Origin: Streptomyces huasconensis | Lineage (GTDB): Bacteria; Actinomycetota; Actinomycetes; Streptomycetales; Streptomycetaceae | Direction: 5' to 3' | NCBI GenBank assembly: GCA_004010275.1 | Contig: RBWT01000001.1 | Coordinates: 1 to 64,000 of the forward strand | Length of the DNA: 64,000 bases | Part shown: piece after piece, positions 1 through 64,000 of the stretch | How positions within the stretch are numbered: the first letter of the stretch is position 1 | Layout: each line of letters begins with the position of its first letter | Notes under the pieces: model-generated | Seen by the model: the letters and a program-made list of their open reading frames with translations, nothing else | Database searches by the model: none | Told to the model about the DNA's origin: nothing | Program-made: the position numbers and the translations under genes

Positions 1-3000
1 CCGGCCACCACCACCCCGGCCACCGTCACCCTCATCACCGGCGACAAGGTCACCGTCGCCCCGCTGCCCGGCGGCAGACGGACCGTCACCGTCGACCGCC
101 CGGCCGGGGCGACCGGAGCCGTGCGGACGCAGGTGGCGGGCGGACGCGACACCGTCGTACCGGACGAGGCGCGGCCGTATCTGCGCTCCGGGATGCTGGA
201 CGAGCGGCTGTTCGACGTCAGTGAGCTGATCCGGCAGGGCTTCGCCGCCCGCGGCACGGCAGGGCGGGCGCGGCTTCCGCTCATCGTCACGTACGAGAAG
301 GACGCCCGGGGCGCCGCCCGCCCCGTGCCGCGCGGCGCCGAGGAGGTGCGGGCCCTGCCGAGCGTCGGCGGGCTCGCCGTGACCGCCGAGCGGCCCGTCG
401 CCCTGTGCGCTCCTGCGCGAGGACGCGTCCGGCATCGAGAAGGTCTGGCTCGACGGCCGCGTCGAGGCGGACATGGCGCGGAGCAACGCGCAGATAGGCA
501 CACCCAGGGCTTGGGAGGCCGGGCTCACCGGGAAGGGCGTGACGGTCGCCGTCCTCGACACCGGCGTCGACGCCGGGCACCCGGATCTCGACGGCCGGGT
601 CACCGAGAGCCGCAGCTTCGTCCCCGGCGAGGAGGTCGCCGACCGCAACGGCCACGGCACCCATGTGGCGTCGACCGTCGGCGGCAGCGGCGCGCCTCCG
701 AAGGCGGCCAGGAGAAGGGGGTCGCGCCCGGCGCCTCCCTCGCCGTCGGCAAGGTGCTCGGCGACGAGGGCTTCGGCAGCGAGTCGGCGGTCATCGCGGG
801 GATGGAGTGGGCCGCCAAGGACGTCGGCGCCGAGATCGTGTCCATGAGCCTCGGTTCGCAGGAGCCCAGCGACGGCACCGACCCGATGGCCGCCGCCCTG
901 GACGCGCTCTCGAAGGAGACCGGCGCCCTCTTCGTCGTCGCGGCGGGGAACACCGGCGCGCCCTCCTCCATCGGCTCGCCCGGCGCCGCCGACTCCGCGC
1001 TCACCGTCGGCGCCGTCGACTCCGCCGACCGGGCCGCCTACTTCACGAGCCGGGGGCCCCGCGCGGGCGACCACGCGCTCAAACCGGACCTGTCGGCGCC
1101 GGGCGTCGGCATCCTCGCGGCCCGCTCCCGGCTCACGGGGGGCGAGGGCCCGTACACGGAGATGAGCGGTACGTCGATGGCGGCCCCGCACGTCGCGGGG
1201 GCGGCCGCCCCTGCTCGCCGAGAAGCACCCCGGCTGGAGCGGCGCCCGGCTCAAGGACGCCTGATGTCCACCGCCCGCGCAACTCGACGCCTCCGTATAC
1301 GCGTTGGGCGCCCGGGCGGGTCAGCGTGCCCGGCGCCGTCGACGCGCGGATCACCGCGACCGGCAGTGTCGACCTCGGCTTCCACGCCTGGCCGTACGAG
1401 GACAACAGACCGGTGACGAGGAAGCTCACGTACGCCAACTCCGCCGCCGAGCCGGTCACGTTGAGCCTGAGTGTGCGGGGCGCCATCGACGGGGTCGCCG
1501 GCCTCGCCGACACCACCCTCACCGTCCCGGCCCACGGCACCGCCTCGACACCGTCACCGGCGACGGGGCGGCGGCGCCCGTCGGCAACACCAGCGGCCAC
1601 GTCGTCGCGAGCGCGGGCGGCGAGCCGGTCGCGCGGACGGCGTTCGGCCTGGTCAAGGAGGAGGAGCGGTACACGCTCACCGTGCACGTCAAGGACCGTG
1701 CCGGCGCCCCCGCCCCGGCCGACCTGGTGGTGCAGCGGCTCACCGGGGGCGTCGACCCGCTTCCGGCCGCCGTCGGTGACTCCGGCACCGTGAAGCTGCG
1801 CCTGCGGCCGGGGACGTACGCCGTGTCGTCCTTCCTCGACGTGCGCGGCGCCCGGGGCGCGGACTCGCTCGGCCTCGGCTTCCTCGCCGACCCGCAGATC
1901 GGCCTCGACCGGGACCGCGAGGTCACCCTCGACGGACGGAAGCTGCGCGAGGTCAGTGCCGAGGTCGGCCGGCGCACCGAGACCCGGCACCTGCTGATGG
2001 AGTACGACAGGAAGGCGGGCGGCGCCGAGCTGCAAGGCGCCGTCCAGGTGCCCGTGAAGTACGACAGCGTCTTCGCCGCCCCCACCGCCGAGGTCACCGA
2101 CGGCACCTTCGAGTACCGCACGGTGTGGCGTCTCGGCAAGCCCCGCGTGGCGGTGAAGGGGCTGCACGAGGCCGTCGCCCAGCCCGGCGGGACCATCGCC
2201 GAGGGACGGCAGAGGTGGGCGCTGGTGGACGCGGGCGACGGCACCCCGGACGCGTACGCGGGCCGGGACGTGCGCGGCAAGGCGGTCGTCGTGCGCCGCA
2301 CGGGCGCGGTCACCGCCGAGCGGCTCGGGCAGGCCGCGCAGGACGCGGGCGCCGCCCGCGCTGTCGTGACGGACGACCGGCCCGGACGCCTGACCGCCTG
2401 GTTCGGCACGGACGGCAACGCCGACCGGCCGCTCCAGATCGCCGCGGTCGACGCCGCCGACGGAGCCCGGCTCCTCGCGGCGGCGCGGGCGGGCGGGACG
2501 GCCGAGAGCACCGGGACGGTCGACACGCCGTACGTCTACGACCTCTCCGAGGGCCACGAGAAGGCCGTACCGAAGGATCTGACCTTCCGGCCGGGCAAGG
2601 GTGAACTCGCTGTGCTGGACACGAAGTTCCACGCGGTGAAACCCGCGCGGGGCAGCGAGTTCCGCTACTCGGTCACCGGCACCTTCCCGGTCGGCATCGG
2701 CTTCCAGGACAAGGTCGCCCTGCCCGCCGAGCGGACGGAGTACGTGTCCACGGGCCGGGGGCAGCTGTGGCACGAGTCCGTCTCCACCGGGCCCGGTGCC
2801 CTGGAGGAGCGCGGCGGACTCGTCACCTATGAGGGCGGCACGCGGACCGGCCTGAACTGGTTCAGGCCCGTCCTGCACCCCTGGCTCGGCACCGGCCTCG
2901 GCCGGGGCCAGACGCGCCGCGGCGGCACCCTGGAGTTCGACGTGCCCGGCTGGGGCGACTCGGGCCCGGACCACACCGGCTTCGGCGACGTGTGGAACGA

Positions 3001-3514
3001 GGCGTCGATGACGCAGGTCAGCGAGGTCTTCGTCGACGGGGTCAGCGCCGACCGGCGTGAAGGCTCCGCGGTCTATGTGTGGGACGCGGACCCCGCCGAA
3101 CGCACCTACAAGGTCGTCACCGACACGACCCTCGACCCGGCGCGGTGGCACCTCGCCACGAAGGGCCACACGGAGTGGACCTTCAGGTCGAAGGAGACCC
3201 CGGCGGACCGGAAGACCCGCCTCCCGCTGCTCAACCTCGGCTTCGACATCGACACGTCCCTCTCGGGCGACGTACGCGGCGGGCGGACCGTGCCCGTCGG
3301 CATCTTCGCGGAGTACATCAAGGGGGCGGCGGACACCGGGCGCATTGGCCGCGGCGAGCTGTCGGTGTCGTACGACGAGGGCGAGACCTGGCAGGCCGTC
3401 GCCCTGGACAAGGGCGGCGAGAAGGCCTCCTGGGGAGGGAAGTTGCGGGTCCCCGGTGGCGCCGCGTCCGTGTCGCTGCGGCCTCGGCCCGTGACGACCG
3501 GGGCGGGTCCGTGA
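1..3514 (+). CDS. Secreted S8 (subtilisin-like) serine peptidase, 5' truncated, multiple frame changes
   Basis: Most of a subtilisin-family secreted peptidase; its start lies before the window. Base 1 is already in frame, with a propeptide-like [11 protein letters not shown] at about 28-60. All three catalytic residues are visible: Asp in [15 protein letters not shown] (about 545-590), His in NGHGTHVAS (about 647-673) and Ser in [11 protein letters not shown] (about 1168-1200). A protease-associated-like segment follows (about 2200-2420), then a long C-terminal region. This fits the roughly 1,100-1,200 residue peptidases of Streptomyces. The frame shifts by one base near 405, 690, 1205, 1260-1320 (more than once) and 1550, and homology resumes each time; from 1550 to the stop it is clean. 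I infer sequencing indels, though a decaying gene cannot be excluded. The substrate is unknown. It converges on matB. Confidence 0.85.
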
Positions 3515-3567
3515 CGCAGGAGATCATCCGGGCGGTGGGGGTGACGTGACCACCGCCCCCCCCCGCT

Positions 3568-5059
3568 TCAGGCCTTGTTCTCCTTCCCCAGGGCACGCTT
3601 CATGATCTTGCCCATGTCGTTGCGGGGGAGGGCCTGGAGGTAGTGGACGACCCGGGGCCGCTTGTGCGGGGCGAGCGAGGACGCCACGTGGTCCGCCAAC
3701 TCGGCAGCGGTGGGCGGGGCGTCGGCGTCGGCGGGCACCACCCACGCCACGATCCGCTCGCCCAGGTCGGGGTCCGGCTCGCCGGTGACCGCGGCCTCCC
3801 GCACCCCGGCGTGGGCGAGGAGCGCGTTCTCGATCTCACCCGCGCCGATCTTGTAGCCGCCGCTCTTGATCAGGTCGGTGGCCTTGCGGCCGACGATCCG
3901 CACATAGCCGTCGGGGTCGCGCACCGCCATGTCGCCCGTGCGGAACCAGCCGCCCGGCGCGAAGGCCGCGGCGGTCGCGTCGGGGCGGTTCAGATACCCG
4001 GTGAAGAGGTTCGGGCCGCGCACCTGGATCTCCCCGACCGCCTCCGGGCCGTCCGCGGGGAGCGGCTCGCCCGCCTCGTCGACCAGCCGCAGGTCGACTC
4101 CCGGCAGCGGCACGCCGACCGCGCCCGCACGCGGCTCGCCGTCCGCGCGGATGCTGGTGTTCATGAGGGTCTCCGTCATGCCGTACCGCTCGATGACGCG
4201 GCGCCCCGTGGCCGCCGCGATCCGCTCGTGGTCGTGCACCGGCAGCGCGGCCGAACCGGACACCAGCAGCCGTGCCCCGGCCAGTGCCTTCGCCAACTCC
4301 GGTTCGCCGGGCAGGGCTTCGGCGATCCGGTGGTACATCGTCGGCACCCCGAACAGCATGGTCGCCCCGGCGCCCAGCTCGCGCGCCACGCCCTCGGTGC
4401 TGAACCGGCCGAGGTGGCGCACGCTGCCGCCGCGTCGCAGCGGGCCCAGCGTGCCGAGGATCAGGCCGTGCACGTGGAACAGCGGCAGGGCGTGACGAAG
4501 ACGTCGTCGCCGGTCCATTGCCAGGCGTCCGCCAAGGCGTCCAGCGTGGTGGCGATCGCGCGGCGGGGCAGGACGGCGCCCTTGGGCGGGCCGGTGGTGC
4601 CGGAGGTGTAGACGATCAGGGCGGGGGCTTCCGGGTCGTCCGGCTCCGGGGGCGCGGCTTCCGGAAGGGGCGCCTCGAAGCCCCGTACGTCCACGTCCAC
4701 GTCCACGTCGACGTCGTGCCGCGTCAGACCGGCCAGCGCCTGCGGCAGCGCGACGCCCGGCTCGGCCAGCACGAGGGACGGTGCGCGTCCGCCACGATGT
4801 GCGCCAGTTCGCTGCCGCCCGACTTCGGGTTGAGCGGCACGGCGGGCACGCCCGCCCGCAGCGCGGCGACCACGGCGACGGCGGTCTCCAGGGAGGGCGT
4901 GGCCCAGACGGCGACGCGGTCCGCCCCGCTCAGCCGGGCCGCCAGCGCGCCCGACGCCGCCGCGAGTTCGCCGTGGCTCAGGGCGCGGTCGCCGAACCGC
5001 AGGGCCTCACCGGAATCCCGCGCGTGCGGGGCGGACAGGGTTGGGAAGAGGGGGTCCAC
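3568..5059 (-). CDS. matB: Malonyl-CoA synthetase MatB (acyl-CoA ligase), two frame changes
   Basis: ANL-superfamily ligase that joins malonate to CoA using ATP, giving cytosolic malonyl-CoA for fatty-acid and polyketide synthesis. Visible adenylation motifs: YTSGTTGPPKGA (P-loop), YGMTETLMN, FRTGDMA, GRKATDLIKSGGYKIG and the C-terminal catalytic lysine in NDMGKIMK. The sequence closely matches my memory of S. coelicolor MatB, including VAVWAT near the N-terminus and LFGVPTMYHRIAE. The start is GTG at 5059 with GAGGAG about 8 bases upstream, giving about 497 residues, the usual size. The frame is broken near 4490 (before the LPLFHVHG segment) and near 4778; both look like single-base errors. 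A short alternating Val-Asp run (coding 4686-4713) lies in a variable linker. It converges on the peptidase across a run of nine C at about 3558. Confidence 0.9.
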
Positions 5060-5196
5060 GTCTCGTACTCCTCGGAGTCTGCTCGGCCTGTGCGGGGTAC
5101 ACGCAGTCTCACACAGGGTGACGCGGCGTTGCCCGGGAAGCGGCCGGGCCGCCGCCTCCTCGTGGTGGCCGGCGGCGGAGGAGGGCGGGGTGCAGG

Positions 5197-6278
5197 TCAG
5201 TACGTCAGCACCACACCCACGTACGAGATCCCGGCGATCACACCCCACGCCACCAGGCCGAGCGCCGCGACCCGGCCGCCCGTGCGGGTCAGGGACGGCA
5301 GGTCCACCGCGCTGCCGAGGCCGAACAGGGCGGCGGCGAGCAGGAGTTCCTGTGCCACCTGCGCGGCGTCGATCGCGCCGGCCCGGGCAGCAGCCCGGTA
5401 GTGCGCAGGACGACCATGGCGAGGAAGCCCGCGACGAAGAGCGGCACGAGCGGCGGCCGCCGGGTGCCTGCTGTCGCCGTCCCGCTCCGGGCGGCGGCGC
5501 GGGAGCGCGACCTCGCCCGCACCGACAGGGCGACGGCCGCGACGAGCGGCGCGAGCAGCGCGACCCGCATCAGCTTGACCAGGACCGCGTCGCCGAGCGC
5601 CCCGGAACCGGCCGTCTGCGCGGTCGCCACGACCTGCCCCACGTCGTGCACGCTCGCCCCGACCCAGCGGCCGAACTCCGCGTCGGTCAGGCCCAACGGG
5701 TGCTGGAGCAGCGGGAGTACGGCGATGGCGAGCGTGCCGCACAGCGTCACCAGGGCCACCGATGTCGCCGTGTCCCGCTCGTCGCTCTCGGAGACCTCGC
5801 TGACCGCGCCGATCGCGGACGCGCCGCAGATCGAGTAGCCGGTGGCGATGAGCAGCGGCTGGTCGCCGCGCAGGCCCATGCGGCGGCCCAGCCACCAGGT
5901 GCCGAAGAAGGTCACGGCGACCACGCCGAGCACCATCACGACCGAGGACCAGCCGAGCCCGAGCACGTCGTCCAGGCTCAGCTTCAGGCCGAGCAGCACG
6001 ATCCCGACGCGCATCAGCCGCTTCGCCGCGAACGTCAGCCCCGCCTTGCCGGGACCGCGTACGAAGTGCCGTGCGGAGCCCGGAAGGTGGGCCGCCACGA
6101 TGCCGAGGACCACGGCGGCGGTGAGCATCGGGACACCGGGCACCAGCCGGTGCACGCCCCAGGCCACGGCGACGCCCGCGGCGGCCAGGGCCAGGCCGGG
6201 GAGCTTGCCGTGCGGCCGTCGGACCCGCGTGGTGAGGGGCGCGGTGCGGGTCCTGGCGCGTTCTCCGAGCAGTGCCAT
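5197..6278 (-). CDS. YeiH/UPF0324-type putative sulfate or sulfite exporter
   Basis: Polytopic inner-membrane protein of the YeiH (PSE, putative sulfate exporter) family, with about ten hydrophobic segments. Family-type stretches include KRLMRVGIVLLGLKLSLDDV, IATGYSICGASAIGAVS and GASVHDVGQVVATA. Start ATG at 6278 overlaps the upstream stop as TAATG, so it is translationally coupled to the cysteine dioxygenase-like gene. A frame change near 5388 separates the last membrane segments, which continue to the stop at 5197; the protein is about 360 residues with that repaired. Transport of sulfate or sulfite is a family-level prediction. The coupling to a cysteine-oxidising enzyme supports export of oxidised sulfur, but this is inference. 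Confidence 0.82.
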
Positions 6279-6847
6279 TACCGGTCGGCCGGCAGGTCGT
6301 ACACCCGGCGGACGCTGCTGCCCAGGCGGGCTATGTCGGCGCCGTAGATGTGGAGGGATATCGCGCGCGTGCCGCAGGCGTTCCACACCCGGTGGATGTC
6401 GCCGGGCGGCGCGAAGCCGCAGACCGCGCCCAGCGGGTTGACGACGTCCTCCGTGGCGACGAGGCGGCCCGTGCCGCCTGGCTCGGCGGCGGGCACGAGG
6501 CGGTAGCGCCGCTCGTGCTCCTCGCCCTCGTGCACCCCGGTGACGCACCACGAGACGTGGTCGTGGACGGAGGTCCGCTGCCCCGGCAGCCACACCAGGG
6601 CCACGATCGAGAAACTGCCGTCCTGCTCGGCGTGCAGGACGTGCTGGCGGTACCGCTCGGGGTCGCCCTCGCACTGCTCGTCGGTGAGCAGATCGGCGGC
6701 GCCGAGGTGCGGGGCGAGCCGTTCGCCGACCAGGTACGCGGTCAGGTCGGGGGGCAGTCCGCGCCCGACCGCCTCGCGCACGTCGGCGACGAGGGTGTCG
6801 AGGCGCTCTGTGGTCCGGGCGGCCCGGTACGCGGTCGGAGTGGTCAT
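6278..6847 (-). CDS. Cysteine dioxygenase family cupin
   Basis: A 189-residue cupin of the cysteine dioxygenase type I family, which oxidises L-cysteine to cysteine sulfinate with O2 at an Fe(II) centre held by three histidines. The first metal motif is visible as SVHDHVSWCVTGVHEGEE (two His near residues 97-99) and the second His lies in GDIHRVWNACG (near residue 153), followed by SLHIYGADI, typical of bacterial members. The stop overlaps the exporter start (TAATG). Upstream 6848-6987 separates it from the LysR gene and carries a perfect 7-base inverted repeat. Its product is expected to feed taurine or sulfite release, which fits the coupled exporter. Substrate preference (cysteine versus 3-mercaptopropionate) cannot be told from sequence. 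Confidence 0.87.
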   Translation of the reverse strand: MTTPTAYRAARTTERLDTLVADVREAVGRGLPPDLTAYLVGERLAPHLGAADLLTDEQCEGDPERYRQHVLHAEQDGSFSIVALVWLPGQRTSVHDHVSWCVTGVHEGEEHERRYRLVPAAEPGGTGRLVATEDVVNPLGAVCGFAPPGDIHRVWNACGTRAISLHIYGADIARLGSSVRRVYDLPADR

Positions 6848-6868
6848 ACCGGCAGCGTGGCGCCGTCT

Positions 6869-6925
6869 GATCCATCACGTCCAACGACAGTTTCTTGGCG
6901 ACCCCGAAACTCCCGCTTATGGATC
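6869..6925. promoter_or_regulatory. Candidate LysR control region before the dioxygenase gene
   Basis: The 140-base gap between lysR and the dioxygenase gene contains GATCCAT (6869-6875) and its exact reverse complement ATGGATC (6919-6925), 43 bases apart. A LysR protein would be expected to bind here because its own gene lies directly upstream on the same strand. No T-N11-A box can be assigned with certainty. Confidence 0.3.
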
Positions 6926-6987
6926 GGGGCGGGTAGGAGCCTTCGGGCGCCGACGGGAGCGCCCCGGACGTCGATGGGAGCCTCGGC

Positions 6988-7893
6988 TCAGCAGCCGACG
7001 CGGTTGGCCGCCACCGTCCTCAGCTCGTCCAGCACCAGCGCGGTGGCCGGGATGCGCAGATGATCCTTGAGGACGTACGCCGACACCTTGCGCCGCGAGG
7101 CGGGGTCCAGGGCGCGGCCCGTCACCTTGCGGTGGCACAGGAAGTTCAGGACGAGCCCCGGCATCATCGCGATGCCGAGCCCCTCGGCGACCAGACTCTG
7201 CACCACCAGGTTGTCGTCGGTGGTGAAGGCGATGTCGGGCGCGAAGCCCAGCTCGGCGCACTCGTGCAGGAAGTTGGCCCGGCAGCGTGGGCACCCGGCG
7301 ATCCACCGCTCCTCCGCCAGCTCGGCGAGCTTGACCGAGCGGCGGCGCGCCATGGGGTGCCCGGTGGGCAGCAGCACGGTCAGCTGGTCCTCCAGGAGCG
7401 GGATCTCCGCCAGCTCGTCCGGCACCTCTTCGTGCAGGCCGGGGTAGGTGAAGGCGAGCGTGATGTCGCACTCGCCGCGCACCACGCGCCGCAGCGACTC
7501 CGGCGGCTCGTCCTCCAATAACTCCACGCGCACGCCCGGATGACCCGAGGCGAGGCGGGCCAGGGCCTCCGGGATGAGGGTGGCGTTGGCGCTCGGGAAG
7601 GCGCAGACCCGTACCCGGCCCGAGCGCAGCCGCGTGATCGCGTTCATCTGCTGCTGGGCGGCGGAGATGTCGTCCAGGATGATCCCCGCGTGCCGTGACA
7701 GCGCCTCGCCCGCCTCGGTCAGCCGCATGCGGCGCCCGACGCGGGTGAACAGGGGGGTGCCCACGGACCGTTCCAGGGCCTTCATCTGCTGGGTGATCGC
7801 CGGCTGTGTGTAGCCGAGGGAGCGGGCGGCCGCCGAGTACGACCCGGCCCGGACCACTTCGTGGAATGTCTTGATGTGCCGCGAATCGAACAC
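6988..7893 (-). CDS. LysR-family transcriptional regulator with a TTA codon
   Basis: A 301-residue LysR-type regulator. The N-terminal winged helix-turn-helix is clear (SYSAAARSLGYTQPAITQQ, near residues 16-35), followed by a linker helix and a substrate-binding domain. The start is taken as GTG at 7893 (product FDSRHIKTFHEVV...), with no obvious Shine-Dalgarno sequence, so it may be leaderless. A Cys cluster (GCPRCRANFLHECAELGF, about residues 186-203) is unusual and could sense redox state or metal, but that is speculation. A leucine TTA codon at 7519-7521 makes translation dependent on the rare bldA tRNA in Streptomyces. It probably controls the dioxygenase and exporter genes just downstream; the effector is unknown. 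Confidence 0.88.
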   Translation of the reverse strand: MFDSRHIKTFHEVVRAGSYSAAARSLGYTQPAITQQMKALERSVGTPLFTRVGRRMRLTEAGEALSRHAGIILDDISAAQQQMNAITRLRSGRVRVCAFPSANATLIPEALARLASGHPGVRVELLEDEPPESLRRVVRGECDITLAFTYPGLHEEVPDELAEIPLLEDQLTVLLPTGHPMARRRSVKLAELAEERWIAGCPRCRANFLHECAELGFAPDIAFTTDDNLVVQSLVAEGLGIAMMPGLVLNFLCHRKVTGRALDPASRRKVSAYVLKDHLRIPATALVLDELRTVAANRVGC

Positions 7894-8082
7894 CGTCGCA
7901 TCATAAGCAGATGTTGGGAGCCTCGAACAAGAGTGGGGGTCTGGCTTGTACGAGGGGGTGCGCACGGCGCGCGGGCCTGCTAGCGGTGCCACCGCGCGCT
8001 CGTTACGTACGGCGATCGGATCGCTACGTTGGGGCACGGGAGGGCCGTGTGCGGCGGCCCGCGTGGCGAAGGGGGTACGCGT

Positions 8083-8379
8083 ATGAGGCGACGACGCATG
8101 GCCAAGCGGCTCGGGGTACTCGCGGCGGCCGCGGTGCTGGCACTGTCCGTGCCGGACACGGCGCACGCGGCGGAGGGTGTGCTGACCATCAACGGCACGC
8201 CGCACCTGAACCCGCGCGGCTGCTATCCCATCGACTGGTTCCCCAGCTCGGTGGTGAACGACACCCGCTCCATCGCCGAGGTCCACACCGGCCCCGGCTG
8301 CACCGGCCAGGTCGAGGAACTTGTGTACCCCGGGGTGACGTACTACACGGAGTCCGCGCGGAGCGTCTTCATCCTCTGA
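8083..8379 (+). CDS. Small secreted protein, unknown function
   Basis: A 98-residue protein with a clear Sec signal peptide: Arg/Lys-rich start (MRRRRMAKR), a hydrophobic core rich in Ala, Val and Leu, and a likely cut after AHA near residue 29. The mature part is about 69 residues with two cysteines (RGCYPI and GPGCTG) that could form one disulfide. The start is ATG at 8083 with GAAGGGGG about 7 bases upstream; a longer frame upstream lacks support. It is divergent from lysR and converges on the surface-glycan operon. I do not recognise the family, though size and layout resemble small secreted beta-rich proteins and peptidase-inhibitor-like proteins of Streptomyces. Confidence 0.7.
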   Translation: MRRRRMAKRLGVLAAAAVLALSVPDTAHAAEGVLTINGTPHLNPRGCYPIDWFPSSVVNDTRSIAEVHTGPGCTGQVEELVYPGVTYYTESARSVFIL

Positions 8380-8382
8380 CCT

Positions 8383-8398
8383 CGCAGAGGCCTCTGCG
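8383..8398. terminator. Palindrome between convergent genes, likely bidirectional terminator
   Basis: CGCAGAGGCCTCTGCG is a perfect 16-base palindrome lying between the stops at 8379 (+) and 8410 (-). There is no T-run, as is common in high-GC actinobacteria. Confidence 0.45.
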
Positions 8399-8409
8399 TC
8401 CTCTGAGGG

Positions 8410-9013
8410 CTAAGGGTGCCCACTCGCACCCTCCACCCGTTGGAGCAGACCCCACGTGAACTCCGCGACGCACGGCCGCCGTTCACCGCTCCCGTCCGGC
8501 GCGGTGAACGCCAGGCGCCACCGCGTCGGCGCCGTGCCCTCCATGGGCCGGGCCGGGGCGAAGGCCCGCGCGGCCTCGTCGACCGTGCACGACCAGGGGG
8601 CCAGATCGTCGACCGTACGCAACTCCGGCCCCGCCACCCCCGGTGCGCGCACCAGCCACTCGTTCCACACCGCCCCGTTCGGCGCGCGCAGCACCTCGAA
8701 GCGCAGATCCGGCCAGAGCGGCACCGGCCAGAGCATGGCCTCGCACTCCAGGTCGCCGATCTGTCGGCGGGCGGTCGACTCGGGGGCGCCGAGGACCGAG
8801 CGGTAGCGCGCCGCGGCACCCCGCGAGCGCGCCCCCCCGCGCCATCGCCTGCCAGCGGCGGTTGGCCTCCCGCATCTGGGCGAGGGAGGTGCCCAGTTCG
8901 CGGCGGGCGTCCTCCACGAGACCGGGGTTGTGGTCGGCCATGCGGCGCAGCAGGACCAGCTGGAAGTCCAGCGGGGTGAACGGGGCGGAGGGCGAGGAGA
9001 CGCTAGCGGGCAT
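8410..9013 (-). CDS. Conserved hypothetical protein, last gene of the surface-glycan operon
   Basis: About 200 residues with the frame change near 8835 repaired. The start is ATG at 9013, overlapping the FkbM gene by 11 bases. The N-terminal third is helical (FTPLDFQLVLLRRMADHNPG and a following Gln/Arg-rich stretch). The C-terminal two thirds is rich in Trp (AMLWPVPLWPDLRFEV, APWSCTVDEAARAF, TRWRLAFTAPDGSG), which suggests a beta-rich ligand-binding fold. There is no signal peptide or membrane segment. I do not recognise the family. Position and overlap imply that it serves the same pathway as the upstream methyltransferases and transferases. Confidence 0.65.
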
Positions 9014-9805
9014 GCGCCCCATCGTCGCGCACCGCGAACGCACCCGGGCGGCGCCCTTCCGGGAGGAACAGCACCGAGTTGACGTACCGGGGGCGGCGGG
9101 GCGTGAGCACCCGGCGCAGCAGGCCCTGCGAGACGACGTACGCCGTGTCCTCCTGGTGCGCCTCCAGGTCGAAGGCGCCCAGCGGCAGCCACGTGTCGCC
9201 CGGCAGGACCCAGCCCCGGTAGCCGTGGTGGCGGGTGAGCAGGTCCACGATGGGGGCGATCGGCTGGATGCGGGCCTCCAGCTCGATGAAGAGCGCCGGA
9301 CGGTCACGGGCGATCAGCTCGCGCGCGCCGCGCAGCACCGGTAACTCGTTGCCGTCCACGTCGATCTTGACGAAGCCGACGTCACGCAGGCCGAGCCCGT
9401 CCAGGGTCAGGCACGGCACGTCGACGGCGGTGGCGTGGATGTCGCGGCGGACCAGGGACGACACGCCGCGCCGGCCTTCGTCCCCGGGCGGCAGCCAGAG
9501 CCGGGCCGTGCCCCGGTGGTCCGTCACCGGCGCCGTGGACGACGCGGACGTTGCCGGGCGTGCTCGCGGCGAGCAGCCGGGCGAGGCGGGGCACCGGCTC
9601 GACGGCCACCACGCGGCGGCCCGCCCGGCGAGGCGGCGCGACCACGGGCCGTACCAGCCGCCGACGACCACGGCGTGCCGCAGTCCGGCGGGCACAGGTC
9701 GCCGAGACGGGCCAACTCCGGTTCGAAGCGCGGGTAGACGAGCCGGGCCAGGGAGGCGATGAGACGGTCGGGGACATAGGGCGCGAGGCGCGCGGCGAGC
9801 GTCAT
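9003..9805 (-). CDS. FkbM-family methyltransferase (frame changes)
   Basis: SAM-dependent O-methyltransferase of the FkbM family, which methylates hydroxyls on sugars, lipids or polyketides in the cytosol. The family hallmark is visible as FVKIDVDGNELPVLRGA, followed by ALFIELEARIQP; the SAM-binding region is VVVGGWYGPWSRRLA and VVAVEPVPRLARLLAA. The start is ATG at 9805 and the product begins MTLAARLAPYVPDRL. The frame changes near 9690, 9615 and 9545 and is clean to the stop at 9003. Length is about 267 residues, normal for the family. It lies 14 bases after the Trm112-like gene and overlaps the next gene. The acceptor is unknown; the surrounding genes suggest a surface sugar. Confidence 0.78.
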
Positions 9806-9819
9806 GGGCGGCCTCCCCG

Positions 9820-10068
9820 TCACGGGGATATTCGCTTGAGCAGCTGCTCGTGCTCGTCCTCCGGGACCTGCTCGCCGGAGGAGGGCAGCAGCTGCGGGAT
9901 GCCGTCGATCACCGGATAGCGGCGGCGCAGCCGCGGGTTGTAGAGCGCCTCTTCCAGTACGAGGGAACCCTCCTGCGAGGTGACGGGCTCGTCCGGGGTG
10001 AGCAGGTGCAGCGGCCCCTTGTCGAGCGGGCAGGCGAGGATCTTCAGCAGCGGGTCTTCGGGGTTCAT
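9820..10068 (-). CDS. Trm112-like small zinc-ribbon-type protein
   Basis: An 82-residue protein of the Trm112/UPF0434 family (LLKILACPLDKGPL at the start, ALYNPRLRRRYPVIDGIPQ in the second half). Eukaryotic and archaeal Trm112 bind and activate several SAM methyltransferases; bacterial homologues are often encoded next to glycosyltransferases and methyltransferases. Only one of the usual zinc cysteines is visible (ACPLDK), so metal binding may be lost. It overlaps the transporter gene by four bases (ATGA at 10065-10068) and precedes the FkbM gene by 14 bases. I infer a partner role for the methyltransferases of this operon. Confidence 0.85.
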   Translation of the reverse strand: MNPEDPLLKILACPLDKGPLHLLTPDEPVTSQEGSLVLEEALYNPRLRRRYPVIDGIPQLLPSSGEQVPEDEHEQLLKRISP

Positions 10069-10985
10069 CCGCTTGTCAACTCCTTGGGCGGGGCGGTGGA
10101 CTGAGGTGGGGGCGCGTCATGCTTGGGCATGGCGAGCAGCACGGACACCGCGAGCACCGTGCCCGCGATGCGCAGGGCGAGGCGCACCGGGTCGTGCGGC
10201 AGGGCCTCGCCGAACGCCGGCGTGCCGAGGACCGCCGTGAACAGCGCCGTCACCGTCGTGCACACCGGGACGATCAGGGAGGCCCGGCAGCGCTGGAGCG
10301 CCGCCTGGGACATGACCAGGCCGAACGCCCCGGTGAACAGGAGCAGGTAGGGGTAGGGCGAGAGCAGCAGGTCGACGAGCGCACCGCCGAGGTTCCGGGT
10401 CGTCAGGTGGCTGGAGACACCCTTGATGGCCAGCGAGCTGACCCCGTACAGCAGCCCCACCGCGACGCCGTACTCGACGCCCGCCGACGGCATGCGGTGG
10501 CGGTGCTTCGCGCGGCGCTCCGCCGAGCCGTAGAGCCAGACCCCGGCGGCCAGCGAGGGCAGGCAGACGGTGAGGACCAGCGGCACGGGCGCGTCACGGC
10601 CCACCGTGTCGCTGTCCTCGCTGAGCGAGAGCACCACCATGAGCAGCGCGAGGAGGATCGCGCCGACCGCGTACCGCTCGCGCCCCGAGGTCCGCTCGCC
10701 GAGCAGCGCCGAGGACAGGAGCAGCAGCAGGACCAGGCCCGACACGAAGATGCCCTGGGCGGCGGCGATCGGCAGCGTCCGGTACACCATCAGCTGCGCG
10801 CCGAAGCCCGCCGCCAGAGCGAGCGAGCCGCCGAGCCACAGCGGGCTGCCGAGGACCTGCCGCAGCAGCCGCAGGGGCTTGCGGACGCTGACCGACGGCA
10901 TGGCGGTCAACGCCCGCTTCTCCAGGACGAATCCGGTGCTGTAGAGCAGGTTCGCGAGCAGCGCCGCGGCCACACCCCACCACAT
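10065..10985 (-). CDS. EamA/DMT-family membrane transporter
   Basis: A 306-residue integral membrane protein of the drug/metabolite transporter superfamily, with about ten transmembrane segments in two EamA-like halves (for example WWGVAAALLANLLYSTGF at the N-terminus and LVLLLLLSSALLGERTSG). Members move small solutes; some, such as ArnE/ArnF, flip lipid-linked sugars. It is the only polytopic transporter in this operon besides the AftD-like protein, so it may carry a lipid-linked intermediate or precursor across the membrane; this is inference. It starts three bases after the upstream methyltransferase stop and overlaps the Trm112-like gene by four bases. The reading frame is intact. Confidence 0.85.
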   Translation of the reverse strand: MWWGVAAALLANLLYSTGFVLEKRALTAMPSVSVRKPLRLLRQVLGSPLWLGGSLALAAGFGAQLMVYRTLPIAAAQGIFVSGLVLLLLLSSALLGERTSGRERYAVGAILLALLMVVLSLSEDSDTVGRDAPVPLVLTVCLPSLAAGVWLYGSAERRAKHRHRMPSAGVEYGVAVGLLYGVSSLAIKGVSSHLTTRNLGGALVDLLLSPYPYLLLFTGAFGLVMSQAALQRCRASLIVPVCTTVTALFTAVLGTPAFGEALPHDPVRLALRIAGTVLAVSVLLAMPKHDAPPPQSTAPPKELTSG

Positions 10986-10988
10986 GGG

Positions 10989-11727
10989 ACTCAGGCCTTT
11001 CGGGCGTGCAGCAGCAGGATCGAGGCGGCGCTCGGGACGGCGCAGGCGAGCCGGTCCAGGGCGCGCAGCGGGCGGGCACGCCGTGGAAGGGCGCGCCCGA
11101 CAGGCCCACGACCCGGAAGCCGCTCGCCGCGACGAACTCCCGCAGCGCGCGGGCGGTGTAGAGCCGCAGGTGGCCCACGACCTCCTTGCCGGGGCGGCCG
11201 TGGATGCCGCGCAGGCTCACCTCGGAGAAGACCGGCTGCACCCCGGCGAGCAGCAGCCCGCGGTTGTACCAGGCCGCCAGGTTGGGGGTGGACAGCATGA
11301 GGTGCCCGCCGGGCCTGAGGACCCTCCGCAGCTCGTCCAGCGCGCTGTCCGGGTCCACGAGGTGCTCGATGACCTCGCTGAACAGGACGGCGTCGGCCGC
11401 GCCGTCCGCGAACGGCAGTCCGCCGTCAGTGAGTTCACCCCGTACGACGTACGGCAGGTGGGCGTGGGCGCGCTTCAGGGCGTCCTGCGACCAGTCCACG
11501 CCGATCACCCGGTGGCCCGCGAGCAGCGGCGCGGCGGTCGCGGCGGCCGTGCCGTCGCCGCAGCCGATGTCCAGGACGGTGGCGGTGCGGGAGGTGGCCG
11601 GGCCGAGCGCGGCGGCGAGGATACGGGCCTGGCGCAGGCTGCGGGCGTCGCCCGACGCCACCGGGACGGCCGGGTTCTCGTAGAAGTCGCGGAGCCCGGC
11701 GGGCCGCCTGCCGGTCGCGGTGGTCAC
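10989..11727 (-). CDS. Class I SAM-dependent methyltransferase
   Basis: A roughly 245-residue Rossmann-fold methyltransferase. SAM-binding motif I is VLDIGCGDGTAAATA (about residues 50-64), motif II is HRVIGVDWSQDALKRA, and the acidic motif with catalytic-region signature is LFSEVIEHLVDPD, followed by LRPGGHLMLSTPN. The profile is that of methyltransferases acting on small molecules or glycolipids (type 11). One frame change near 11085 affects the last 30 residues; repaired, the product ends LLLHARKA at 10989. It overlaps the acyltransferase gene by four bases (11724-11727) and lies three bases before the transporter gene, so it is co-translated. The acceptor is unknown. Confidence 0.84.
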
Positions 11728-13100
11728 TTCGGCCCCTCCTCGGTCCCGTCGGTCACGGTCTGCTCCGTCGCGTGGAGGTAGTGCTCGAACAGCTCCCGCA
11801 GATGCGCCCCGTCACCCTGGCCGAGCAGCGTCTTCGACCAGCGCAGCGCGAGGTGCAGCCGGCCCGCGGTGGACGCCGTGGTCACGGTCAGGCCGCGCGG
11901 CAGGCGGGCCGGGGCGGAGAACCACACGGCATGCGCGCGGCCGGCGTCACCGAAGTCCAGGGCGTACGGGATGCGGCCGATGTTGCTCAGCAGCGTCGTC
12001 GACGTCCAGGGCGCGGCGGCCCGGCGCAGCCCGCGGGTGACGGCCGCCCTGAGCGTCACCGGCAGCACCGGCGCGGTCAACAGTGCGGCGCCGCGCCCCA
12101 GTTGGGGCCGGTCCAGGGCCTTCAGCGCGCGGGTGCGGTCGGAGGTGCGCCGCAGCAGCGCGCCGATGGCCTCCGGGGTCCAGTCGCGGTGCGCCAACTC
12201 CGCCGCGCTGAACGGCACTTCGACGAGCCGGGTGCCGTTGCCGATCGGCATGGTCGCGTCGCGGGGGCGGTCGTCCACCGGCATCGTGATGCGCAGGGGC
12301 TTCGGCCGCGCGCCGTGCTCGCGGTTCCAGTGCGTGAGCATCAGCGCCGTCGCCACCATGAGCTGGTCGTTCACGGTGAACGGCGAGCCCTTGGGGCGGC
12401 GCGGCACGGGCGCTCCGCGACCAGCATGCCGTTGCCGGTCGAGGGCTCCGGCGCGCCCCGGGCGACCCTGGCGGGCGGCGCCCAGCGGCGGCGGCGTCGG
12501 CGGCGGCGCGGAGCGGCCCGGCGCTCTCGGGCGTACGGGTGGGCGGCGCGGCCGGGGAGTTGACCCGGCCGCGTGCAGCTCGGCGGCCGTCGCGAGGACG
12601 CGCAGGCAGGCCGGGCCGTCCAGGGCAGTGTGGTTGATGGTCAGGAAGAGGACCGCGCCCGGTTCTTCGCCCGGCGGCGTCCCGGGGCCGGGCTCGGCCG
12701 CCACGACCTCCAGACGGATGGGCGGGGAGGCGACAGCGGCGGCGCCTCGGCCAGTGCCCGCTCGCGGGCCCGCTCCAGGGCGTCCGGTTCCGGCGCCGGG
12801 AAGGTCACCACCTCGGTGTCCGGCCCGTCGGTGAGCTCCCACTCGTAACGGCGGCGGTACCAGGGCCCCTTGGCCTCCCGCATCAGGATGCGGGGATGCG
12901 CGGCGCAGGGCCTCGGTGAACGCGACCCTCAGCCGGTCGGGGTCCGGGGTGCCCGGCAGGTGCACCTCGATGTGCACGGTCTCCGGTTCCTCCTCCTGGA
13001 GGCAGTGCCGGGAGACCTCGTCGACGACGGGGAACGGCACGCGCGCGGGCGGCCGGCCGGGGCCGTCCGCACGCCGTGCCGGGTGTTCCAGTGCGGTCAT
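11724..13100 (-). CDS. Condensation-domain-like acyltransferase (HxxxDG), frame changes
   Basis: About 455 residues related to the condensation-domain/acyltransferase superfamily (wax ester synthase, PapA-type enzymes), which move acyl groups onto hydroxyls or amines. The active-site signature HxxxDG is present as NHTALDGPACLRV; the supporting structural Asn/Asp region appears as DRPRDATMPIGNGTRLVEV, and the C-terminal segment STTLLSNIGRIPY is typical. The frame changes near 12890, 12740 and 12420-12560; between these the homologous reading continues in another frame. The start is ATG at 13100, overlapping the AftD-like gene stop (13097). In this operon it probably acylates a glycan or glycolipid. 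It could instead be an unrelated HxxxD acyltransferase. Confidence 0.75.
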   Translation of the reverse strand: MTALEHPARRADGPGRPPARVPFPVVDEVSRHCLQEEEPETVHIEVHLPGTPDPDRLRVAFTEALRRASPHPDAGGQGALVPPPLRVGAHRRAGHRGGDLPGAGTGRPGAGPRAGTGRGAAAVASPPIRLEVVAAEPGPGTPPGEEPGAVLFLTINHTALDGPACLRVLATAAELHAAGSTPRPRRPPVRPRAPGRSAPPPTPPPLGAARQGRPGRAGALDRQRHAGRGAPVPRRPKGSPFTVNDQLMVATALMLTHWNREHGARPKPLRITMPVDDRPRDATMPIGNGTRLVEVPFSAAELAHRDWTPEAIGALLRRTSDRTRALKALDRPQLGRGAALLTAPVLPVTLRAAVTRGLRRAAAPWTSTTLLSNIGRIPYALDFGDAGRAHAVWFSAPARLPRGLTVTTASTAGRLHLALRWSKTLLGQGDGAHLRELFEHYLHATEQTVTDGTEEGPK

Positions 13101-16100
13101 CGCTGCGTGCCTTCTCCTGTGCCGGGTGTGCGCTTGTGCCGGGGGAAGCGGACCGTGGCGTCGCTCTGCGGAGCGGGACCGGAGTCGGGGCCGGGACCGG
13201 CCGGCTCGGGTCCTCGGGCCGAGACCGTCGGGCCCACCCCGGGATGCGACGGGGCCGGTGGGGTCTCCGGCGCGCCGCCGTCAGGCCCGCGCTCGGCAGC
13301 GGGGACGCCGACGGGTGGGCCGGCTGCCCCGGAGCGGGGCCATCGCCCGGTCCGTACACCAACGTATCGGCGGTGTCCTGCCGCGCCTGCCGCTCCTTCA
13401 CGGTCACCAGGGCCGCGAACAGAGCGATGAGCGCGAGGAGTTGGGCCAGCGGGCCGAACGCGCCCCGGTCGGCGCTGACCGCCTCCCCGGCCCCGGTCGC
13501 CGCCACGACACCCGCGCCCGCCATCGCCACGAAGGCGACCGGCACCAGCAGCGTGTGACGCCACCAGGCCAGCAGGGCCAGCGCCGGGACGAGCAGGGCG
13601 AACGGGCCCGCGATCACCGCGGCCACCAGCGTCAGCGCCACCGTGCCGAGGACCGGGCCGGGCGCGGGCGGCGCGGGCACCAGGGGGTCGGTGCCGCGCT
13701 CACGGCGCCACAGGATGACGAGACCGATCAGCGCGAGGACACCGGCCCCGGCCAGGATCAGGCCGATCTCGTAGGTCCGCGACGGCTCGTAGGTGAGCTT
13801 GACCGTGCCGCCTTCGCCCTCGGGCACGAGCCAGCCCTGCTGCCACCCGTCCAGCCGCAGCGGGCTCAGCTCCTTGCCGTCCAGGGTCGCCTTCCAGCCG
13901 TCGTTCACGTTCTCGTACGTCGTGAGGTACGAGGCCGCTCCCGCGCCGACGCTCACCTCGCGGCGGTCGCCCAGCCAGTCCTTGACCTTCAGCTCACGGG
14001 CGGTCTCGTCCACCGCGCCCGGGGTGCCCCGGGTGAGGGAGGCGTCCATGACGGCGAGGGGACCCGCGTCGCCGGTCTCCACGCTGTGCGCTCCCGCGTC
14101 GAGCCGGACCGCCGTGTCCTTCTTGCCCCGCTGGCAGAGGCCGACCTCGACCGGCCTGCGCTCGGTGAGGTCCGCGACCTTGCCCTTGGCGCTCGTCTCG
14201 TACAGCTCCCCGCCGATCGACATCACCGGGCCCTGGCCGCAGGGGAGCGAGAAGCGCTCCGAGGCGTCGGGCTGCGGGGTGCGGTACCTGTCGAGGGCCG
14301 GGACATAGACCTCCGTGAGGCCGACCGGGAGCCTGAGGTCGTCGTCCGCCACCGGGTTGTGGACCGTCAGCGGAGCCGTCTTCGTGATAGTGATGTCCAT
14401 CTGGTCCGTGGTGATCGGGGCGAAGCGGGCGTTGCCGTGCTCGTCCACGCCCGCGGTGGCCGCGCCGTCCGGCGAGCTGATCTCGATCTTCTCGGGCCGG
14501 GTCGACAGGCCGCCCGCGCCGGGCAGCACGATCTCGCCCACCGGCTGCTTGTCCGGCCACTTGAGGCGGATCACCGGGCGGTTGTCCGTGCCCGCGATCC
14601 ACGCCGTCGTCAGATCGCCGTCGGTGAGGTTGCGCGGCGACAGACCGTTGCCGAGCCGGGCCGTGGAGTCCGCGGTGGCGGTGATCCGCGGCTTCTGCTC
14701 CGGGGCCACCTTGTACAGCAGCTCGTCCAGTTCGGGGCCCGGCACGGCCACCGCGCTCGCCTTCACCTCGTACGCGCCCTCACCCGTCGTCGTGAAGCGG
14801 CGGTGCAGGCCCGATTCGGTGTTGACCGGCGAGAGGGCGCTCGGGTCGGAGGAGCGGTGCAGCGAGTACGTCGTCGCGTCGGCGCCGGCCGCCTTCCGCG
14901 CGTCCTTGGGCAGCTGGAGCAGCTTGGTGACGCGCACGCCGGGGATGCTGATCTCCGAGAAGCCCGCGCCGGTCAGGCCGGGGCGCGCCTCCTGGGTCTC
15001 CACGATCGTGATCTTGATCCACTCCGTGGTGCCCGGACGGGCCTTGACGCGCTGCGCCATGCCGTTGGGCTGGAGCGTGCTGGTGACGGAGCCCCGCTCG
15101 GTCTCCACGCGCACCCGCGTCGGCGCCGACCGCACACTGTTCTGCGGCAGCGGTGTCACGCGGAAGGACGAGGGGACCGTGGTCGCGGAGTCGAACTCGG
15201 CCTTGATCCACTCGCCGCCCGACGAGCCGGAGCCGCCCTCCGCCCAGGCGGTGGCCGGGTTGCCGTCGAAGGCGTTCACCGGGTCGTACTGCGGCAGGTG
15301 GAAGAGCCAGCTGCCGTAGGAGGAGGCCGTCACCGACTTGGCGCCGCGCAGCTCCGCCGTGGTCTGGTGCTCCACGCCGTCGGTCGGCAGGATCTGGTGC
15401 GGCTTCTTGCCCGGGTCCTGGGCCGCGTCGGGCGCGTTCCGCTCGTCGGGGCCGTAGGTGTACGACGTGTTGGTGTTGACCAGGCCGAAGCGGGTGTCGG
15501 CGCGGCGCAGCCCGTCACCGACCGCCAGCAGGCCCGGCGTCCCGACGCCCGGGTGGTTGTCGCCGGTCAGCACGGCCGGGCGGTCGCGCATCGCCGGGTC
15601 GGCGGAGAGCGGCAGCAGCGACTCGGGGCCGCCGCTGACCACCGCCGTGTTGGAGACCGGCTTCAGGCCCGCCTGGCCGGGGCGCTCGGCGCCCTCGCCG
15701 GGGGCGTAGACCTCCACCGCGCGGTGGCGCGGGTAGAGCCCCTCCACCTGGAGCGGGGTGTCGTCGGGTATGACGCCGCCGGTGGTCTTCGGGCCGAAGC
15801 CGGTGACGCGGCGGAAGCCGGACTCCTCCAGGGTGCGCTTGACCGTCGCGGTCGGGACGTGGCCGACCTGGTCGGGGTCGAGGTCGTTGCGCACGACGAC
15901 GTAGTACAGCCCGGCGCGGGTCAAGTAGTCGCTCAGGCCCGGCACTTCGCCGCCGGTCATCAGCGCCTGCTCGACCGCGTCCATCGCCCGGCGGTTGCCC
16001 GGCGTGCCGAACGGCACGTAGTCGCGCTGCGCCCAGCGGGACTCCGCGAGCACGTCGAGGGGCTGGTCGATGGGGGAGCCCCAGGTGTAGATGCCGTGCG

Positions 16101-17507
16101 CGGTCGCCGGGACGACGAGGGCACGCGAGTCGGGGGAGTACTTCTCCAGCCAGTCGGCCGTCGCCTGCCAGTACGTCGGCAGCTTCTGGAACGAACCCGG
16201 CTGCAGGATCGAGCCATTGAGGTACGGCCACGCGAGCCCCGGCAGCACCAGGACCGCCGCGATCAGCGTCGCGTACCGCCTGCCGCGCACCGGCCGCGCC
16301 CCGCGCGCCTGCGCGGCGACACCGACGAGGTGCATCAGGCCGAGGACGAGGGCCAGCGCGAGGCCCGCCTGGAACTTGTAGATGTTGCGGAAGGGGACGA
16401 GCCCGCCGTTCAGCCACGACTGGACGGTCTCGTGGAAGGGTGCGCCGAACGCGCCGCCGTACCCGGCCAGCGTGATCAGGGCGACCGACAGGACGGTCAG
16501 GACCAGCCAGCGCCGCTCGGGCAGATCGCGCCGGGCGAGCCCCGCGAGACCGAGGGCGGCCGCGAACGCCGAGCAGACGACGGTCACGACGGCCGTCGCC
16601 ACCGTCCAGCCGGCCGGCAGCCAGGCCTCGCCGAAGTACAGGTACGCGACCCAGTTCCCGGCGCCGCGCAGCGTCTCGGTGGCCGACATGGTGCCGGTGG
16701 TGGTCGCCGAGTTCTCCACGTACGGAAGGAAGTTCTCGCCGTGGATGCCCAGCATGAGCAGCGGCACGATCCACCAGGCGGTGGCGAGGATGACGCCCGG
16801 CACCCACCAGGTGATCAGCTTCCGCTTGCGCGGGCCGTTCGGGCGGGAGAGAAGATAGAGGGCCACCGGCAGCAGGGACGCGAGCGTCGCCGCCGCGTTC
16901 ACGCCGCCCATGAACGGGATGATCAGCGCCGAGCGGCACGCGGCGAGGCGCGCCGCTGAGCCGCGGGTCGGCCAGCGGCAGCAGCACCCACGGCAGGACC
17001 GCGCCGGGCAGCGCCGCCGCCGACGTCGAGCCGACGACCACGGTGAACGTCGGCCACAGCGCGTACGCCACCGCGCCGAGGAGCCGGCTGTGACGGCTGC
17101 CGATGCCGAGGCGCTCGGCCAGCTCGCAGGGCGCCCCAGAAGGCCGCCGCCACGATGAGCGACAGCCACAGCCGCTCGGCCAGCCAGACCGGCAGCTGCA
17201 CCAGGTCGGCCAGGCCGTAGAACGGCAGCATCGGGAACGCGTAGCCGACGTACTGGTCCTGGATGCCGCCGAAGCCGCCGCGGTCGTGCCACAGCTGGCC
17301 GAGGTCGGAGAGGAACTGCCAGGGGTCGACGGTGACACCGAGCTTGGTGTCGAACGTCATCCGCCCGGGTCGCACCGCGAGGAACGCCACGAACACCACG
17401 GCCCAGAACCCCAGCAGCCAGCGCCGCGAGCGCGGCCCCCGCGAGGGTTCAGGGGCGTCGGTCGTGGGTCTTACGGCGGCCGGGGGTGGGGCCTGGACCG
17501 TGGTCAT
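13097..17507 (-). CDS. AftD-like alpha-(1->3)-arabinofuranosyltransferase (DUF3367), three frame changes
   Basis: A very large membrane glycosyltransferase of about 1,470 residues resembling mycobacterial AftD, which adds arabinofuranose from decaprenyl-phospho-arabinose outside the membrane. The N-terminal third is polytopic (RRWLLGFWAVVFVAFLAV, SLLPVALYLLSR, WWVPGVILATAWWIVPLL). The conserved early loop has the catalytic-type acidic context KLGVTVDPWQFLSDLGQLW. The central and C-terminal region is extracytoplasmic and includes two discoidin-like carbohydrate-binding segments (NPATAWAEGG, coding near 15240; LTDGDLTTAWIAGTDNRP, near 14600). A final membrane-helix bundle and a Pro-rich tail follow. 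Frame changes occur near 17130, 16960 and about 13310. The start is ATG at 17507 in an ATGA overlap with the upstream methyltransferase. Streptomyces lacks mycolyl-arabinogalactan, so the acceptor here is unknown. Confidence 0.85.
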
Positions 17508-18231
17508 GGACACCGCCTGAGTATGAGGAGGAGGTTCCAGGTCGCGATCTCGCGCACACCCGGGACCTTGGTGATCGCCCCGGCCAGGAACGGCCAGTAG
17601 CGTGAGCGCGCCGACACCACGGCCACGTCGTCGCGGGCCCGCACCTGGCGCAGGGTGGCTCCGACGTGGTGTGCGAAGAGGTTCTCGCCGAGCGTGTGCT
17701 TCGCGGCTTTTCCGGTACGTCGTTCATAGCGGGCGCGGGCCCGGTCGCGCCCAGGTAGTGCCAGGGCGCCCACTCGTGACCGCCCCAGGGGGAGAGCCAG
17801 TTGGTGAACGAGACATAGATCAGCCCGCCGGGGCGGGTGACCCGGACCATCTCGCTCAGGAAGGTCTGCGGGTCGTCGACGTGCTCCAGGACGTTCGAGG
17901 AGAACGTGACGTCGGCGACGGCGTCCGCCAGCGGCAGCAGATAGCCGTCGGCGACGACCGAGCCCTCGGGGGGCTTGGTGCCCGCCGCGGTCATCTCGGC
18001 GAGGTCCGGCTCGAAGAGGTGACACTGCGCGCCGCGCCGCCGGAACTCCTCGGTGAAGTAGCCGCCTCCGCCGCCGATGTCGACGACGACGCGGTCCTTC
18101 ACCGGGACGTACGCCTCCACCTGGTCGGCGGCGTCCTTGGCGAGGAGGGTGTAGCAGCGCTCGGGCTCCTGCTGTTCCCGCAGGAACGCCCGGAAGAGCG
18201 TGACGGAGCGACGCAGGGACGGGTCTTTCAC
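17504..18231 (-). CDS. Class I SAM-dependent methyltransferase (frame change)
   Basis: About 242 residues. SAM-binding motif I is VVVDIGGGGGYFTEEFRRR, then HLFEPDLAEM, and the family signature SSNVLEHVDDPQTFLSEM is followed by TRPGGLIYVSFTNW and a GGHEW motif. This is the profile of methyltransferases coupled to AftD-type loci in actinobacteria. The start is GTG at 18231, immediately after the TAA of the glycosyltransferase gene. A frame change near 17725 separates the last 70 residues, which continue to the stop at 17504, overlapping the AftD-like start (ATGA). The acceptor is unknown but is probably the glycolipid made by the upstream glycosyltransferase. Confidence 0.83.
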
Positions 18232-19413
18232 TTATGTCCCCTGCGGGGTCGGGGGCCCGGTGGGCGCGTGGTGGGCGGCGACCGCCTCGGCCGCCACCGC
18301 CTGGAACTGCCGGACCGTGTTGCCCCAGCGGAACTGCGCGGCCCGCTCACCGGCGGCCTTGCCCAGCGCCCAGCGGCGCTCGCCGCTGAGCGCCAGCGTG
18401 CACCAGGCGGCGGCGAAGGAACTCTCGCCGCGCGCGAGGAGGCCGGTCACGCCGTCCTCGATGGAGTCGCGGACCCCGGGGACGTCGAAGCCGACCGAGG
18501 GCGTCGAGCGGGTCGCCGCCTCGGTGATGACCAGGCCCCAGCCCTCCACGGCCGAGGGATGCAGCAGCATCCAGGCCTCGCAGAGCAGCCGGTGCTTCTC
18601 CGCCTCGGAGACATGGCCCCTGAACTCCACGCCGGGACCGGCGAGCTGCTCCAGGCGGGCCCGCTCGGGGCCGTCACCCACGATCACGAGCCGGCCGCCG
18701 GTGACGGGCCGCACCCGCTCCCACAGCCGCAGGAGGAGATCGATCCGCTTGTACTCGACGAGGCGCCCCATCGCGAGGAACAGCGGCTCGTCGGAGCGGG
18801 CGTGCAGCGGGCCCGGCTCCTCCACCCCGTTGTGCACGATGCGGATGCGCTCGCGGTCCACGCCGATCGCGCGCAGGGCCGTGGCCGTCGACGGCGAGAC
18901 GGCCACCAGCAGGTTGCCGCGCTGCGCGCCCGACAGGGCCCAGTGCTCCAGCCTGCGCCCGAGCCGGGCCGCGGGGGCGAGCGCGCCTTGGAAGCGCATC
19001 CCCCACAGATCGGTGTGGACGTGGTTGACCAGGCACAGGGTCGGCCCGCGGTGCCACAGCGGCGCCAGGTACGGCATGCCGTTGCAGACCTCCACCAGCA
19101 GGTCGCAGTCGCCGACCTGCCGGGTGAAGGCGGAGCGCGCCCGCAGGTAGTGACCGAGGTCGCCACCGGCGGAGACCACGCGGTAGTCGCGGTAGGCCGC
19201 GGGCCCGCCGCACAGCAGCGTGACCTGGTGACCCAGCTTGCTGAGCCCGTCGGCCAGCCGGTCGACGAGCAGTTCGGAGCCCCCCGCGGCCGGATTGCCG
19301 AGGTCGCGGTGGGCGAGGAAGACGATCCGGCGCGGCTGTGGGGGAGGCGCCGGGAGGCGCTGCGCGTGCCGTGGGGAGGCCTCGCGCAGCGAGGACGGTA
19401 CGTGCTGGGGCAT
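18232..19413 (-). CDS. Glycosyltransferase family 4, first gene of the surface-glycan operon
   Basis: A 393-residue GT-B fold retaining glycosyltransferase. The N-terminal acceptor domain has FLAHRDLGNPAAGGSELLVD with the family GG motif; the donor domain has LFLAMGRLVEYKRIDLLL, RLVIVGDGPER and the EX7E-type site in HPSAVEGWGLVITEAATRST. It is cytosolic or membrane-associated and transfers a sugar from a nucleotide donor to a lipid or sugar acceptor. The frame is intact. Its TAA is followed directly by the GTG of the next gene. A G-rich repeat region of about 350 bases lies upstream and must hold the operon promoter. Donor and acceptor cannot be read from the sequence. Confidence 0.87.
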   Translation of the reverse strand: MPQHVPSSLREASPRHAQRLPAPPPQPRRIVFLAHRDLGNPAAGGSELLVDRLADGLSKLGHQVTLLCGGPAAYRDYRVVSAGGDLGHYLRARSAFTRQVGDCDLLVEVCNGMPYLAPLWHRGPTLCLVNHVHTDLWGMRFQGALAPAARLGRRLEHWALSGAQRGNLLVAVSPSTATALRAIGVDRERIRIVHNGVEEPGPLHARSDEPLFLAMGRLVEYKRIDLLLRLWERVRPVTGGRLVIVGDGPERARLEQLAGPGVEFRGHVSEAEKHRLLCEAWMLLHPSAVEGWGLVITEAATRSTPSVGFDVPGVRDSIEDGVTGLLARGESSFAAAWCTLALSGERRWALGKAAGERAAQFRWGNTVRQFQAVAAEAVAAHHAPTGPPTPQGT

Positions 19414-19769
19414 GCGTGCTCCAACTCGTCTCAGGGTGCGGAACTGTGGGGGGTCCGGGCGGGCGAAACGGTCCTGCTGGGCGGTGCTCGGGCGGTGCTT
19501 CGGTGGCGCTTGGGCGGTGCTTCGGTGGTGCTTGCGCGGGGCGGTGCAGGGGTGCTTGCGCGGTGGTACGGGGGGCTTGCGGGGCGGTGCTGAGTGGTGC
19601 GGCGGCCGGGCCGCGCGACGTGGGGCCGTCGCGGACGTGCTGTAGTCCGGCCTGTGCGGGGGTGGTGCGGGGACTGTGCTGGGGTGGGGGTGGTTAGTTT
19701 TCGCTGCCCCTTACCGCGGGTCTACTCACCGAGGTGACAATTTCCGGCCTTTTCCCGGCTGACGTCTCA
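19414..19769. repeat. Intergenic G-rich degenerate repeat region
   Basis: This 356-base gap between the GT4 and DUF3068 genes has no supported gene. GGGCGGTGC occurs five times (starting at 19479, 19490, 19512, 19539 and 19582) in a low-complexity strand-biased tract rich in GGTGCTT. The part from 19690 to 19745 is less G-biased and is the best place for the promoter of the minus-strand glycan operon, though no clear -10/-35 pair can be named. Confidence 0.6.
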
Positions 19770-20825
19770 TCACATCGTGCTGGACTGCAGGGTTGTCGTG
19801 GACGTCCCAGGATGCGGACTCCCGGGCTCCGCCGATCCGCCGTCCCCGCCGGGGCCGTTCCCATGGCCTCCGGGGCCCTCCACGCCGTCGTCCCGGCGTC
19901 CTCGTACGACCCAGACGGCACCGGCCAGGGCGAGCACCGCGCCGAGTACCCCGGTGACCACCGGAAGAGTCTCACCGACCAGCTTCAGCCGGTCGCTGTC
20001 GTCCTTGGCCAGCTTGACCTGCGCCTTCTGCGTGGCCGGGGTGAAGGCGATGCGCTCGCTGTCGAGCAGCACCCTCGCGTCCTTGTCCGAGCCGGGCGCG
20101 CGCAGCGTCTTGCGGGGCCCGATCGCGGCGTAGATGATCCGGCCGGTGCGCCGGTCGGCGACGAGTTCGATGCCGTGGTTGGCGTAGTACTCGTCGGCGA
20201 TCACCTGGCTCTTCTTCGGCTGGCCGACCAGCCGCCCCGGCACCTGACGCGTGCCGGTCTTGTGGGGCTTCACCGTCGCCGTGAACCGGTAGCCCTCGTA
20301 TCCCTGGATCTTCTTCGTGCCCCGGTAGGTGAGCGGCACCGTCGCGCCGAGCGTGTTGTCCCACCAGCGGTAGGAGCGCTTCTCCACGTCGAAGGGGAAC
20401 TTCAGGTACGCCTCCCCCTCGAAGTACGGCTCCTCGTCGCAGCAGTGCACCGGCTTGTTCGTCCTGCGGTCGGTGACCCAGCGTTCCTTGGTCCACTGGA
20501 GCGCGTCGTGCGGGGTGGTGGCGGGCAGCGACGCGTCCGGGTCGACGGAGGTCACCACGTCCCAGACGGCCCGCCCGCTCTCCTCGCTGTCGGCGACGTC
20601 GCCGCGGACCTGGCGGGTGATCGTGAGGTTCTTGTCATGGACCGTCTTGATCTTCTTGGTGTCGAAGTAGCTGCCCTTCCCCTTGAAAACCGTGATGGTG
20701 TCGATATCTGTCGGCGTGCGTTTCGCACGGGGCTCGACGTACCAGGCCAGCATCGGTGCCAGGACCAGAAGAAACGCGCCGAGGCCTAGGAGGATCAGGG
20801 AAAAGGGCGAGGTGGTGCGGCGCAT
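19770..20825 (-). CDS. DUF3068 (PorA-family-like) membrane-anchored protein
   Basis: A 351-residue protein with one N-terminal membrane helix (FSLILLGLGAFLLVLAPMLA, residues 8-27), a large extracytoplasmic beta-rich domain and one C-terminal helix (VVTGVLGAVLALAGAVWVV, near residue 298), followed by a Gly/Ser/Pro-rich tail. The pattern fits DUF3068, found across actinobacteria. An unusual Cys pair (HCCDEEPYF, about residue 128) lies in the outer domain. The start is ATG at 20825 with AGGAG 8-12 bases upstream. Its function is unknown, but DUF3068 genes occur near AftD-type glycosyltransferase loci, as here. It shares a divergent promoter region with the DUF2613 gene. Confidence 0.85.
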   Translation of the reverse strand: MRRTTSPFSLILLGLGAFLLVLAPMLAWYVEPRAKRTPTDIDTITVFKGKGSYFDTKKIKTVHDKNLTITRQVRGDVADSEESGRAVWDVVTSVDPDASLPATTPHDALQWTKERWVTDRRTNKPVHCCDEEPYFEGEAYLKFPFDVEKRSYRWWDNTLGATVPLTYRGTKKIQGYEGYRFTATVKPHKTGTRQVPGRLVGQPKKSQVIADEYYANHGIELVADRRTGRIIYAAIGPRKTLRAPGSDKDARVLLDSERIAFTPATQKAQVKLAKDDSDRLKLVGETLPVVTGVLGAVLALAGAVWVVRGRRDDGVEGPGGHGNGPGGDGGSAEPGSPHPGTSTTTLQSSTM

Positions 20826-20900
20826 GGGGGCACTCCTGGGCTAAGGGCGGGAGAAGTGTTACCGAGCCGTACGTATGGGCCGGGAACCGTAGGCGCACCC

Positions 20901-20915
20901 TTGACTAGGTGTCAA
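20901..20915. promoter_or_regulatory. Inverted repeat in the DUF3068/DUF2613 divergent promoter
   Basis: TTGAC-TAGGT-GTCAA is a perfect 5-base inverted repeat with a 5-base spacer, midway between the divergent starts (20825 and 21055). TTGACT also resembles a -35 element for the plus-strand gene. Confidence 0.35.
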
Positions 20916-21054
20916 TGGATGCAGAGACTGGGGCCCAGCCGGACGGGGCCGGCTGGGACTGTACGACACAGACTCCGCGGCGCCACCGCGCGCCGTGGCC
21001 CGGACTGTGTGCCCGGGGTGGGGACGACCTCCGACAGAGAGGCTGGCCCTCGCC

Positions 21055-21207
21055 ATGCACCGACTGCTCGCCGCATCACTCACCGTCGCCGCCGGGGCGC
21101 TGCTCGCCGTGGGCGCCGCCTTCGGCATCGTCGCGCTCCTGGACGCCACACCGGAGCAGCCCAACACACCGCTGGTGCACTACGACGCGTCGTCGCGGGG
21201 GCAGTGA
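21055..21207 (+). CDS. DUF2613 small membrane protein
   Basis: A 50-residue protein with a single membrane helix (LLAASLTVAAGALLAVGAAF, residues 4-23) and a short polar tail (DATPEQPNTPLVHYD). This matches DUF2613, a small actinobacterial family; from memory one member, Rv0236A of M. tuberculosis, is encoded beside aftD. The start is ATG at 21055, with AGAGAGG 11-17 bases upstream. A longer upstream reading adds only unlikely sequence. The PucR regulator gene begins six bases after its stop, so the two are probably cotranscribed. Its function is unknown; a link to the AftD-like protein is suggested by position. Confidence 0.75.
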   Translation: MHRLLAASLTVAAGALLAVGAAFGIVALLDATPEQPNTPLVHYDASSRGQ

Positions 21208-21213
21208 GCCACC

Positions 21214-22574
21214 GTGGCCGTGACCGACACCCAGCCCACCGGGGCCGCCGAGCCGGGCCAGAGCGCCGCGCCGTCGCGCTCCGCCTGGCGGGACGTGCCG
21301 CCCCGGCAGGTGCGGCGGTTCGCCGCGCTCGCCCTGGAGGAGGTCCCCGCCCTCGCCCAGGACATCCTGCGCGAGATCCGCGCCGAGTACCCGGGCCTGC
21401 CCGTGGTCCTCGACGACTCCGGCGAGCCCATGGCGCTGGTCGGCATCCGCCGCGCCCTGGAGGGCTTCGTCCAGCAGCTGGCGTCCCAGGAGGGGCGGCC
21501 CCGCTACCACCTGGAGGTCTTCCAGGAATTCGGCCGCGGCGAGGGCCTGCACGGCCGCAGCCTCGACTCGCTCCAGGCGATCTACCGACTCGGCGTACGC
21601 CTCGCCTGGCGCCGCCTCGCCGAGATCGGCCAGCAGATCGAGATCCCGCCCCCGGCCATGTACGAACTCGCCGAGTCCGGCTTCGAGTACCTCGACGGCC
21701 TGGTCGACCAGTCCGTACGCGGCTACGCCGAGGCCGCCGCCCGCGTGGCCGGCGAGCGGCTGCGGCTGCAACGCAAGCTCATGGAACTGCTGCTCTCGAG
21801 CGCCGCGCCGACCCCGGCGGCACGGCGCACGCCACCGGCACGGGCCGCGGTCGGTCGTCCGGCCCGCCCGCCCCTCCGGCAACGCCCTCGGGGAGCGCGC
21901 CGCACGCGTCGGCTGGCAGCTGCCCGAGCGGGTCGCCGTGGGCGTCCTGCTGCGGCCGGCCCCGGAGGCCGTGGCACCCGCCGTCGGGGAGGGCCGTCCT
22001 CCTCGACATGGAGGCCGAACAGCCCCGCATGGTCGTGCCCGACCCCGAGGCGGCCGGACGCCCCGAACTGCTGCGCCGCGCCATGACCGGCTGGTCCGGG
22101 GCGATCGGCCCGCCCGTGCCGCTCGCCGATGCCGCGAAGTCGCTGCGCTGGGCGGAGGCGGCGGTGGGGCTCATGGAGCGCGGTCTGCTGCCCGCCGGTG
22201 AGGTCCTGCACTGCACCGAGCACACCGAGGCCCTGGTGCTCCTGCAGCCCGAGGAGCTGATCGAGGACCTGGCCCGCCGCTGCCTCGCCCCGCTGGAGCA
22301 CTGCGGGCCCGCCCACGGCCGCCGCCTTGCCGAGACCCTCCTCGCCTGGCTGGAGACCCGCGGCGGCGCCCCCGAGGTCGCGGCCCGCCTCGGTGTCCAC
22401 CCCCAGACGGTCCGCTACCGCCTGCGGCAGATAAGGGAGCTGTGGGGCGACGAGGTGGACGACCCCGATCGCCGCTTCGAGCTGGAACTGGTCCTGCGCG
22501 CCCGGCGGTTGAGGGGACTGCTCGGCCGCGCCCAGGCCCCCGAGCCGGGCCGGGTCAGCAGCACTGCCAGGTGA
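21214..22574 (+). CDS. PucR-type helix-turn-helix regulator (frame changes)
   Basis: About 450 residues. The N-terminal domain (RRFAALALEEVPALAQDILRE and HGRSLDSLQAIYRLGVRLA) is a helical regulatory domain of the RsbRD/PucR-like type. The C-terminal domain carries the PucR helix-turn-helix (EVAARLGVHPQTVRYRLRQI, near residue 405), the same type as in FasR later in the window. The start is GTG at 21214. The frame changes near 21810, 21880 and 21990; the reading between these (GWQLPERVAVGVLLRPAPEA) continues the protein. The stop at 22574 lies in the first copy of a 24-base tandem duplication. The target is unknown; the divergent DUF3068 gene and the glycan operon beyond are candidates. Confidence 0.78.
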
Positions 22575-22598
22575 CGGGTCAGCAGCACTGCCAGGTGA
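22551..22598. repeat. Perfect 24-base tandem duplication at the convergent gene ends
   Basis: Bases 22551-22574 and 22575-22598 are identical (each begins CGGGTCAGCAGCACTGCCAG and ends GTGA). The first copy holds the pucR stop and the second holds the stop of the convergent YwqG-like gene. Without the duplication the two genes would overlap. Confidence 0.9.
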
Positions 22599-23444
22599 AC
22601 AGCGCCCGGTCGAAGCGGAGGTCCGCCAGATCGGTGCGGCGTATGAGCCAGTAGAGGCAGCCCATGTCGCCCCACATCATGTCCGCCGCGTCGTCCGAGT
22701 CGAACTGGGCCAGCAGCACCCAGCGCTCCGCCTCGTCGGCGAGCCGGGGGTCGTGCCAGTCGGTGTCCGGCCCCAGGGCTCCGTGGGCGACCTCCAGCTC
22801 GACGGGTCCCTGCACCGACTGCGGGGTGCCGCCGAGCTGGTGGCCCACTTCGCTGGTGTGCTCCCACAGGGCGTCGGTGAACTCCTCCGAGCACACCGGG
22901 TGTTCGTACTCCTCGAAGGGCTCGGCCTCCGGCGCGAAAGCCTGCTGAATCCGGGGGTGCGTGGCTTCCGCGACGGTCAGGTCGGCGTGCGCGGTGAGCG
23001 GGATGTGGGGGTAGGCGTCGAGTTCCTCGGGCGTGGTCCGCGCGTCGGCGGGCGTGCCCGCGGGCACGTACACGATCCGGGCCCCGGCCTGCGACTCGGC
23101 GTCGGCCGGGTCCACCACGGTCTCGCCGTCGTCCAGTTGGCCGTCGAAGTAGAAGAAGGACAGCGTGCCCGAGGCGGGGAACGGTATGTCGAGCGCCCCC
23201 TGGGGCAGAGCCGCGCAGTCCACCGAGGCGACGAACGACAACGGGCCGTTCCCCTCCCACACCGGCCACTCCACGTCCCGCGGAAGCCGGGGCTCCCCGC
23301 CCAACTGGCCCACCACCGCGTCGTCCCCGCCCGCCGCGGTGAGCCGGAGGCCCGGCCGCAGCAGCCCGAGCCACCGATCGCGATGTCGGCGGGAAGGTGC
23401 TCATGGGCAAGGGCGCGCAGCGCGCCCGAAGAGGTCTGCGTCAT
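22579..23444 (-). CDS. YwqG-family (DUF1963) protein
   Basis: About 285 residues with the frame change near 23350 repaired. The family pattern is clear: GGEPRLPRDVEWP (often near a PxFLxQ region, here LSFVASVDCAALPQ), GTLSFFYFDGQLDDGETV, and the C-terminal WVLLAQFDSDDAADMMWGD ending in LFTWQCC. DUF1963 proteins are cytosolic and of unknown function. The start is taken at ATG 23444; another ATG at 23456 is equally possible, as GGAGG sits too close to both. It converges on pucR over a duplicated 24-base segment and is divergent from the SCO2400-type gene. Confidence 0.77.
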
Positions 23445-23567
23445 GCCTCCGATCATGCCTCCCACCACTGACAATGCCGCCATCGAGCCGGAGTTGTTGA
23501 TTCCGCACACAACATTCACAGCGGCGGCTTCCGCTCTTGCGCGCGCGGCACCTAGCCTCCATGCCTC

Positions 23568-24405
23568 ATGGACTACTGCCACCCGTGCCGCAGGCACCTC
23601 AACGGCGCCCTCGCCTGCCCGGGGTGCGGAACCCCGGCCGAAGCCCGCCGGGAGTACGCGCAGGCCGCCGCCACGGGGAAGGAACCGGGCGGCGAGGCCG
23701 AGAGCGACCCGTACGACGAGGAGTCCCCGCGCCCCCGCTCCCGCCGCAAGGAAGGCGGGCGGGGCGAGCGCGGGAGGGGCGAACGCGGTAGGGGCGAGCG
23801 GGGGCGAGGCGGGCGCGGCCGCAGGGAGCGTGGTCGCAAGGCCGCGCACCGCCGCAGGCGCCGCAAGGTCCTGCTCGCCACCGCGGGCCTCGCGCTGGCG
23901 GCAGGCGGCCTGAGCCTGGCCGAGCTGGGCATCGAGGGCCGCTCCGAGGACCCGTCCACCGCCTCCGCCCCGGACGGCGAGGCCGGGCGGAGCCCGTCCC
24001 CGGGGACCGGCGGGGGCCCGGGCGGTGGCGCGTCGGGGGCGGGCGCGGCCACCTCGTCCACGGCTTCCGCCGCCGAGGACCGAGGACACCGAGGACGCCA
24101 AGGACGGCAAGGGCGCGGCGGACCGGAAGAAGAAGCGGGAGAAGGACCGGAAGCAGGGGCGGGACGAGGAGCGGGCGGACAGGGAGGAGTGGCAGGGGCA
24201 GGAAGAGGCGGCCCCGGACGAGGGGCGGCCCGACGGCGCCTCGCCGACCGCACCCGGCGCCCCGGCCGACACCGCCGGCTCCTCCGCCCCTACCGCCCCG
24301 CCGACCGCCGAGAACCCGCGGCCGACCCCGGACCCAGAAGCGGAACCGGAGCCGGAACCAGAACCGGAGGAGCGGTGCGACCGCTTCCTGTGGTGGTGCA
24401 GGTGA
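23568..24405 (+). CDS. SCO2400-family zinc-ribbon membrane protein (frame change)
   Basis: About 278 residues. It begins with a short zinc ribbon (MDYCHPCRRHLNGALACPGCG, read as CxxC...CxxC, residues 4-21). A charged linker follows with a Gly-Glu-Arg-Gly-Arg repeat (coding 23757-23830), then an Arg-rich stop-transfer patch and one membrane helix (KVLLATAGLALAAGGLSLAE, near residue 103). The C-terminal tail is Ser/Thr-rich, then Lys/Glu-rich, then a Pro-Glu repeat, ending FLWWCR. The frame change near 24085 is inside the tail. From memory the N-terminus matches the Streptomyces SCO2400 family, whose role is unknown. Topology should be ribbon inside, tail outside. Confidence 0.72.
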
Positions 24406-24409
24406 CGCG

Positions 24410-24938
24410 TCAGCCCATGAACGGGACGACGTCGGCGGGGTCGGCGTGCCAGTTGGAGGAGACGGGCTTGTCGACCAGCGTGGTGCTGGGCAGCTTCAGG
24501 GAGACCGCCTGGGCCTCGTCACCGGCGACGGAGAGGAACAGCCGCTCGTACTCCGTGCCGTAGTCGTCGTTGGTCGTCTTCGGGTTGATGCCCGCGTAGG
24601 CGGCGGTGGCGCCGGAGAGCTTCACGGTCTCGGTGACGGCCTGCTCGGCGGGGGTGACCTCCGAAGCGGGGGAGGAGCCGAAGGAGGCGGAGGGGATGGT
24701 GCCCTCCAGGTAGCAGGTGATGCCGGGCCGGGCCTTGGCGGTGACGAGGAGGTAGCCGCCGGCCTGTGTCTTCTCGGTGAGCTTGAAGGTCAGGTCGTTG
24801 GTGCCGCAGAGCTGCTCGACTGGGCCCTGCACTCGCCGCCGGCGCGAGGGCGGTGCCTGCGGCGGTGGCGGTGAGGGCCGCCGCGGCGACGGCGGTGAGG
24901 ACGAGACGGGCGGAACGGGTGGCAAGACGCGAACGCAT
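24410..24938 (-). CDS. DUF4232-type secreted protein (frame change)
   Basis: About 176 residues with a Sec signal peptide (MRSRLATRSARLVLTAVAAA and a cut after ASA near residue 38) and one extracytoplasmic beta-sandwich domain. The DUF4232 pattern is visible as LCGTNDLTFKLTEKT, then YLLVTAKARPGITCYLEGTI, with two cysteines placed to form the family disulfide, and a C-terminal LKLPSTTLVDKPVSSNWHAD. The start is ATG at 24938 with GGAG six bases upstream. The frame change near 24830 lies just after the signal peptide. Function unknown. Its stop at 24410 faces the SCO2400-type stop at 24405. Confidence 0.77.
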
Positions 24939-24941
24939 CGA

Positions 24942-25026
24942 CAACTCCATGAGATCGGCAACTCCGTGAGGTCGACGACTCCGTGAGACCGAGGACTCCG
25001 GGAGACCGACGACTCCGTGAGTACGG
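24942..25026. repeat. Five tandem 17-base repeats
   Basis: Five head-to-tail copies of a 17-base unit close to CGACTCCGTGAGACCGA start at 24942, 24959, 24976, 24993 and 25010. They lie directly upstream of the DUF4232 start inside a 328-base gap (24939-25266) that holds no supported gene. Confidence 0.85.
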
Positions 25027-25155
25027 AGAGCGGGACGCCCAGCGAGCTGCTGGGACGGCCCTCAGCCTGCGCCGCGATCTGTCCCGTCCACCACAAAAGC
25101 CCGGCATGACGGGAAGCTGGAACGCGGGAAGGGCCGCTGACCAGCACCGATGCCG

Positions 25156-25247
25156 CCCGTCTGGAACGCCAGCCTGGAATGCCCGTCTGGAATGCCCGGC
25201 GGTGACGAACGCACGGCGGTGACGAACGCCCGGCGGTGACAGACGCA
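25156..25247. repeat. Two further tandem repeat sets in the same gap
   Basis: Three copies of a 13-base unit (CCCGTCTGGAATG-like, starting at 25156, 25169 and 25182) are followed by three copies of a 17-base unit (CGGCGGTGACGAACGCA-like, starting at 25197, 25214 and 25231). The 17-base period matches the set at 24942, but the sequence differs. Confidence 0.85.
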
Positions 25248-25266
25248 CGGCCGGGCCACCCCCGGC

Positions 25267-25777
25267 CTACGCCCCTTCGCCCACACCCTCACTCTCGCCC
25301 TGGCTCCCGCTCTCGCCCAGCATCCTGCGCAGCAGATCCCGCAGCGCAAGCCGCTCCTCATGCGTGAGCCCCGCCAGCGGTTCGCGCGCGAAGTTCAGGG
25401 AGTCGCGCAGACCGCGGGCCACCTCGGCGCCCTCGGCGGTGGGCGCCGCCAGCTTCACGCCGCCGGTCGGCCGGGTCCGGCCGCCGCTCGACGAGGCCGC
25501 GCGCCTCCAGGCGGTCGACGATGCCGGTGATGTTCGACGGCTCGCACTTCAGCTTCTGCGCGATGCGGCGCATGGGCATAGGTTCGAGGAAGAGCAGGCC
25601 GAGGACGCGTGCCTGCGCGCCCGTCAGCGCGTGCCCGGCCGCCGCCTCCTCGTACTCCTCGTGGTAGCGCCCCACGACCTCGCCGATCAGCTCGACGACT
25701 TCGCGCGTCAGCGGATCGGCTCGCGGGGAAGGGGTACGCGGGCTGTCGGCGGCACGCGTGCTGCTCCTGGTGGCCAT
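25267..25777 (-). CDS. MarR-family transcriptional regulator (frame change)
   Basis: About 170 residues. The winged helix-turn-helix is visible as MPMRRIAQKLKCEPSNITGI followed by VDRLEARGLVERRPDPADRR, flanked by dimerisation helices (VVELIGEVVGRYHEEYEEAA). A frame change near 25465 splits off the C-terminal helices, which continue in another frame to the stop at 25267 (LTHEERLALRDLLRRMLGE). The start is taken at ATG 25777; a GTG at 25795 is possible. It is divergent from an NADPH-dependent oxidoreductase and the gap holds a dyad operator, so it probably represses that gene and itself. It lacks the N-terminal Cys of OhrR, so it is unlikely to be the regulator of the nearby ohr gene. Confidence 0.83.
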
Positions 25778-25799
25778 GGCGTCCAGGTTACCCACTTAC

Positions 25800-25845
25800 T
25801 TGACATCATGAAATATCCAGGAGCATGGTTGTTTCATAACCTCAA
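25800..25845. promoter_or_regulatory. MarR-type dyad operator and promoter region
   Basis: TTGACATCATGAAA (25800-25813) and TTTCATAACCTCAA (25832-25845) form an inverted repeat matching at 11 of 14 positions, with 32 bases between half-site centres. TTGACA at 25800 also reads as a -35 element for the oxidoreductase gene. Confidence 0.55.
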
Positions 25846-25881
25846 GCATTTCTGGTCCCGCATTTCTAGGAGGACGCCCGC

Positions 25882-26913
25882 ATGTCCGTCACCCCCGAGC
25901 AGCTCCCCTCCGTCAGCCGTGAATGGCACCTGATCCGCCGCCCGAACGGCTGGCCGGTCCCGGAGGACTTCGCCCTGCGCGAGGTCCCCGTCGCGGCCCC
26001 CGCCGAGGGCCGCGTCCTGGTCCGCAACCTCCACTTCTCCGTGGACCCGTACATGCGGGGCCGGATGAACGACGTGAAGTCGTACGTCCCGCCGTTCCAG
26101 CTCGACCAGCCCATGGAGGGCGGCGCGGTCGGCGAGGTCGTCGCCTCGAACGCCGAGGGCTTCGCCGTGGGCGACCACGTGCTGCACTTCGCGGGCTGGC
26201 GCGAGTACGCCTCCGTGCCCGCCCAGTACGCCACCAAGGTCGATGCGCAGGCCGCGCCGCTCTCCGCCTACCTCGGCGTGCTCGGCATGCCGGGCCTGAC
26301 CGCGTACGCGGGGCTGCTCGAAGTGGCCTCCTTCAAGGAGGGCGACGCCGTCTTCGTCTCCGGCGCCGCCGGCGCCGTCGGCAGCCAGGTCGGCCAGATC
26401 GCCAGGCTCAAGGGTGCCTCGCGCGTCATCGGCTCGGCGGGCTCCGACGAGAAGGTCAAGCTCCTGGTCGAGGAGTACGGCTTCGACGCCGCCTTCAACT
26501 ACAAGGACGACAAGCCGGTCGCCGAGCAGCTCAAGGAGGCCGCCCCCGGCGGCATCGACGTCTACTTCGACAACGTCGGCGGCGAGCACCTGGAGGCCGC
26601 CATCAGCCGGCTGAACGTGCACGGCCGCGTCACCATCTGCGGCATGATCGCCGGCTACAACGACACCGAGCCGACCCCCGCCCCGCGCAACCTCGCCCTG
26701 GTCATCGGCAAGCGCCTGCGCCTTCAGGGCATGCTCGTACAGGACCACAACGCGCTCCAGCCGGAGTTCGTCCGCGAGGTCGGCGCCTGGGTCCGCTCGG
26801 GCGAGCTGAAGTACAGCGAGACGGTCGTCGAGGGCGTGGAGAACGGCGTGGAGGCCTTCCTCGGCATGCTCCGCGGCGCGAACACCGGAAAGATGATCGT
26901 CTCCCTCGCCTGA
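25882..26913 (+). CDS. NADP-dependent zinc-free oxidoreductase (MDR, CurA/PTGR-like)
   Basis: A 343-residue intact medium-chain reductase of the leukotriene B4 12-hydroxydehydrogenase/CurA type, which reduces alpha,beta-unsaturated aldehydes and ketones with NADPH in the cytosol. The N-terminal GroES-like domain has LHFSVDPYMRGRM; the Rossmann domain has VFVSGAAGAVGSQVGQIARL (near residue 155) and a later DVYFDNVGGEHLEA. No zinc-ligand set is present, as in this branch. The start is ATG at 25882 with a strong AGGAGG 9-14 bases upstream. The divergent MarR gene and shared dyad imply induction by electrophiles or phenolics; the real inducer is unknown. Confidence 0.9.
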   Translation: MSVTPEQLPSVSREWHLIRRPNGWPVPEDFALREVPVAAPAEGRVLVRNLHFSVDPYMRGRMNDVKSYVPPFQLDQPMEGGAVGEVVASNAEGFAVGDHVLHFAGWREYASVPAQYATKVDAQAAPLSAYLGVLGMPGLTAYAGLLEVASFKEGDAVFVSGAAGAVGSQVGQIARLKGASRVIGSAGSDEKVKLLVEEYGFDAAFNYKDDKPVAEQLKEAAPGGIDVYFDNVGGEHLEAAISRLNVHGRVTICGMIAGYNDTEPTPAPRNLALVIGKRLRLQGMLVQDHNALQPEFVREVGAWVRSGELKYSETVVEGVENGVEAFLGMLRGANTGKMIVSLA

Positions 26914-26930
26914 GGCGACGCCCGGCGCCC

Positions 26931-26984
26931 GGCGGTCCACGGTCTGCGGCCCACGGTCTGCGGTCTGCGGCCTGCGGTCGACGG
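26931..26984. repeat. Imperfect 7-base repeats after the oxidoreductase gene
   Basis: Seven to eight degenerate copies of CGGTCTG/CGGCCCA in tandem just past the stop codon. No gene or hairpin function is evident. Confidence 0.6.
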
Positions 26985-27085
26985 CCCGTGACTCCGCCCC
27001 CTACTTCCGTCATCCGATAATGTGATTCCACCTGGCCGTGGTTGTGGGCGCGCGCCGCGGCATGTATCGGGAGGAATCGGCAGTT

Positions 27086-27514
27086 ATGTCCATCCAGAAG
27101 ATCGACGTCAAGTACACCGCGGTCGCCACCGCCGAGAACGGCCGCGACGGCCGCGTGGCCAGTGACGACGGCGAGCTCGACGTCGTCGTGAACCCGCCGA
27201 AGGAGATGGGCGGCAGCGGCGCGGGCACCAACCCCGAGCAGCTGTTCGCCGCCGGGTACAGCGCTTGCTTCCAGGGCGCCCTCGGCGTCGTGGCCCGCAA
27301 GGAGAACGCCGACATCTCCGGCTCGACCGTGACCGCCAAGGTCGGCATCGGCCAGAACGAGTCCGGCGGCTTCGGCCTGGAGGTGGCGATCACCGCCTCC
27401 ATCCCGAACGTGGACGCGGCCACCGCGCAGTCCCTGGTCGAGAAGGCGCACCAGGTGTGCCCGTACTCGAACGCCACGCGCGGCAACATCAAGGTCGAGC
27501 TCGCGGTCGCCTGA
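27086..27514 (+). CDS. ohr: Organic hydroperoxide resistance protein (Ohr/OsmC family)
   Basis: A 142-residue thiol peroxidase that reduces organic hydroperoxides in the cytosol, using lipoylated partners in characterised members. Both catalytic cysteines are present in family context: SACFQGAL (near residue 61) and VCPYSNATRGN (near residue 125). The N-terminal motif GGSGAGTNPEQLFAAGYSA is diagnostic of Ohr. The start is ATG at 27086 with GGGAGGA about 13 bases upstream. The gene stands alone on the plus strand between the oxidoreductase gene and a terminator. No adjacent OhrR is seen. Confidence 0.93.
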   Translation: MSIQKIDVKYTAVATAENGRDGRVASDDGELDVVVNPPKEMGGSGAGTNPEQLFAAGYSACFQGALGVVARKENADISGSTVTAKVGIGQNESGGFGLEVAITASIPNVDAATAQSLVEKAHQVCPYSNATRGNIKVELAVA

Positions 27515-27534
27515 CCCACCGCTCGCCACATGCG

Positions 27535-27566
27535 AGGGCCCGCACCCCGAAGCGGGGTGCGGCCCT
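27535..27566 (+). terminator. Rho-independent-like hairpin after ohr
   Basis: AGGGCC-C-GCACCCC pairs with GGGGTGC-GGCCCT around a GAAGC loop (13 paired bases, one bulged C), 21 bases after the ohr stop. Confidence 0.7.
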
Positions 27567-27700
27567 TCGCTGTGCCCCTCACTGTGCCCTCGCTCGCTGT
27601 CTATGCCCTTCGCGTGCCCTCCGCCTGCCCTTCGCGTGTCCTCGGCCGCCCCTCACCTGCGGCTGAGGCGTGCCGCATGCCTGCGGATAAGGTGTGCCGC

Positions 27701-28515
27701 ATGCGTGATCTCGGTGTGGGCTTCGGCTACTTGATGAAGGGCCAGCGCTGGGTCGCCCAGCACGGCAAGCAGTACGGGATGGGCCTGTTGCCCGGCCTCA
27801 TCACCCTCGTCCTGTACGCGGGGGCGCTCGTCGCGCTCGCGCTCTGGGGCGACGACGCCGTCAGCTGGGCCACGCCCTTCGCCGACGACTGGCCCTCACC
27901 GTGGCAGGGCCTCTTCCGCGGCTTCCTCACGGCGCTGCTTTTCGCCCTCGCGCTGCTGCTCTCCGTCCTCACCTTCACCGCCGTGACGCTCCTGATCGGG
28001 CAGCCCTTCTACGAGTCGCTGTCCGAGAAGGTCGACATCGCCGAGTCGGGCCACGCCCCCGAGTCCGGCCTCCCGCTCTGGCGCGAGCTGTGGATCTCCG
28101 CGCGGGACAGCCTGCGCATCGTCGTCCGCGCGGCGGTCTGGGGCGTCCTGCTCTTCGCGCTCGGCTTCATCCCCGTCGTCGGCCAGACCGTCGTCCCCGT
28201 CATCGGCTTCTGTGTGACCGGCTTCTTCCTGGTCGAGGAGCTGACCGCGGTCGCCCTCCAGCGCCGAGGTGTCGAACTGCGCGACCGGCTCGCCCTGTTG
28301 CGTTCGCGCAAGCAGCTCGCCTGGGGCTTCGGCACGCCGCTCGCCGTCGCCTTCCTGGTGCCGTTCGTCGCCGTCTTCCTGATGCCGGGGGCGTCGCGGG
28401 CGCGACGCTGATGGCACGGGACCTGCTGGGCGAGAACGGTTCGGGCGACGGCGACGCGGCTGCCCGAGGCGGTCAGGACTCCGACGCGGCCACCCGCAGG
28501 ATGCCCCTCACCTGA
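27701..28515 (+). CDS. EI24-domain membrane protein
   Basis: About 270 residues of the EI24/CysZ-like family: four or five membrane helices (LLPGLITLVLYAGALVALAL, LLFALALLLSVLTFTAVTLL, VWGVLLFALGFIPVVGQTVV). The family motif GQPFYESLSEKVD (near residue 103) is present. The start is ATG at 27701 (product RDLGVGFGYLMKGQRW); an in-frame ATG at 27677 is possible. A frame change near 28390 cuts the family C-terminus; repaired, it reads AGATLMARDLLGE and ends at 28515, overlapping the convergent peptidase gene by 43 bases. Without repair the stop is 28411. Function unknown; sulfate transport is known only for the CysZ branch. Confidence 0.8.
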
Positions 28516-29740
28516 GCGATGATGTCGAGCCGGTTCCGTACGAAGCCGGGGTCGGTGACGGCACCCGTCGCCGGGTCGGTGTTCCCCGGGCCGAACTGCA
28601 GGACGGGCGTGTGCACATGGCCGCCGGCAGCCGGTCGCGCAGCCCGAGCCGGTCCCGCAGGAGCGTCGCCCGGTAGGCGATCTCGTTGGACAGGTAGTCC
28701 CCGCCGCCGCCCGCCCGGGCCGTCGACCCCTCGGTGGGCCCGCCGGGCCGGACCACGGGCTCGGTGCCGCCCGCCGGGATCTCGGTCACCGAGGTGTTGT
28801 CGTACACGGGAAAGCGGCCCGTCCCGCCCTCCACGATCTTCTTGTACGGGAGGGTCGTCGACGTCCACTGGGGCTGCGAGGCCGGGTCGTTCACCGGCAC
28901 GGTCTCCGTCCGGGAGACGTTCTCGTTGTCGGGGAAGCCGCCGCGCCAGGCCCCGTTGGTCCGCTCGACGTCGAAGCGGCCGACCCGCCCCTGGCTGATG
29001 GTGGTGAAGAGGTCGACGCGCGGGAGGTGCGGCCGCAGCGCCCGTTCCACGGCGCCGTCGGTGAAGTCCCGCCAGCGGACGGGGAACGTGACCGCCTCGA
29101 TGCGCGCGGGCCCCTTCGCGGTGCGGATCGTCGTGCCGTCTAGCGCGAGCGCGGTGGCACCGGACGGATTGCTGATGCGGACGTCCCGGTCCAGCGTGAA
29201 CGGGTCGAACCCGGTCACCAGAATCCGCTTGATGTGCCCCCGCCCGTGCGGCAGACGTACGTCGTCCTGCCCGCGCGAGGCGGACTCCAACGCCCGTATG
29301 AGCCGTTCCCGTCGGCGCTCGTCGAGCGAGAAGCGGCCGGGCTCCCACTGCCGCAGCTCCCGCGTCATCCCGAGCCGCGCCCAGTACAGCGGCCGGTCGT
29401 CGTCCCGGCTCAGATCCCCCCGGGCGGGCCCGCGCCCCTGCGCCCGGTCCACGGCACGGCCCCACAGCACCCTGCCTTCCCGTACGACGAGACGCCGGGC
29501 CTGGTCGTAGGAGCGGGCCTTGCGGAGCGCACGCGCGAACTCCGGGGCGACGGAGTCGAATCCGCTGCGCCGCAGGATCTCCTGGGGTGCGGCGCGGTCG
29601 AGGCGCAGCTCCTCGACGGTGGCGAAACGGCCGTCGGGGTCAGGGGCGGCGGTGGCGGTCGCGGGGGCGGTGAGGCCGGCGAGCAGGGCGGCGGCGCCGA
29701 GGGCACCGAAGCGGGACAGCACGAGAGATCGAGTACGCAC
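28473..29740 (-). CDS. Secreted pyroglutamyl-peptidase-like (C15) protein with Ser at the catalytic Cys site
   Basis: About 422 residues with a signal peptide (FGALGAAALLAGLTAPATAT, near residue 9), a 150-residue helical N-terminal domain and a C-terminal peptidase C15-like domain. The C15 core is visible: ILVTGFDPFTLD (coding near 29200), VERTN aligned with the family ER-N motif, and a late HVHTPVLQFG with the expected His. The catalytic motif normally read as Y-x-C-N appears as DYLSNEIAYRA, so the nucleophile Cys is replaced by Ser. The frame change near 28620 is after this point. The start is GTG at 29740 with GGAAGGAA upstream. It may be an altered hydrolase or a non-catalytic binding protein. 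Confidence 0.78.
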
Positions 29741-29799
29741 GCGATTCCTTCCGTAACCGGTGGGGTGGCGGAAGTATCGCGGGACGGGAGGGGCGGGCG

Positions 29800-30036
29800 C
29801 TACGGCGTCTTCCGCGCGATCCGGTGACGCGCCGCCACGGCGAGCAGCACGCACGCGGCGGCGCCCACCAGCAGATCCGTCCACGCGGGGGCGTGGGCCT
29901 CCCGCAGCAGGGCGGAGACGCCGAATGCGGTGTCCCAGGCGGCCTCCGTGATCGCGGAGCCGAAGCCCTGCACGAGCAGGATGACGCCGAAGAGGGCCAG
30001 CAGCCCCTCGGAGGACTTCTTGGTGCGCGTTGCCAT
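29800..30036 (-). CDS. Small membrane protein, unknown
   Basis: A 78-residue protein with two membrane helices (GLLALFGVILLVQGFGSAIT, residues 11-30; LLVGAAACVLLAVAA, near 55-69) and basic ends (MATRTKKSS, RHRIARKTP). No family recognised. The start is ATG at 30036, divergent from the TetR gene at 30194. The shared gap carries two strong palindromes, so it is the likely target of that TetR. The layout suggests a small membrane stress or efflux accessory protein, but that is only inference. Confidence 0.72.
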   Translation of the reverse strand: MATRTKKSSEGLLALFGVILLVQGFGSAITEAAWDTAFGVSALLREAHAPAWTDLLVGAAACVLLAVAARHRIARKTP

Positions 30037-30097
30037 GGTGTGTCTCCCCTACCTGTGCAGCTGCCTTGCGCAGCGTGTCTGTGCAGCGTGTTTACGA

Positions 30098-30123
30098 CAT
30101 TCCGATGCGGCCGCATCGGAATG
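30098..30123. promoter_or_regulatory. 26-base perfect palindrome, likely TetR operator O1
   Basis: A perfect palindrome centred at 30110.5 with core GATGCGGCCGCATC, lying between the divergent small membrane protein and TetR genes. Confidence 0.75.
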
Positions 30124-30157
30124 GACCTCGCCCGATCATGCCCCGCCGACGGGATAT

Positions 30158-30171
30158 GATGCAACCGCATC
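30158..30171. promoter_or_regulatory. Second TetR operator O2
   Basis: GATGC-AACC-GCATC repeats the core of the palindrome at 30098-30123 with two changed central bases. Its centre is 54 bases from O1 and 23 bases before the TetR start codon, fitting autoregulation. Confidence 0.65.
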
Positions 30172-30193
30172 GAAAAGGTCGGGAGGCCACCCC

Positions 30194-30790
30194 ATGCCCA
30201 AGCAGGTCGACTACGAGGACCGCCGCCGCCGCATCGCCGGAGCGGTCTGCCTCCTGATCGCCCGCTCCGGGATGGAGTCCGTCAGCCTCCGTGACGTCGC
30301 GACCGAGGCGGGGGTGTCGATGGGCGCCGTCCAGCGCTGCTTCCGCACCAAGGACGAGATGCTGCTCTTCGCCCTGGAGGACATCTCGCAGCGGATCGGC
30401 GAGCGCGCGAAGGCCCGCATCGAGACCTCCGACGCGCCCCGCTCGGCCACGACCCTGCTGGACCGCACCCTGTCCGCTCTCGCGCTGGTCGACCCGGAGG
30501 ACAGGGCGGAGGCGCAGGTCTGGGGCGCCTTCGTCGCGCACGCGGCGGTGAGCGAACACCTGGCGGCGGTCCTGCGCGAGACCTACGCCAAGCTGCACGA
30601 CCTCCTCGTCTGGCTGCTCGGCTACGGCCGGGACACCGGCGAACTCTCCGCCATCCTGGACCCACCCGCCGAGGCCCGCGCCCTGCTCGCCCTGACGGAG
30701 GGCCTCACCGCACAGGTCCTGGTGGGGCACCAGACGCCGGAGTCGGCGCGGGACGTGCTGGAGCGGTATGTGCGCGGCCTGATGGCCTGA
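30194..30790 (+). CDS. TetR/AcrR-family transcriptional regulator
   Basis: A 198-residue TetR-type repressor with an intact frame. The helix-turn-helix is SLRDVATEAGVSMGAVQRCF (residues 36-55), followed by a helical ligand domain. The start is ATG at 30194 with GGGAGG 8-13 bases upstream; a longer upstream frame lacks a ribosome site and would include the operator. Two palindromes between this gene and the divergent membrane-protein gene are the expected binding sites. The ligand is unknown. A 46-residue reading frame and a LysE-type exporter gene follow on the same strand 70 bases downstream. Confidence 0.88.
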   Translation: MPKQVDYEDRRRRIAGAVCLLIARSGMESVSLRDVATEAGVSMGAVQRCFRTKDEMLLFALEDISQRIGERAKARIETSDAPRSATTLLDRTLSALALVDPEDRAEAQVWGAFVAHAAVSEHLAAVLRETYAKLHDLLVWLLGYGRDTGELSAILDPPAEARALLALTEGLTAQVLVGHQTPESARDVLERYVRGLMA

Positions 30791-30859
30791 GCGCCCCGTG
30801 CCGGGCCCCGCGCGTAATTCGGTTGCCGGGGCGGGGGCGCCGCCGCGAGGCTCTGGCGC

Positions 30860-31000
30860 ATGACCACCACCATGCCGGCCGCCACCTCGGGCACCGTCAC
30901 CCTGCCGCTGTCCCTCACCGCCTCCCTCTCCGTCGCCCTTCCGGCGCGGGGTCAGCAGCAGGCCGGGCCGGATCGGAGGCCGATCCCCGCGCTCGCGTGA
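30860..31000 (+). CDS. Possible 46-residue peptide coupled to the LysE gene
   Basis: The frame starts at ATG 30860 with GAGG about 9 bases upstream. It is Thr/Ala/Leu-rich (LPLSLTASLSVALPA near the middle) and ends ALA at a TGA that overlaps the next start as GTGA (30997-31000). That four-base coupling and the plausible ribosome site argue for real translation. It has no recognised family and could be a leader peptide that controls the exporter. Confidence 0.4.
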   Translation: MTTTMPAATSGTVTLPLSLTASLSVALPARGQQQAGPDRRPIPALA

Positions 31001-31629
31001 GCACGGCCCTGATCGCGGGCCTCCTCGCCGGCTACGGCATCGCCATGCCGGTCGGCGGGGTCGCGACCTACCTGGTGGCTCTGACTGCGCGTACGTCCCT
31101 GCGGACCGGCGCCTGCGCCGCCCTCGGCATCGCGACCGCCGACGGCCTCTACGCCCTGGTCGCCGCGGTGGGCGGCACCTCGCTCACCCGCCTCATCGCG
31201 CCGCTCATGACGCCCCTGCGCTGGGCCTCGGTCCTGGTGCTCCTCGCGCTGGCGGCACGGGGAGCGGCCGTGGCGATCCGGCAGTACCGCGACCCCGGCA
31301 CGGCCGTGGGCGGGACCGGCACCCCGCTCGGCCCCGCCCGCGCCTACGCCGCCCTGCTCGGCCTCACGCTCCTGAACCCCGCCACGAGATCTGCTTCGCC
31401 GCGCTCGTCCTCGGCGGCCGGACCACCGCGTCGCTGACGGGTCCCGAGCAGCTGGCGTTCGCGCTGGCCGCCTTCGTGGCGTCCGCCAGCTGGCAGCTGC
31501 TGCTCGCGGGCGCGCGGGGCGGCCCTGGGCAGGGTCCTGACGGGCCGCAAGGGGCGCCTGATCACGGCCCTCGCGTCCAGCACGCTCATCACGGGCCTCG
31601 CGGTCCACCTCCTCGCCGCGGCGCCGTGA
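30997..31629 (+). CDS. LysE-family exporter (frame change)
   Basis: About 210 residues, polytopic, of the LysE/RhtB amino-acid and metabolite exporter family. The N-terminus is typical (LIAGLLAGYGIAMPVGGVAT, with G-x-x-x-P-G spacing) and helices follow to LLGLTLLNPAT, the family NP motif. A frame change near 31395 and possibly one near 31520 interrupt the C-terminal helices; repaired, it reads LITALASSTLITGLAVHLLA and ends at 31629. The start is GTG at 30997, chosen because it overlaps the preceding small frame. The substrate is unknown. The TetR gene 200 bases upstream may control it. Confidence 0.75.
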
Positions 31630-31674
31630 ACGCCGTGCGTCACACCGGTCGGCGTGCGGGGGAGTCCTCCTCCG

Positions 31675-31830
31675 TCAGCCGGCCGGTACGTACATGACGT
31701 TGGACGTCCCCGCGGAGCCCACCAGCCGCGCGGGAAGCCCGGCCCACGCCGGGAACTCGGCGGCGACCAGGCGGCCCACGAGCGCCTCGTCGGTCTCGGC
31801 CTCGTCGGCATGCATCTTGCTGGTGGTCAC
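31675..31830 (-). pseudogene. N-terminal fragment of an aminoglycoside-phosphotransferase-family gene
   Basis: About 51 residues from GTG 31830 (GAGGGGGAG just upstream): ALVGRLVAAEFPAWAGLPAR then SAGTSNVMY. This matches the first 50 residues of phosphotransferase-family (APH) proteins, which normally run to about 290 residues. The reading then ends, and the LysE gene end follows within 45 bases, so the kinase domain has been lost. I take it as a remnant left by a deletion. Confidence 0.55.
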
Positions 31831-31918
31831 AGCTCCCCCTCGCGAATCTGACACCGTACGCAACACCTCCGTCCGGAACGGCTGTGTACCGGACGGCGAA
31901 TTGACGCGGCCGGGCCGG

Positions 31919-32494
31919 CTACGGCTGCCCCAGCTCCACCGCGACGGCCCCCCGCAGCAGCTCCCGCGCCCGGTCGAGCGATGTCGTGCCGCTCAGCCAC
32001 CGCTCGCTCACCCCCTCGACCAGCGCGGTGAGCCGCTCGGCGGCGGCGCGTGGGTCGACGCCCGCCGCGGCCTGCCCGGCGGCCTGCGCCTGCCGGACCA
32101 AGTGCGCCAGGTCGTCGGCCCACTCCCCGGTGGCGGCGGCCAGCTGCTCCCGCAGGTCCGGGTCGAAGACGGCGGTGGCGCGCAGCTCGCCCCAGGCGGC
32201 GCTGTTCTCCCGTACACGAGGGGTGTCCTGGAGTTCCAGAAGCAGCAGGTCGGTGAGGCGGGTGCGCGGGTCGGCGGAGGCGTGCAGCGCGGCGTCGGTG
32301 TAGCGGACCGCGCGCCGGGTGATGAACTCCAGGGTGCGGCGGAGCAGGCCCGCGCGGTCCTTGAAGTGGTAGTAGATCAGCGCGGTCGACACCCCGGCCT
32401 CGGCGGAGACCTCCTCGACGCGCAGCCCGCGCACCCCGCGCCGGGCGATCAGCCGGGCGGCGGCTTCGAGGATCTGGGTGGGCCTGTCCGGCAT
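31919..32494 (-). CDS. TetR/AcrR-family regulator (BetI-like), divergent from agmatine deiminase
   Basis: A 191-residue TetR repressor with an intact frame. The helix-turn-helix is LRVEEVSAEAGVSTALIYYH (residues 24-43), preceded by ILEAAARLIARRGVRG. The C-terminal helical domain is of the BetI-like type (LLLLELQDTPRVRENSAAWG). The start is ATG at 32494. The 143-base gap to the divergent agmatine deiminase gene holds a 24-base perfect palindrome followed by phased half-sites, the likely operator. The ligand could be agmatine or a related polyamine, by association only. Confidence 0.88.
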   Translation of the reverse strand: MPDRPTQILEAAARLIARRGVRGLRVEEVSAEAGVSTALIYYHFKDRAGLLRRTLEFITRRAVRYTDAALHASADPRTRLTDLLLLELQDTPRVRENSAAWGELRATAVFDPDLREQLAAATGEWADDLAHLVRQAQAAGQAAAGVDPRAAAERLTALVEGVSERWLSGTTSLDRARELLRGAVAVELGQP

Positions 32495-32567
32495 TCGCGC
32501 ACTCCACTGCCTGAGGAATCGACTGAAGGATCGACTGGTTCCGGCCTCCGATCATGCCTTACGCTCA

Positions 32568-32630
32568 TCCTGACTGAAATTTCAGTCAGGACTACTCAGG
32601 GTCAGTCAGGACCAGTCAGGATCAGTCGGG
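32568..32630. promoter_or_regulatory. TetR operator: 24-base palindrome plus 10-base phased half-sites
   Basis: Bases 32568-32591 form a perfect palindrome with centre GAAATTTC and arms CCTGACT/AGTCAGG. From 32581 the right arm recurs every 10 bases: TTCAGTCAGG, ACTACTCAGG (degenerate), GTCAGTCAGG, ACCAGTCAGG, ATCAGTCGGG. The last copy ends eight bases before the start codon of the next gene. Confidence 0.75.
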
Positions 32631-32637
32631 AGCTGAC

Positions 32638-33773
32638 ATGAAATCGGACACGCCCTCCAGACGACGGACCCTGAAGGCAGGCGCCCTCACGGCCCTCGGC
32701 GCGGCTCTCGGCGCATGTGGCGCGACCCGGGCGAGGGGTCGGACAAGGGAGCGGGCGAGGGGCTGGACACCGCGGCCGCGTACCGCATGCCGGACGAGGC
32801 GACTCCGCACGAGCTGACGTACATGTCCTGGCCGAGCCGCCGCATATGGAAGACGTACGTCCATGCCGTACGGGAGGACATCGCGCGGATCGCCCGCACG
32901 ATCGCCCAGTTCGAACCGGTGACCCTGCTCGCCGACGAACGGGACGCGAAGGGGGCCCGGCGGGCCTGCGGCTCCGGGGTCGAGATCCTGCCGGTGCCGG
33001 TGGACGACCTGTGGATGCGGGACACCGGCCCGAGCTTCGTCCTCGGCCCGGACGGCGTCGCCGGCGTCGACCTCAACTTCAACGGCTGGGGCGGCAAGCA
33101 GCCGCACCCCCGCGACCGCCACGTCGCGCGGCGCATCCTGTCCGACCGGGGCGTCCCCCGCATCGAGGCGCCGATCGTCGGAGAGGGAGGCGCCATCGAG
33201 GTCGACGGCGCGGGCACGCTGCTCGCGACGGAGAGTTCGCTGGTCAACGCCAACCGCAACCCCGGCATGTCCCGCGACGGCGTCGAGCGGGCGCTCAAGC
33301 GTCTCTTCGGCGTCACCGAGGTGCTGTGGGTGGACGGTGTCAGGGGCAAGGACATCACGGACCACCACATCGACGCGCTGGCCCGTTTCGCCGCACCGGG
33401 CGTGGTCGTCATGAGCACCCCGCCCTCGACGGCGGCCGAGGACGTCTGGACCAGGGCCTACCGGCAGGCCCGCGCCACCCTGGCCACCGCGAAGGACGCC
33501 CGCGGCAAGACCCTCGACCTCGTCGACCTCCCCGAACCGGCCGACATCGGCCGCCGGGGCCCGGACTTCCTCGCGAGCTACGTCAATTACTACGTGGCGA
33601 ACGGCGCCGTGATCATGCCCCGCTTCGGCGACAAGAAGGCCGACGGCGACGCCGCCGCGATCGTGCGGGACCTCTACCCGGGCCGCGAGGTCACCCAGGT
33701 CCCGGTGAACGCGCTCGGCGAGGGCGGCGGCGGCATCCACTGCGCGACCCAGCAGCTGCCGAAGGTGCGATGA
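32638..33773 (+). CDS. Exported agmatine deiminase-family protein (frame change)
   Basis: About 378 residues of the agmatine deiminase (guanidino-modifying) family, which turns agmatine into N-carbamoylputrescine. Catalytic signatures are all present: DDLWMRDTGP, GEGGAIEVDG, DHHIDALARF and the C-terminal nucleophile Cys in GGGGIHCATQQLP. The N-terminus MKSDTPSRRRTLKAGAL followed by LGAALGACG has a twin-arginine motif and a lipobox, so the mature enzyme should be a lipoprotein outside the cell; most family members are cytosolic. The start is ATG at 32638 with GGGAG upstream. A frame change near 32720, just after the signal region, must be repaired. Divergent TetR control is likely. Confidence 0.85.
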
Positions 33774-33914
33774 ACGCGGCGGGCGATGAGCGCGGCGGGC
33801 GGAGAAGCAAGGCTTTGACGGCCCCGCTGTCGGGCGTCACGTCCCCGTTCGTCCACCTCGACCCGCGGTGCGTCGCCGATGAACTGATGTCCGAGGCCAC
33901 CGGTGCGGGGAACG

Positions 33915-34904
33915 TCACCGCACTGAGAACCCGTACACCGTCTCCGACCGGTACACCTCCTCCGGCCGCAGCACCGTGGACGGAAACCGCGGCCGGTTCG
34001 GGGAGTCGGGAAAGTGCTGGGTCTCCAGCGCGATCCCGTCACCCGGCGCGAACGGCAGGTCCGCCGAGAAGTGATCCGCCGTGTACAGCTGAAGCCCCGG
34101 CTCCGTCGTCGCCACGGTCAGGGCGCGGCCGGAGGCGGGGTCGCGCAGCGCGGCCACCTCGGCCGGCCGGGCCGTGACGCCCTTGTCGAGCACGTAGTTG
34201 TGGTCGAACCCCGGCCCGACGGGCCGCGCCGCACGGAAGTCGAAGCGCGTCCCCGCCACGTCCTCGTACATCCCCGTCGGGATTCCGGTGTCGTCCGTCG
34301 GGGTGATCCGGGAGGCGGCGATCCGCACCTCGTGCCCGAGCGCACTGCCGGAGCGCGCGCCCGCGAGGTTCCAGTACGTGTGGTTGGTGAGGTTCACGAC
34401 GGTCGGGGCGTCGGTCGTCGCCTCGTACGCGATGCTCAGCGCGCCCGCGGCGTCCAGCGCGTACGTCGCCGAGACCGCGAGCCGCCCCGGATAGCCCTCC
34501 TCGCCGTCCGGGCTCACCCGCGACAGCCGCACCCCGTGGTCACCGGCCGGCTCCGCGTCCCAGACGTGCTTGTCGAAGCCGCGCTCACCGCCGTGCAGGC
34601 CGTTCGGCCCGTCGTTCCGCGCGAGGTGGTGCGTGTGCCCGTCGAGCGTGAAGGTGCCGCCCGCGATCCGGTTCGCGTACCGCCCCACGAGCGCGCCGAA
34701 GTACGGCCCGGGATGGCCCAGATACCCCTCGAGCCCCTCGAACCCCAGCGCCACCGACGCCACCACACCGGAACGGTCCGGAACCTCCGCCGACTGCACG
34801 ATCCCGCCGTACGTCAGCACGCGCACCCGGACCCCACCCCTCTCCAGAATCCAGCGGTGGACGGGCGTGCCGTCGGGGAGCGTGCCGAAGAGTTCGCTGC
34901 GCAT
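33915..34904 (-). CDS. galM: Aldose 1-epimerase (galactose mutarotase)
   Basis: A 329-residue intact GalM-family enzyme that interconverts alpha and beta anomers of aldoses in the cytosol. Family motifs: ALVGRYANRIAGGTF, NGLHGGERGFDKHVW (His near residue 103), NLTNHTYWNLAG with the catalytic His (near residue 177), and a late GIALETQHFPDSPN with the catalytic Glu. The start is ATG at 34904. It stands alone between two convergent or co-oriented genes; the 141-base gap 33774-33914 shows nothing recognisable. The sugar preference cannot be read from sequence. Confidence 0.92.
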   Translation of the reverse strand: MRSELFGTLPDGTPVHRWILERGGVRVRVLTYGGIVQSAEVPDRSGVVASVALGFEGLEGYLGHPGPYFGALVGRYANRIAGGTFTLDGHTHHLARNDGPNGLHGGERGFDKHVWDAEPAGDHGVRLSRVSPDGEEGYPGRLAVSATYALDAAGALSIAYEATTDAPTVVNLTNHTYWNLAGARSGSALGHEVRIAASRITPTDDTGIPTGMYEDVAGTRFDFRAARPVGPGFDHNYVLDKGVTARPAEVAALRDPASGRALTVATTEPGLQLYTADHFSADLPFAPGDGIALETQHFPDSPNRPRFPSTVLRPEEVYRSETVYGFSVR

Positions 34905-34946
34905 GCCCGCGACCCTATGCCCGGACCGCCCCCGGCCCCGCCCCGC

Positions 34947-35860
34947 CTACGCGACGGGCTTGCGCGCCGTCACCTGCCGGTGGGCCAGCTCGGCCAGCCG
35001 CGACTGCCCGTTCTTGCTGGGGTGGAACCAGTCCCAGTGGCTCAACTGGTCGCCGTCGAAGCGGTAGTCGAAGACCGCGCCGCCGTCGTACCGGCAGCGG
35101 CGGTCCTTGTCGCACACGTCCTCAAGGACTTCGTTGTACGCGACCACGCGCTCCCGCACCGTGTCGCGCCGTTCCGCCGCGGTGGCGCTGAGGTCGTCCG
35201 GATCGCCCAGCATCGAGGGGCAGATGCCCAGCTTCCACACCTGCTTGCCCAGCGGGCTGGTGCGCCCCTGCGACCAGAGCCGCTTGAGATTCGGCACGGA
35301 CGCCACGTACACCTGCGCCTTCGGCAGGGAGCGGCGCAAGGTGCGCATCGCCTGCTCGAAGTCGTCGCGGAACTCGTCGACCGGCGTCATCGCGGCGGCC
35401 GTCGGCCGGCACGCGTCATTGGCGCCGACCATCACCGTCACCAACTCGGGCCGCTCGGTGACGGCCCGGGCGACCTGCTCGGGCAGATCCGCCATGCGGG
35501 CGCCGCTCTTCGCGTGATTCCAACTGTGCGAGGCGGCCCGCCCCTTCCCGAGCAGCCGCGTCGCGAGGCTCCTCACCTCGGGGTCGGTGCCGGTCGCCCA
35601 GGACGCCTCGGGGCAGTCGGAGAGCACCGAGCAGGCGTCGAAGCCCCGCGTGATGGAGTCGCCGACGGCCGCCAGCGAACGGGGCGTGGTGTCCCAGGTG
35701 GGGGTCGGCTTCGGGGACGGCTTGCCGTGCGCGGACGGGCCGGGAGCCGAGGCGTTGCCGCCCTGGGCGTCGCACGCGGTGAGCGTCCCGGCGCCGAGCA
35801 GGGCCGCCGCGCGAGAGCGACGGCGCCGCGCGAGCGTGAGCGGTGCCTGCGGTTGCGCAT
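34947..35860 (-). CDS. SGNH/GDSL hydrolase, lipoprotein (frame change)
   Basis: About 304 residues. The SGNH blocks are visible: AAVGDSITRGFDAC (Ser), GARMADLPEQV (Gly region), VTVMVGANDACR (Asn) and SHWDWFHPSKNGQSRLAE (Asp-x-x-His). These place it among secreted lipases/esterases similar to the Streptomyces SGNH family, with extra cysteines (DCPEA, GICPSM, VCDKDRRCRYDGG) likely in disulfides. The N-terminus is Arg-rich, then a lipobox-like LTACDAQ; a frame change near 35800 lies in the signal region. The start is ATG at 35860. Substrate unknown; extracellular ester or carbohydrate ester hydrolysis is likely. Confidence 0.82.
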
Positions 35861-36201
35861 CCCCTGGTCCCCTCTGTCGTTCAACGTGACGTCGTGCGCG
35901 TGCCCGGGGTTGCGCCCCGCCGGGTGAAAGGTCGGACTTTCCTGGCCCCCGGACCGACGGTACGTCACACTCCTTGCCCCGCCGCACGGTAGCCTCGCCC
36001 CGTAGCCGCCTGGCCCTGCTGTCACGGGTGGCGACAGGCGGGTGATCCACCCGGTGACGCCCCGCTGCTGTGGTTCCGCTAAATTACATCACGTCACATC
36101 TGTCCCCTTTTCCCAGGTTTCTCTAGCATTTGGGGAAAATTGCTCGGCACGGGCGCGAGGCCGCTGGGGAAGGCGAACCTCGACCCACACTGGAGGTCCC
36201 G
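35861..36201. promoter_or_regulatory. Intergenic region with DUF3145 promoter candidates
   Basis: A 341-base gap between divergent genes. It includes an AT-rich stretch (36078-36140) unusual for this genome, with TTTTCCC (36108-36114) and GGGAAAA (36133-36139) as an inverted repeat around TAGCAT (36124-36129), a possible -10. No gene is supported. Confidence 0.4.
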
Positions 36202-36696
36202 GTGACGACACGTGGAGTTCTGTACGTGCACTCCGCTCCGCGCGCGCTGTGCCCACACGTCGAGTGGGCCGTCGCGGGCGTGCTCGGCGCGCGTGTGAGC
36301 CTCGACTGGATCAGGCAGCCCGCGGCGCCGGGCACCTGGAGATCCGAATTCTCCTGGCAGGGCTCGGTGGGCACCGCCTCCAAGCTCGCCTCGGCCCTGC
36401 GCGGCTGGGATCTGCTGCGCTTCGAGGTCACGGCGGAGCCCTGCGCCACCGCCGAGGGCGAGCGGTACAGCGCCACGCCCGACCTCGGCATCTTCCACGC
36501 CGTGACCGGCCTGCACGGTGACATCCTCATCCCCGAGGACCGCCTCCGCGCCGCCCTGGCCCGCTCGCAGCGCGGCGAGAGCGACCTGGAGGCCGAACTC
36601 GCCAAGCTCCTCGGCAAGCCCTGGGACGACGAACTGGAACCCTTCCGGTACGCGGGCGAGGGCGCGCCGGTGCGCTGGCTGCACCAGGTCGTCTGA
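36202..36696 (+). CDS. DUF3145 conserved actinobacterial protein
   Basis: A 164-residue intact cytosolic protein found widely in actinobacteria next to the fatty-acid synthase genes. The N-terminus TTRGVLYVHSAPRALCPHVE and the segment FSWQGSVGTASKLASALRGW are characteristic. No membrane or signal segments. The start is GTG at 36202 with TGGAGG 5-10 bases upstream. It converges on fabF across a shared terminator. No biochemical role is known; conserved synteny with the fab operon hints at a link to lipid metabolism. Confidence 0.88.
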   Translation: MTTRGVLYVHSAPRALCPHVEWAVAGVLGARVSLDWIRQPAAPGTWRSEFSWQGSVGTASKLASALRGWDLLRFEVTAEPCATAEGERYSATPDLGIFHAVTGLHGDILIPEDRLRAALARSQRGESDLEAELAKLLGKPWDDELEPFRYAGEGAPVRWLHQVV

Positions 36697-36714
36697 TCGC
36701 GGTGGCGTCGACAC

Positions 36715-36752
36715 GAAGGGGCACCCACCGAGCAAGCGGTGGGGGCCCCTTC
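36715..36752. terminator. Bidirectional terminator hairpin between DUF3145 and fabF
   Basis: GAAGGGGC-A-CCCACCG pairs with CGGTGGG-G-GCCCCTTC (15 paired bases around AGCAAG). Directly after it, TTCACATACGTATCG occurs twice (36750-36764 and 36769-36783). Confidence 0.8.
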
Positions 36753-36792
36753 ACATACGTATCGGCACTTCACATACGTATCGCCGATGTGC

Positions 36793-38054
36793 TCAGACGG
36801 TCCTGAACGCCAGGACGACGTTGTGACCGCCGAAGCCGAACGAGTCGTTCAGCGCCGCGATGCGGCCCTCGGGCAGCGGGCGGGCCTTGTCGCGGACGAT
36901 GTCGGCGTCGACCTCCGGGTCGAGGTTCTCGATGTTGATCGACGGCGGGGCGACGCGGTTCTTGAGCGCGAGCACCGTGGCCACGGTCTCCACGCCGCCC
37001 GCGCCACCGAGCAGGTGACCCGTCATCGACTTGGTGCTGGAGATCGCCATGTGGTCGACGTCGTCGCCGTAGGCCTTGCGCAGCGCCTTGATCTCCGCGA
37101 CGTCACCCTGCGGCGTCGAGGTGGCGTGCGCGTTCACGTGCATGATCTCGGCGGGCTTGAGGTCCGTCGAGTCGATCAGGTTCTGCAGCGCGGCCGCGAT
37201 GCCGTTGCCCGACGGCTCGGGCTGGGTGATGTGGTGCGCGTCGGCCGAGATGCCCTGGCCGACAGCCTCCACATAGATCTTGGCGCCGCGGGCCTTGGCG
37301 TGCTCCTCGGACTCCAGGACGATCACGCCGGCGCCCTCACCGAGCACGAAGCCGTTGCGGTCCGCGTCGTAGGGGCGTGAGGCGCCCTGCGGGTCGTCGT
37401 TGTTCTTCGACATCGCCATCATGTTGCCGAACGCGACGATCGGCAGCGGGTGGATCGCCGCCTCCGTGCCGCCCGCGACGACGACGTCGGCACGGCCGGT
37501 GCGGATCATCTCGATCGCGTAGCCGATGGCCTCCGCGCCCGAGGCGCAGGCCGACACCGGGGTGTGGACGCCGCGCGGGCGCCCAGCTCGATGCCGACGT
37601 TGGCCGCCGGGGAGTTGGGCATCAGCATCGGCACGGTGTGCGGGGAGACGCGGCGTACGCCCTTCTCCTTGAGCACGTCGTACTGGTCCAGGAGCGTGGT
37701 CACGCCGCCGATGCCGGAGGCGATGACCGCGCCGAGGCGGTGCGGGTCGACCGCGGCGTCCTCGCCGGCCTTGGCGGTGTAACCCGCGTCGGCCCAGGCC
37801 TCCTTCGCCGCGATCAGCGCGAACTGTGCCGAACGGTCCAGCTTACGCGCCTGCGGGCGCGGGAGGACCTCGCCGGGCTCGACGGCGATCTGACCGGCGA
37901 TACGGACGGGCAGCTCGGCTGCCCAGTCCTGCTCCAGCAGGCTGACGCCGGAACGGCCCGCGAGCAGGCCCTCCCACGTCGAGGCTGCGTCGCCACCCAG
38001 CGGTGTGGTTGCGCCGATACCGGTGACGACCACGGTGCGATTGGTCGAGTTCAC
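36793..38054 (-). CDS. fabF: 3-oxoacyl-ACP synthase II FabF (frame change)
   Basis: Condensing enzyme that extends acyl-ACP with malonyl-ACP in type II fatty-acid synthesis. The Cys-His-His triad is present: SACASGAEAIG (Cys), VNAHATSTPQGD (His) and SMTGHLLGGAGG (His), and the glycine-rich end NDSFGFGGHNVVLAF. Length is about 420 residues. The start is GTG at 38054 (product NSTNRTVVVTGIG), with GGAG about 8 bases upstream. One base is missing near 37572: restoring a third C in GACGCCCGCG rejoins the frame as GARAGVHTPVSACASG. An essential gene broken this way is strong evidence for a sequencing error. It is the last gene of the fasR-fabD-fabH-acpP-fabF operon. Confidence 0.93.
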
Positions 38055-38123
38055 AGGAAAATTCTCCACGGTGTTGAGGGGATCAGCGGCGCCACCGCCG
38101 GGCGGCGACAGAGCACGGCTCGG

Positions 38124-38372
38124 TCAGTTCTGGTGCTTCAGGATGTAGTCGGTCGCGTCACCGACCGTCTTGAGGTTCTTGACGTCGTCGTCCGGGATCT
38201 TCACGTCGAAACGCTCTTCGGCGGCGACGACGACCTCGACCATGGACAGCGAGTCGACGTCCAGGTCGTCGGTGAAGGACTTGTCCGTCTGGACGTCCTC
38301 GACCGGGATGCCGGCGATCTCGTTGACGATCTCCGCGAGACCGGCGACGATCTCTTCCTGCGTGGCGGCCAT
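38124..38372 (-). CDS. acpP: Acyl carrier protein
   Basis: An 82-residue acidic ACP of the fatty-acid synthase, cytosolic. The phosphopantetheine-attachment Ser is in DLDVDSLSMVE (residue 41), the standard motif. The start is ATG at 38372. Gaps of 72 bases to fabH and 69 bases to fabF fit one operon. It holds the growing acyl chain for FabH, FabF and FabD. Confidence 0.96.
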   Translation of the reverse strand: MAATQEEIVAGLAEIVNEIAGIPVEDVQTDKSFTDDLDVDSLSMVEVVVAAEERFDVKIPDDDVKNLKTVGDATDYILKHQN

Positions 38373-38444
38373 GTTGGCGCTCCTTCTTATGTATCGAGAG
38401 GGTGTGACGTCGTGGTTTCGGACCGGATGATCCGTACGTGACGC

Positions 38445-39446
38445 CTAGGGGAGGGTAACGACCGTGGCGGCGTACACGAGACCCGCCCCGAAGCCGATGA
38501 CGAGCGCGGTGTCGCCGCTCTTCGCCTCGCCGGTCGCCAGGAGCCGCTCCATCGCGAGCGGGATCGAGGCGGCCGAGGTGTTGCCGGTGGTGCGCACATC
38601 ACGGGCGACCGTGACGTGCTCCGGCAGTTTCAGAGTCTTCACCATCGAGTCGATGATCCGCTCGTTGGCCTGGTGCGGAATGAAGACGTCCAGGTCGTCC
38701 GCGGTGATTCCGGCCGCGTCCAGCGCCTGCTGGGCGACCTTCGCCATCTCGAACACGGCCCAGCGGAACACCGCCTGGCCTTCCTGCGTAATGGCAGGGA
38801 ACTTGTCGGGGGCGCCGTTGCGGTACGCCTCCCAGGACTCGGTCTGCTTGATCGTCTCGGACTTGTCGCCCTCCGAGCCCCAGACCGTGGGACCGATCCG
38901 CGGCTCCTTGGAGGGGCCGACGACCACGGCACCGGCGCCGTCACCGAAGAGGAACGCCGTCGCGCGGTCGCTCAGGTCGGTGAGGTCGCTCAGCCGCTCC
39001 ACGCCGATGACCAGCACATACTCGGCCGAGCCGTCGGTGACCATACCCCTGGCCAGCGTCAGGCCGTAACCGAAGCCGGCGCAACCCGCGGAGATGTCGA
39101 ACGCGGCGGGCTTGCCCGCGCCGATCTTGTCCGCGATCTCGGTCGCGATGGCCGGGGTCTGCTTGAAGTGCGAGACCGTCGAGACGATGACGCCGCCGAT
39201 CTGCTCGGGCGTGATGCCCGCGTCGGCGATCGCCTTGCCCGCCGCCTCGATCGACATCACGGCCACGGTCTCCTCGTCGGAGGCCCAGTGGCGGGTGGCG
39301 ATGCCCGAACGGGAGCGAATCCATTCGTCGGACGAGTCGATCGTCTCCAGGATCACCTCGTTCGGCACGACACGGGTGGGCCGGTAGCCGCCGACGCCCA
39401 TGATCCGCGCGTACGGGGCGCCCTGACTGGGCTTGATCTTCGACAT
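38445..39446 (-). CDS. fabH: 3-oxoacyl-ACP synthase III FabH
   Basis: A 333-residue initiating condensing enzyme that joins an acyl-CoA starter (branched starters in Streptomyces) with malonyl-ACP. The catalytic Cys is in FDISAGCAGFGYGL (near residue 122), His in FIPHQANERI (near residue 258) and Asn in GNTSAASIPLA (near residue 288). The start is ATG at 39446. The frame is intact. It lies 28 bases after fabD and 72 before acpP. Starter preference cannot be told by eye. Confidence 0.96.
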   Translation of the reverse strand: MSKIKPSQGAPYARIMGVGGYRPTRVVPNEVILETIDSSDEWIRSRSGIATRHWASDEETVAVMSIEAAGKAIADAGITPEQIGGVIVSTVSHFKQTPAIATEIADKIGAGKPAAFDISAGCAGFGYGLTLARGMVTDGSAEYVLVIGVERLSDLTDLSDRATAFLFGDGAGAVVVGPSKEPRIGPTVWGSEGDKSETIKQTESWEAYRNGAPDKFPAITQEGQAVFRWAVFEMAKVAQQALDAAGITADDLDVFIPHQANERIIDSMVKTLKLPEHVTVARDVRTTGNTSAASIPLAMERLLATGEAKSGDTALVIGFGAGLVYAATVVTLP

Positions 39447-39474
39447 GCGCTACGGCTCCTTGTCTGTCGTCGGC

Positions 39475-40392
39475 TCAGGAATGCTCGGCGACGAGCGCGC
39501 GGGCCGCGTCGAGGTCATCGGGGGTCTTCACCGCGAGCGTCTTGACGCCCTTCAGCGCCCGCTTGGCGAGACCGGTCAGCGTGCCGCCGGGGCACACCTC
39601 GATCAGCGCGGTGACGCCCATCTCCTGGAACGTCTCCATGCACAGGTCCCAGCGGACCGGGTTGGCGACCTGGCCGACGAGGCGCTCGATCACCTCGGCA
39701 CCCGTCGCGACCGCCTTGCCGTCGCGGTTCGAGACGTACGTGAACTTCGGATCGGCGGGAGTGAGGCCCTTGACGGCCTCCTCCAGCCGGGCCACCGCCG
39801 GCGCCATGTGGCGCGTGTGGAAGGCGCCCGCGACCTTGAGGGCGACGACCTTGCGCACACCCTCGGGCTTGTCGGCCTCCAGCGCGGCCAACTGCTCCTT
39901 GGTGCCGGCGGCCACGATCTGGCCCGCGCCGTTCACATTGGCCGGGGTCAGGCCGAGCTTCTCCAGGTGCGGGACGGTGACGTCGGGGTCGCCGCCGAGC
40001 AGCGCCGCCATGCCGGTCTCCGTGACGGCGGCGGCCTCGGCCATGGCGAGACCACGCTTGCGCACCAGGCGCAGAGCGTCGTCATCACCGATCACACCGG
40101 TGTACGCGGCGGCCGTGATCTCACCGACGCTGTGTCCGGCGACCGCGCCCGGCGCGATGTCACCCAGTGCCGCGGCGGAGAGGAGACCGGCGGCCACCAG
40201 CAGCGGCTGGGCCACGGCGGTGTCACGGATCGCGTCCGCGTCGGCCTGGGTGCCGTAGTGGGCAAGGTCGAGCCCGATGGCGTCCGACCAGGCACCGAGG
40301 CGGTCTGCCGCGCCGGGGAGGTCGAGCCAGGGGGTCAGGAAGCCGGGCGACTGAGCGCCTTGGCCGGGAGCGACGAGTACGAGCACTCTCAC
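39475..40392 (-). CDS. fabD: Malonyl-CoA:ACP transacylase FabD
   Basis: A 305-residue intact transacylase that loads malonyl groups onto ACP. The N-terminal VLVAPGQGAQSPGF and the active-site motif VAGHSVGEITAAAY (Ser near residue 93) are diagnostic; the catalytic His lies in GAFHTRHMAPA. The start is GTG at 40392 (GTGAGAGTGCTC); an in-frame GTG six bases on is possible. It follows fasR by 84 bases. Confidence 0.96.
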   Translation of the reverse strand: MRVLVLVAPGQGAQSPGFLTPWLDLPGAADRLGAWSDAIGLDLAHYGTQADADAIRDTAVAQPLLVAAGLLSAAALGDIAPGAVAGHSVGEITAAAYTGVIGDDDALRLVRKRGLAMAEAAAVTETGMAALLGGDPDVTVPHLEKLGLTPANVNGAGQIVAAGTKEQLAALEADKPEGVRKVVALKVAGAFHTRHMAPAVARLEEAVKGLTPADPKFTYVSNRDGKAVATGAEVIERLVGQVANPVRWDLCMETFQEMGVTALIEVCPGGTLTGLAKRALKGVKTLAVKTPDDLDAARALVAEHS

Positions 40393-40476
40393 ACTCTCTC
40401 TTGTCGACGGCGTTGGCCGCCCGTGGGGACAGGGACGAAGAACGGCTGGGGGAATTGTAGGAGCCCAACAAAAACG
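40393..40476 (-). promoter_or_regulatory. fabD promoter and probable FasR target region
   Basis: This 84-base gap holds an AT-rich block (AACAAAAACGTTACGA on the plus strand, about 40467-40482) and TACAAT on the minus strand (near 40453), a good -10. In S. coelicolor FasR binds the fabD promoter. I cannot define the site here. Confidence 0.4.
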
Positions 40477-41744
40477 TTACGACTGGGGTTCCCCGTCGGC
40501 CAGACGCCCCAGGATGAGCGCGATCCGGAGCGTGAACGCGGAACGCACATCGGAGGGCGACCAACCGGTGACGTCAGTCACACGTCGAAGCCGGTAGCGC
40601 ACGGTGTTGGGGTGGACGAAGAGCATCCGGGCCGCCCCTTCGAGGCTGCTCGCCTGCTCCAGATAGACACTGAGCGTCTCCAGGAGCGCGGAGCCCGCCT
40701 CCTCCAGCGGTCTGTAGATCTCCTCCACCAACTGCTGGCGGGCCGCCGGATCACCGGCCATCGCTCGCTCGGGCAGCAGATCGTCCGCGAGGACGGGGCG
40801 CGGGGCGTCCTGCCAGGCCGCGCACGCCTTGAGGCCGGCGGCCGCGGCTTGCGCGGAACGCGTGGCGGCGAGCAGATCCGGAACGATCGGCCCCGCCACG
40901 ACCGGCCCGGCGGCATACGGCCCGATCAGCGCTCTCGCGACCGCCAGCGGGTTGTCGCTGCCGCCCGCGATGACCACCAGCCGTGCGCCGAGCACGCCGG
41001 TCAGCACCTGGAGCTTCGCATGCCGCGCGCGCGACGGATGGCCTCGACGGTCAGCTCGCTGTCCCCGTCCGGGGCGGTGCCGAGCACCACGCACACATGC
41101 TCGGGGGAGTTCCACCCGAGCGCGGCGGCGCGAGAGACGGCGCCTTCATCGGCCTCCCCGGAGAGCACCGCGTTCACGACGAGCGATTCGAGCCGGGCAT
41201 CCCAGGCACCGCGTGCCTCGGCGGCCTGCGCGTACACCTGCGCGGTGGCGAAGGCGATCTCGCGGGCGTAGACGAGCAGCGCCTCGCGGAGAACGGACTC
41301 GTCCCCCGGAGCCGCCACCTCGTCGATCGCGGACTCCATCACCTCGATCGTCGTACGCACCATCTCCACGGTCTGGCGCAGGGTGATCGCCCTGGTCAGC
41401 TCCCGGGGGGCGGTCCCGAAGACGTCGGTGGAGATGGCCTGCGGCGCGTCCGGGTGCCGGAACCACTCGGTGAAGGCGGCGATACCGGCCTGCGCCACCA
41501 GGCCGATCCAGGAGCGGTTCTCCGGCGGCATCGCCCGGTACCAGGACAGTGTCTCGTCCATGCGCGCGATGGCCTGCGCCGCGAGACTCCCTGACGACTT
41601 CTCCAGGCGCTTGAGGGTCGCGGTGTGCGCGTGGGGGGTGCGGCGGTCCTGGCGGGGCCCGGCTCCCGGCTCCTGGTGGTGGGAACCGGGCGGGGACCCC
41701 GGCCGGGACTCCTGGTGGTCTTCATTCGCTGAGGGTTCGGGCAC
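40477..41744 (-). CDS. fasR: FasR-type activator of fatty-acid synthesis (PucR/CdaR-like, frame change)
   Basis: About 422 residues, homologous by position and sequence to S. coelicolor FasR (SCO2386), which activates fabD-fabH-acpP-fabF. The N-terminal domain contains LEKSSGSLAAQAIARMDETL and MPPENRSWIGLVAQAGIAAF; the C-terminal PucR-type helix-turn-helix is MLFVHPNTVRYRLRRV (near residue 375). The start is GTG at 41744; the first 45 residues are low-complexity. A frame change near 41015 separates the two halves. It is divergent from the pirin gene and upstream of fabD on the same strand, the arrangement described for the activator. Confidence 0.88.
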
Positions 41745-41802
41745 GGGACAAGACTGCCTTATCGGGACGGGCACGTGCGGTGCCGGGGCTAACGTGGGGT
41801 GC

Positions 41803-42469
41803 GTGATTGATGTACGGCGCTCCGGCGACCGGTACCGCGGCGGGGAGGCGGCGGCCGGCATCGAGTCCTTCCACGCCTTCTCCTTCGGTCCCCACTACGA
41901 CCCCGACAACCTCCGCTTCGGCGCGATCCTGGCCTGCAACGAAGAACGCCTCGCGCCCGGCGCGGGCTTCGACGAACACCCGCACAGCCACACCGAGATC
42001 GTCACCTGGGTTGTCGAGGGCGAACTGACCCACCGCGACTCGACGGGCCACGAGTCACTGGTCCGCCCCGGCGATGTCCAGCACCTGTCCGCGGCGGGCG
42101 GCGTCCGCCACGTGGAACGCAACGACGGCAAGACTCCTCTCATCTTCATCCAGATGTGGCCTGGCCCCCCTCTCGCCGCCGCGAGACCCGTCCTACGCCG
42201 TCATCCACGGCATCGCCGACTCGACCCCCTACGAGATCCCCGGCGCGGGCGCCCTGCTGCACACCCGCCGCCTGGCCCCGAACGAACGCACCGCCCTGCC
42301 GGACTCCCCCTTCGCCTACCTCCACCTGGTACGCGGCCACATACGGCTCGGAGAGGAGCGATTGGCCGCCGGCGACTCGGCGCGGATCACGACCGAGCCG
42401 GGCCTGGAGGCGGTGGCCACGGGCGATGCGTCGGTGGAACTGCTGGTGTGGGAGATGACGGGCGGGTAG
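41803..42469 (+). CDS. Pirin-family cupin (frame change)
   Basis: About 222 residues of the pirin/YhhW type, a bicupin whose first barrel binds Fe and some of whose members oxidise quercetin. The metal residues are visible: EHPHSHTEIVTWVVEGEL (His set) and LSAAGGVRHVERN. The start is GTG at 41803. A frame change near 42168, by one extra C before the second cupin, must be repaired; the second barrel continues as SYAVIHGIADSTPYEIPGAG to the stop at 42469. Its role is unknown here; it is divergent from fasR with a 58-base gap. Confidence 0.82.
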
Positions 42470-42683
42470 GCCCAGGGGTGGGTAAGGCCCACGGGTGGTT
42501 ACCGGTGCGGCGCCCGTGCGGGGCGATGGTGACCGGTGCCGGAGCCGCGGGGGGGGCGATGGCTAATGGTGCGGAGCCGTGGGGGGCGGATGGTTACGGG
42601 CGCCGAGTCGCTGCGCCCGGGGCCCGGGGCTACCACGCCCCCGAACGCACCTGCCGACCCTCGGAGTCCCCGAGTGCGGCCCC
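42470..42683. repeat. Intergenic G-rich degenerate repeat
   Basis: A 214-base convergent gap containing loose repeats of GGGCGATGGTGACCGGTGCCGGAGCCG-like sequence (about 42505-42610). No gene or clear hairpin. Confidence 0.45.
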
Positions 42684-43499
42684 TCAGAGCTCCCCGAGCA
42701 CCGCGTCGGTGAACGTGGGCCATGCCTCGACGGCCCACGGTCCGAAGGGCCGATCGGTGAGGACGACACAGGCCGCTCCCGCGTCCGGGTCGATCCACAA
42801 GAAGGTCCCGGCTTGCCCGAAGTGCCCGAACGTTCGCGGCGAAGACGAACTGCCCGTCCAATGCGGCGCCTTGGAGCCCCGGATCTCGAACCCGAGCCCC
42901 CAGTCGTTGGGGTTCTGATGCCCGTACCCCGGCAGCACGCCCTTCAGCCCCGGATACGTCACTGTCAGCGCGGCGGCCACCGTCCGCGCGTCCAGCAGCC
43001 GAGGCGCCTGCACCTCCGCGGCGAATTTGACGAGGTCGTCGACGGTGGACACCCCGTCCTTGGCGGGGGACCCCTCACCTTCCAACGCGGTGGCGGTCAT
43101 ACCGAGCGGCTCCAGCACGGCCTGCCGCAGATACTCCCCGAACGGGATGTCCGTCGCCTTGGCGATGTGATCCCCCAGCACCTCGAACCCCGCGTTGGAG
43201 TACAGCCGCCGCGTCCCCGGCGCCGACATCACCCGGTGCTCGTCGAAGGCGAGCCCGCTGGTGTGCGCGAGCAGGTGCCGCACCGTCGACCCCTCGGGCC
43301 CGGCGGGCTCGTCGAGTTCGACCGCGCCTTCCTCATACGCGACCAGTGCCGCGTACGCCGCGAGGAGCTTGGTGACCGAAGCGAGGGCGAAGCGGTGGTC
43401 CGTCGGCCCGTGTGTTCCGGCGACCGTACCGTCCGCACGGACGACAGCCGCGGCAGCGGTGGGCACCGGCCAGTTCTCGATCATCCCCAAGCTCTGCAT
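42684..43499 (-). CDS. Serine hydrolase, beta-lactamase/class C-like family
   Basis: A 271-residue intact protein of the serine beta-lactamase-like family, including esterases and DD-peptidases. The SxxK motif is ALASVTKLLAAYA (near residue 42), the YxN motif is RRLYSNAGFEVLGD, and the third block is RTFGHFGQAGTFLW (HxG), typical of this group. No signal peptide is seen at the N-terminus (MQSLGMIENWPVPTAAAA), so it is probably cytosolic. The start is ATG at 43499 or 43484. It is divergent from the merR gene. A true beta-lactamase is unlikely. Confidence 0.85.
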   Translation of the reverse strand: MQSLGMIENWPVPTAAAAVVRADGTVAGTHGPTDHRFALASVTKLLAAYAALVAYEEGAVELDEPAGPEGSTVRHLLAHTSGLAFDEHRVMSAPGTRRLYSNAGFEVLGDHIAKATDIPFGEYLRQAVLEPLGMTATALEGEGSPAKDGVSTVDDLVKFAAEVQAPRLLDARTVAAALTVTYPGLKGVLPGYGHQNPNDWGLGFEIRGSKAPHWTGSSSSPRTFGHFGQAGTFLWIDPDAGAACVVLTDRPFGPWAVEAWPTFTDAVLGEL

Positions 43500-43598
43500 G
43501 CCCAAGAGCCTAATTCCTCCTCCATGAGTACTGTCACGCCCGGTGGCCGCTGATGACCAAGAAATGAGATGCCCCCTGATTTCTCTGGAATCCACTTG

Positions 43599-43616
43599 CT
43601 TGGAGCGCACTCCAAG
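43599..43616. promoter_or_regulatory. MerR-type dyad operator before merR
   Basis: CTTGGAG-CGCA-CTCCAAG is a perfect 7-base inverted repeat, 18 bases before the MerR start codon. It resembles the spacer dyads bound by MerR regulators of the AdhR type. Confidence 0.65.
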
Positions 43617-43633
43617 GTTCTAGCGTGAGGCGC

Positions 43634-44110
43634 ATGACGGTGATGGAGACCCCCACGCCCGCACCAGCCGGCCCGGCCCCTGGGGTCGACCCCTGCGCCT
43701 CGGCACCCGCCGGGCTCCCGCGCCCGGAAGGGCAAGACCACTACACGATCAGCGAGGTGGCCGCCTTCACCGGCCTCACCGCCTACACCCTGCGCTGGTA
43801 CGAGCGGATCGGCCTGATGCCCCACATCGACCGCTCCCACACGGGCCAGCGCCGCTACCGCAACCGCGACCTGGACTGGCTGGCCTTCGTCGGCAAGCTC
43901 CGCCTGACCGGGATGCCGGTGGCGGACATGGTCCGGTACGCGGAACTGGTCCGCGAGGGCCAGCACACCTTCACCGAGCGCCAAGAGCTTCTGGAGCGCA
44001 CCCGGCACGACGTCCGCACCCGCATCGCCGAGCTGCAGGACACCCTCGCGGTCCTCGACTACAAGATCGGCATGTACGCCGGCACCCAGGAGGCTTCGGG
44101 GAGGCCGTGA
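43634..44110 (+). CDS. MerR-family transcriptional regulator
   Basis: About 158 residues. The MerR helix-turn-helix is YTISEVAAFTGLTAYTLRWY (residues 39-58) followed by ERIGLMPHIDRSHTGQRRY and a long C-terminal coiled coil (ELLERTRHDVRTRIAELQDT, then AVLDYKIGMYAG). This resembles MerR regulators of electrophile or aldehyde response. The first 30 residues are a Pro-rich extension. The start is ATG at 43634; a GTG at 43625 is possible. An excellent dyad lies just upstream. Its last 19 bases fall in a 35-base tandem repeat that continues past the stop. Confidence 0.85.
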   Translation: MTVMETPTPAPAGPAPGVDPCASAPAGLPRPEGQDHYTISEVAAFTGLTAYTLRWYERIGLMPHIDRSHTGQRRYRNRDLDWLAFVGKLRLTGMPVADMVRYAELVREGQHTFTERQELLERTRHDVRTRIAELQDTLAVLDYKIGMYAGTQEASGRP

Positions 44111-44287
44111 ACGCGGTTGCCTGCGGGGCTTCGGGGAGGCCGTGAACGCTGCGGCCCGCGAGGCTTCCGGGGAGACCGTCAACGCTGCCGCCCGCGAGGC
44201 TTTGGGGAGGCCTTGGACGTGACCCTTGCGGGGCTTCCAGGGAGGCCTTGGACGAGGCACTTGGACGGCTTCGGGGAGGCCGAGACC
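44092..44287. repeat. 35-base tandem repeat, about 5.6 copies
   Basis: Units begin with GGCTT(C/T)(C)GGGGAGGCCGT at 44092, 44127, 44162, 44198, 44232 and 44267; lengths are 34-36 bases. The array starts inside the merR gene end and fills the gap to the convergent acyltransferase gene (stop 44317). Units are not a multiple of three and are not coding. Confidence 0.85.
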
Positions 44288-44316
44288 AAATCCGAGGCAG
44301 AGGGCGAGTGCTCGGC

Positions 44317-45543
44317 TCACGTGAGCCCCAAGGCGAACACTGCGAACCCGGCCGCCAGGACCCCGGCGAGCGCCCGCCCGGCGTGGCTCACGCGCTTCCA
44401 CGGCGCCTCGAAGGCCCGGGCGTACCGGCCTATCAGCACCAGCAGCGCCGCGAGAACCGGAAGCCAGGCGAGCCGAGCCGCTATCCAGCCCAGTGTGTCG
44501 GGACCCGTGGTCAGCCCCGGCACCGCGCCGAGGAAGGAACCGGGCACGGCCGCGGCCAGCAGTGCTGTCTGGTGCCAGCACAGGATCGTCATCGCCGACA
44601 GGTTGATCACGACGACCGGCGCCCACAGGGCGGGCCTGCGCAACAGGCGGCCGATGCGGTCCCGCATCAGGATCGCCGCGCCGCTCTGCGCGGCGGCCAG
44701 GGCAAGAACCAGCAGGGACGGCGGATGTGAGTTCGTGCGGGCCTCGCCGGGGACGCCGACCATCGACGCCGGGTAGTGGAAGACGAGGAGCAGGGCGGCG
44801 AAGAGGGCAATGCCACCGGCCAGCAGGAGCCAGGCCCCACGCCTGCCCAGCCTCTTCTCGCCCCAGGCGATGCCCAGTTGGTAGGCGAACAACCAGCCCG
44901 GCAGCAGGTTCAGCAGGGCTAGCCAGGACGGCATGGCCTCCGCGAACGGCCCGTAGCGCAGGAAGTCCACGACGGCGACCGAACCCAGCAGAGGCAACGT
45001 GGACCAGGCCCCCAGCCGCTCCACCGCCCGTAGGCACCAGGGGGTGAGGGCCGTGATCACCGTGTAGACGCCCACAAACCACAGGGGCTGTATGACCAGC
45101 GTGGACGCCGTGCGCAGAGTCGTGCCCGGCACTCCCAGCGTGTACAGCACCGGAAGCAGCGCGGCCCAGACCGCTGTGACTCCCAGGACCGGCCGGCCCA
45201 GGCGCGCGAGGCGCCCGCCCAGCCAGGCGCCCGTCGACTCACCACGGGCCACCGCCCGCCGGTACGACAGCGCGGAGGCATGGCCGCCCACGAGGAAGAA
45301 GATGCCCAGCATCTGGAGCACCCAGCTGAGCGGGGCGAAGAAGCCGAACGAGGCCAACGGGCTCGCGTTGTGCAACGCGCCCCCGGTGTCGAGGGTGAAG
45401 CCGCCCAGGAGCCAGTGCCCGGCCGGCACGGCGAGCAGGGCCAAGGCCCGCAGCCCGTCTATGGCCCGGTCGCGGTGGGCCGGAGTCTTGGCGTCGATGG
45501 TGGCTGCCGCTCCGCGCAGCGGGTTGAGGAGGGGGAAGCTCAT
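44317..45543 (-). CDS. Acyltransferase family 3 (OafA-like) membrane protein
   Basis: A 408-residue intact polytopic protein with about ten membrane helices, of the acyltransferase-3 family that O-acylates sugars at the membrane. The N-terminal R-A-I-D-G-L-R motif with nearby catalytic His is seen as RDRAIDGLRALALLAVPAGH; later helices include VLQMLGIFFLVGGHASALSY with another conserved His. It overlaps the upstream DUF1023 hydrolase gene by four bases (ATGA at 45540-45543), so both are made together. The acceptor is unknown; it could be a secreted or lipid-linked carbohydrate. Confidence 0.85.
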   Translation of the reverse strand: MSFPLLNPLRGAAATIDAKTPAHRDRAIDGLRALALLAVPAGHWLLGGFTLDTGGALHNASPLASFGFFAPLSWVLQMLGIFFLVGGHASALSYRRAVARGESTGAWLGGRLARLGRPVLGVTAVWAALLPVLYTLGVPGTTLRTASTLVIQPLWFVGVYTVITALTPWCLRAVERLGAWSTLPLLGSVAVVDFLRYGPFAEAMPSWLALLNLLPGWLFAYQLGIAWGEKRLGRRGAWLLLAGGIALFAALLLVFHYPASMVGVPGEARTNSHPPSLLVLALAAAQSGAAILMRDRIGRLLRRPALWAPVVVINLSAMTILCWHQTALLAAAVPGSFLGAVPGLTTGPDTLGWIAARLAWLPVLAALLVLIGRYARAFEAPWKRVSHAGRALAGVLAAGFAVFALGLT

Positions 45544-46702
45544 GTCCTTGCTCCAGTGGTCCGGTGGGCGCCGGCGGAGTCGGCCCCGCCCGCGATGCGG
45601 GCGAAGGCCCGCAGGGAGTCCGTGCCGGGGGTGAAGTAGCCGGTGTGGCCCTTGGCTTGTTCGGCGGGGACGCGCCGGGCGCCGAAGCCGGGGGATGTCG
45701 GGTCCTCGCCGTGGCCGAGGCCGAACAGCTCGACGTTCGGCACCTTGCCGATCCAGTCGCTGTCGTCCTTGGCGGCCCAGACGCGGGCGTCGGTGTGCAG
45801 GTCGGCCACGCTGTCCGCCCGCATGCCGGGGGAGCCGAGCACGACCAGGTCGGCGGCGGCGAGGCGGGGCGCGGCCAGGCCGCACACCACCGAGCCGTAG
45901 CTGTGGCAGAACACGGCGGGTCTTGGGGCGCCTGTCGCCGTCAGGCCCTGCGTGAAGCGTGCGAGGCGCGGCGCTCCCGCTTCGGCGAGGCGGCCGGTGG
46001 CGGCATCAGGGCCGAGGCCGACCGGGGTGGTGTATCCCACCCAGGCCACCACGGCCGTGCGCCGCCGGCCGCCGCGTGCAGGGAGCGGCCCATCCCGGCC
46101 GGCGTGCCGTACGCGCTGTTGGAGCGGTCGAAGGTGGTCAGGTCGATGTCGGAGCCCGGCACGACGACGGAGACGTGCCGGGCCCGCTCCAAGTCGCCGT
46201 ATACCTCGGCCACTTGTCCCCGGCCGCGCGGGTCGAATGCCAGTATCTGCCGCCCCGAGGCGAGCAGTTCGCCGTAGCGGGCGATCAGGGCCCGCGCCCG
46301 CTCACGGTCCTGGGCAGTGAGACCGGGATCAGCCGACCGAGCCTGCTCCCGCGCCCGCTCAGTTTTGAGAGATCGGGTGTTGGCCTCGTACCGGAGGGCT
46401 ACCGGGGCGCCGTCGAGGTTGCCGACGACTGAGGCGTGCCGTGCCACCAGCTCCCGGCGCTGCGCGGTGCTCAACCTGTCGAAGAACGCGGCGATCCGGG
46501 TCGGGGAAGCCGTGGCGGGGTCCGGCAGTCGCACCCCCAGGGAATGGTCCGCGCGCCAGGCATGCGTGCCAGGCGGCGGGCCCGTGAGCGGCTGCTGTTC
46601 ATTGCCGACGGTCCAACCCGCAGTACCCGCGACGACCGTCGTCGTGAGCGCGGCGGCGACCAGCGCCCTCTTGCTCCGTGCCTTCCAGGACCGCATCCGC
46701 AT
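45540..46702 (-). CDS. DUF1023 alpha/beta hydrolase A (frame change)
   Basis: About 387 residues. After an N-terminal membrane anchor (MRMRSWKARSKRALVAAALT) comes a helical region, then a DUF1023 alpha/beta hydrolase: VVVPGSDIDLTTFDRS, the nucleophile elbow FCHSYGSVVCGLAA (G-x-S-x-G-like) and LGSPGMRADSV, with a later HTGYFTPGTDSL containing the probable catalytic His. The frame changes near 46060. It is a paralogue of the protein at 49966-51177 (the same CHSYGSVVCG and GSPGMRAD). Its stop overlaps the acyltransferase start. A candidate response-regulator motif lies upstream (46808-46840). The physiological substrate is unknown. Confidence 0.82.
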
Positions 46703-46807
46703 GGCCGGTCTCCCTCCCCGCTTCGTGGCGCGCTATCGCCTGACGCAGCGAAAGGTAGGGAGACGGTGTGCGACGGCACGTCACACCGGGGAGCCAACTC
46801 TCAGGTG

Positions 46808-46840
46808 ATACCGGGGTATGCGGTGGTGATACCGAGGTAG
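46808..46840. promoter_or_regulatory. Two ATACC-NN-GGTAT inverted repeats upstream of hydrolase A
   Basis: ATACCGGGGTAT (46808-46819, perfect) and ATACCGAGGTAG (46829-46840, one mismatch), spaced 21 bases centre to centre, lie 106-138 bases before the hydrolase A start. Read on the gene's strand both continue as GGTATCACC, as does the site upstream of the histidine kinase. Confidence 0.65.
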
Positions 46841-46847
46841 GGGTGGG

Positions 46848-47525
46848 CTACTGCTCGCCCGGTGTGACCAGGCCCGACTCGTAGGCGAAGATCACGGCCT
46901 GGGCGCGGTCCCGCAATCCCAACTTGCTGAGCACTCGGCCGATATGGGTCTTCACCGTCTGTTCGGCGAGCACCAGGCGCTCGGCGATCTCCTGGTTGGA
47001 CAGGCCACGGGCGATCAGCACCAGTACCTCGGTCTCACGCGGCGTCAGGCCGTTGAGCTGGAGAGACTGGTCCTTGCGGGGTGCGGGACGCTGTTTCGCG
47101 AAGTCCGCGATCAGCCGCCGGGTCACCGAGGGGGCGAGCAGCGCCTCGCCGGAGGCCACCACGCGGACGGCCGAGATCAGGTCCGCGGGCGGCGCGTCCT
47201 TGAGCAGGAACCCGGAGGCGCCGGCGCGCAGGGCTTCGTACACGTAGTCGTCCACGTCGAATGTGGTGAGCATGAGCACCTTGGGCAGGTGCACCACTCC
47301 CGGAGGGGGGTTCAACAGGGCACGGGCCGCGGCGAGTCCGTCCATCTCCGGCATGCGGACGTCCATCAGGACGACATCCGGATGGGTGCTGCGGCTGACC
47401 TCGACGCCTTTCTTGCCGTCCGGTGCCTCACCCACGACGTCGATGTCGCTCTGCGCCGCCAGCAGGGCGGCGAAGCCGGCCCGCACCATGGCTTGGTCGT
47501 CGACGATGATCACGCGGATGGTCAT
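46848..47525 (-). CDS. NarL/LuxR-type response regulator
   Basis: A 225-residue intact regulator. Receiver domain residues 1-120: VIIVDDQAMVRAGFAALLA (acidic pair), phosphoacceptor Asp in PDVVLMDVRMPEMDGL (near residue 54), Lys in FLLKDAPPADLI. The output domain has a LuxR-type helix-turn-helix (LTPRETEVLVLIARGLSNQE, near residue 160). The start at 47525 overlaps the kinase stop by four bases. It probably binds the ATACC-NN-GGTAT motif that flanks both ends of the operon. Confidence 0.93.
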   Translation of the reverse strand: MTIRVIIVDDQAMVRAGFAALLAAQSDIDVVGEAPDGKKGVEVSRSTHPDVVLMDVRMPEMDGLAAARALLNPPPGVVHLPKVLMLTTFDVDDYVYEALRAGASGFLLKDAPPADLISAVRVVASGEALLAPSVTRRLIADFAKQRPAPRKDQSLQLNGLTPRETEVLVLIARGLSNQEIAERLVLAEQTVKTHIGRVLSKLGLRDRAQAVIFAYESGLVTPGEQ

Positions 47526-48887
47526 GCGGTGCCGGAGCCCTTCGGGAGCAGGGGGAGCCGGGCGGCGACACGGAAGCCGCCGTCGGGCAGCGGCCCGACG
47601 TCGACCGTGCCGCCGACCAACCGTACGCGTTCACGCATGCCGATGAGTCCGTGGCCCGTGCCGGTGCCTTCCAGCGGGGAGGGAGGCTCCGCGGACGGGC
47701 CGTTGACCACGAGGATGAGGAGGTTCTCGTCGTCCAGACTGAGCGTGATCTTGGTCCTGGCGCCCGGCGCGTGACGCATCACGTTCGACAGGGCTTCCTG
47801 CACGATGCGGTACGCGGAGAGGTCCACGGCCGGTGACACGTTGGCCAGGTGCGTGAGGATCGCAAGCTCCGGGCGGGACAGGTCGATCGGTATGCCTGCC
47901 CGCACCGTGGCCTCGACCAGGTGCGGCAGGCGGTCCAGGCCGGGCTGGGGCGCCCGCTCGCCGTTCACGCCCTCGCTGCGCAGCAGCCGCCAGCAGCCGC
48001 CGCATCTCGGTGAGGGACTCCCGGGCGCTCGCCGCTATGCTCCCGAACTCCTCGCGCGCCGCGTCGGGGAGGCCGTCGAGGCGGTAGGGCGCGGAGTCCG
48101 CCTGGACCGTGATGACCGACATGTGGTGGGCGACGACGTCGTGCAACTCACGGGCGATGCGGGCCCGCTCCTCGAGCAGGGTGCGTTGGGAGCGCTCGGT
48201 CTCGCTGATGGTCTCCTGCTCGACGAGCTTGCGCCGGGCGTCGCCGCGCTCACGGAGCAGCGCGCCGAGCAGCAGCACGGCCCCGCTCAGCACGATCAGC
48301 AGCATGCCGGTGTCCTGGCCGTCGCCTCCGTGGAACGCCTCGAGCACCAGTCCGGAGACCACGGTCACCATCCAGACCCCGAGCAGGGTGCGGCGGGACT
48401 CCCGCAGGGACAGCGCACAGCAGAGGACCACATACCCCACGACGATCATGGGGGTCCAGGGGCCCGGGCGGTCGGGGTCCGAGGCCATCGTGATGATCGC
48501 GCCCATGACATCCGCGATGATCACGATCCACCACGCGGGAAGCGGCCGGGTGACCGCGAGCAACAGCGGGGCGGCCTGGGCGACTCCCAGGGCGCCGGCG
48601 AGGCCACCACCCACCCCGTAGTCATGCGTCAGCACTTGGACGGTGACCGGGATAAGGGTGGCGACGAAGCCCAGCGCGATCAGGTGGGGCAGTATCCGCA
48701 CCCAGCGCTTGGGGGCGCTCGCCAGCAGCGGCTCGGTCGAGCCCGCGGGTGTCGAGAGCGAGGCCCCCGCCGTCCGCAGCCCGTCCACGACCGCCGTGGT
48801 CGCACGCCGGAGGGCGGCCCCGCGTCCACCCGGCTTGTCTGCCGGGCGGTCGGGGCCCTTATCGAAAGGTGTCTTCGCGCTGCTCAT
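47522..48887 (-). CDS. NarL-type sensor histidine kinase (frame change)
   Basis: About 455 residues. The N-terminus is cytosolic and low-complexity, then about six membrane helices (for example ILPHLIALGFVATLIPVTVQ and MLLIVLSGAVLLLGALL), then a HisKA_3 dimerisation domain with phosphoacceptor His in ARELHDVVAHHMSVI (near residue 250). An HATPase domain has AYRIVQEALSNVMRHAPGA and GHGLIGMRERVRLVGG. The frame change near 47980 is between HisKA_3 and HATPase. The start is taken as ATG 48887; nearby upstream ATG codons are possible. The sensed signal is unknown. Confidence 0.87.
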
Positions 48888-48927
48888 GGCCCGATCAGCG
48901 TAGGCATCAAGCATCCCCCGCGCCGTC

Positions 48928-48964
48928 ATACCGGGGAGTTGGACCGGGCCTCATACCCAGGTAT
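48928..48964. promoter_or_regulatory. ATACC-NN-GGTAT motif upstream of the histidine kinase
   Basis: ATACCCAGGTAT (48953-48964) is a perfect inverted repeat followed by CACC, matching the sites upstream of hydrolase A. A weaker copy, ATACCGGGGAGT, starts at 48928. They lie 41-77 bases before the kinase start, fitting autoregulation. Confidence 0.6.
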
Positions 48965-49013
48965 CACCCTCGCCCCCGAGGTGGCAGCAGGTGGCACCCG
49001 TGGGGGCGAGCGG

Positions 49014-49890
49014 TCACAGCTCGGCCAGCAGTTCGGCCTTCTTCGTTGTGAATTCCTGGTCTGTGAGCAGTCCCGCTTGGTGCAGATCGCCCAGGTGTCG
49101 GATGCGGTCTGCGATGTCCGCCGGATCGCGGCGCACGGACGACGCGGGCGCGGCTCCGACCCCTTCGGACGTGAGGGCCGGGCCCGAGGTCCGAATCGCC
49201 GCGAGGATCGACGCGGCGAACGGCAGGGACTCGTGGACCGGGCCGTACCCCAGGCCGAAGACGACGGCCGCCGGGTCCTGATCGGCCTGCGCGGGCTGCG
49301 CCACGGGGGTATCACGGCGCAGCAGCCGCAGATGGCCCTCGAAGACCTCCGGGGAGCGCCACTCAATGCCACTCAGAGCCGTGACGGGAAAGCTCTGGTC
49401 GCCGGCCTTCCACTTCGCCGACGAGGCGCCCGTCCAGAACCACCGGAAGGAGACCAGCTTGCCGTCGAAGGACGCCTTGCCGTCGTACGCCTTGAACTGC
49501 AGTGGAGCCTCGGGGGCGGCCACCAGATAGCGATCCGGCGGTCCGCCGTCGTCCGGGGGGAGCTGTGCCCGCAGCTCGTCCGCGTAGTACTCCGCGAGCG
49601 TCTCGCGCTCGGCGGGAAGCACCAAGCGGTACGGGTCACCGCCGTCCTTGAGCTGGCCCGCCGCCGCCTCCATCAGAGGATCGGCGCCGGGTCTCGGCAC
49701 GGCATGAAGAACGACGGTCCCGCGTTTCCCGGGGGGAGAGTGTCACCGCTGCGATCGCCTCATGCGGGATACGCCGTTCACCGAGCGCTTGGTAGAGCTT
49801 CGGCGTGCGGATTCCCCGTTCGAAGCGGATGAGCACGGAGTCGGACTCGAACTCCCAGGCGGCATGAAATCCGGCCAGTACGTCACCCAT
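49014..49890 (-). CDS. DUF4429 protein with C-terminal SHOCT domain (frame change)
   Basis: About 292 residues. The N-terminal half is DUF4429-like (AAWEFESDSVLIRFERGIRT, then VTLSPG near the frame change at about 49735) and a second copy-like segment is FKAYDGKASFDGKLVSFRWF. The C-terminus is a SHOCT domain: RRDPADIADRIRHLGDLHQA, GLLTDQEFTTKKAELL. SHOCT helices are short oligomerisation elements. The start is ATG at 49890 or 49899. The protein should be cytosolic. Its role is unknown; neighbours are the two-component system and a DUF1023 hydrolase. Confidence 0.78.
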
Positions 49891-49965
49891 GCGGCTCATC
49901 GTAGGCGGCACGCGCGCCTCCGTCCCTCCTGCGGCGGGCCACTGTTTCGTCTATTTCTACGCGCG

Positions 49966-51177
49966 TCAGGCTGCCGCCTCGCCGGAAATGTCTTTCCGGC
50001 AGACGTCATCCCCGCTCGCGCACCGCACCCTGTCGTACGCACCGGTGCCGATCTCGGCGAAATTGCGCAGACTCTCCGTGCCCGGTTCGAAGTAGCCGGT
50101 GTGTCCCGCCGCACCCGTCGCGGACAGCACCCGCGCGCCGAAACTGCCGGACACCGGGTCGGCGCCATGACCGAGCCCGCCGACCTCCATGTGGGGCACA
50201 TCCTGAATCCAGTCGTCGCTGTCCCGAGCGGCCCAGATCCGGGCCCCTGTTCCCAGCTGCGACGCCTTGTCGGCACGCATGCCGGGGCTGCCCGCGACCG
50301 TGATGTCGGTGACCCGCGAGGGCAGGGTGCGCGCGGCCACACCGCACACCACGGAGCCGTAGCTGTGGCAGTACAGCGCGACCGGTGAGCGCCCCGGGAG
50401 TCCGCGCACCATGGAGTCGAGGCGTACGGCCCCGCTCTCGGCGCGCATGGCCGTGGCCGCGTCCACTCCGATGCCCACGGGCGCGGTGTAGTCGGCCCAG
50501 GCGATCACGGCGGTACGCGCGCGTGGGTTCACGGAGTGCTCCGCGCGGTAGAGCGCCTTGGCCATGCCGACCGGCGCCGAGTACTTGCGGAAGGTCCGCT
50601 CGAAGGTCAGCACATTGGTGTCGACGCCGGGCACCACGACAGAGACGCGCCGGGCCTTGTCGAGGTCTCCGAAGACCTCGGCCATGCGACCGGAACCCAT
50701 GGGGTCGAAGGCGAGCACCTGGCGCTCGGGGCGCATCATGACGCCGAATCGCTTCATCCTGCGCTCGGCCTCCTGCTGCCCCAGCGGAGAGAGGCGGTTG
50801 TCCCGCATACGCTCCCGCTCGACCTTCCTGGCTTGCCCCAGGGCGATGCGGTTCGCGCGATATCGCAGTTCGGCGGGCGCACCGTTCATGTTGCCGACCG
50901 CGAGGGGGTAACGGGCGGCCAGCTGGTTGCGCTGCTTCGTGTCGAGCGAGGCGAAGAAATGGCTGAGCCGGGCGGCGGGAGCATCAGGGTCGGGCAGCGA
51001 GCGCCCGCCGATCTTCCCCCGCTCCCAGGCGGAGATCGCGGCCTCCAGAGGCGACGAATCGCCCCTGTTGTTCCGTACGGCGGTCCAGCCCGTGGTCGCC
51101 AGCATGACGAACACGACGGCCAGCGCGAGCAGAGCGCGCCAGGCGTTGAGTTGTGGGGATGAGTCGAAGGAAGTCAC
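49966..51177 (-). CDS. DUF1023 alpha/beta hydrolase B
   Basis: About 403 residues, intact; the paralogue of hydrolase A and a guide to repairing its frame. An N-terminal membrane helix (ALLALAVVFVMLATTGWTAV, near residue 15) precedes the helical region and DUF1023 domain: VVVPGVDTNVLTFERTF, ALYCHSYGSVVCGVAARTL (nucleophile Ser), VAGSPGMRADKASQL and HTGYFEPGTESL. The start is taken as GTG 51177; upstream a GTGAT-GCAG-ATCAC dyad occurs at 51221-51234. A longer upstream reading exists but lacks support. Substrate unknown; likely exported and membrane-anchored. Confidence 0.86.
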   Translation of the reverse strand: MTSFDSSPQLNAWRALLALAVVFVMLATTGWTAVRNNRGDSSPLEAAISAWERGKIGGRSLPDPDAPAARLSHFFASLDTKQRNQLAARYPLAVGNMNGAPAELRYRANRIALGQARKVERERMRDNRLSPLGQQEAERRMKRFGVMMRPERQVLAFDPMGSGRMAEVFGDLDKARRVSVVVPGVDTNVLTFERTFRKYSAPVGMAKALYRAEHSVNPRARTAVIAWADYTAPVGIGVDAATAMRAESGAVRLDSMVRGLPGRSPVALYCHSYGSVVCGVAARTLPSRVTDITVAGSPGMRADKASQLGTGARIWAARDSDDWIQDVPHMEVGGLGHGADPVSGSFGARVLSATGAAGHTGYFEPGTESLRNFAEIGTGAYDRVRCASGDDVCRKDISGEAAA

Positions 51178-51220
51178 TGCGGAACACCCTAGGAGAACCC
51201 AGATACATACCGTGCATCCC

Positions 51221-51234
51221 GTGATGCAGATCAC
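51221..51234. promoter_or_regulatory. Crp-like dyad upstream of hydrolase B
   Basis: GTGAT-GCAG-ATCAC resembles the actinobacterial Crp site (GTG-N6-NNCAC). It is 44 bases before the chosen start. Weak evidence. Confidence 0.3.
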
Positions 51235-51417
51235 GTTTCCGGAGGGTTAATTGAGGCACGACGGGCACATATCGAAGCACTTTGTCACGCTCTGTGTGTG
51301 AAACGTACGCCCCGGTGTGCCATGCGCGTGCGTGACGCGGCGCGCCCATTCCCTTGTCCAACGGGAGTGCGAAACCGCGCTGGTTGAGTGGCGCGCGCAG
51401 GGGGTGGCGGGCGGCGA

Positions 51418-52137
51418 CTAGGGAGTGCGCCAATTCCCCGCCAGCGCGGGCCCGAGGTGATCGAGGTACTGCTCGGTGAGCTCGCGGATCGACTCCACGC
51501 TGGTGTCCTCGCCGGCGCCCCACAGCCGACCCGTCACGCGCATCACGCCGCTGAACGCCGCCACGGCCACGCGCGGTCGCGGATCGCTGTCGACGTCCAG
51601 CCCCTCGCGCTCGGCGATCACCCGGGCGATCTCGTCCTCGGTCTCCATGGAGCGGCGCAGGTGCGCGGCGAGCAGTGAGGGCGTCGACTCGATCATCTGG
51701 TACGTGCTCATGTGCAGTTCGACTGGCACGACCTCCTCGATCGACTGCCCCATGGCTTCCCAGGCGCCGAGAATGGCTCCGCGCAGTGCCACGAGCGGCG
51801 CTTCCTCGGCGGGACGTTCGCGCAGGCTCTGGACGAACCGCGCTTCCACCATCTCCTGGACGGCGAAGGCGACCTCTTCCTTGTTCGCGAAGTAGCGGAA
51901 GAACGTGCGCTGGGACACTTCGACGATCTCGGTGATCTCGTCGACGGTCGTCTCCTCGAACCCTTTGGTCGTGAAGAGTTCGAGCGCCGCGCGCAGCAGG
52001 GCGTCACGGGTCCGCTGCTTCTTGCGCTCCCGCAGTCCGGGCGCCGCGGGGCCCGGCGAGGGGTCCTCAGTGGGCTTGGCCCGGGGTTCCGCGGATTGAA
52101 GTTCCGCGGGTTCTGTCGTTCGCTGCCCGGTCTTCAC
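51418..52137 (-). CDS. TetR/AcrR-family regulator of the MFS exporter
   Basis: A 239-residue intact repressor. A Pro/Glu-rich 30-residue extension precedes the helix-turn-helix TTVDEITEIVEVSQRTFFRY (near residues 62-81), preceded by ALLRAALELFTTKGFEE. The C-terminal domain is of the type found next to EmrB/QacA exporters. The start is ATG at 52137; the divergent MFS gene begins at 52251 and the gap contains a 40-base dyad. It most likely represses the exporter and itself until a toxic ligand binds. Confidence 0.9.
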   Translation of the reverse strand: MKTGQRTTEPAELQSAEPRAKPTEDPSPGPAAPGLRERKKQRTRDALLRAALELFTTKGFEETTVDEITEIVEVSQRTFFRYFANKEEVAFAVQEMVEARFVQSLRERPAEEAPLVALRGAILGAWEAMGQSIEEVVPVELHMSTYQMIESTPSLLAAHLRRSMETEDEIARVIAEREGLDVDSDPRPRVAVAAFSGVMRVTGRLWGAGEDTSVESIRELTEQYLDHLGPALAGNWRTP

Positions 52138-52201
52138 GCCATGGCCCTCTCTGACTGTTTGCCCAGTTCAGCATATCCGTGGGCTTCGTGTCAGTTACCG
52201 A

Positions 52202-52241
52202 CTAGTGGCATGGTTTGTCAATTGTCAGTCGCTGTCACTAG
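52202..52241. promoter_or_regulatory. 40-base dyad operator between tetR and MFS genes
   Basis: CTAGTGGCA (52202-52210) and TGTCACTAG (52233-52241) match at 8 of 9 positions around CAATTG (52219-52224), all sharing the centre 52221.5; 14 of 20 paired positions agree overall. It ends nine bases before the MFS start codon. Confidence 0.5.
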
Positions 52242-52250
52242 CCTGATTGC

Positions 52251-53861
52251 ATGACTAGTCAGACCACCGCCGACAAGGCGGACGAGGCACCGGAGCCCGT
52301 GTCCGCTCCGACCCCGGCCAAGGGGCTCCGCGGTCACCCCTGGCTGACGCTCTTCTCTGTAGCGATCGGCGTGATGATGGTCGCCCTGGACGGCACCATC
52401 GTGGCGATCGCCAACCCCGCCATTCAGTCCGATCTCGGCGCCACCTTCGCGGAGGTGCAGTGGATAACCAACGGCTACTTCCTGGCGCTCGCCGTCTCGC
52501 TGATCACTGCGGGCAAGCTGGGTGACCGCTTCGGGCACCGACAGACGTACCTCATCGGCGTGATCGGCTTCGCCGCCGCCTCCGGGGCCATCGGGCTGTC
52601 GGACACCATCCCTTTGGTGGTCGCCTTCCGCGTCCTCCAGGGGTTGTTCGGTGCCCTGCTGATGCCCGCCGCGCTCGGCCTGCTCCGCGCCTCCTTCCCG
52701 GCCAAGAAGCTCAACATGGCCATCGGTGTCTGGGGCATGGTGATCGGCGCGTCCACGGCGGGCGGCCCGATCCTCGGCGGTCTGCTCGTCGAGCACGTCA
52801 ACTGGCAGTCCGTCTTCTTCATCAACGTCCCGGTCGGCGTTCTCGCCGTGGGGCTCGGCCTGTTCATCCTCAAGGACCACCGCGCGGAGAACGCTCCCCG
52901 GTCCTTCGACCTCCCGGGCATCGGGCTGCTGTCCGCAGCCATGTTCTGCCTCGTCTGGGCGCTCATCAAGGCTCCGGAATGGGGCTGGGGCGACGGCCTG
53001 ACCTGGACGTTCATAGCGGCCTCCGTGGTGAGCTTCGCGCTCTTCGCGGCGTGGGAGTCGAAGGTCGAGGAACCACTCATCCCGCTGGGCCTGTTCCGCT
53101 CGGTGGCGCTGTCCGCAGGCGTGGTCCTCATGGTGCTGATGGCCATCGCCTTCCTGGGCGGACTCTTCTTCGTGACCTTCTACCTCCAGAACGTGCACGG
53201 GATGAGCCCCGTCGACAGCGGTCTGCACCTGCTGCCCCTCACCGGCATGATGATCGTGGGATCGCCCCTGGCGGGCGCCCTGATCACCAAGGCCGGCCCG
53301 CGGCTCCCGCTGGCCGGCGGCATGCTGCTCACCGCCGTGGCCATGTACGGCATGTCCACGCTGGAAGCGGATACCGGCAGTGGCCTGATGTCACTCTGGT
53401 TCGCGCTCCTCGGCCTCGGTCTGGCGCCCGTGATGGTCGGTGCGACGGAGGTCATCGTGGGCAACGCGCCGATGGAGCTCTCCGGCGTGGCCGGCGGCCT
53501 TCAGCAGGCCGCGATGCAGATCGGCGGCAGCCTCGGCACGGCGGTCCTCGGCGCCGTCATGGCCTCGAAGGTCGACAGCGACCTGGCCGACAACTGGGCC
53601 GAGGCGAAGCTGCCGCCGCTCGGCCCCGCCGACCTCGACAAGGCGGCCGAAGCCGTCCAGGTCGGCATGGCGCCCGTCCCGCCGAAGGCGCCGCAGTCGG
53701 TCGCCGATCAGATCACCTCGGTCGCGCACGACACGTTCATGTCGGGCATGGGTCTGGCCTGCCTGGTCGCCGCCGGCGTCGCGGTGGTCGCGGTCTTCGT
53801 CGCGTTCCTCACCAAGCGCGGAACCAACGCCGAAGCGGGTGCGGGCGTAGCGCACATTTAG
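52251..53861 (+). CDS. MFS exporter, DHA2 (EmrB/QacA) family
   Basis: A 536-residue intact proton-driven exporter with 14 predicted membrane helices. Motifs: ALDGTIVAIANPAIQSDLG (helix 1), the motif-A loop GKLGDRFGHRQTYLIGVIG (G-x-x-x-D-R-x-G-R-like), and motif C GVWGMVIGASTAGGPILGGL. These place it among multidrug exporters of many Streptomyces. A divergent TetR gene and a dyad operator suggest inducible efflux. No Shine-Dalgarno is seen, so it may be leaderless; the start is ATG at 52251. The substrate is unknown. Confidence 0.92.
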   Translation: MTSQTTADKADEAPEPVSAPTPAKGLRGHPWLTLFSVAIGVMMVALDGTIVAIANPAIQSDLGATFAEVQWITNGYFLALAVSLITAGKLGDRFGHRQTYLIGVIGFAAASGAIGLSDTIPLVVAFRVLQGLFGALLMPAALGLLRASFPAKKLNMAIGVWGMVIGASTAGGPILGGLLVEHVNWQSVFFINVPVGVLAVGLGLFILKDHRAENAPRSFDLPGIGLLSAAMFCLVWALIKAPEWGWGDGLTWTFIAASVVSFALFAAWESKVEEPLIPLGLFRSVALSAGVVLMVLMAIAFLGGLFFVTFYLQNVHGMSPVDSGLHLLPLTGMMIVGSPLAGALITKAGPRLPLAGGMLLTAVAMYGMSTLEADTGSGLMSLWFALLGLGLAPVMVGATEVIVGNAPMELSGVAGGLQQAAMQIGGSLGTAVLGAVMASKVDSDLADNWAEAKLPPLGPADLDKAAEAVQVGMAPVPPKAPQSVADQITSVAHDTFMSGMGLACLVAAGVAVVAVFVAFLTKRGTNAEAGAGVAHI

Positions 53862-53913
53862 GGCATAAGCCGCGCCGCGTGTCCCGCGCGGCCGTTCGGC
53901 GGCAAAAGTCAGG

Positions 53914-53946
53914 GAAAGCCCCTCCGGGATATTCTGGGGGGCTTTC
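53914..53946 (+). terminator. Hairpin terminator after the MFS gene
   Basis: GAAAGCCCC and GGGGCTTTC pair around an AT-containing loop, 50 bases after the stop codon. Confidence 0.75.
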
Positions 53947-54065
53947 GCCTATCCGGGTGACGCACATCCGTACCCCTTCCGATGGCGCGGTCGGGCGGTC
54001 CAGAGTTCAGACATGCGGTCCGCACGAGGCGGACAACTGAGCCAGATTGCACGGGGGTTGAACAC

Positions 54066-54440
54066 ATGCGTACGACCATGCCCACGACCGTCACCGCCGC
54101 CTTACTCGCCGCGGTGATCCTGTCGCCCACGCATGCGGTGGCCGCGGCGCCGCCGACGCTCCGCGGATGCGGGCCCGGCGAACTCTGCCTCTGGGAGAAG
54201 GCGCAGTTCAAAGGCGCCCAACATGCATACGAGTTGGCCGAGATCGACATCGAGAGCTGTATCACGCTGCCGGAGGGGGGCAGCGCGCAAGCTCTCGCCA
54301 ACCGCACCGGCCGGCCCGTCACCACGTACCAATCAGCGAAGTGCGGTGAGACCGGGGAGTTCAACACGTACCCGGGCAGCGGCACCTGGGCGCCCGAATC
54401 TCCTTATCGCGTCCGGGCCTTCAAGGTCTGGGAGCGGTGA
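54066..54440 (+). CDS. Peptidase-inhibitor I36-like secreted protein with a TTA codon
   Basis: A 124-residue secreted protein: a signal peptide (TTVTAALLAAVILSPTHAVA and a cut after AVA near residue 27), then a compact Cys-containing domain of the I36/SMPI type, built of beta strands with paired cysteines (GCGPGELCLWEK, IESC, KCGETGEF). The family includes Streptomyces metalloproteinase inhibitors. The start is ATG at 54066. A leucine TTA codon at 54102-54104 (codon 13, in the signal peptide) makes its translation depend on bldA tRNA, a late-development mark. It stands alone after the MFS gene. Confidence 0.82.
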   Translation: MRTTMPTTVTAALLAAVILSPTHAVAAAPPTLRGCGPGELCLWEKAQFKGAQHAYELAEIDIESCITLPEGGSAQALANRTGRPVTTYQSAKCGETGEFNTYPGSGTWAPESPYRVRAFKVWER

Positions 54441-54487
54441 AGCGGGGTACTCGCGGTCTTGAGCCGAACCGGCTGGGTCAGGGAGTA

Positions 54488-54808
54488 ATGATGGCGGGCT
54501 TCGGACACGCCACGCGCGTGCACCCTCGCTCACGCGGCCGTACGTGGTCGCGGAGTGGGCTGGACCGCGCGATGCTCGGGATAGTAGGGGCCGTCTGCGC
54601 GATCGCCGGGTTCTTCGTGCTGGGGATCATCCTCGGCCCCGTGGCGATCGTGTGCGGCTGGTTCGCCCTGGGCCGCAGTGGGGCCGGTGCCCAGTCGGCA
54701 CCGGCCCTGGCCGCCCTCCTCCTGGCTACCCTCCTCCTGGCCGCGATCGACACCGTCCTCGCGCTCATACGGATATCGGGGGCGACCGCGTTGAACGGCA
54801 TGTTCTGA
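54488..54808 (+). CDS. DUF4190-type small membrane protein
   Basis: About 106 residues with two membrane helices (MLGIVGAVCAIAGFFVLGII, residues 30-49; ALAALLLATLLLAAIDTVLA, near 74-93) separated by GWFALGRSGAG, the DUF4190 layout. The start is ATG at 54488 or 54491; GGGAG lies right before. No catalytic residue is seen. Its stop faces the potassium-channel stop 20 bases away. Function unknown. Confidence 0.68.
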   Translation: MMAGFGHATRVHPRSRGRTWSRSGLDRAMLGIVGAVCAIAGFFVLGIILGPVAIVCGWFALGRSGAGAQSAPALAALLLATLLLAAIDTVLALIRISGATALNGMF

Positions 54809-54827
54809 CACGGGCACCCGCCCCGGC

Positions 54828-55715
54828 TCAGCGCATCCCCGTCCCGCCGAGAGGTCCCGCCTGCCCGATGGAGCCCTCGGCTGACGCGGGGCGGGGCACC
54901 GAGCCAGGCTTGCCAGAGCCAGAGCCAGGGCCTGAGTCCGAGCCCAACACCGCCTCCGGCACTGCGCCCGCTTCAGTCACCGCCCCTGCCCCCACTCCCG
55001 AGAGAGCCGTCACCTGCGCCCGCAGCGCCTTTACCTCCGCCGTCAACGCCTCGATCGCGGCCGTCTGGCGTCGTTCCTCGACATCGTCCTTCTCGAACCT
55101 GGCGATGAACCACGCCGCGATGTTCGCGGTGACCACACCGAGGAGTGCGATGCCGGACAACATCAATCCGACCGCGAGCACCCTGCCGAGTCCCGTCGTC
55201 GGAGCGTGATCGCCGTAACCGACGGTCGTCATGGTGGTGAAGGACCACCACACCGCGTCACCCAGCGTCTTGATGTTCCCGTCCGGTGAGTCCCGCTCCA
55301 CGGAGAGCACCGCCAGGGAACCGAACATCAGCAGGCCCACCACCGAACCCACGACATATGTCGTCAGCGTGATCTGCGGCGCCATCCGGGCCCGCCGGCC
55401 GACGAGCAGCAGCGTGGAGACGAGCCGCAGCAACCGCAGCGGCTGAATCATCGGAAGGAGCACGGCACACAGGTCGAGCCAGTGCGTGCGGACGAAGCGC
55501 CGCCGCTGATCGGTGAGGAGGAGACGTACGAGGTAGTCCACGGCGAACGCGCCCCAGACGAACCACTCCACGAACGTGCAGGTCTTCGTGACGGTCCGGC
55601 TCGCGTCGGGCATCACGATCGGCACGGCGTAGGCGAGGGCGAACGCCACCGCGAGCGCGAGGAGAGGGCGTTGGGTGCGCCGCTCCCAACGGATCTGTGC
55701 CGGTTGTCGCTTCAT
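54828..55715 (-). CDS. Voltage-gated-type potassium channel protein
   Basis: A 295-residue intact ion-channel subunit. Four N-terminal helices include an Arg-spaced S4-like segment (LRLLRLVSTLLLVGRRARM, near residue 93), then the pore with selectivity filter TTMTTVGYGD (near residue 164) and an inner helix (VLAVGLMLSGIALLGVVTAN). A C-terminal coiled coil (ERRQTAAIEALTAEVKALRA) and a Gly/Ala/Pro-rich tail follow. It should assemble as a tetramer in the membrane. The start is ATG at 55715. Voltage dependence cannot be proven from sequence. Confidence 0.93.
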   Translation of the reverse strand: MKRQPAQIRWERRTQRPLLALAVAFALAYAVPIVMPDASRTVTKTCTFVEWFVWGAFAVDYLVRLLLTDQRRRFVRTHWLDLCAVLLPMIQPLRLLRLVSTLLLVGRRARMAPQITLTTYVVGSVVGLLMFGSLAVLSVERDSPDGNIKTLGDAVWWSFTTMTTVGYGDHAPTTGLGRVLAVGLMLSGIALLGVVTANIAAWFIARFEKDDVEERRQTAAIEALTAEVKALRAQVTALSGVGAGAVTEAGAVPEAVLGSDSGPGSGSGKPGSVPRPASAEGSIGQAGPLGGTGMR

Positions 55716-55806
55716 GGGCGCATCGTAGGAAACGCCGAAGGGCGACGGGGACCTGTGCCCCGCCACCCTCCGGATGGAACCTGCCTCAGCGCGTCCGGGA
55801 CGTGTG

Positions 55807-58539
55807 CTACGCGTCGCCCCCGGCCGGGCCGGGATCGGCGGCCGTGACGTCCAGGAGCTGGTAGCGGTCGATCGCCTGCTTCAGGACGGAGCGGTCGACC
55901 TTGCCCTCGCGGGCCAGCTCGGTCAGCACACCCACCACGATCGACTGGGCGTCGATGTGGAAGAAGCGGCGGGCCGCGCCACGCGTGTCGGCGAAGCCGA
56001 AGCCGTCCGCGCCGAGCGACTGGTAGGTACCGGGCACCCAGCGGGCGATCTGGTCCGGGACGCTCCGCATCCAGTCGGAGACGGCCACGAACGGGCCCTC
56101 GGCGCCGGACAGCTTCTGCGTCACGTACGGGACGCGCTGCTCCTCCTCGGGGTGCAGGAGGTTGTGGCGCTCCACGTCCACGGCCTCGCGGCGCAGCTCG
56201 TTCCAGGAGGTGGCCGACCAGATGTCCGCCTTGACGTTCCACTCCGAGGCGAGGATCTGCTGGGCCTCGACCGCCCAGGGGACGGCGACACCCGACGCGA
56301 TGATCTGGGCGGGAATGGCGCCCTGCTCGCCCGACTTGAAGCGGTAGATGCCCTTGAGGATGCCGTCGACATCCACGTTCTCGGGCTCCGCCGGGTGCTG
56401 GATGGGCTCGTTGTAGACGGTGAGGTAGTAGAAGACGTCCTCACTGTCAGGGCCGTACATCCGGCGCAGGCCGTCCTTGACGATGTGCGCGATCTCGTAA
56501 CCGAAGGCCGGGTCGTACGCGACGCAGGCCGGGTTGGTCGAGGCGAGCAGCTGCGAGTGGCCGTCGGCGTGCTGGAGGCCCTCACCGGTCAGCGTCGTGC
56601 GGCCGGCGGTGGCGCCGAGGACGAAACCGCGCGCCAGCTGGTCGGCCATCTGCCAGAACTGGTCGCCGGTGCGCTGGAAACCGAACATCGAGTAGAAGAC
56701 GTACACCGGGATGAGCGGCTCGCCGTGGGTGGCGTAGGCCGAGCCCGCGGCGATCAGGGAGGCGGTGCAGCCCGCCTCCGAGATGCCGTCGTGCAGCATC
56801 TGGCCCGTGGGCGACTCCTTGTAGGCGAGGAGCAGCTCGCGGTCCACGGCCTCGTACTGCTGGCCGAGCGGGTTGTAGATCTTCGCGCTCGGGAAGAACG
56901 CGTCCATGCCGAAGGTGCGGTATTCGTCGGGGGCGATCAGCACGAAGCGCTTGCCGATCTCCTTGTCCCGCATGAGGTCCTTGAGGATGCGGACGAACGC
57001 CATGGTGGTGGCGATCGACTGCTGACCCGAGCCCTTCTTCGCTGCCGCGTATGCCTTGTCCTCGGGGAGCTGGAGGGGCTCGGCGCGCACGACGCGGGTC
57101 GGGACATAACCGCCCAGGGCCTTGCGGCGGTCGTGCATGTACTGGATCTCTTCGGAGTCCCGGCCGGGGTGGTAGTACGGCGGGGCGCCGTCCTCCAGCT
57201 GCTTGTCCGTGATCGGGATGTGCAGGCGGTCGCGGAAGCGCTTGAGGTCGTCGACCGTCAGCTTCTTCATCTGGTGCGTGGCGTTGCGGCCCTCGAAGTT
57301 CGGGCCGAGGGTCCAGCCCTTGACCGTCTGGGCGAGGATCACCGTCGGCTGGCCCTTGTGGGCCTTGGCCGCCGCGTACGCCGCGTAGACCTTCTTGTGG
57401 TCGTGACCGCCGCGGCCCAGGTGCAGGATCTGCTCGTCGGTCATGTTCTCGACCATGGCGCGCAGCCGGTGGTCGTCGCCGAAGAAGTGCTCGCGGATGT
57501 AGGAGCCGGTCTCGGTCGCGTACGTCTGGAACTGACCGTCGGGCGTGGTGTTCAGCTTGTTGACCAGGATGCCGTCCCGGTCCTGGGCGAGCAGCGGGTC
57601 CCAGCTGCGGTCCCAGACCAGCTTGATGACGTTCCAGCCGGCGCCGCGGAACTGCGACTCCAGCTCCTGGATGATCTTGCCGTTGCCGCGTACCGGCCCG
57701 TCGAGGCGCTGGAGGTTGCAGTTGACGACGAAGGTGAGGTTGTCCAAGCCCTCGCGGGCGGCGATGGAGAGCTGGCCGAGCGACTCGGGCTCGTCCATCT
57801 CGCCGTCACCGAGGTACGCCCAGACGTGCGACTTGGAGGTGTCGGCGATGCCGCGCGCCTCCATGTAGCGGTTCATCCGCGCCTGGTAGATCGCGCCGAG
57901 CGGGCCGAGGCCCATGGAGACCGTCGGGAACTCCCAGAAGTCCGGCATCAGCCGGGGGTGGGGGTAGGACGACAGGCCGTCGGGCGCCTTGGACTTCTCC
58001 TGGCGGAACGCGTCGAGCTGCTGCTCGGAGAGCCGGTCCAGGAGGTAGGCGCGGGCGTAGATACCGGGGGAGGCGTGCCCCTGGAAGAAGATCTGGTCGC
58101 CGCCGTCGCCCTCGTCCTTGCCGCGGAAGAAGTGGTTGAAGCCCACGTCGTAGAGGGAGGCGGAGGAAGCGAAGGTGGCGATGTGGCCGCCGACGCCGAT
58201 GCCCGGGCGCTGGGCGCGCGAGACCATCACCGCGGCGTTCCAGCGGGTCGCGTTCAGGACCTTGCGTTCGATTTCCTCGTTGCCGGGGAAGAACGGCTCG
58301 TCCTTGGTGGCGATCGTGTTGACGTAATCCGTACTGCGCATTTCGGGAACGGCCACGCGCTTCTCGCGTGCGCGCTCGATCAGCCGGAGCATCAGGTAGC
58401 GGGCCCGCTCGCGGCCGCGTTCGTCGACCGCGGCGTCAAGGGAGTCCAACCACTCCTGGGTCTCTTCGGGATCGAAGTCCGGGACCTGACTCGGCAGGCC
58501 GCCAATGATGATCGGGTTGCGATCGGAGCCGGAAGCCAC
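55807..58539 (-). CDS. aceE: Pyruvate dehydrogenase E1, homodimeric type
   Basis: A 911-residue intact enzyme that decarboxylates pyruvate with thiamine diphosphate and passes the acetyl group to lipoyl-E2. The TPP motif is GDGEMDEPE followed about 27 residues later by [34 protein letters not shown] is a family block. The start is GTG at 58539 (product [15 protein letters not shown]) with AAGGA six bases upstream; a longer upstream reading is less likely. In Streptomyces the homodimeric aceE lies apart from aceF, as here. It is divergent from the DUF3052 gene. Confidence 0.97.
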
Positions 58540-58908
58540 GCTGTTCCTTCGCTGTTGGGGCTTGAAACTGGGGGTTCTGCCTGGCCTTGCACCGCTCCCC
58601 ATCGTGTACCCGACTGACGCGGACGTCATCTCTACCGAGAGGTAACCGAGACGTTCACCGGGCTGTCCCTGGGGTAGGCTCGACCAAATCGCAACGATAC
58701 GCCCATCCTGCCTAGCCGCTTCGCAGAGCCGTTCGGTCCGTACGGATGAGGCGGCAGTTGCGGCGACACGGCCGGGAACGTCACCGTTTCGGCGGTCTCG
58801 GCGGCCGGGTACTTGCGCGATCCGTCCCGCCCGTGTGGACTACGGCCAACGCCCCGCGCACGCGCGTGGCTGAAGGCATTCCCGAAAAACATGATCAGGA
58901 GGCAATCC
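58540..58908. promoter_or_regulatory. aceE / DUF3052 divergent promoter region
   Basis: A 369-base gap. TAGGCT (58675-58680) is a plausible -10 for the DUF3052 gene. ATCG-CAA-CGAT (58688-58698) is a small inverted repeat in the middle. I see no gene here and no clear terminator. Confidence 0.4.
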
Positions 58909-59340
58909 GTGAGCGCGACCGCGGACCACGCGGAGACGAACCTTGCCGTAAGGCTTGGTTTCCAGCCCGACCAGGTGGTCCAGGAGATCGGCTACGACGA
59001 CGACGTCGACCAGGAGCTCCGCGAGGCCATCGAGGAGGCCACTGGCACTGAGCTCGTCGACGAGGACTACGACGACGTGGCTGATGCCGTGGTGCTCTGG
59101 TTCCGTGAGGACGACGGGGACCTGACTGATGCGCTGGTGGATGCCATCGCGTACATGGAGGACGGCGGCCAGATCCTGCTGCTGACCCCGAAGACCGGTC
59201 GTGACGGCTACGTCGAGCCGAGCGACATCGGTGAGGCGGCCACCACCGCGGGCCTGTCCCAGACCAAGAGCATGAACGCCGGCAAGGACTGGAGCGGTAC
59301 CCGCCTGGTCACGCCCAAGGCGGCAGCGAAGAAGCGCTAG
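58909..59340 (+). CDS. DUF3052 conserved actinobacterial protein
   Basis: A 143-residue acidic cytosolic protein (RLGFQPDQVVQEIGYDDDVD, ATGTELVDEDYDDVADAVVL). DUF3052 is conserved across actinobacteria beside aceE. The start is GTG at 58909 with a strong AGGAGG 7-12 bases upstream; reading further upstream gives only unlikely sequence. The Gly/Asp-rich middle and FREDDGDLTDALVDAI helix suggest a two-layer alpha/beta fold. No function is established. It is followed by a strong terminator. Confidence 0.9.
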   Translation: MSATADHAETNLAVRLGFQPDQVVQEIGYDDDVDQELREAIEEATGTELVDEDYDDVADAVVLWFREDDGDLTDALVDAIAYMEDGGQILLLTPKTGRDGYVEPSDIGEAATTAGLSQTKSMNAGKDWSGTRLVTPKAAAKKR

Positions 59341-59377
59341 CCACGCGCGCCGAGCCGCGAACCCAGCAGAGACAGCC

Positions 59378-59416
59378 GTGAGGCCCCCGCCGACCATCCG
59401 TCGGCGGGGGCCTCAC
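59378..59416 (+). terminator. Strong hairpin terminator after the DUF3052 gene
   Basis: GTGAGGCCCCCGCCGA pairs perfectly with TCGGCGGGGGCCTCAC; one further C-G pair closes a 5-base loop (17-bp stem), 37 bases after the stop. Confidence 0.9.
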
Positions 59417-59533
59417 GCATGGACGGGGGCGTATGCGAGGCGTATGGGCCCGAAAGGCCTAGATCGGCGGACGTAGGGTGGGTGTCACCCGAACGGCCCC
59501 ACCCGAGGGGCCCCGTCGAAGGGATGCGTAGTC

Positions 59534-60001
59534 ATGGCGCTCGCTGGAATCGCGACCGGCACCAAGGCCCCGGAGTTCGAGCTCAAGGACAACCACGGCC
59601 GGACCGTGAAGCTCTCCGACTTCCGCGGCGAGAAGAACGTGGTGCTGCTCTTCTACCCGTTCGCGTTCACCGGCGTGTGCACGGGCGAGCTGTGCGCGCT
59701 CCGCGACGAGCTGCCGAAGTTCGTCAACGACGACACCCAGCTGCTCGCCGTCTCCAACGACTCCATCCACACGCTGCGCGTCTTCGCCGAGCAGGAGGGC
59801 CTGGAGTACCCGCTGGTCTCCGACTTCTGGCCGCACGGCGAGGTCTCGCGCGCGTACGGCGTCTTCGACGAGGAGAAGGGCTGCGCGGTGCGCGGCACCT
59901 TCATCATCGACAAGGAGGGCGTCGTGCGCTGGAGCGTCGTCAACGACCTGCCCGACGCGCGTGACCTGAACGAGTACGTCAAGGTCCTCGAAACGCTCTG
60001 A
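59534..60001 (+). CDS. AhpE-type peroxiredoxin
   Basis: A 155-residue intact peroxiredoxin close to mycobacterial AhpE (from memory: LLFYPFAFTGVCTGELC is the AhpE/BCP-like active-site stretch, with peroxidatic Cys near residue 46; LVSDFWPHGEVSRAYGVFDE is diagnostic). It reduces hydrogen peroxide and lipid or peptide hydroperoxides in the cytosol. A second Cys at VCTGELC (four residues on) and one at CAVRGTF (near residue 117) are possible resolving residues. The start is ATG at 59534; TAGGGT at 59474 is a plausible -10 region. It stands just after a strong terminator and before the Ter genes. Confidence 0.92.
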   Translation: MALAGIATGTKAPEFELKDNHGRTVKLSDFRGEKNVVLLFYPFAFTGVCTGELCALRDELPKFVNDDTQLLAVSNDSIHTLRVFAEQEGLEYPLVSDFWPHGEVSRAYGVFDEEKGCAVRGTFIIDKEGVVRWSVVNDLPDARDLNEYVKVLETL

Positions 60002-60199
60002 TCCGACCTGATCCGACCGCTGAATCCGGTCGATCTTCTCGGCCTCGGTGAACCCTTGGTTTTCTCAGGGGCGACACCCTGTGATTCTTCAGGTGCAGAG
60101 CCTGTGGCGGCCGGGAACCGGTCACTAGTATCCACACGTTGATCCGATGCAACGCAACGCTTGGGGCTCCCCGCCCCTGGACACCAATTGGGAGGACTC

Positions 60200-60775
60200 G
60201 TGGGAGTCAGCCTCAGCAAGGGCGGCAACGTATCGCTGAGCAAGGAGGCGCCTGGTCTGACCGCGGTTCTGGTCGGCCTCGGCTGGGACGTCCGCACCAC
60301 CACCGGTACGGACTTCGACCTGGACGCCAGCGCCATCCTGACGAACGCGGAGGGCAAGGTCAGCAGTGACCAGAACTTCGTGTTCTTCAACAACCTGAAG
60401 AGCCCCGACGGCTCCGTCGAGCACACCGGTGACAACACCACCGGTGAGGGCGAGGGCGACGACGAGGTGATCAAGGTCGACCTGGCCTCGGTGCCCGCGG
60501 ACGTCGAGAAGATCGTCTTCCCGGTCTCGATCTACGACGCCGAGACGCGTCAGCAGTCGTTCGGCCAGGTCCGCAACGCGTTCATCCGCGTCGTGAACCA
60601 GGCGGGCGGCGCGGAGATCGCGCGGTACGACCTCTCCGAGGACGCCTCGACGGAGACCGCCATGGTCTTCGGCGAGCTGTACCGCCACGGCGCCGAGTGG
60701 AAGTTCCGCGCGGTCGGCCAGGGCTACGCCTCGGGCCTGCGCGGCATCGCGCAGGACTTCGGCGTCAACGTCTGA
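60200..60775 (+). CDS. TerD-family protein 1
   Basis: A 192-residue intact TerD-domain protein. Family blocks: [48 protein letters not shown] (acidic calcium-binding loop) and [12 protein letters not shown]. TerD proteins bind Ca2+ and act with TerC-like membrane proteins in stress and tellurite-resistance complexes. The start is GTG at 60200 with GGGAGGA upstream. The last 20 bases are nearly repeated directly after the stop (60761-60780 and 60781-60800). It is followed by a close paralogue. Confidence 0.94.
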
Positions 60776-60800
60776 GCCTCGGCGTCAGCGTCTGAGCCGA
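60761..60800. repeat. 20-base tandem duplication at the end of terD 1
   Basis: GGCGTCAACGTCTGAGCCTC is followed at once by GGCGTCAGCGTCTGAGCCGA; 17 of 18 leading bases match. The stop codon is duplicated too. Confidence 0.7.
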
Positions 60801-60920
60801 GCAGCCTCCGCCTTGTCGTCCGGCGCCGCACACGCATCAGTGGTGCGCGCGGACGTGCTCATCACCGTGTGTCCCCGTCGGCTCGGGGGCACTCTCGTCA
60901 CCTCGGGGAGGACCACGAAC

Positions 60921-61496
60921 ATGGGCGTCACACTCGCCAAGGGAGGCAACGTCTCCCTCTCCAAGGCCGCACCGAACCTCACCCAGATCCTGGTCGGCCT
61001 CGGCTGGGACGCGCGTTCCACCACCGGCGCCCCCTTCGACCTCGACGCCAGCGCACTGCTGTGCAACGCGGGCAAGGTCCTCGGTGACGAGTGGTTCGTC
61101 TTCTACAACAACCTGAAGAGCCCCGACGGCTCCGTCGAACACACCGGCGACAACCTCACCGGTGAGGGCGACGGGGACGACGAGTCGCTCCTGGTCGACC
61201 TCTCCAAGGTCCCGGCCAACTGCGACAAGATCATCTTTCCGGTGTCGATTCATGATGCGGACAATCGCGGGCAGGCCTTCGGTCAGGTCAGCAACGCGTT
61301 CATCCGAGTGGTGAACCAGGCGGACGGGCAGGAACTCGCGCGGTACGACCTGAGCGAGGACGCCTCGACGGAGACCGCGATGATCTTCGGCGAGGTGTAC
61401 CGGTACGGAGGCGAGTGGAAGTTCCGTGCCGTCGGGCAGGGGTACGCGTCGGGCCTGCGAGGTATCGCTCTAGACTTCGGGGTCAACGTTTCGTAA
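60921..61496 (+). CDS. TerD-family protein 2
   Basis: A 191-residue intact paralogue of the preceding protein, sharing [18 protein letters not shown] (calcium loop), [19 protein letters not shown] and the C-terminal [12 protein letters not shown]. Differences are spread over the whole protein, so the duplication is old. The start is ATG at 60921 with GGGGAGGA 12 bases upstream. Both copies keep the acidic ligands, so both should bind calcium. The DUF475 membrane protein follows 64 bases on. Confidence 0.94.
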
Positions 61497-61560
61497 AGCC
61501 GGGGACCGGCGCGGGGGAGACCGCCAAACGGGAGCCCGTACACACACGATTGGGTAACCA

Positions 61561-62706
61561 GTGATTTTGAAAACCTTCGGCTGGTCGTTCGCGGTGACCG
61601 CGCTCGGCCTTGTCGCCGCGGTGCTCTACGGGGGGTGGGCAGGATTCGGCGTCGTCGCCATCCTGTCCATCCTCGAGATCTCGCTGTCCTTCGACAACGC
61701 GGTGGTCAACGCCGGAATCCTGAAGAAGATGAGTGCCTTCTGGCAGAAGATCTTCCTCACCATCGGTGTCCTGATCGCGGTCTTCGGCATGCGGCTGGTC
61801 TTCCCCGTCGTGATTGTCGCCATCAGTGCCAAGACCGGCCCGATCGAGGCGGTGCGCCTCGCGCTCAACGACAAGGACCGGTATCAGCAGCTGGTCACCG
61901 ACGCTCACCCGTCGATCGCCGCCTTCGGTGGCATGTTCCTCCTGATGATCTTCCTCGACTTCGTCTTCGAGGACCGTGACATCAAGTGGCTGGGCTGGAT
62001 CGAGCGTCCGCTCGCCAAGCTCGGCAAGGTCGACATGCTGTCGGTCTGCATCGCGCTCATCGTGCTCCTGATCACCGCGATGACCTTCGCCACCCAGGCC
62101 CACCAGCACGGCGGCGTCCATGTGGACAAGGCGCAGACGGTCCTGATCTCCGGTGTCGCGGGACTCATCACCTACCTAGTGGTGGGCGGCCTCTCCGGCT
62201 ACTTCGAGAACAAGCTGGAGGAAGAGGAGGAGCGCGAGCACGAGGCCGAGGAAGAGGCCAAGAAGAGCGGCAAGCAGGTGTCCGCCGTCGTGATGGCGGG
62301 CAAGGCCGCATTCTTCATGTTCCTCTACCTGGAGGTCCTGGACGCGTCGTTCTCCTTCGACGGCGTCATCGGTGCCTTCGCGGTCACCAACGACATCGTG
62401 CTGATGGCGCTCGGCCTCGGCATCGGCGCCATGTATGTCCGGTCGCTCACCGTCTACCTGGTCCGCCAGGGCACCCTGGACGACTACGTCTACCTGGAGC
62501 ACGGTGCGCACTACGCGATCGGTGCCCTCGCCGTGATCCTCCTCGTCACCATCCAGTACGAGATCCACGAGCTGATCACCGGCTCGGTCGGCGTCATCCT
62601 GATCGGCTGGTCCTTCGTCTCGTCCGTGCTGCGCAACAAGCGGCTCGCGGCGGCCGAGGGACAGGGCAGCGCGGGTGAGAAGACCGAGGTTTCGTCCGGC
62701 GTCTGA
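61561..62706 (+). CDS. DUF475/TerC-like integral membrane protein
   Basis: A 381-residue polytopic membrane protein with about nine helices (GWSFAVTALGLVAAVLYGGW; MLSVCIALIVLLITAMTFAT; DIVLMALGLGIGAMYVRSLT). DUF475 proteins resemble TerC in the conserved ISLSFDNAVVNAG and LDASFSFDGVIGA acidic motifs within helices. A charged cytosolic loop lies in the middle (EEEEEREHEAEEEAKKSGK). It is expected to work with TerD at the membrane in metal or stress homeostasis. The start is GTG at 61561. A strong terminator follows. Confidence 0.92.
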   Translation: MILKTFGWSFAVTALGLVAAVLYGGWAGFGVVAILSILEISLSFDNAVVNAGILKKMSAFWQKIFLTIGVLIAVFGMRLVFPVVIVAISAKTGPIEAVRLALNDKDRYQQLVTDAHPSIAAFGGMFLLMIFLDFVFEDRDIKWLGWIERPLAKLGKVDMLSVCIALIVLLITAMTFATQAHQHGGVHVDKAQTVLISGVAGLITYLVVGGLSGYFENKLEEEEEREHEAEEEAKKSGKQVSAVVMAGKAAFFMFLYLEVLDASFSFDGVIGAFAVTNDIVLMALGLGIGAMYVRSLTVYLVRQGTLDDYVYLEHGAHYAIGALAVILLVTIQYEIHELITGSVGVILIGWSFVSSVLRNKRLAAAEGQGSAGEKTEVSSGV

Positions 62707-62795
62707 CGCCGGCTGATCACTGACCGATTCCCTTGCCGAGCTGTCCGATTCCGTGCTCCGGAGTGTGACAGCGGCCAGGGTGAGGAACGCTCTGA

Positions 62796-62836
62796 GCGGG
62801 GCGGCCATCGAGGACGAGTCCTCGGGGCCGCCCCGC
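62796..62836 (+). terminator. Nested GC-rich hairpin after the DUF475 gene
   Basis: GCGGGGCGGCC pairs with GGCCGCCCCGC, and inside it GAGGAC pairs with GTCCTC. The inner stem has a 2-base loop by this pairing, so only part will form. Confidence 0.65.
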
Positions 62837-62908
62837 CGGTCATATCCGGCCGGCACCATCGGCAGACAGCCGGCAGTCGTATGCGGCACGAGGACACTTG
62901 GGGGCGGC

Positions 62909-63649
62909 ATGTCCTTCTGGGACGGTCTGTGGCGAGGGCGTTCGATGGATTTCGATTCGGGCGGCGCCGCGACCCACTCCATCGAACTGACCAAGCGGAA
63001 CCCCACCGTCTCGCTCAGCAAACAGGGCGCGGCCACCGGCAATCTGCGCGTGAACCTGTCCTGGCAGATGCGGACGTCCGACTTCATGGGCAAGGACCGC
63101 AGGTCCCGCGGGCTGCTGCGGCACCCGCTCAAGATGTTCCAGCCCGACGTGGTGCAGGCGCACACCCAGGGCGTGGTCAACGTCGACCTCGACATCGGCT
63201 GCCTGTATGAGCTGATGGACGGCGCCAAGGGGGTCGTACAACCGCTGGGGGGCTTCTTCGGCGACCTCAACGCGCCGCCGTACGTGAAGCTCAGCGGTGA
63301 CGACCGGTTCGGTTCGCCCTCCGGGGAGACGATCTACGTCAACCTCGACCACCGCGAGAACATCAAGCGGCTGCTGGTCTTCGCGTACATCTACGACCAG
63401 ACGCCGGCTTTCGACCGTACGCAGGCGAAAGTCACGCTCTATCCCAGCAACGGGCCGCGGATCGAGATCGACCTGGACGAGCGCCAGCCGCAGGCCCGCT
63501 CGTGCGCGGTCGTCTCCATCGAGAACGTCAAGGGGGAGCTGGTCGTCCGCCGCGAGGTGAAGTTCGTCTACGGCTTCCAGGCCGAACTCGACCGGCTGTA
63601 CGGCTGGGGGTTGCAGTGGGGGAGGGGCTACAAGACCAAGGTGGGCTGA
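62909..63649 (+). CDS. TerA-like tellurium-resistance family protein
   Basis: A 246-residue intact protein related to TerA/TerF: an N-terminal segment IELTKRNPTVSLSKQGAATG and a TerD-like beta fold with FVYGFQAELDRLYGWGLQW at the end. The Trp-Ser pattern LRVNLSWQMRTSD resembles TerA rather than TerD, and the Ca-loop is weaker (VNVDLDIGCLYELMDG). The start is ATG at 62909 with GGGGGCGG upstream; a longer upstream reading is unlikely. It completes the TerD-TerD-DUF475-TerA set. Confidence 0.85.
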   Translation: MSFWDGLWRGRSMDFDSGGAATHSIELTKRNPTVSLSKQGAATGNLRVNLSWQMRTSDFMGKDRRSRGLLRHPLKMFQPDVVQAHTQGVVNVDLDIGCLYELMDGAKGVVQPLGGFFGDLNAPPYVKLSGDDRFGSPSGETIYVNLDHRENIKRLLVFAYIYDQTPAFDRTQAKVTLYPSNGPRIEIDLDERQPQARSCAVVSIENVKGELVVRREVKFVYGFQAELDRLYGWGLQWGRGYKTKVG

Positions 63650-63666
63650 GCCCGTGCCCCGTGCCT

Positions 63667-63699
63667 GCGGGGCGCGGCGATGACTCCGCCGCGCCCCGC
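63667..63699. terminator. Bidirectional terminator between the TerA-like gene and the right-end gene
   Basis: GCGGGGCGCGGCG pairs perfectly with CGCCGCGCCCCGC (13 bp, 7-base loop), placed 17 bases after the TerA-like stop and six bases past the stop of the convergent gene. Confidence 0.8.
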
Positions 63700-63705
63700 G
63701 ACGCC

Positions 63706-64000
63706 TCAGCGCGGCAGGAACTGCGGGCCCTGCGGTGGCAGCCGGAAGTTCGGGTCCGGCACCGGGGCCACCACCGGCTGCGGATAGCCGTACGAGGGCT
63801 GGGCGGGGGGCGGTATCGGCGGGGGCCCGCCGGATCGGCGTGGGCGTGAGTGGGCGCCGCCGGCGGGTAGCCGTACGCGGGCTGGGCGCCGGGTGGCTGG
63901 GCGGCGCGGGCGGATAGCCGTAGGCGGGCTGGACGGCTGCGCAAGCGGCTGCGCCGCGAGGTGGCCCCCCGGCTGCGCCGCGGAAGGCTGCGGCATCGGC
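63706..64000 (-). CDS. C-terminal part of a Pro/Gln-rich protein, runs off the right end
   Basis: Only the last 95-100 residues are in the window: a disordered tail with AQPSYGYPQPVVAPVPDPNF and an end RLPPQGPQFLPR. The upstream part is best read with a frame change near 63830 (the other frame gives AYGYPPAAPTHAHADPA). Repeated Y-G-Y-P-P elements resemble tails of TerD-domain and other Streptomyces surface or membrane proteins, but no folded domain is visible here, so I do not assign a function. Confidence 0.5.
   Translation of the reverse strand, partial: PMPQPSAAQPGGHLAAQPLAQPSSPPTAIRPRRPATRRPARVRLPAGGAHSRPRRSGGPPPIPPPAQPSYGYPQPVVAPVPDPNFRLPPQGPQFLPR

What the first reader, a model, noticed from the sequence alone, without database searches (positions are those of the whole stretch)
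8410..19413. Nine-gene translationally coupled operon for an undescribed surface glycoconjugate
Seen: consecutive minus-strand genes overlap or abut (TAA|GTG at 18232-18231; ATGA at 17504-17507, 13097-13100, 11724-11727 and 10065-10068; gaps of 3 and 14 bases; overlap at 9003-9013). Products: GT4 glycosyltransferase, SAM methyltransferase, AftD-like transferase, HxxxDG acyltransferase, second methyltransferase, EamA transporter, Trm112-like protein, FkbM methyltransferase, unknown protein. Inference: a dedicated pathway that builds, methylates, acylates, exports and arabinosylates a lipid-linked glycan. I know no named product for this combination in Streptomyces.
Basis: partly seen in the sequence, partly recalled or inferred. 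Interest (0 to 1): 0.85.

Follow-up and report, generated by a model that had tools for sequence, protein, structure and literature searches.

The report
Streptomyces cousin of mycobacterial envelope locus
A ten-gene Streptomyces cluster turns out to be a rebuilt relative of a gene cluster that mycobacteria and corynebacteria use to finish and export envelope glycolipids and lipoglycans, which is surprising because Streptomyces are not known to make those molecules.

Summary
The cluster is real; in relatives its order is almost invariant, with 4-base stop/start overlaps usual at six junctions. In this assembly six of ten genes carry frame breaks, most likely sequencing errors. PgfA, GT4, methyltransferase 1 and the AftD-like protein are homologous to the aftD-tmaT-lmcA/pgfA-mmpA-GT-mtrP locus of Corynebacteriales: in all 11 aftD-positive same-class genomes of three other families, the best GT4 and methyltransferase hits lie together within 22 kb of aftD. 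No mmpA was found in 19 Streptomyces; their cluster has instead a PapA/WS-DGAT-fold acyltransferase, a second methyltransferase, a DMT-like transporter, a Trm112-like protein and usually FkbM and an unknown protein. The acyltransferase occurs in 17 of 17 aftD-positive and 0 of 14 aftD-negative Streptomyces, so both halves behave as one unit. "Arabinosylates" is unproven: this genome has DprE1, DprE2 and DPPR synthase, but 28 of 61 aftD-positive genomes lack that synthase and 14 of those 28 also lack DprE1. Best reading: a new, mycolate-free variant of a known envelope-glycoconjugate module; product unknown.

The parts
20856..22574 (+). divergent PucR-type transcriptional regulator (frame-broken here; homologous stretch 21274-22487)
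   Evidence: Pfam HTH_30 E 9e-20; homologue divergent upstream of GT4 in 86 of 87 Streptomyces loci with room
19770..20825 (-).
   Evidence: PF11271 E 9e-80; NF053601 PgfA equivalog 326.4 bits at this place, cut-off 160; profile A3 hits PDB 7n3v LmcA E 3e-9
18232..19413 (-). GT4 glycosyltransferase, homologue of the GT in the Corynebacteriales locus
   Evidence: Pfam GT4/GT1 families; best GT4 hit in 11 of 11 same-class genomes of other families lies beside the MT1 hit near aftD
17504..18231 (-). class I SAM methyltransferase 1, MtrP-like by position and homology (one frame break)
   Evidence: Methyltransf_11 E 3e-18; syntenic best hits 180-278 bits, runner-up at most 56
13097..17507 (-). AftD-like GT-C glycosyltransferase with F5/8-type C and CBM_AftD domains (frame breaks near 17.1 and 16.96 kb, and one near 13.2 kb inferred from GC phase and the end junction)
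   Evidence: PF11847 547.9 bits, PF24607 CBM_AftD 57.7 bits; PDB 6w98/6wbx AftD E about 4e-112; DTK motif in 14 of 16 sequences and an invariant Glu
11724..13100 (-). HxxxDG acyltransferase of the condensation/PapA/WS-DGAT fold (at least two frame changes, near 12.9 kb and between 12.73 and 12.4 kb)
   Evidence: HTALDG-type motif and SNxGR in the alignment; TIGR02946 E 1e-6, below cut-off; fold matches to condensation domains, WS/DGAT 6chj and PapA5 1q9j from a low-confidence model
10991..11727 (-). class I SAM methyltransferase 2 (one frame break near 11.07 kb)
   Evidence: Methyltransf_23 E 1e-21; relative aligned to 10994
10065..10985 (-). DMT/NIPA-like multi-pass transporter, candidate flippase
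   Evidence: NF038012 E 2e-9 and PF05653 E 7e-4 for the L022 homologue, both below cut-off
9820..10068 (-). Trm112-like small protein
   Evidence: ORF; PF03966 E 7e-13 for the L022 homologue
9003..9805 (-). FkbM-family methyltransferase (one frame break near 9.67 kb)
   Evidence: PF05050 E 2.5e-12; TIGR01444 over cut-off in the L022 homologue
8410..9013 (-). unknown protein of about 200 aa, last gene (one frame break near 8.85 kb)
   Evidence: no Pfam or NCBIfam match for the L022 homologue; confident model (pLDDT 86) without a good PDB fold match

Best explanation
The cluster is a Streptomycetaceae version of the actinobacterial aftD-pgfA/lmcA-GT4-mtrP envelope locus and builds, modifies and exports a lipid-linked glycan. 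Proposed order of work: the GT4 adds a sugar to a membrane lipid acceptor in the cytosol; methyltransferases 1, 2 and FkbM methylate it (Trm112-like protein as accessory); the PapA/WS-DGAT-type enzyme acylates it, taking the place that TmaT has in C. glutamicum; the DMT-like protein carries the product or a polyprenyl-phosphate sugar donor across the membrane; outside, the AftD-like GT-C enzyme adds sugars from a polyprenyl-phosphate donor while its carbohydrate-binding modules hold the glycan; PgfA binds the lipid part and hands it on. Shown here: homology, gene order, co-inheritance, fold class, kept GT-C motifs. Inferred: every biochemical step, the sugar identities and the direction of transport.
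For: PgfA equivalog and LmcA structure hit. AftD structure hit and kept motifs. Best GT4 and MT1 hits adjacent to each other and within 21.4 kb of aftD in all 11 aftD-positive same-class genomes of other families found, runner-ups far weaker. PgfA in the same neighbourhood in 6 of 6 such genomes read. Named Tsukamurella locus with aftD, acyltransferase, DUF3068, MmpA-like, GT4 and methyltransferase. C. glutamicum AftD, TmaT, two membrane proteins, a putative GT and MtrP listed as cg3161-cg3168 (passage of PMC7775120). Published roles: LmcA/PgfA in LM/LAM or TMM handling, TmaT/MtrP/MmpA in TMCM acetylation and export (passages). Streptomyces halves co-inherited: AcT in 17 of 17 aftD-positive and 0 of 14 aftD-negative genomes; PgfA in 61 of 61 aftD-positive against 53 of 89 aftD-negative. 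Embleya carries nine of the ten genes in order.
Against: No biochemical or expression data. PgfA is separated by more than 100 bases in 83 of 83 loci and is missing from the cluster in 4 of 66 loci with enough flank (L115, L130, L133, L144). FkbM is missing in 5 of 68 and the last gene in 4 of 61, so these look accessory. MmpA was not found in 19 of 19 Streptomyces (only the best 56 first-look candidates per genome were scored). TmaT-type acyltransferases were not searched elsewhere in Streptomyces. The DMT assignment rests on matches below curated cut-offs and the AcT fold on a model with mean pLDDT 58. In the midpoint-rooted GT4 tree the Streptomyces sequences group with the single sequence from another class, so simple vertical descent of GT4 is not shown; the PgfA cluster copies group with support 0.25 only. 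In four genomes of other classes there is no clear MT1 orthologue (best 39-44 bits).
Confidence: 0.6

Rival explanations
1. One reading: a decaprenyl-phosphoarabinose-dependent pathway that arabinosylates a lipid-linked glycan, i.e. a LAM/arabinan-like polymer.
For: AftD homology; own genome and G009 hold DPPR synthase, DprE1 and DprE2 together; DPPR synthase is commoner with aftD: 33 of 61 against 24 of 89, Fisher p 0.001, not corrected for kinship.
Against: 28 of 61 aftD-positive Streptomyces lack the DPPR synthase over cut-off; of these 28, 11 have DprE1 over cut-off, 3 lie just under it (472-498 bits, cut-off 500) and 14 have no DprE1 hit above 77 bits, 7 of the 14 being single-contig genomes of 99-100% completeness. 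24 aftD-negative genomes have the synthase, so it has other uses. DprE1 was not searched in aftD-negative genomes, and divergent donor enzymes below cut-off are not excluded.
Confidence: 0.25
2. A specialised-metabolite cluster (methylated, acylated sugar compound) rather than an envelope pathway.
For: Patchy in the genus, 61 of 150; AcT fold shared with NRPS condensation domains; several methyltransferases.
Against: Homology of four genes to an envelope locus; an extracytoplasmic GT-C enzyme with carbohydrate-binding modules and PgfA are not usual secondary-metabolite genes; no PKS or NRPS synthase among the cluster genes.
Confidence: 0.08
3. The pathway is decaying in this strain: the frame breaks are true mutations.
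For: Frame changes in six of ten genes.
Against: Breaks also in unrelated or neighbouring genes of the same assembly (HrpB-type helicase; PucR gene); pieces on both sides of the breaks keep 57-89% identity to relatives; relatives intact.
Confidence: 0.07

Closest known systems
aftD-tmaT-lmcA/pgfA-mmpA-GT-mtrP locus of Corynebacteriales (C. glutamicum cg3161-cg3168; M. tuberculosis Rv0226c-Rv0227c by the papers, the other Rv numbers recalled)
   Same: PgfA/LmcA, GT4, MtrP-type methyltransferase and AftD homologues in one neighbourhood; also an acyltransferase in the set
   Different: no MmpA found in Streptomyces; a condensation/PapA-fold acyltransferase where two such loci were shown to hold Acyl_transf_3; further genes added; single-strand, overlapping arrangement; hosts without mycolic acids or arabinogalactan (recalled); LM and LAM not reported in Streptomyces (PMC5982138 passage)
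Three-component extracytoplasmic pentofuranose addition (PMC11127046, passages) and mycobacterial DPA arabinosylation
   Same: GT-C enzyme with carbohydrate-binding module, a small membrane transporter, idea of a polyprenyl-phosphate donor
   Different: donor synthase not in the cluster and not found in many carriers; adds methylation and acylation
PapA / WS-DGAT acyltransferases
   Same: HxxxDG motif and fold class
   Different: below family cut-offs; no PDB sequence relative at E 0.01

Membership tests
PgfA/LmcA (NF053601, PF11271) | over the curated equivalog cut-off (160 bits) | tested here: met
   window copy 326.4 bits; L024 homologue 320.9
PgfA/LmcA (NF053601, PF11271) | acts in mycolate (TMM) or LM/LAM handling | not testable with these tools
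   published for M. smegmatis and C. glutamicum (passages); LM and LAM not reported in Streptomyces
AftD | GT-C_AftD plus CBM_AftD domains over cut-off | tested here: met
   window; L024
AftD | GT-C Asp motif and Glu kept | tested here: met
   DTK in 14 of 16 sequences (ETK in L082; L083 start called too late to show it), Glu265 (L022 numbering) invariant; which residues are catalytic is recalled
AftD | decaprenyl-phosphoarabinose donor available | tested here: inconclusive
   known genes present in the own genome; DPPR synthase and DprE1 both missing in 14 of 61 carriers
Corynebacteriales tmaT locus | GT4 and MtrP-type homologues beside aftD/pgfA | tested here: met
Corynebacteriales tmaT locus | MmpA (AftD-N-like) present | tested here: not met
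   0 of 19 Streptomyces; 6 of 6 other genomes, five of which supplied the profile
Corynebacteriales tmaT locus | Acyl_transf_3 acetyltransferase TmaT in the locus | tested here: not met
   the cluster acyltransferase is of another fold; other places in the genome not searched
Condensation/PapA/WS-DGAT acyltransferase superfamily | HxxxDG motif and fold | tested here: met
   model confidence low
Polycistronic operon | single transcript | not testable with these tools
   strand and overlaps support GT4 to the last gene; the PgfA-GT4 junction has a gap in 83 of 83

The most novel reading that the evidence does not exclude
The aftD-pgfA-GT4(-mtrP, -mmpA) module is an ancient, mycolate-independent actinobacterial pathway for an undescribed lipid-linked envelope glycan. 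Mycobacteria and corynebacteria later tied it to mycolate export and LM/LAM, while Streptomycetaceae dropped mmpA and re-equipped it with a new acyltransferase, methyltransferases and a transporter. Carriers of the module without mycolates (Nonomuraea: mmpA-GT4-aftD-pgfA on one strand; Embleya and Streptomyces) would then show the original function of PgfA and MmpA.
Probability: 0.45. Interest if true: 0.8.

Novelty: new variant of a known kind. Interest (0 to 1): 0.66.

Why it matters
PgfA/LmcA, MmpA and MtrP are known, in the papers seen here, through mycolate and lipoglycan phenotypes in Corynebacteriales, and these differ between species (PgfA in TMM transport in M. smegmatis, LM/LAM in C. 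glutamicum; passages). A homologous, compact cluster in a bacterium without mycolates lets their basic function be tested in easy, harmless hosts, and points to an undescribed envelope glycoconjugate in about 40% of sampled genomes of the genus (61 of 150 by the AftD domain). Searches of the held papers for Streptomyces with AftD and arabinofuranosyltransferase (3 papers), Streptomyces with PgfA (0) and two or more of Streptomyces, DUF3367, DUF3068, porin PorA family, arabinofuranosyltransferase (19 papers) listed no title describing the cluster (listings only; most subscription papers are not held).

Tried and rejected
Simple 'nine intact overlapping genes': rejected, six are frame-broken in this assembly. 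Pseudogene reading: held less likely (an HrpB-type helicase gene and the PucR gene are broken too; relatives intact). Obligatory arabinose donor by the known genes: rejected because. PF11271 as a true porin: not followed, since the NCBIfam equivalog and the LmcA structure fit a periplasmic lipid-handling protein. The second PgfA copy was examined for its neighbourhood in five genomes: it lies near polA, coaE, an S1-domain protein and an HrpB-type helicase; its direct neighbour in four of them carries a weak lytic-transglycosylase (SLT) domain, the only envelope link seen, so it gave little functional clue. Fold of the last gene: top PDB hit is a putative beta-lactamase-inhibitor-like protein (3d4e, E 6e-4, TM 0.27-0.32), too poor to name it. 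The AcT model is poor (pLDDT 58) and used for fold class only. Promoter/terminator scan uninformative. The AftD cryo-EM paper (PMC7263364) is not held; catalytic residue names are recalled. Partial C-terminal matches of 18-41 bits were not counted as carriers. First-look candidates were only partly scored (best 56 and 45 per genome).
Full report
What is there. The window is contig C111 of an 8.58-Mb, 467-contig genome. Minus-strand genes from 19413 to 8410 are coding by third-position GC. Six of the ten genes change frame in this assembly. An unrelated own-genome gene, an HrpB-type helicase, is split in the same way and ten relatives have open AftD frames, so I treat the breaks as assembly errors; this is not proven.

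Which genes. The PgfA assignment is an equivalog over cut-off (326 bits for the window copy, cut-off 160), and the profile hits the LmcA crystal structure 7n3v. The AftD-like protein hits solved mycobacterial AftD, 6w98 and 6wbx, at E about 4e-112. The acyltransferase has no PDB sequence relative at E 0.01, but its model, of low confidence (pLDDT 58), matches condensation domains, WS/DGAT and PapA5. A divergent PucR-type regulator precedes the cluster in 86 of 87 loci with room.

Conservation. Over 98 Streptomyces loci (at least three genomes twice) neighbour order holds nearly always: 62 of 66 loci with enough flank have the first eight genes in order, and 53 of 66 have all ten. The four failures of the eight-gene order (L115, L130, L133, L144) lack pgfA between regulator and GT4. 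FkbM is absent in 5 of 68 and the last gene in 4 of 61. Four-base overlaps at six junctions are the rule (359 of 395 junctions summed). PgfA-GT4 has a gap above 100 bases in 83 of 83. The AftD domain is in 61 of 150 sampled genomes of the genus; in the nearest set it is full-length in 11 of 25 same-genus genomes and in none of 16 genomes of other genera. Embleya, of the same family, has nine of the ten genes in order.

Two halves, one unit. The acyltransferase profile gives strong hits (265 bits or more) in 17 of 17 aftD-positive Streptomyces, none in 14 aftD-negative ones (best 22 bits) and none in 7 other genomes (best 32 bits). PgfA occurs in 61 of 61 aftD-positive and 53 of 89 aftD-negative genomes. 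Most carriers (49 of 61) show two PgfA matches. In the five genomes read, the second copy lies near polA, coaE, an S1-domain protein and an HrpB-type helicase; beside it in four of them is a protein with a weak lytic-transglycosylase domain.

Relation to the mycobacterial locus. Profiles of the Streptomyces GT4 and methyltransferase 1 were run over 15 whole genomes picked from the aftD-positive ones: all 11 of the same class but other families, and 4 of 29 of other classes. In all 11 the best methyltransferase hit (180-278 bits; next best at most 56) and best GT4 hit (169-237; next best at most 74) are adjacent to each other and lie within 21.4 kb of aftD. In the four more distant genomes GT4 is still within about 10 kb of aftD, but the methyltransferase has no clear orthologue (best 39-44 bits; one genome has a 35-bit hit beside GT4). 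PgfA lies in the same neighbourhood in six of six same-class genomes read. A protein of about 500-580 aa there, with no Pfam family in the two tested, is shared by all six. From position, length and membrane segments I call it MmpA, whose resemblance to the AftD N-terminus is reported in PMC8698533 (passages). Its profile hits once in 6 of 6 non-Streptomyces genomes, five of them its sources, and in 0 of 19 Streptomyces, 14 of which carry aftD. A named Tsukamurella record shows aftD, acyltransferase, DUF3068, MmpA-like, GT4 and methyltransferase within about 21 kb. A passage of PMC7775120 lists AftD, TmaT, two membrane proteins, a putative glycosyltransferase and MtrP as cg3161-cg3168 in C. 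glutamicum. Nonomuraea, not a mycolate maker as far as I recall, has mmpA-GT4-aftD-pgfA on one strand, with no MT1 hit at E 1e-4. Small trees place the Streptomyces GT4 and MT1 sequences together and join both Streptomyces PgfA types (support 1.0); the cluster PgfA copies alone have support 0.25, and midpoint rooting puts GT4 nearer the single sequence from another class.

What it probably does. In C. glutamicum and mycobacteria these proteins act in acetylation and export of trehalose mycolates (TmaT, MtrP, MmpA, PgfA) or in LM/LAM maturation (LmcA) (passages). PMC5982138 states that LM and LAM have not been reported in Streptomyces (passage). I infer that the module handles a lipid-linked glycan and that the Streptomyces version methylates, acylates, exports and further glycosylates it. 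The donor of the AftD-like step is open. The own genome holds DPPR synthase, DprE1 and a DprE2 homologue. But of 61 carriers 28 lack the synthase over cut-off, and among those 28, 14 have no DprE1 hit above 77 bits; 11 have DprE1 over cut-off and 3 just under it. Polyprenyl-phosphate mannose, known in S. coelicolor, is an alternative donor; this is inference.

Verdict. The finding is real and better than described: a new variant of a known actinobacterial envelope module. Its product is unknown. The claim of an unprecedented gene combination falls for the PgfA-GT4-methyltransferase-AftD part and, as far as the searches here go, stands for the added half.

Noticed in passing
L175 (G009), L176 (own genome, contig C455): DPPR synthase, DprE1 and DprE2 genes together in Streptomyces, a set for polyprenyl-phosphoarabinose; DPPR synthase over cut-off in 57 of 150 genomes of the genus.
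   Followed up: partly
L171-L174, L177 (own contig C39): A second PgfA homologue near polA, coaE, an S1-domain protein and an HrpB-type helicase; in four of the five its neighbour has a weak lytic-transglycosylase domain.
   Followed up: partly
L079 and L080 (G065), L081 (G120): G065 and G120 carry two full-length AftD genes each; the copies near a contig end (L079, L081) lack FkbM and the last gene. G001 has a second, partial AftD match.
   Followed up: no
L021:13830-15374, L023:5239-6795: The DMT-like protein is 514-518 aa here, with a C-terminal extension of about 200 aa of unknown nature.
   Followed up: no
L115, L130, L133, L144: PgfA is missing between the PucR-type regulator and GT4, while the rest of the cluster is kept.
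   Followed up: partly
L181:25314-26753 (Tsukamurella): A protein annotated as condensation-domain-containing lies directly after the MmpA-like gene; the Streptomyces acyltransferase profile did not hit it at E 1e-4.
   Followed up: no
window 21274-22487 and L177: Frame breaks are found in this assembly outside the ten genes too (PucR gene, HrpB-type helicase).
   Followed up: partly
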